19,415 nt of DNA from Candidatus Adiutrix sp. (lineage in GTDB: Bacteria; Desulfobacterota; Desulfarculia; Adiutricales; Adiutricaceae), in contig JAITVE010000133.1 in assembly GCA_031285975.1 (NCBI GenBank), forward strand, positions 1-19,415, written 5' to 3'. Shown one piece after another: positions 1-19,415 of the stretch. The translations under genes were made by a program, and so were the position numbers. The notes under the pieces were generated by a model, which was not told the DNA's origin, searched no databases, and saw only the letters and a list, made by a program, of their open reading frames with translations. Position 1 is the stretch's first letter. Each line of letters opens with the position of its first letter.

Positions 1-29
1 CCCACCGCGCCCAGGGCTTTTATTTTCAT
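1..29 (-). CDS. Start of an unidentified gene, cut by the window edge
   Basis: On the minus strand an ATG (27-29) follows a GAGG ribosome binding site (35-38) at six bases. It opens a frame reading MKIKALGAVG before the window ends. The codons are GC-rich toward the edge, unlike the AT-rich FRG gene just upstream. Ten residues are too few to name a family. Some metallo-beta-lactamase-fold proteins begin with a similar MKI..LGA.G stretch, but that is only a thought. It would be transcribed in the same direction as the FRG gene, 65 bases downstream of its stop. Confidence 0.4.
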
Positions 30-67
30 ATTTTTCCTCATTCTCGTCTAACATGGAGTATATAGTG

Positions 68-87
68 TGGTGCAGCTGGTTGCACCA
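68..87. other. Short inverted repeat after the FRG gene
   Basis: TGGTGCA (68-74) and TGCACCA (81-87) form a perfect 7-base stem with a 6-base loop. It lies just past the FRG stop codon, on the side where its transcript ends. There is no T-run on either strand, so it is not a convincing intrinsic terminator. It could be a weak terminator-like structure or an operator for the gene at the left edge. Confidence 0.3.
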
Positions 88-94
88 AGTTCAA

Positions 95-1150
95 CTAAAT
101 CTCATCCTCGCCCGGAAAATCCTCTGGCCTGAATTCGCTTGCGGCTTTGAATTTGGCTACGCCAAAAAAATCCATCCCTTCAAACAATAGATGCCTTCGT
201 TCAACGCTGGGACCAAGAGATGTATATAGTTTGGCATCGCTGACTACTGCTTCACCTGACAAATATAGTGATTCTTGTGTAATCCCTATTCCGCGCAACC
301 AATCGAAAAGTTGCTCCTTTAACTTTTCATTAATTAGGTATTTTTTCAAACATCTGTCATATTTAGAAACAAGTTGGCCGTGGTCATTGCATTCATTAAA
401 GATATCATAATCATCCAACTTCTGTTCCCATTCCTCAATAAATCCTTCTAAGTTGCAGTAATTCATGTAGCGAAATGGGTATTGACATTCTTTTCTGGAT
501 GTGTTGAAAAAGCCATCATATATGAAACATCCTTTTTGTGCCAGCATTCGCTTGTTGGACATTGAGGGGAATTCTAAAAAACCGATATAGTCAACCGGAA
601 TAAGCTCTTTTGAAATGAGATCACTTGGTTTCATAAATATGTGTTTAGCTTCTTCGCGGTTTCTGGAATATTTTTTTTTCATATAGATAGCCCAAATGTC
701 ACGAAGTATATGCCAATTGATTCTATTAACGACAGTGTAACTATTTTCTTTGTCTTGTATGTTTGTTTTTTTTGAGGTTGAAGACAAGGCAAAATACAAG
801 GCAATATATGGAGAATAAGTAAAATCAATTAGGGGTGACGGGAGCCCATCGTGTCTAGCAATTTCAAGCAATTCACGCGGAGTATATTTGGTTAAATTTA
901 AGTCTTTTCCAATTCGCAAACATCCAGAGATATAGTGTAGTAATAGGCCCTTAAGCACATTTTCATAATATAAGCTGTTGTTTTCTTCCAAGAATCTGAC
1001 TAGGGTGCTTTTTATGGGGTTGTTGGGGGCAGATTGCCCACGAAAAATGCAATGAGCCTGTGAGGCTAAGTGGGTTATTGCTTTAACGCAGTCATCAAAA
1101 TTGTCAATTGTAACTGTAGGAGAGGTCATTTTAAGTGGTGAGTCTATCAT
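95..1150 (-). CDS. FRG domain-containing protein
   Basis: The 351-residue protein has an N-terminal FRG domain. The motif FRGQ sits at residues 36-39, and the second conserved block (about 98-123) reads HDGLPSPLIDF then SPYIALYFA, close to the family pattern HxGLPTxLLDWTxSPxxALxFA. The remaining ~230 residues match nothing I recognise. FRG domains are named after that Phe-Arg-Gly motif. Their biochemical role is not settled, and they recur in accessory and phage-defence neighbourhoods. The ATG at 1150 is supported by AGGAG (1158-1162) at seven bases. Base composition is visibly AT-rich, with many AAA, ATA and TTT codons, in sharp contrast to every other gene here, which points to horizontal acquisition. 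It is a single gene with no recognisable partner. It has no signal peptide or obvious membrane segment, so it is probably cytoplasmic. Confidence 0.85.
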   Translation of the reverse strand: MIDSPLKMTSPTVTIDNFDDCVKAITHLASQAHCIFRGQSAPNNPIKSTLVRFLEENNSLYYENVLKGLLLHYISGCLRIGKDLNLTKYTPRELLEIARHDGLPSPLIDFTYSPYIALYFALSSTSKKTNIQDKENSYTVVNRINWHILRDIWAIYMKKKYSRNREEAKHIFMKPSDLISKELIPVDYIGFLEFPSMSNKRMLAQKGCFIYDGFFNTSRKECQYPFRYMNYCNLEGFIEEWEQKLDDYDIFNECNDHGQLVSKYDRCLKKYLINEKLKEQLFDWLRGIGITQESLYLSGEAVVSDAKLYTSLGPSVERRHLLFEGMDFFGVAKFKAASEFRPEDFPGEDEI

Positions 1151-1157
1151 TATATTA

Positions 1158-1162
1158 CTCCT
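1158..1162 (-). promoter_or_regulatory. Ribosome binding site of the FRG gene
   Basis: AGGAG on the minus strand lies seven bases before ATG 1148-1150. It decides this start over the internal Met at residue 8. It lies four bases downstream (in the mRNA) of the proximal arm of the repeat cluster at 1167-1229, so the hairpin formed there could affect ribosome access. Confidence 0.75.
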
Positions 1163-1166
1163 GCTA

Positions 1167-1229
1167 ATCTTGAATAACGCAGATTTGCTTTATTCAAGAT
1201 CACATCTTTTGTAATGTGATCTTGAATAA
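1167..1229. repeat. Three-copy inverted/direct repeat with alternative hairpins
   Basis: ATCTTGAATAA occurs at 1167-1177 and 1219-1229, and its reverse complement at 1190-1200. The central copy can pair in two ways. With 1214-1229 it forms a perfect 16-base stem (1190-1205 with 1214-1229, 8-base loop). With 1167-1177 it forms an 11-base stem (12-base loop) ending four bases from the FRG ribosome binding site. The two structures are mutually exclusive. There is no T-run, so it is not a standard terminator. It lies between the B3/B4 stop and the FRG start and could be an RNA switch, an operator for a dimeric regulator, or a boundary mark of inserted DNA. Confidence 0.6.
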
Positions 1230-1252
1230 TTTAAAAGTATTAAGCTGATAAT

Positions 1253-1978
1253 TCAGCCGATATGCTCCGGCACGTCGAACTCCGGGGTTTCCGGGGCCAG
1301 GACTTTTAGTTCCGTGCGCGCACCGGTGAAGCGGGTTAAAAGCTCGGCGGCGCGGCGGCCGATGGTCATCATGTCGTCGAGGGTGAAGGCGGGCAACATG
1401 CCATCGATGTTGATGGCCGTGCGGCTGGTGGCCTCGGTGAGCTTGCTGACGTCGCCGTTTTTCCAGCACCAGCAGCGGCAAAAGACTTCCTTGTTGGCCG
1501 TGTCCATATATATGACTTCACCGGCTTTGGGGTGTTCGCGCACTTCCGGCTGGCCCAGGGGGCTGTAATTTTCGCTGCCGTCGGCAATGGTGAGGCTCAG
1601 GTCGCCCTCTACCAGGCCCAGGTCGTCGCCGCCGCAGGACAGCAGGTTCTCTAAACTCAGGCAGTTGAAGATGCACACCAGGTGGTTGATGTAGGGCAGT
1701 TCCTTGCCGCCGCGCACCCGCTTAATCATGTTGATGACCGAGGGCGGCGTTTTTTTGGGGTTGATGCCCAGGGCTTTAAAGGCTTCCACCCAGATGGTCA
1801 GCCGGGGCAGGTCGGGAAAGGCGGCCAGGGTTTCGCTGCGCACGGATTCTTCGGCCCGGCGCAACAGGGCGGTCAGTTCCGGGTTTTCGCCGCGGTTGTC
1901 AATGTTCTCGGCCAGGACGACCACCCGGCGAAAGTTGGGGAACTGCTGGAAAATCTCGGGGGCAACACGGTATTTCAT
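1253..1978 (-). CDS. B3/B4 tRNA-binding domain protein
   Basis: This 241-residue protein resembles the stand-alone B3/B4 domain family, related to the B3/B4 module of phenylalanyl-tRNA synthetase beta subunit. Conserved blocks in order are W63..AFKALGINPKKTPPS (to residue 80), the IKRV/GKELPYIN block (85-98), the FNCLSLENLL stretch (104-113), GDLSL, ENYSPLG (136-142), CRCWCWKNGD (167-176) and TEATSRTAINIDGM (181-194). The synthetase module helps discriminate or edit misactivated amino acids. The role of the free-standing form is not established. The start is ATG 1976-1978 with GAGG (1984-1987) five bases upstream. Its composition matches the dcw genes, so it looks native. It is divergent from mraZ and 102 bases upstream of the FRG gene. 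Confidence 0.8.
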   Translation of the reverse strand: MKYRVAPEIFQQFPNFRRVVVLAENIDNRGENPELTALLRRAEESVRSETLAAFPDLPRLTIWVEAFKALGINPKKTPPSVINMIKRVRGGKELPYINHLVCIFNCLSLENLLSCGGDDLGLVEGDLSLTIADGSENYSPLGQPEVREHPKAGEVIYMDTANKEVFCRCWCWKNGDVSKLTEATSRTAINIDGMLPAFTLDDMMTIGRRAAELLTRFTGARTELKVLAPETPEFDVPEHIG

Positions 1979-2024
1979 GGCATCCTCGTCTGTAAAATAG
2001 TTAAGAAAATTATCAACATAACTT

Positions 2025-2067
2025 CTAGTGTCCGGCCGGGCGGCCGACCACTAGGGCCCTTGTGGTC
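2025..2067. promoter_or_regulatory. Overlapping palindromes upstream of the B3/B4 gene
   Basis: Two inverted repeats share sequence. The first pairs CTAGTG (2025-2030) with CACTAG (2049-2054) and CGGCC (2033-2037) with GGCCG (2042-2046). The second is a 22-base palindrome (2046-2067) with arms GACCAC and GTGGTC around AGGGCCCT and one mismatched pair. There is no T-run. If GATAAT (2014-2009, minus) is the -10 box of the B3/B4 gene, the repeats cover its -35 region and would suit an operator. This is inferred from position and symmetry only. Confidence 0.4.
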
Positions 2068-2206
2068 ATGCGTCAGCTTCGGGGGATTGTAGCAGGTTTG
2101 CGCCGCGCTGTCCAAAATTTTTCTGCGCTGCCGGGGCCTTATTGTTGGCGGGGGAGCGGGGACGGGCGGTTTTTCGGCGGTGCGCGTCCAACAAAAATTG
2201 CGCATG

Positions 2207-2220
2207 TCTGGGGCCCCAGA
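2207..2220. repeat. Perfect 14-base palindrome
   Basis: TCTGGGGCCCCAGA reads identically on both strands. It stands alone in the divergent intergenic region, about 100 bases upstream of the mraZ promoter, with no T-run beside it. It could bind a dimeric regulator or be coincidental in GC-rich DNA. Confidence 0.35.
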
Positions 2221-2318
2221 TGTAGCGGCCATTTCTTATGAATCATCAAAAAGCTACAATATAGAACAGTGGGATATAATTTAATGTAATTATAGTCCAT
2301 TGAAATATTCTTTTTCTC

Positions 2319-2347
2319 TTGACAGGGGGAGGTAAGAGGGGTATTGT
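2319..2347 (+). promoter_or_regulatory. Probable main dcw promoter (P1)
   Basis: A perfect sigma-70 -35 box TTGACA (2319-2324) is separated by 17 bases from TATTGT (2342-2347, four of six matches to TATAAT). The upstream 20 bases are A/T-rich, as in an UP element. Transcription should start near 2354, giving an mraZ leader of about 110 bases. Position and strength fit the main mraZ promoter of the cluster. Confidence 0.65.
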
Positions 2348-2348
2348 G

Positions 2349-2377
2349 TTGACAAGTGGGGAGCAGTGGAGGAAAAT
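2349..2377 (+). promoter_or_regulatory. Possible second promoter (P2) overlapping the MraZ boxes
   Basis: A second perfect TTGACA (2349-2354) lies exactly 30 bases after the first. With a 17-base spacer its -10 would be GAAAAT (2372-2377), a weaker box with four of six matches. The TGGGG and TGGAG repeats fall in its spacer, so bound MraZ would block it and also the start region of P1. Confidence 0.4.
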
Positions 2378-2381
2378 CCCA
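2357..2381 (+). promoter_or_regulatory. Candidate MraZ operator
   Basis: TGGGG (2357-2361) and TGGAG (2367-2371) are direct repeats separated by five bases. After another five bases comes TCCCA (2377-2381), the reverse complement of TGGGA. TGGGN units with 5-base spacers upstream of mraZ are the known recognition pattern of MraZ in E. coli. The ten-base period places both units on the same face of the helix. Autorepression of the cluster is the expected role. Confidence 0.6.
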
Positions 2382-2465
2382 TAAAAAGGAACTCTGGTGG
2401 CGACCCAAACCACGAAACCGCGCAACCTGGATTTTTGAACACAACCCAAAGGGTATGGCAAGGCA

Positions 2466-2918
2466 ATGAGCAGCCGCTTCAGCTTCATGAGCAAATATCC
2501 CCACAGCGTTGACGAGAAGGGCCGCATGGCCCTCCCGAAAGACCTGCGGGAAGAGCTCGAGAAGTCCGAACGGCCCGATATGCTGGTGGCCCTGCCCGGC
2601 GAAGGGGGCGCCACAGTGGTCTTGTATCCGTATGAACGCTGGAAGGAGCTGGAAGCGGACATCAGGGCCATACAGGATTCCGGGCAGCGCGAACTGGCCA
2701 TTGAAACCTATCTCGGCAACGCCGAGCGGCTGACTTTGGACAAGGCCGGTCGCTTGCTCCTGCCGCCGCGCTTTCGGGACATGGCGAAGTTGGAGCGGGA
2801 CGTCACGGTGATCGGCAAGCTCTACAAAATGGAAGTGCGCCGCCGTCAGCCGGGCGACTTCGACAGCGTGACCAAGCCGGAACTGAACCCGGCGATCATA
2901 AGCGGACTTTCCCTGTAA
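2466..2918 (+). CDS. mraZ: Transcriptional regulator MraZ
   Basis: This 150-residue protein is the usual MraZ size and shows two tandem SpoVT/AbrB-like half-domains, each with the DxxGR signature: DEKGR at 16-20 followed by MALP, and DKAGR at 92-96 followed by LLLPPRFR. MraZ forms ring-shaped oligomers on direct repeats upstream of its own gene and controls the division and wall cluster. It is the first gene of the operon, with matching TGGGG/TGGAG boxes about 100 bases upstream. The ribosome binding site before ATG 2466 is weak (AAGG, close to the start). The alternative Met at residue 8 has none, so 2466 is preferred. The stop overlaps the rsmH start by one base (TAATG). Confidence 0.93.
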   Translation: MSSRFSFMSKYPHSVDEKGRMALPKDLREELEKSERPDMLVALPGEGGATVVLYPYERWKELEADIRAIQDSGQRELAIETYLGNAERLTLDKAGRLLLPPRFRDMAKLERDVTVIGKLYKMEVRRRQPGDFDSVTKPELNPAIISGLSL

Positions 2919-3985
2919 TGGGGGCACGACGCAAACCGAGGCTCGGGGGGGCCGAGGTTGTGGAAAAGCTGGTTCCTCTGGAATTCAGCGAGGAGATCGG
3001 TCGGGGGGCCGAATCTCCTGATTGGTCAAGGGCCTTTGGGCACTTGACGGTAATGGGTCGGGAGGCGGTGGCCGCGCTGGGAATCAAACCCGGCGGCGTC
3101 TATGTCGATGGCACCCTGGGAGGGGGCGGGCACAGCCGATTGATCCTTTCGAACTTGGGGGAAGCAGGGCGACTCATCGCCCTGGATCAGGATCCGGAAG
3201 CCCGCTTCTGGGCCCTGGAGGGCTGGGGACGCGGCGAAGGCCGGTTAACGGTGGCCGCCGCCAACTTCGAGAATCTCGGCGAAACTCTGGACGGCTTGGG
3301 AATTGGAGGGGTTGACGGCGTGCTGCTGGATTTGGGTTTGAGCAGCCGTCAACTCACCGGGCCGGGCCGGGGCTTCTCCTGGACGATCGACGAAGCCCTG
3401 GACATGCGCCTCGATCCCGATGGCGACTTGACCGCTTACGAAGTGGTCAACGAGTACCCGGAAAAAGAACTGGCGGACGTTATCTGGCGGTACGGCGAGG
3501 AGAGGGCTTCGCGGCGCATCGCCAGATTCCTGGCCCGCGCCCGGAGCGCCGCTCCGGTGGCCACTACCGGCCAGCTGGCCGCCCTGGTGGCCAAGGCCCT
3601 CTACCGGCCGGGGCCGCCGCCGCGCATCCACCCGGCCACCCGCACCTTCATGGCCCTGCGCATTGAAGTGAACCGCGAACTGGCGGTGTTGGAAAACTTT
3701 TTGCGCTCCGCGCCGAAACTTTTGAACCCGGGCGGGCGGCTGGTCATCATCAGTTTTCATTCCCTGGAAGACCGCCTGGCAAAGGAAGCCTTTAGGGAAA
3801 AGGACGGCGAAGGGCGGCCCGTTTGGAACCCGCTCTACAAAAAGCCCTTGCAGCCGGGCGATGAGGAATGCGGGGTCAATCCCCGCGCCCGTTCGGCGAA
3901 ATTACGCGCCGCCGAGATTTATACGGGTACTGAGGCGCATGAAACCAGTCGGCTAAAAAGTGAAGGCCGAAGTTTCGGCGAGTAG
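2918..3985 (+). CDS. rsmH: 16S rRNA (cytosine(1402)-N4)-methyltransferase RsmH
   Basis: RsmH (MraW) uses SAM to methylate N4 of C1402 in the 16S rRNA decoding centre. Conserved blocks are the SAM-binding DGTLGGGGHS (64-73), DQDPEA, LLDLGLSSRQL around D138, RGFSW...LDMRLD, YGEERASRRIARF, HPATRTFMALRIEVNREL, ISFHSLEDR (278-286) and NPRARSAKLRAAE. At 355 residues it is about 40 longer than the usual ~310, and the excess lies before the region equivalent to the normal HxPVM start (here FGHLTVM). Translation is probably coupled to mraZ through the TAATG overlap. A later non-ATG start giving a normal-length protein cannot be excluded. A small hairpin (GCCGA/TCGGC, 3966-3979) sits just before the stop. 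Confidence 0.95.
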   Translation: MGARRKPRLGGAEVVEKLVPLEFSEEIGRGAESPDWSRAFGHLTVMGREAVAALGIKPGGVYVDGTLGGGGHSRLILSNLGEAGRLIALDQDPEARFWALEGWGRGEGRLTVAAANFENLGETLDGLGIGGVDGVLLDLGLSSRQLTGPGRGFSWTIDEALDMRLDPDGDLTAYEVVNEYPEKELADVIWRYGEERASRRIARFLARARSAAPVATTGQLAALVAKALYRPGPPPRIHPATRTFMALRIEVNRELAVLENFLRSAPKLLNPGGRLVIISFHSLEDRLAKEAFREKDGEGRPVWNPLYKKPLQPGDEECGVNPRARSAKLRAAEIYTGTEAHETSRLKSEGRSFGE

Positions 3986-4051
3986 GGCGCTGCCCTTACT
4001 ACTATATATAGAGAGCGTCCCGCAAAATCATCACTGGCGCGGAGGCTGAAT

Positions 4052-4549
4052 ATGTCCATTTCCCGCGTCAAAGTGGGCTTGCCCCTGGGCGAAGCGAGAC
4101 CGGCGAACCGTGGCGGCTTCAAATGGAGCGGGCCCACCCGCTCCCCGAAAAAAACGGCCGTCTCCCGGCTGCATCTGACCCGGCGGCTCCGGCCCGTTGT
4201 TTCGTCCGGGGAGCCCAGCTTCGCCGAGGCTTCCATCCCGCAGGAACCGAACATCGCCGACAGCCCGTTGCCTTTCGTCACGGCCCGCCAGTTCTGCGTG
4301 TTGATTTTAGTGACCCTCACCGCCGTGCTGCTGGTGTGGGGCATGATCCGCTCCAACCACCGGGCCGTGGGCTACAGCTATGAAATTTCCCGGCTGACCA
4401 AGCAAAAAACGGAACTCTTGGAAGTCAACCGCCGCCTCAACGCGGAACTGGCCAGCCTCAGCACCCTGGGCCAACTGGAAATCGTGGCCCGCGACACCCT
4501 GGGTTTAGTCACGCCCCAGCAGGGGCAAATCGTGGTCATCGACCAGTAA
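4052..4549 (+). CDS. ftsL: Cell division protein FtsL (FtsL/DivIC-like)
   Basis: This is a bitopic divisome protein that pairs with the FtsB/DivIC partner and helps activate FtsW-FtsI. The 165 residues comprise a basic, proline-rich cytoplasmic tail (1-79), one membrane segment (about 80-98, FCVLILVTLTAVLLVWGM), a coiled-coil-like stretch (about 106-137, regularly spaced hydrophobics in EISRLTKQKTELLEVNRRL) and a short C-terminal end IVARDTLGLVTPQQGQIVVI. That ending is typical of the family. The cytoplasmic tail is long for FtsL, which is commonly about 100-120 residues. Start ATG 4052 has GGAGG seven bases upstream. FtsL sequences diverge strongly, so the name rests on topology, the C-terminal motif and position between rsmH and ftsI. 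Confidence 0.85.
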   Translation: MSISRVKVGLPLGEARPANRGGFKWSGPTRSPKKTAVSRLHLTRRLRPVVSSGEPSFAEASIPQEPNIADSPLPFVTARQFCVLILVTLTAVLLVWGMIRSNHRAVGYSYEISRLTKQKTELLEVNRRLNAELASLSTLGQLEIVARDTLGLVTPQQGQIVVIDQ

Positions 4550-4579
4550 TTTTTAAAGAAGGCATTAGGTAATCGGGCC

Positions 4580-6673
4580 ATGAACTCCAAGCAAATGAAA
4601 ACCAGGTTGAAATGGGTCTGCGCCATCTTCGCTATGGTTTTCGCGGCTGTGCTGTACAAGTCGTTCAGCCTGACCGTCTTGGAACGCCACTACCTGAAAG
4701 GCAAAGCCGACGCGGAAATCACCGGCCACCTGGAACTGGGGGCCGTGCGCGGCGAAATCTTTGACGCCAACGGCGAGCGCCTGGCCGCCTCCCTGGCCGT
4801 CAACTCCCTGTATGCCGACGCTTCCCTCATCCCCGCCGAGGGCGAGGTCAACCGGGAAACCGTGGCCCTGGCCCTCAGCGAAACCCTGGGGCTGGAGCGG
4901 GAATGGGTCAAGGGCAAGCTCGACAGCGGCAAGAAATTCATCTACCTCAAGCGGCCCCTTTCCTCTGAAGAATACGAGGCCGTGCGGGCCTTGAAACTGC
5001 CCGGTATCGGCTTTAAAAAAGAATACCGCCGGGCCTACCCCAACGGCAGTCTGGCTTCCAACTTTCTCGGTTTTGTGGGCATCGACGGCCAGGGCCTGGA
5101 GGGCCTGGAACTGTCGCTGGACAAATTCCTCAAGGCCGGTCAGGAAAAATTGAAGGTTAAGCAGGATCGCCTGGGCCGCTTCCTGGTGGACAAAATCGAC
5201 GGCGAGTTGGAGCAGAACCGGGGCGCCTCTGCGGTGCTCACCATCGACCGCCGCATTCAATACATCACGGAAAAAGCCCTGGCCAAAGCGGTCACCAACT
5301 ACCACGCCAAAAGCGGCATGGCCCTGGTGATGAACCCCCGCACGGGGGCCGTGATTTCGGCGGCGGTCTGGCCGACCTACGACCCGAATAATTACAAGAG
5401 CGCGGACAACGACTCCCGGCGCAACCGCATTCTCACCGACCCTTTTGAGCCGGGTTCCACCTTCAAAATTTTCGTGGTGGCCGCCGCCCTGGAAGAGGGT
5501 TTGGTGACCCCGGAAACCACGGTTTTCGCGGAAAACGGCGCCTTCCGCGTGGCCAACCACACCGTGCGCGACACCCACAATTACGGCGACCTGACCATCA
5601 GCCAGGTCATCAAATATTCGTCCAACATCGGCTCGCTGAAAATCGGGGCCATATTGCAGAAAGATTTGCTGTACAACTATTTGACGCGCTTTTCCTTTGG
5701 CGAGAAAACCGGCCTGGCCCACCTGTCCGGCGAAGCGCCGGGCGTGCTGCGCCACCCCGGCAAATGGCATCCCATCGACGAAGCCAACATCGCGTTCGGT
5801 CAGGGCCTGTCGGTGACGGCCCTGCAAATGGTTATGGCCATGAGTTCCCTGGCCAACGACGGCCTTCTGATGCGGCCCTACATTGTAGACCGCGTTTTGG
5901 ACAGCGAAGGCCGGATTATTGAAAAACATGAGCCGCAGATTTTGCGCCAGGTGGTTTCGCCCCTCACCGCCCGCCAGGTGGCGGCTATGCTCCGCATGGC
6001 GGTGCAGAAGGGCGGCACGGCCACCCGCGCCGAAGTGGCGGGCTACCCCGTGGCCGGCAAAACCGGCACCGCGCAGAAAGTTACCCGCGGTGGCCGCGGT
6101 TATGCCGAGGGCAAATACGTGGCCTCCTTTATTGGCTTCGCGCCCTACCACGACCCCCAGCTTGCGGTGATGGTGGTGCTGGACGAACCGAGCAACGGCT
6201 ATTACGGCGGCACGGTGGCCACCCCGGCTTTCAAAGAGATCATGGAAAACGCCTTGCCCCTGCTGGATATCCCGCCGACTAGCGACAAAGGCGACCCGGT
6301 GTGGCCCATTCTTGAGCGGAATTCCGGCGGCGCGCCGGGGGTGGTGGACGGCGGCCAGCCCACCAATTTCATCCGCGTGCGCCTGAAAAAAAATGACCGC
6401 CGGGCCCGCGAACCGATTACCTTCGGCGAGAAAAAACCGGATCAGTCGCTCAATTTAGCCGACGCGGTTTTCGTTGATATGCCCGCCCTGGACATCGCGC
6501 CGGGCGTTATGCCCGACCTTCAGGGCCTGACCATGCGGCAGGTGCTGGACGTGATGGGCGATTACGAACTGGAGCTTGAATTTTCCGGCAGCGGCCGGGT
6601 CATCGGCCAGAGCCCGCCGCCGGGCACGGCGGTGATGGCCGGGCAGAGCGGATCGATTTTTTTCGACAAGTGA
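4580..6673 (+). CDS. ftsI: Septal peptidoglycan transpeptidase FtsI (PBP3) with PASTA domain
   Basis: This class B penicillin-binding protein crosslinks septal peptidoglycan together with FtsW. The 697 residues show an N-terminal membrane anchor (about 10-30), the PBP dimer domain (about 50-210) and a transpeptidase domain. The transpeptidase has nucleophile S293 in STFK (293-296), SSN (347-349) and KTGTA (494-498). A C-terminal PASTA domain (about 638-697, containing MPDLQGLTMRQVLDVM and QSPPPGTAV) follows. PASTA domains bind peptidoglycan or muropeptides. They are common in Gram-positive PBPs, are seen in deltaproteobacterial FtsI, and are absent from E. coli FtsI. All catalytic motifs are intact. 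ATG 4580 has only a poor ribosome binding site (AGG about ten bases upstream). It follows ftsL by 30 bases. Confidence 0.95.
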   Translation: MNSKQMKTRLKWVCAIFAMVFAAVLYKSFSLTVLERHYLKGKADAEITGHLELGAVRGEIFDANGERLAASLAVNSLYADASLIPAEGEVNRETVALALSETLGLEREWVKGKLDSGKKFIYLKRPLSSEEYEAVRALKLPGIGFKKEYRRAYPNGSLASNFLGFVGIDGQGLEGLELSLDKFLKAGQEKLKVKQDRLGRFLVDKIDGELEQNRGASAVLTIDRRIQYITEKALAKAVTNYHAKSGMALVMNPRTGAVISAAVWPTYDPNNYKSADNDSRRNRILTDPFEPGSTFKIFVVAAALEEGLVTPETTVFAENGAFRVANHTVRDTHNYGDLTISQVIKYSSNIGSLKIGAILQKDLLYNYLTRFSFGEKTGLAHLSGEAPGVLRHPGKWHPIDEANIAFGQGLSVTALQMVMAMSSLANDGLLMRPYIVDRVLDSEGRIIEKHEPQILRQVVSPLTARQVAAMLRMAVQKGGTATRAEVAGYPVAGKTGTAQKVTRGGRGYAEGKYVASFIGFAPYHDPQLAVMVVLDEPSNGYYGGTVATPAFKEIMENALPLLDIPPTSDKGDPVWPILERNSGGAPGVVDGGQPTNFIRVRLKKNDRRAREPITFGEKKPDQSLNLADAVFVDMPALDIAPGVMPDLQGLTMRQVLDVMGDYELELEFSGSGRVIGQSPPPGTAVMAGQSGSIFFDK

Positions 6674-6680
6674 CGAGGCC

Positions 6681-6711
6681 TTCAAGCGCGGCTGTTTGTA
6701 CCGCGTTTGAA
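6681..6711 (+). other. Intercistronic hairpin between ftsI and murE
   Basis: TTCAAGCGCGG (6681-6691) pairs with CCGCGTTTGAA (6701-6711) over 11 base pairs with one G-U pair and a 9-base loop. No U-tract follows, so it is unlikely to terminate transcription. It begins seven bases after the ftsI stop and ends 14 bases before the murE ribosome binding site. It could protect or mark a processed 3' end. Confidence 0.5.
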
Positions 6712-6725
6712 AAGTGTTGATAATC

Positions 6726-6731
6726 AAGGGG
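6726..6731 (+). promoter_or_regulatory. Ribosome binding site that decides the murE start
   Basis: AAGGGG lies six bases before ATG 6738. The longer reading from GTG 6714 has no ribosome binding site and would begin immediately after an 11-base-pair hairpin, so ATG 6738 is chosen. Confidence 0.7.
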
Positions 6732-6737
6732 TTCCTT

Positions 6738-8252
6738 ATGGTCAGCCTGAGCCGATTGGCCGCGCGGATGAACTTGCGGAGAGCGGGGGACGGTGATCCT
6801 GAAATTTCAGGCATCACCGAGGACTCGCGCGCGGTGCAGCCCGGCTGGCTTTTTGTGGCTGTCCCCGGTCTGAAATACGATGGCCGCGATTTCATCGACG
6901 AGGCCGTGAAGCGCGGCGCGGCGGCGGTGATGCTGCCCAGCCCCGACCTGGATTTGCCCGTGCCCCGCCTTTTGGTGGATTCCCGCGAACTGCGTCCGGC
7001 CATGGCCGGAACGGCGGCGGTGGTTCATGGGCGGCCTTCGGATCGCCTCATCCTGGTGGGCCTCACCGGCACCAACGGCAAAACCACCACCGCCTATCTG
7101 CTGGAAGCGGTTTTGCAGAAAGCGGGCCTGGCCCCCGGAGTCATGGGCACCGTCAACTTCCGCTGGCCCGGCGTGGAACGGCCCGCGCCCAACACTACAC
7201 CCGAAGGCCCGGTGCTGTCCGGCTGTTTGGCGGAAATGATTGACAGCGGGGCGAAAGCGGCGGTGCTGGAAGTTTCTTCCCATGCCCTGGCCCTGGGCCG
7301 GGTGGCCGGGCTGGGCTTCGAAAGCGCACTGTTCACCAACCTCAGCCGCGACCACATGGATTTCCATGCGGACATGGAAGAGTACTTCCAGGCCAAAAAA
7401 CTGCTCTTCACCAAGCACTTGAAGCCGGGGCAGAAGAGGGCGGTGGTCAACATCGACGACGAGTATGGCCGCCGCCTGGCCGCCGAGTTGGATAGCCCGG
7501 TGACCTTTGGTTTCAGCCCCGAGGCGGAAGTGCGCGGCCTGGGCCTGCGCCTGAGCCGCGACGGCTTGAGCCTTACTATCACCGCCCCGGGGGTGACCTG
7601 GGAGCAAACGTCTCCCCTGATTGCGGAGATCAATGGCTACAATATTTTAGCCGCCGCCGCTATGGCCCTGGCCCTGCGCCTGGAGCCTGCGACCATCCGT
7701 GAAGCTTTGGCCTCGGCCATTGGCGCACCGGGTCGCCTGGAGCGGGTCGGCGGCAACAACGATTTTCTGGCGCTGGTGGATTACGCCCACACGCCCGACG
7801 CGCTGGCCAAAGCCCTGAAAGCCTGCCGCGATTTGGAGCCGCGCCGCCTGTTAACCGTCTTCGGCTGCGGAGGCGACCGCGACAAGGGCAAACGCCCGCT
7901 CATGGGCAAAATCGCGGGGGAGATGGCCGACCTAAGCATCATCACCTCCGACAACCCGCGCACCGAAGAGCCATGGTCGATTTTGCTTGAAGTGGAAGCG
8001 GGCCTCGGCGAACTGGCCCTCTCCAAATATGAGGACGGCGAACTGGCCTCCGACGACTGGCGGCGGGGCTGCCTGCTGATGGTTGACCGGCGGGCCGCCA
8101 TCCGCGAAGCCGTGCGGCTGATGGAGCCCGGCGACATTCTGCTCATTGCCGGTAAAGGCCACGAAGATTACCAGATCATCGGCCGTGAAAAACGCCATTT
8201 GGACGACCGCGAAGAAGCCTTGGCAAGCTTGGAAAGCATGGGCCGCGCCTGA
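6738..8252 (+). CDS. murE: UDP-MurNAc-L-Ala-D-Glu:meso-diaminopimelate ligase MurE
   Basis: This cytoplasmic ATP-dependent ligase adds the third amino acid of the stem peptide. The 504 residues have the three Mur-ligase domains. Visible elements are the uridine-nucleotide-binding N-domain with ITEDSRAV, the P-loop GTNGKTTT (111-118), TTPEGP, LEVSSHALALGRV, TNLSRDHMDFH, DYAHTPDAL, FGCGGDRDKGKRP and IAGKGHEDYQ. DNPR (405-408) is the signature of enzymes using meso-diaminopimelate rather than lysine. Start ATG 6738 is preferred to GTG 6714 because AAGGGG precedes it. The stop overlaps the murF start by one base (TGATG), indicating coupled translation. Confidence 0.96.
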   Translation: MVSLSRLAARMNLRRAGDGDPEISGITEDSRAVQPGWLFVAVPGLKYDGRDFIDEAVKRGAAAVMLPSPDLDLPVPRLLVDSRELRPAMAGTAAVVHGRPSDRLILVGLTGTNGKTTTAYLLEAVLQKAGLAPGVMGTVNFRWPGVERPAPNTTPEGPVLSGCLAEMIDSGAKAAVLEVSSHALALGRVAGLGFESALFTNLSRDHMDFHADMEEYFQAKKLLFTKHLKPGQKRAVVNIDDEYGRRLAAELDSPVTFGFSPEAEVRGLGLRLSRDGLSLTITAPGVTWEQTSPLIAEINGYNILAAAAMALALRLEPATIREALASAIGAPGRLERVGGNNDFLALVDYAHTPDALAKALKACRDLEPRRLLTVFGCGGDRDKGKRPLMGKIAGEMADLSIITSDNPRTEEPWSILLEVEAGLGELALSKYEDGELASDDWRRGCLLMVDRRAAIREAVRLMEPGDILLIAGKGHEDYQIIGREKRHLDDREEALASLESMGRA

Positions 8253-9652
8253 TGAAAGACTTGCGCTTGACGCTGGCCTGGGCCCTGGAAAACTGCGGAG
8301 CCACCAATGTTGGTAACGGCCTGGAGGCCTTGAAGCGCAAGCACATAACCGGCGTCTCCACCGACAGCCGGACGGTCGCCAAAGGCGAAGTTTTCGTCGC
8401 CTTGGCTGGCGCAAATTTCGATGGCCATGACCATGCCGAAGAAGCCCTGAAAAAAGGCGCGCTGGCGGTCATTGCGCACAAACCTTTGACGGGTAACGCT
8501 TCGGCACTGGCAGTTACCGTGCCGGACACGCTGGTCGCGCTCGGCGACCTGGCCCGCGCCCTGCGACGCACACAAAATTTGAAGGTGTTGGGCCTGACCG
8601 GCTCCAACGGCAAAACCACCACCAAAGAAATGTTGAGCGCCATCCTGTCCTTGAAAGACAACGCGCTCCTGGCCACCAAAGGCAATTTCAACAACCTGGT
8701 GGGCCTGCCCCTGACCTTGTTCAGAGCGGCTAAAAACACCCGCACGGCAGTGCTGGAAATGGGCATGAACCACTTTGGCGAAATTGCCCGCCTCACCGAA
8801 ATTGCCGAGCCGGATGTGGGCCTGATAACCTCCGTCGGCCCGGCGCACCTGGAATTTTTCGGCACGGTCAGCCAGGTGGCCAAGGCCAAAGGCGAGTTGT
8901 ACCAAGGCCTCATGCCGTCAGCTGTGGCCGTGGTCAACAGCGACGAGCCGCTTCTGATGCGCGAAGCCAAACGCTTCGGCGGCAACAAATTGCTCTTCGG
9001 CGAAGGCCCGGCAGCCCAAGTCCGGGCCGGGCGGGCCAAGTCCCAGGGGCTGGGCCAGAGTTTCACCATCTATGGGCCGGGCGCGGAGAAGGGCCGTCGA
9101 GTTTCCTTGAAATTGCTCGGCCCGCACAACCTCCGCAACGCCCTGGCCGCCGCCGCCGCCGCCCTGGCTGTGGGCGCGGATTGGGATGAGATTGAAGCTG
9201 GGATCGCTGCGGCGGACAATTTTCCGGGACGCCTGTTTCCCTTGAAAACCAAGGGCGGTCTCCTGGTGCTGGACGACAGCTATAACGCCAACCCCGCCTC
9301 CATGGCGGCCGGGCTCAAAGTTTTGGCCGGGCTCAAAAGCAAGGTCAAGGGCGCGATTCTGGGCGACATGCTGGAACTGGGCCGCGCTGAAAACCCCGCC
9401 CACCGCGAAATTGGCCGTCTGGCCGCCGAGTTGAATTTGGATTTTCTGGCCGTGGTCGGGCCCCGTTCGCGCCACACCGTGGCCGCCGCCCGCCGGGCCG
9501 GGCTGGCCAAAGATATGACGGCAGAATTTGAAACGCCGCGCGAAGCCGCCGAGTGGGCGGCGGCAAAGGCGAAACGCGGCACGGCATTGTTGGTGAAGGG
9601 TTCGCGCTCCATGAAACTTGAAGGCGCGGTTGAATTTTTGAAGAATGTGTGA
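8252..9652 (+). CDS. murF: UDP-MurNAc-tripeptide:D-Ala-D-Ala ligase MurF
   Basis: MurF completes UDP-MurNAc-pentapeptide by adding D-Ala-D-Ala. The 466 residues contain STDSRTV in the N-domain, P-loop GSNGKTTT (117-124), GNFNNLVGLPLTL, EMGMNHFGEI, ITSVGPAHLEFF, DDSYNANPASM, GDMLELG and LVKGSRSMKLE, all typical of MurF and distinguishing it from MurC, MurD and MurE. Its start is fused to the murE stop (TGATG). The D-Ala-D-Ala ligase (ddl) that makes its substrate is not in this window. mraY begins 15 bases downstream. Confidence 0.96.
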   Translation: MKDLRLTLAWALENCGATNVGNGLEALKRKHITGVSTDSRTVAKGEVFVALAGANFDGHDHAEEALKKGALAVIAHKPLTGNASALAVTVPDTLVALGDLARALRRTQNLKVLGLTGSNGKTTTKEMLSAILSLKDNALLATKGNFNNLVGLPLTLFRAAKNTRTAVLEMGMNHFGEIARLTEIAEPDVGLITSVGPAHLEFFGTVSQVAKAKGELYQGLMPSAVAVVNSDEPLLMREAKRFGGNKLLFGEGPAAQVRAGRAKSQGLGQSFTIYGPGAEKGRRVSLKLLGPHNLRNALAAAAAALAVGADWDEIEAGIAAADNFPGRLFPLKTKGGLLVLDDSYNANPASMAAGLKVLAGLKSKVKGAILGDMLELGRAENPAHREIGRLAAELNLDFLAVVGPRSRHTVAAARRAGLAKDMTAEFETPREAAEWAAAKAKRGTALLVKGSRSMKLEGAVEFLKNV

Positions 9653-9667
9653 AAGTACTCGTAAAAA

Positions 9668-10747
9668 ATGCTGTATCATTTATTTTCATATTTGACCGAA
9701 GAAGTAACCTTCTTCAACGTCTTCAAATACCTGAGCTTCAGAAGCATTCTGGCGGCTTTCACCTCCATGAGCATTTGGTTCGCCTTCGGCCCGAAATTTA
9801 TCCGGCTGATTAAGGATTTTCAGATACAGCAATACATCCGCGAGGAAGGCCCGGAATCGCACAAGAAAAAATCTGGCACGCCCACCATGGGTGGGGTGCT
9901 GATTCTCGCGGCGGCTTTTATTTCAACGTTTTTGTGGTGTGACCTCCGGCAGCCCGCCGTCTGGCTCACCGTTTTCTGCGGCGGCCTGTACGCGGCCATC
10001 GGCTTCCACGATGATTTTTTGAAAATCAAGCGGAAGCACAACCAGGGCCTTTCAGCCCGCCAGAAACTTCTGGCGCAGTTCGCCATCGCCCTGGCCGTGG
10101 GGTGGTATCTCTATCAGTCGGAATGGTTTGACACGGTGCTGTATGTGCCGGTCATCAAGGAATTGAATTTTGACCTGGGGCTTCTCTACATTCCGTTCGC
10201 GGCCCTGGTCATTGTCGGGGCCTCCAACGCGGTGAATCTCACCGACGGCTTAGACGGGCTGGCGGCCGGGCCGATGGTCATCGCGGCGTTGAGTTACATG
10301 GTGTTCATCTATTGCGCGGGCAATGCCAAATTCGCGCAGTATCTTCAGATAACCTTTGTCCCGGAAGCGGCGGAAGTGACCGTTCTCCTGGCCGGGGTGG
10401 TGGGCGCGGTCATGGGATTCTTGTGGTACAACACCTATCCCGCGCAGATTTTCATGGGCGATGTGGGCTCGCTTTCATTGGGAGCAATATTGGGAGCCGT
10501 GGCCCTGGTCGCCAAGCAGGAACTGGTTCTAGTGGTGGTGGGCGGTTTGTTTGTGATGGAGGCCCTGTCGGTCATCATCCAGGTGGGGTATTTCAAACTG
10601 ACCGGAGGCCGTCGGGTTTTCAGGATGGCCCCGCTTCATCATCACTTTGAATTGAAAGGCTGGCCGGAGCCCAAGGTTATTGTGCGCTTCTGGATCATAG
10701 CCGTGATTTTAGCCATGATTGGATTGTCGACTTTGAAAGTCCGCTAA
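9668..10747 (+). CDS. mraY: Phospho-MurNAc-pentapeptide transferase MraY
   Basis: MraY transfers phospho-MurNAc-pentapeptide to undecaprenyl phosphate, making lipid I on the inner face of the membrane. The 359 residues are the usual length, with about ten membrane segments. Signatures are SGTPTMGGVLIL, the Mg-binding pair DD (115-116) in GFHDDFLKIKRKHNQGLS, NLTDGLDGLA (190-199), GDVGS with D265, and the HHH motif (324-326) in PLHHHFELKGWPE. The start aligns with the normal MLYHL N-terminus. Its ribosome binding site is very poor: the bases before ATG 9668 are GTAAAAA with only GAAAG further out. Translation may depend on coupling to murF 15 bases upstream. Confidence 0.96.
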   Translation: MLYHLFSYLTEEVTFFNVFKYLSFRSILAAFTSMSIWFAFGPKFIRLIKDFQIQQYIREEGPESHKKKSGTPTMGGVLILAAAFISTFLWCDLRQPAVWLTVFCGGLYAAIGFHDDFLKIKRKHNQGLSARQKLLAQFAIALAVGWYLYQSEWFDTVLYVPVIKELNFDLGLLYIPFAALVIVGASNAVNLTDGLDGLAAGPMVIAALSYMVFIYCAGNAKFAQYLQITFVPEAAEVTVLLAGVVGAVMGFLWYNTYPAQIFMGDVGSLSLGAILGAVALVAKQELVLVVVGGLFVMEALSVIIQVGYFKLTGGRRVFRMAPLHHHFELKGWPEPKVIVRFWIIAVILAMIGLSTLKVR

Positions 10748-10913
10748 CTTTGATGTGGCTGATTGTGGAGCACTGTATTATTTAGGGAGCGAAGCGCGAA
10801 AGTTTGCCGCCGAAACGTTAAGGCGGCAAGGGCAGCACGCCTCAAAGCGTGTGAGCCTAAGAACTTGAGAGCTTCAAGACAACAAACGAATGGTTTGAAG
10901 GAGGGAAAAACCA
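10748..10913 (+). other. Structured 166-base gap before murD
   Basis: This is the longest gap within the dcw run and holds three consecutive hairpins. TTGCCGCC (10804-10811) pairs with GGCGGCAA (10822-10829). A composite stem follows: GGC (10831-10833) with GCC (10855-10857), enclosing CACGC (10836-10840) with GCGTG (10847-10851). The third is CTTGA (10864-10868) with TCAAG (10874-10878). None has a U-tract. TATTAT (10776-10781) resembles a -10 box, but the only -35 candidate, TTGATG (10750-10755), is 20 bases away. A strong GGAGG (10900-10904) for murD ends the region. It could be an mRNA leader, a small RNA or a processing site. Confidence 0.45.
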
Positions 10914-12260
10914 GTGGCGAAGAAATTTGGAAAATGTTTGGTGGTGGGCGCCGGAGTGTCCGGCCAGTGGGCCGCCGAACTGCTGTTGGACAGAGGAGCC
11001 GAGGTCACCATCTGTGACCAGAAATCCGCCGAGGAACTTGCTGTGGCTATGGAGCGCTTCAAGGGCCGCCCGGTGAAATGGGCCTTGGGAGCAAAGGCCG
11101 AAGAAGGTTTTAAGAACACCGAAATGGTGGTGTTGAGCCCCGGCATTCCCGGCAGTTTTCCGGGCCTGGCCAAGGCCGCGAAGCACGTGCCGATAACCGG
11201 CGAGATGGAACTGGCCGCGTCCATGACGGACGTGCCCATTGTGGCCATCACCGGCTCGAACGGCAAAACTACCACCACGGGCCTGGTGGGCCACATCTGC
11301 CGCAAGCAGCGCCAGTCGGTGTTCGTGGGCGGCAATATCGGCGCGCCCCTGAGCCAGTTTGTCGTTGAGGGGCAAAAAGCCCGTGCGGCCGTGCTGGAAC
11401 TTTCCAGCTATCAGTTGGAGACCGTCAGCGTCTTCCACGCCGCCGGGGCCGCCATTCTCAACGCGACCCCCGATCACCTCGACCGCTACCCCGACATGGC
11501 CGAATATTTCCGGGCCAAAACCAACATCTTCATGAACCAGACCCCGGAAGACTTAGCCGTCGTCAATGAAGACGATATCCTTCTGGCGCACAAGAACACC
11601 GTGGCCCGCCGCTTCGGCTTTTCCCGCAGGAAAAAGCAGAAATTCGGCGCCTGGGTGCAGAAAAATGAAATCTGCGTGGCCGAGGACGGCCGTCAGATCG
11701 CCGGGCGCGACTGGAGCGATTTCAAGCTGGAAGGCGTTCACAACCAGGAAAACGTCATGGCCGCCGTCGGCCTGGCCCTGCGCCTGGGCATCCATCCCCA
11801 AAAAGCTCTGGACGCGGCCGTGAGCTTCGTCTCCCAAAAGCACCGCCTGGAACTCATCGGCGAATTCAACGACGTCAAATATTATGACGACTCCAAGGGC
11901 ACCAACGTCGGGGCTGTGGCCATGGCTTTGGCCAGCTTCAAACCCCCGGTGGTGCTCATCGCTGGCGGGCAGGGCAAGGGGCAGGATTTCCGCCTGCTCT
12001 ACAAACCCGTGCGCGACAAAGTGAAGCAGCTGGTGCTCATCGGCGAAGACCGAGACAAAATCGGCAGCGCCCTGGCCGGTGCCGCGCCCATCAGCGTGGC
12101 CGCCGACATGGCCGAGGCCGTGCGCCAGGCCCGGGCCGCCGCGCCCAAAGGCTCCATCGTGCTGCTTTCCCCGGCCTGCGCCAGCTACGACATGTTCCGC
12201 GATTACAAGCATCGCGGGGAAGTCTTTGCCCGCGAAGTCCGCCGCCAGAACAGCCGCTGA
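10914..12260 (+). CDS. murD: UDP-MurNAc-L-alanine:D-glutamate ligase MurD
   Basis: MurD adds D-glutamate, the second stem residue, in the cytoplasm using ATP. The 448 residues match the family length. The N-domain begins with a nucleotide-binding-like VVGAGVSGQWAAELL. The P-loop GSNGKTTTT spans 114-122, followed by GGNIGAPL, LELSSYQLETV, NATPDHLDRY, HNQENVMAA, HRLELIGEFNDVKYYDDSKGTN in pieces, IAGGQGKGQDF and LLSPACASYDMF. The start is GTG 10914 with GGAGG (10900-10904) nine bases upstream, the clearest ribosome binding site in the mur part of the cluster. It follows a structured 166-base gap, so it may head its own transcript segment. Confidence 0.96.
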   Translation: MAKKFGKCLVVGAGVSGQWAAELLLDRGAEVTICDQKSAEELAVAMERFKGRPVKWALGAKAEEGFKNTEMVVLSPGIPGSFPGLAKAAKHVPITGEMELAASMTDVPIVAITGSNGKTTTTGLVGHICRKQRQSVFVGGNIGAPLSQFVVEGQKARAAVLELSSYQLETVSVFHAAGAAILNATPDHLDRYPDMAEYFRAKTNIFMNQTPEDLAVVNEDDILLAHKNTVARRFGFSRRKKQKFGAWVQKNEICVAEDGRQIAGRDWSDFKLEGVHNQENVMAAVGLALRLGIHPQKALDAAVSFVSQKHRLELIGEFNDVKYYDDSKGTNVGAVAMALASFKPPVVLIAGGQGKGQDFRLLYKPVRDKVKQLVLIGEDRDKIGSALAGAAPISVAADMAEAVRQARAAAPKGSIVLLSPACASYDMFRDYKHRGEVFAREVRRQNSR

Positions 12261-12286
12261 CATTTATTGCAACACGCCACTGGTAT

Positions 12287-12316
12287 CCGTCGCCGATAGA
12301 ATGCTGTCGGCGGCGG
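12287..12316 (+). other. Strong hairpin between murD and ftsW
   Basis: CCGTCGCCGATA (12287-12298) pairs with TGTCGGCGGCGG (12305-12316) over 12 base pairs, including two G-U pairs, with a 6-base loop. It is followed by AATCCATTGACATT, not a U-tract. A second arm pair, ATCCAT (12319-12324) and ATGGAT (12342-12347), lies just downstream with a 17-base loop. The 97-base gap has no convincing promoter, because the TTGACA at 12324-12329 lacks a -10 partner. It is more likely an mRNA stability or processing element, or a Rho-dependent pause, than an intrinsic terminator. Confidence 0.5.
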
Positions 12317-12357
12317 GAATCCATTGACATTACTCCTCGGGATGGATCGGGACGCTG

Positions 12358-13554
12358 ATGAGCGAAAACAAAAGCACTCCCATTGACGCGTTTCTGCTGG
12401 TTCTGGTGCTGGCCCTGGCGAGCCTGGGGCTGATGATGCTCCTGTCCGCCAGCACGTTCACCGCCGAACAGCGGTTTGGCGACCAGTATTATTTCTTTCA
12501 GCCGCAGGTTCGCCATATGATCCTCGGCTTGATTGCCATGCTGACGCTTTCCCGCATCCCCTATCAGCTTTGGAACCGGCTGGCCTATCCCGTGCTCTTC
12601 GGGGCCATGGGGCTGCTGCTGCTGGTTTTTGTGCCGGGGCTGGGCCACAGCGCCAACAGCGCCACCCGCTGGATTCGTATTCTCGGCTTCACCTTTCAGC
12701 CCTCGGAACTGGCCAAGCTGGCGGTGGTCATCTTTATGGCCTACTCCTTGAGCCGCAAAGGCGAGAAGAACGGCAGCCTGGTCTACGGCTTTGTGCCGCA
12801 CATCTTTATTGTCGGCGCGGTGACGGCCCTGATTCTGGCCGGGCGCGACCTGGGCACGGCCGGGTGTGTGGCGGTCATCGCCGTGGCCATGATGTTCGTG
12901 GCCGGGAGCCGCATTTGGCACATGCTGGTGCTCGGGGCGGCCAGCCTGCCCATGCTGTATTACCTGATTATCAGTCACGAATTCCGCGTGCGGCGCATCA
13001 TGGCGTTTCTCGACCCCTGGGCCGACCCGGAGCGTTCGGGCTATCACATCATCCATTCCTTTTACGCTTTTGCCACCGGCGGCCTGTGGGGCCAGGGGCC
13101 CGGCGGCAGTATGCAGAAGTTGTTCTTCATGCCCGAAGCCCACACCGACTTTATTTTTTCAGTGGTGGCCGAGGAAACCGGCTTTATCGGGGTGGCCGTC
13201 ATTGCCGCGCTCTTTCTGATTCTGGTGATTCGCGGCGTGGCCATTGCCCGCTCGGCCCCGGATTTTTGCGGGGTCTACATGGCCCTGGGCTGCACCATGA
13301 TTGTGGGCCTGCCCGCCTTCTTCAACATGTGCGTGGTGACGGCGCTGGTGCCCACCAAGGGGTTGCCGCTGCCCTTCTTCAGCTATGGCGGCACGAACTT
13401 GCTGGTGTGCTTTGCCGCTATGGGTTTGCTGATGAACATTTCAGGGCAGGGGAGGCGCGAACAGCCGCAGACGGCCAAAGCCTCGCGCTCGGCCCTGCGG
13501 GAAGCGGTGGGCCGCCTGAAAGCCGGGCGGCCCGCAGCCAAGGCGGCGGCCTAG
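12358..13554 (+). CDS. ftsW: Septal peptidoglycan glycosyltransferase FtsW
   Basis: FtsW is the SEDS-family polymerase that works with FtsI at the septum. The 398 residues show about ten hydrophobic membrane segments and the family signatures NSATRWIRI with QPSELAKLA, DPWADPERSGYHIIHSFYA, HTDFIFSVVAEETGFIG and PTKGLPLPFFSYGGTNLL. The HTDFIF/EETGF block includes the region carrying the catalytic Asp in SEDS proteins. The C-terminal ~45 residues are a charged cytoplasmic tail rich in Arg and Ala. ATG 12358 has a modest GGGA about five bases upstream. murG starts one base after the stop. Confidence 0.95.
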   Translation: MSENKSTPIDAFLLVLVLALASLGLMMLLSASTFTAEQRFGDQYYFFQPQVRHMILGLIAMLTLSRIPYQLWNRLAYPVLFGAMGLLLLVFVPGLGHSANSATRWIRILGFTFQPSELAKLAVVIFMAYSLSRKGEKNGSLVYGFVPHIFIVGAVTALILAGRDLGTAGCVAVIAVAMMFVAGSRIWHMLVLGAASLPMLYYLIISHEFRVRRIMAFLDPWADPERSGYHIIHSFYAFATGGLWGQGPGGSMQKLFFMPEAHTDFIFSVVAEETGFIGVAVIAALFLILVIRGVAIARSAPDFCGVYMALGCTMIVGLPAFFNMCVVTALVPTKGLPLPFFSYGGTNLLVCFAAMGLLMNISGQGRREQPQTAKASRSALREAVGRLKAGRPAAKAAA

Positions 13555-13555
13555 T

Positions 13556-14656
13556 ATGGCCAGCGCGATCCCCAGAATCCTTATCGCCGCCGGAGGCACC
13601 GGCGGGCACCTGTGGCCCGCCGTGTCCCTGGCCCAGGCGGTGCGGCGGAAATCGCCGGAGGCGGAATTTCTTTTTGTCGGGGCTGGCCGCCCAGTGGAGG
13701 CCAAGATTCTTGACCCCCTCGGCTTTTCCCGGAAAATTTTGGAAGTCGGCGGGCTCAAGGGCCGGAGCCTGGGCCGTCAGATAACCGCGCTGGGGCAATG
13801 CTTCCGTGCCGTGGGACAATCGCTGAAGATTGTGGACGAGTTTCGGCCCAACCTCTTTTTCGGGGCCGGGGGCTACGTCACCGTGCCGGTAGGTTTGGCC
13901 GCCAGACTTCGCGGCCTGCCAATGACGCTTCACGAGCAGAACTCGCGGCCGGGCTTGAGCAACAAGGTGCTGGGCCGTTTGGCCAAAAAAATTTTTTTGG
14001 GCTTCGAGGACGCCGCGCCCGCGTTTGCGGCCTCGAAAATCCTGTTCACCGGCAACCCGGTGCGTCCGGAAATCGCGGCCCTGCACAGCCAGCCGCGTTC
14101 TTTTGGCGGGCGGGCCACGCGAATTTTGGTCACCGGCGGCAGCCAGGGGGCCCGGGCTCTGAACCGGGCCGCAGCCCCGGCGCTGGCCGTGCTCCACAAG
14201 TCGGGAGTCGCGCTCACCGTTGTGCATCAAAGCGGGGAGGCCGACCGAAGCTGGGTTGAGGACGTGTACCGGGAGGCCGGGATGACGGCCGTCGTGGCCG
14301 AATTTTTCCAGGACATGGCCTCGCTCTACGCCGAGACCGACCTGGTTATCGGCCGGGCCGGGGCGCTCACTTTGGCCGAATTGGCCGCCGCCAAACTGCC
14401 GTCCATTTTGGTGCCCCTGCCGACCGCGGCTGACGACCACCAGACGCGCAATGCCATTGCCCTGAGCGAAGCCCACGCGGCGGTGGTGGTTCCCGAAAAA
14501 GTCTTGGCTGAGCACTTGCGGACGGTGATTGCCGGGCTCTTGATCGCGCCGCAGCAGTTGGAAAATATGTCGGCGGCGGCTGGCCGGTTGGCTCGCCTGG
14601 CGGCTGACGACGAGATGGCCGAAGCGTGCTTAAAATTAATCGTGGGGGAAAGTTGA
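13556..14656 (+). CDS. murG: UDP-GlcNAc:lipid I N-acetylglucosaminyltransferase MurG
   Basis: MurG adds GlcNAc to lipid I to make lipid II at the inner membrane face. The 366-residue protein is a GT-B glycosyltransferase. It shows the N-terminal glycine loop GGTGGH (13-18), [58 protein letters not shown] and [23 protein letters not shown] with [10 protein letters not shown]. The usual CRAGAST reads GRAGALT here, a conservative variation. ATG 13556 lies one base after the ftsW stop and lacks a strong ribosome binding site, so coupling is likely. The stop overlaps the murC start (TGATG). Confidence 0.96.
14644..14648 (+). promoter_or_regulatory. Ribosome binding site that decides the murC start
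   Basis: GGGGG, seven bases before ATG 14656, supports that start. An in-frame GTG at 14626 would add ten residues and overlap murG by 31 bases without a good binding site. Confidence 0.6.
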
Positions 14657-16047
14657 TGTACCGCAAAAAGAGACACATCCACTTCGTGGGCATCGGCGGC
14701 ATTGGGATGAGCGGCATTGCCGAAGTGCTGATTAACCTGGGGCACCGGGTCAGCGGTTCGGACTTGAAGGCCAGCGACATCACCCGCCGCCTGGCCGAGT
14801 TGGGCGCGGAAGTGGTCATCGGCCACGGCGGGGTCAACGTGGGCGAAGCGGATGTGGTGGTGGTCTCCTCAGCGGTGTCGGACGACAACCCCGAAGTGGT
14901 GGCCGCGCGGCGGGCCTTCATTCCCGTCATTCCCCGCGCCGAAATGCTGGCCGAGCTGATGCGCCTGAAATCGGCGGTGGCCGTGGCCGGGAGCCACGGC
15001 AAAACCACCACCACCTCTCTCATCGGCACCATGCTGACCCGCGCCGGGCTCGACCCGACCCTGGTCATCGGCGGCAAGCTCAACCATTTGGGCGTGGGGG
15101 CCCGGCTGGGGCAGGGCGACTACATGGTGGCCGAGGCCGACGAGTCCGACGGCTCCTTTCTGCTCCTCACCCCCACGGTGGCCGTGGTCACCAACATCGA
15201 CCTGGAGCACCTCAATTATTACCACGGCCTGGATCATTTGAAGGAGACCTTTCTCAGCTTCATCAACAAAATCCCCTTCTACGGCTTTTCCGTGCTCTGC
15301 CTGGATGACCCCAATGTGCAGAGCCTTTTGCCGGGCGTGAAAAAGCGTTATCTGACCTACGGCCTGTCAGCCCAGGCGGAAATCTCGGCCCGCGACATTG
15401 AGTGCGGCCCCTGGGGCTATTCCTTTGAACTCAACCGCCTGGGGCGTGACCTGGGGCGCATTCTGGTGAACATCCCCGGCCGCCACAACGTTTTGAACGC
15501 CCTGGCGGCGGCGGCGGTGGGCCTGGAAATGGGCCTGGAACCGCAGATGGTCATCGACGGCCTGGCCGACATGAAGGGCGTGGCCCGCCGTTTCGAGAAA
15601 AAAGGCGAGGCCGGGGGCGTTATCGTCATTGACGATTACGGCCACCACCCCACGGAAATCAAGGCCACCCTTTCGGCCCTCAGCGACTGCTTTCCGGCCA
15701 ACCGCCGGGTGGTGGTGTTTCAGCCCCACCGCTACAGCCGCACCGAAAGCCTGTTCGATGAGTTCATCACCGCCTTCAACCAGGCCGACCGGCTTATCAT
15801 CACCGGCATCTATGCCGCCGGGGAGAAACCCGTCGCCGGAATCACCGGTCAGGCTTTGGCCGAAGCGGTGCGGCGGCACGGCCACCGGGACGTTTCCTAC
15901 CACGAGGACGTGTCCTCCTTGGCCGAGGCCGTGCGCGGCGAACTGGAACCCGGCGACGTCGTTTTGACCCTGGGGGCCGGGAACGTCCACACTGTGGGCG
16001 AAACCATTCTGCGGCTCATTGAAAAAAAGAGCGGGGGCTCCCGGTGA
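14656..16047 (+). CDS. murC: UDP-N-acetylmuramate:L-alanine ligase MurC
   Basis: MurC adds L-alanine to UDP-MurNAc, the first step of stem-peptide assembly. The 463 residues begin [20 protein letters not shown], the normal MurC Rossmann start. Then come [14 protein letters not shown]-loop GSHGKTTTT (112-120), [71 protein letters not shown] and [11 protein letters not shown] 14656 overlaps the murG stop by one base and has GGGGG upstream. The end overlaps the GTG start of murB by four bases (GTGA). Confidence 0.96.
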
Positions 16048-16994
16048 TTGACCGCCGTCCCTGGGACAGCCTGGCCTCGCGGCTCGGCGACCGCCTGATT
16101 TTCGGCGCGCCTTTGGCCGATTTGACCCGTTATGGCGTGGGCGGTTCCGCCGCGCTTCTGGCCCGCCCGGAGTCGGCGGAAGAAGTGCGCGACCTGCTGG
16201 CCGTGCGGAACGAGACGGGTTTGCCGCTCTCTATTCTGGGCGGCGGCAGCAACACGCTGTTCACCGAGGCCGGTTTCGCGGGCCTGGTGATGCGCATCGG
16301 CCAGGGCTTCCAGGTTGTGGAAGCCTTGGGAGACACTGGCTTGCGGGCCGGGGCGGGGGCCCACACCGCCGCCGTGGCGGAAGCTGCGGCCGAACGGGGT
16401 TTGCGCGGGCTGGAAGGCTTGGCGGGCATCCCGGGCCGCTTCGGCGGGGCCTTGATGATGAACGCCGGAAGTTTTGGCCAGGATGTCGGTTCATGCGTGG
16501 AAAGGCTGTTCGGCCTCGACGCTCAGGGCCGCGAATTTTCGCTGGGCAAAGCGGAATTGCGCTACGAATACCGCCGCCTGTCCGGCCTAGCCGAAGGCGC
16601 GGTGCTGCTCGGCGCGGAATTGCGGCTGGAAGCGGGCCACCCCGAAGATATTAAAAGAACGGTGGCCGAAAACCTGGCCCGCCGCTCCGCCAGCCAGCCC
16701 AAGGGTTTTCGCTCGGCGGGGAGCGTTTTTAAAAATCCTGCCGGGCACTCCGCCGGGCGGCTCATTGAAGAGTGCGGCTTGAAGGGCGCGACAATCGGCG
16801 GGGCTGCGGTCAGCGAAGTGCACGCCAATTTTATTGTGGTTCAGGGAAAGGCCGAAAGCGGCCATATTCTGGAACTGGTGGACAAAATCCGCGCGGCGGT
16901 GTATAACCAGCGCGGCGTGGTTTTGGAACCTGAGATAAAAATCATCGGCCCCACCGGGCCGCTCACCCTGGCCAGCCCGGGGGGTGGCCAATGA
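16044..16994 (+). CDS. murB: UDP-N-acetylenolpyruvoylglucosamine reductase MurB
   Basis: MurB reduces UDP-GlcNAc-enolpyruvate to UDP-MurNAc using FAD and NADPH. The 316 residues show TRYGVGG (28-34), the FAD-binding [10 protein letters not shown], and [21 protein letters not shown]. They also show YEYRRLS, the catalytic serine S227 in [20 protein letters not shown] and the terminal catalytic glutamate E297 in LEPEIKIIG. The compact AGSVFKNP form resembles type II (Bacillus/Staphylococcus-like) MurB. The start is GTG 16044 inside the murC stop (GTGA), with GGGGG (16033-16037) upstream. The end overlaps ftsQ by four bases (ATGA). No ddl separates it from ftsQ. Confidence 0.95.
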
Positions 16995-17581
16995 TGGGCC
17001 GTGAATCGCGGGGCCGTTCCGGCCGCGGCGAACTGCGCTACGCCCGCAGCGGCAAAGTGCAGCGGCGCAAGCCCAAAAACGGCGAGGCCGCCGCGCCGGG
17101 CCTGGCCCGCAGGCTGGTTAAGCGCAGCTTCAAGCTGGCCGGGCGCGGGCTGAAATACACCATCACCGGGCTGTTGACGGCCGTGGTCATGGTGGCCGTG
17201 TCGGCCCTTTTGGTGGCCGGGTATTTGTATGTTTCGAACTCTGATTATTTTGCCGTGAAGAAGATTACCATTTATGGTCTCAATCAGATTTCGCGGGAAG
17301 AAGTTCTGGCCGTGACCGGCTTGAATCAGCCGGTCAATATCCTTACCTTTAACCTCAAGGACGCGGAGAGCCGCTTGAGCGCCCTGCCGTGGATGGCCGA
17401 GGCCAAGGTGTCCCGCAAAATGCCGGACATGGTGTCCATCGAGGTGCGGGAGCACACCCCGAAACTGTTGGTCAGCCTGGGGCGGCTGTATTACCTCAAC
17501 GAAGAGGGAGTGCCCTTCAAGGATTTAACTCCCGGCGAACGGCCCGACCTCCCGGTGGTCACCGGCTTTGTGGAAGACTAA
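16991..17581 (+). CDS. ftsQ: Cell division protein FtsQ, N-terminal part, ended by an in-frame TAA
   Basis: FtsQ is a bitopic divisome scaffold that recruits FtsL/FtsB. These 196 residues hold a basic cytoplasmic tail (1-56), one membrane segment (about 57-80), a POTRA domain (about 87-155, from YFAVKKITIYGLNQISREEVL to VSIEVREHTP) and the start of the beta domain (VSLGRLYYLNEEGVPF, then LPVVTGF). The TAA at 17579-17581 then ends the frame, although complete FtsQ proteins continue about 110 residues. The same frame resumes directly after the TAA with the missing C-terminal part, so only one codon breaks a 306-codon gene. The start ATG 16991 overlaps the murB stop (ATGA). Without the beta domain, FtsB/FtsL binding should be lost. 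Confidence 0.9.
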   Translation: MMGRESRGRSGRGELRYARSGKVQRRKPKNGEAAAPGLARRLVKRSFKLAGRGLKYTITGLLTAVVMVAVSALLVAGYLYVSNSDYFAVKKITIYGLNQISREEVLAVTGLNQPVNILTFNLKDAESRLSALPWMAEAKVSRKMPDMVSIEVREHTPKLLVSLGRLYYLNEEGVPFKDLTPGERPDLPVVTGFVED

Positions 17582-17584
17582 CTG

Positions 17585-17908
17585 TTGAACCCCGGCCCGG
17601 CGGTGAAAAAGGCCATGGAGGAAATCTTCTGGCTGGTGGGGGCCCTGACCCAGCGGAACGACGAGTTCCAACTGGCCAACGTCTCTGAAATCAACTACGA
17701 CGCGGTGCGGGGCCTGAGCCTTTTCACCAAGTCCAGCGGCCTGGAAGTGAAAATCGGCTTCGGGTCGTACGAGGAAAAATTCCGCCGCCTGGGACGGGTT
17801 ATGGCCCATCTCAAGCTGAACGGCAAAACCGACGGCCTGGTCTACCTCAATCTTGAGGCCAGCCCCAGGGTCACCGTCCGCTACAATGAAAGTTTTACTA
17901 ACGGCTGA
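17585..17908 (+). CDS. ftsQ: FtsQ C-terminal (beta domain) part, same frame after the TAA
   Basis: The frame continues from the TAA through CTG (17582) and TTG (17585) for 107 residues. It contains VSEINYDAVRGLSLFTK, LEVKIGFGSYEEKFRRLGRVM and VYLNLEASPRVTVRYN, matching the C-terminal FtsQ/DivIB pattern (SEI, a short beta hairpin, LG...K, then a final DL-p-rV-VR strand). A TTG restart is conceivable because GGAAG (17572-17576) lies eight bases upstream, and ATG 17614 is a later option. However, a separately made fragment would have no membrane anchor or signal and would stay in the cytoplasm, away from its normal site. Readthrough, a sequencing error or a recent nonsense mutation is therefore more plausible than a working split gene. 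Confidence 0.75.
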   Translation: MNPGPAVKKAMEEIFWLVGALTQRNDEFQLANVSEINYDAVRGLSLFTKSSGLEVKIGFGSYEEKFRRLGRVMAHLKLNGKTDGLVYLNLEASPRVTVRYNESFTNG

Positions 17909-17909
17909 A

Positions 17910-17925
17910 GCGCCTTGGGGGGCGC
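17910..17925 (+). other. Small hairpin after ftsQ
   Basis: GCGCC (17910-17914) pairs with GGCGC (17921-17925) around TTGGGG. It lies two bases after the ftsQ stop, in the 65-base gap before ftsA, with no U-tract. It is short and only weakly supported as functional. Confidence 0.3.
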
Positions 17926-17973
17926 CGAAACCGCAACGCTATACGCTACAAGCTCTTATGGAGGGGGAATGGC

Positions 17974-19209
17974 ATGTCAAGTGGAGATTTAATTTTCGGT
18001 CTGGATATCGGCACCACTAAAATTTGCTGCGTGGTGGGGGAACCCAATGACGAAGGCGGCGTGGATATCGTCGGCATCGGCAGCCACCCCTCGCAGGGTT
18101 TGCGCAAAGGCGCGGTGGTGAATATCGAACGCACTGTGGAGTCCATCAAGCGGGCCGTGGAAGAGGCCGAGCTCATGGCCGGCTGCGAGATCACCGAAGT
18201 GTACGTGGGCATCGCCGGCGGGCACATCGAGGGCCGCAACAGCCAGGGGGTCATCGCCATCAAGAACCGCGAGGTCTCCCCGCAGGACGTGGAGCGCGTG
18301 CTGGAGGCCGCCAAGGCCCTGGCCATTCCCATGGATAGAGAAGTCATCCACACCATTCCCCAGGAATTCATCGTCGACAGCCAGGGCGGCATTCAAGACC
18401 CGGTGGGCATGAGCGGCGTGCGGCTGGAGGCCAAGGTGCACATCGTCACCGGCGCGGCCACCAGCGCGCAGAACCTCATCCGCTGCGCCCACATGGCCGA
18501 CCTGGACGTGTGCGACATCGTGCTGGAATCCGTGGCCTCGGCCGACGCGGTCTTGACCCAGGAAGAAAAAGACCTGGGCGTGGCCCTGTTGGACTTCGGC
18601 GGCGGCACCGTGGATTTGGCCATCTTTTCCCAAAACAGCATCAAGCACACCTCGGTTTTGGCCCTCGGCGGCACCCACCTGACCAACGACGTGGCCGTGG
18701 GCCTGCGCACCCCCACCAACGCGGCTGAGGAAATTAAGAAAAATTTCGGCTGCTGCCTCACCTCGATGATCTCGGAGGAACAGATGATCGAAGTGGCTTC
18801 GGTGGGCGGCCGCCCGCCGAGAATGCTCAGCCGCATGGTGCTGGCCGACATTCTGGAACTGCGGGTGGAAGAGATTATGATGCTCATCAACCGCGAACTG
18901 ATGAAAAGCGGCTACGACGACCAGCTCAACAGCGGCGTGGTCATCACCGGCGGCGCGGCGCTTCTGGAGGGAGTGCCGGAACTGGCCGAACAGGTGTTCG
19001 ACCTGCCCGTGCGGCGGGGCTATCCCCGCAATATCGGCGGCCTGACCGACGTCATCAACGACCCCAAATACGCCACGGCCGTGGGCCTGGTCTTATACGG
19101 GCTGCATAAGGAAGGCGGGCAGGCTGAAAAAGAGTTCCGCCGCCGGGGCGGCAGCGGCTTCGGCCAGGTGCTCAACCGCATGAAAAATTGGTTTAAGGAA
19201 ATAGTTTAA
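17974..19209 (+). CDS. ftsA: Cell division protein FtsA
   Basis: FtsA is the actin-like ATPase that tethers FtsZ filaments to the membrane and recruits later divisome proteins. The 411 residues show phosphate-1 motif GLDIGTTKICC (9-19) and the 1C domain region (GLRKGAVVNIERTVESIKRAVEEAE to GGHIEGRNSQGVI). They also show LLDFGGGTVDLAIF (phosphate 2), the GGTHLTNDVAVGL stretch, and the adenosine motif VVITGGAALLEGVPELAE. The C-terminus FGQVLNRMKNWFKEIV is the expected amphipathic membrane-targeting helix. ATG 17974 has GGAGG (17960-17964) nine bases upstream. All expected motifs are intact, in contrast to the interrupted ftsQ next to it. Confidence 0.96.
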   Translation: MSSGDLIFGLDIGTTKICCVVGEPNDEGGVDIVGIGSHPSQGLRKGAVVNIERTVESIKRAVEEAELMAGCEITEVYVGIAGGHIEGRNSQGVIAIKNREVSPQDVERVLEAAKALAIPMDREVIHTIPQEFIVDSQGGIQDPVGMSGVRLEAKVHIVTGAATSAQNLIRCAHMADLDVCDIVLESVASADAVLTQEEKDLGVALLDFGGGTVDLAIFSQNSIKHTSVLALGGTHLTNDVAVGLRTPTNAAEEIKKNFGCCLTSMISEEQMIEVASVGGRPPRMLSRMVLADILELRVEEIMMLINRELMKSGYDDQLNSGVVITGGAALLEGVPELAEQVFDLPVRRGYPRNIGGLTDVINDPKYATAVGLVLYGLHKEGGQAEKEFRRRGGSGFGQVLNRMKNWFKEIV

Positions 19210-19216
19210 TTACAAT
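19188..19216 (+). promoter_or_regulatory. Possible weak ftsZ promoter at the end of ftsA
   Basis: TACAAT (19211-19216, five of six matches to TATAAT) lies 17 bases after TTGGTT (19188-19193, three of six matches to TTGACA), overlapping the last codons of ftsA. Promoters inside ftsA that drive ftsZ are known in E. coli. Here the evidence is only these boxes. Confidence 0.3.
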
Positions 19217-19271
19217 ACATACCGCGCCGCGCCCGGACTCTGGGAAGATATTCGGGCCGGAACGATTAAGA

Positions 19272-19292
19272 GGGGCTTTGGCCCCAGGAGGG
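19272..19292 (+). promoter_or_regulatory. Hairpin next to a strong ftsZ ribosome binding site
   Basis: GGGGC (19272-19276) pairs with GCCCC (19281-19285) around TTTG. The AGGAGGG ribosome binding site (19286-19292) begins at the very next base, ten bases before ATG 19303. The stem leaves the site itself free and could keep it exposed. A looser GCCCG (19231-19235) / CGGGC (19253-19257) pair lies upstream. Confidence 0.4.
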
Positions 19293-19302
19293 AAAAAAGA
19301 TC

Positions 19303-19415
19303 ATGGATATGGAATTCTCGTTTCAGGACATTTCGGAAGATCTGCACAAAATTAAGGTTTTCGGCATTGGCGGCGGCGGCAACAACGCCATCAACAACAT
19401 GATAAAGGCGGGCAT
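19303..19415 (+). CDS. ftsZ: Cell division protein FtsZ, N-terminal part (cut by the window edge)
   Basis: FtsZ is the tubulin-like GTPase that forms the division ring. Only 37 complete codons are present. They encode a short acidic N-terminus (MDMEFSFQDISEDLHK) and then IKVFGIGGGGNNAINNMI, the conserved first nucleotide-binding strand and loop (IKVxGVGGGGxNAVxxM in the family). The start has AGGAGGG ten bases upstream; Met 3 is an alternative start. It follows ftsA by 93 bases, the usual order. Nothing can be said about the rest of the protein. Confidence 0.93.
   Translation, partial: MDMEFSFQDISEDLHKIKVFGIGGGGNNAINNMIKAG

Follow-up and report, generated by a model that had tools for sequence, protein, structure and literature searches.

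The ftsQ frame of the window, the whole 19,415-nucleotide stretch of DNA analysed here, is interrupted by one in-frame TAA. This codon is probably a lone substitution private to the assembled sequence, either an error in the consensus or the allele of a minor strain, with FtsQ remaining an ordinary protein in the cell. The open reading frames of the window bear out the layout given by the sequence-only reading: from ATG 16991 the frame runs for 196 codons to a TAA at 17579-17581 and continues in phase through 108 sense codons to a stop at 17906-17908, which together give the 306 codons (final stop included) that it had counted. Directly behind the TAA stand CTG 17582 and TTG 17585, and the base after the stop is C. 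The frame, 16991-17908 on the plus strand, and its neighbours are as follows.

16044..16994, plus strand: putative murB, open, 316 aa, overlapping the start of ftsQ; named by sequence and cluster order
16991..17578, plus strand: first piece of ftsQ, 196 codons; it comprises the N-terminus with a probable membrane helix, the POTRA domain and the opening strands of the beta domain
17579..17581, plus strand: in-frame TAA; the relatives read encode Asp or Glu at this codon
17582..17908, plus strand: second piece of ftsQ, 108 codons and the final stop; remainder of the beta domain, by its FtsQ_DivIB_C match and its conservation
17974..19209, plus strand: putative ftsA, open, 411 aa, with a strong predicted ribosome-binding site of its own (-10.8 kcal/mol); named by sequence and position

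None of the window's remaining long cell-wall and division ORFs is interrupted. Among the cluster genes, MraZ and MraW were identified by Pfam and the others by sequence and order alone. On the minus strand (95-1150), close to where the division cluster begins, the window also encodes an FRG-domain protein (PF08867, 57.9 bits).

Both pieces of the frame had been described as FtsQ-like, and the domain searches agree. In Pfam, the first piece contains POTRA_1 (PF08478; 62.5 bits against a cut-off of 23, residues 87-155), and the second piece alone matches FtsQ_DivIB_C (PF03799) with 24.3 bits (cut-off 21), a score that rises to 38.4 bits over residues 164-276 when the whole frame is searched with X at the stop. 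This X-containing frame also aligns over its full length with the intact FtsQ of relatives, the nearest of which is 65% identical. Judging from the domain matches and this alignment, the assignment of the split frame to ftsQ is beyond chance. The TAA does not, as had been supposed, mark the boundary between the POTRA and beta domains, because it cuts the FtsQ_DivIB_C match at 164-276 and so falls inside the beta domain. We also examined the predicted structure of FtsQ from the nearest named relative (locus L034; mean pLDDT 86.0, pTM 0.66), whose eight best PDB matches are all FtsQ entries (top 6h9o_C, E 3.7e-12). The site equivalent to the TAA, residue 163 by alignment, lies within a predicted helix (161-165) of the beta domain, and the model has two helices and five strands C-terminal to it. 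A probable N-terminal membrane helix is indicated by a hydrophobic stretch in the window's ftsQ sequence and by helix 4-49 of the model. The window's gene thus resembles FtsQ/DivIB in having both domains, in its place between murB and ftsA in the division cluster and in its length, 305 residues once the stop is counted as sense. It departs from FtsQ/DivIB in that its frame is not a single open one, the in-frame TAA in the beta domain being absent from every relative examined.

Among the genomes examined, the TAA is private to the window's own. In a search of the order with the FtsQ alignment, ftsQ matches were found in 39 of 41 genomes and an internal stop in the window's genome (G000) only; none of the other 38 matches contains a stop, and 37 of them cover the site, the match in G032 being the exception. 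In a wider genome set (ftsQ match in 57 of 60), stops were reported in G000 and G039 only, and we rejected G039 as a second case because its TGA is upstream of its ATG start. The sequence-only reading had proposed aligning ftsQ of the closest genomes at this codon, and the relatives read have a sense codon there, one half of its criterion for a simple mutation (the other half being that no peptide spans the site): all 24 of the 29 relative loci counted encode Asp or Glu, and of the five loci left out of the count, L006 and L015 were read separately (both Glu) and L021, L022 and L026 had their codon unread. Within the genus, all five other members with an ftsQ match have Asp or Glu at the site, and the sixth, G005 (71% complete), gave no ftsQ match. 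The named records encoding relatives of the window's FtsQ come from Candidatus Adiutrix genomes, Smac51 and other Deltaproteobacteria bins; the window's genome itself belongs to the genus of Candidatus Adiutrix, which lives in termite guts.

We then compared the parts of the gene on either side of the stop. Against the nearest relative, identity was 73/113 before the stop (residues 84-195) and 80/103 behind it, with pN values of 0.235 and 0.163 and pS values of 0.611 and 0.662, respectively. None of four comparisons within the genus (0/4) showed a raised pN/pS behind the stop. At positions fixed in ten other aligned sequences, the window deviates in 0/23 cases before the stop and 1/23 behind it; at positions fixed within the genus, it deviates in 2/47 and 4/59. 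The part behind the stop thus appears to be conserved like the part before it, with no clear sign of decay, which suggests that the TAA is recent or not real.

Taken together, we favour the view that the TAA would be a single substitution, private to the assembled sequence, within an otherwise normal and constrained ftsQ. Its source would most likely be a consensus error, or the allele of a minor strain taken up into a fragmentary metagenome-assembled genome, and the living cell would then have a sense codon at the site and make FtsQ as one ordinary protein. Isolated nonsense stops are common in draft and metagenome-assembled genomes, and the ftsQ TAA resembles them in being single, in lying in a conserved gene, in being private to one assembly and in having counterparts elsewhere in that assembly. 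On this account, recoding should not be read into a lone in-frame stop of a fragmentary genome, and the case as it stands matters little.

The main competing possibility, which we consider appreciable though clearly less probable, is a true and recent nonsense mutation in the sampled population, by which FtsQ would be cut to 196 residues in a lineage that is either unfit or tolerant of FtsQ loss. One substitution would be enough, and an endosymbiotic life, such as that of the genus member Ca. Adiutrix intracellularis, can relax selection. That species is described as an endosymbiont of a termite-gut flagellate in excerpts of PMC7608387; however, it has an open ftsQ itself, and the rest of the window's division ORFs are open as well. 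The two helices and five strands that the relative's model places behind the stop also argue against such a mutation, as does the report, in excerpts of PMC6134095, that residues 257-276 of E. coli FtsQ are dispensable and that shorter truncations are less stable. The same excerpts call E. coli FtsQ essential (PMC6134095). Given that reported essentiality and the uninterrupted ORFs on either side, we judge a true mutation less likely than an error or a minor allele.

The window corresponds to contig C132; its genome is spread over 417 contigs and is 77.91% complete with 3.1% contamination. A stricter codon-usage scan for same-frame stops, covering 81 of the 417 contigs (510,037 bases), returned 17 candidates; the same scan gave 9 candidates in 20 stretches of G003 (400,000 bases) and 13 in 20 stretches of G006 (249,847 bases), the latter being neighbouring genes by eye, with L163:5741 doubtful. 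Of the 39 candidates, family or relative tests were applied to ftsQ, L095, L136, L146, L119 and L126, and the other 33 were judged by eye to be neighbouring genes. Isolated in-frame stops do occur elsewhere in the window's assembly. At 518-520 of L095 (G000:C40), an in-frame TAG cuts a solute-binding gene (SBP_bac_5) into pieces matching profile positions 1-139 and 144-358, and at 4747-4749 of L136 (G000:C61), another cuts an alpha-2-macroglobulin gene; here both pieces align in a single frame with one and the same locus in each of two relatives, G003 and G005. For a third TAG in the same genome, at 2686 of L146, the tests matched no family and no relative. Such further stops would suit a true nonsense mutation in ftsQ as well as an assembly error. 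In a control on ABC transporters (PF00005), no internal stop was found among the matches listed, the window's genome included, which speaks against the error reading. Unlike the stops in L095, L136 and L146, which are all TAG, the ftsQ stop is TAA and lies in a gene essential in E. coli; if a UAG-reading system were encoded in the missing part of the genome, these three TAGs would have no bearing on assembly quality. The error reading is also weakened by G003, which is assembled in 3 contigs and yet has two in-frame TAGs in 400,000 bases, including one in a gene typical of pyrrolysine use.

Functional readthrough, by which some of the ribosomes reaching the UAA would insert a residue and so give short and full-length FtsQ, is unlikely in our estimate, even with the conserved frame behind the stop and the C that follows it. 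FtsQ is scarce in E. coli (about 50 to 250 copies per cell, according to excerpts of PMC6134095), so little full-length product could suffice. In 81 sampled contigs of the window's genome, TAA terminates 143 of the 356 long ORFs, with C as the next base (TAAC) in 21 of them, which makes UAA an ordinary terminator, and UAAC an ordinary context, here. Following the proposal that release factors and suppressor tRNAs be checked, we found two release-factor genes, which from sequence motifs we take to be RF1 (L195) and RF2 (L187). Neither a UUA nor a CUA anticodon was found among 23 tRNAs (ARAGORN on tRNA-match loci of the incomplete genome), a set that is itself partial, since several amino acids have no tRNA in the list. 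As to a stimulatory RNA structure, the 120 bases behind the stop folded no better than shuffled sequences (z = -0.22; pseudoknots lay outside this test), and an internal stop in ftsQ was seen in none of the order's 38 other genomes with a match. A literature search on stop readthrough, which drew on sources available in part, returned nothing of use. A narrower version, in which real, low-level readthrough would yield mainly a short FtsQ that keeps its POTRA domain intact, together with a little full-length protein, so that termination efficiency would set the amount of division complex, strikes us as very unlikely. Should the stop prove genuine and full-length FtsQ be produced, ftsQ would exemplify UAA readthrough in a cell-division gene. 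Genome-wide reading of UAA as sense is more improbable than any of the other accounts, to the point of being negligible: nothing beyond the single ftsQ case speaks for it, whereas the 143 long ORFs that end in TAA speak against it, as does the observation that, among the in-frame stops judged intragenic in the scan, only that of ftsQ is TAA.

Could ftsQ instead be a true split gene, with translation restarting at TTG 17585 or ATG 17615 and two polypeptides acting together? The TTG is separated from the stop by a single codon and has GGAAG upstream; for the ATG, anti-Shine-Dalgarno pairing is predicted at -6.3 kcal/mol, somewhat better than the -3.3 kcal/mol of the TTG. The latter value compares poorly with the predicted ribosome-binding energies of ftsQ (-10.7 kcal/mol) and of ftsA, though several other starts in the window are as weak or weaker. 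The break falls inside the beta domain. The second piece, having no evident membrane helix, would be expected to remain cytoplasmic, and the ftsQ matches of the order's other genomes are free of internal stops. We therefore regard a split gene as highly improbable. Of the four options that the sequence-only reading had listed, a base error and a nonsense mutation fit these results, and readthrough and a split gene received little support from them.

Finally, we asked how the ftsQ stop relates to pyrrolysine decoding, which is found in the genus. The pyrrolysine system reads UAG, not UAA. In the genus, the pyrrolysine ligase model scored above its cut-off only in G003 and G005, which also have TAG-bearing MttB genes: in G003, an MttB-family gene (L126, G003:C1:1980001-2000000, 8628-10229) has an in-frame TAG cutting the Pfam domain, and both genomes have further MttB matches with an in-frame TAG. 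In the 77.9% complete G000, neither a match to the pyrrolysyl-tRNA ligase nor a TAG-bearing gene among its five MttB matches (0/5) was found, which counts further against readthrough in ftsQ. The ftsQ case differs from pyrrolysine decoding in this respect, in its codon and in that the gene is not a methyltransferase, and we rejected pyrrolysine readthrough of this stop on the codon and on the ligase and MttB results from the incomplete G000. The single paper found to name both Adiutrix and pyrrolysine is, going by its title, about Bathyarchaeia. At 12498-12500 of L119 (G003:C1:220001-240000), an in-frame TAG interrupts a gene for peptide methionine sulfoxide reductase, with the cut falling between positions 100 and 103 of the profile; this TAG may be either a pyrrolysine codon outside the methylamine genes or a nonsense mutation. 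Two further MttB-family matches of G003 (G003:C1:3409029-3410480 and G003:C1:3334557-3335990) have an in-frame TGA inside, which may encode selenocysteine, be a stop lying ahead of the true start, or reflect decay.
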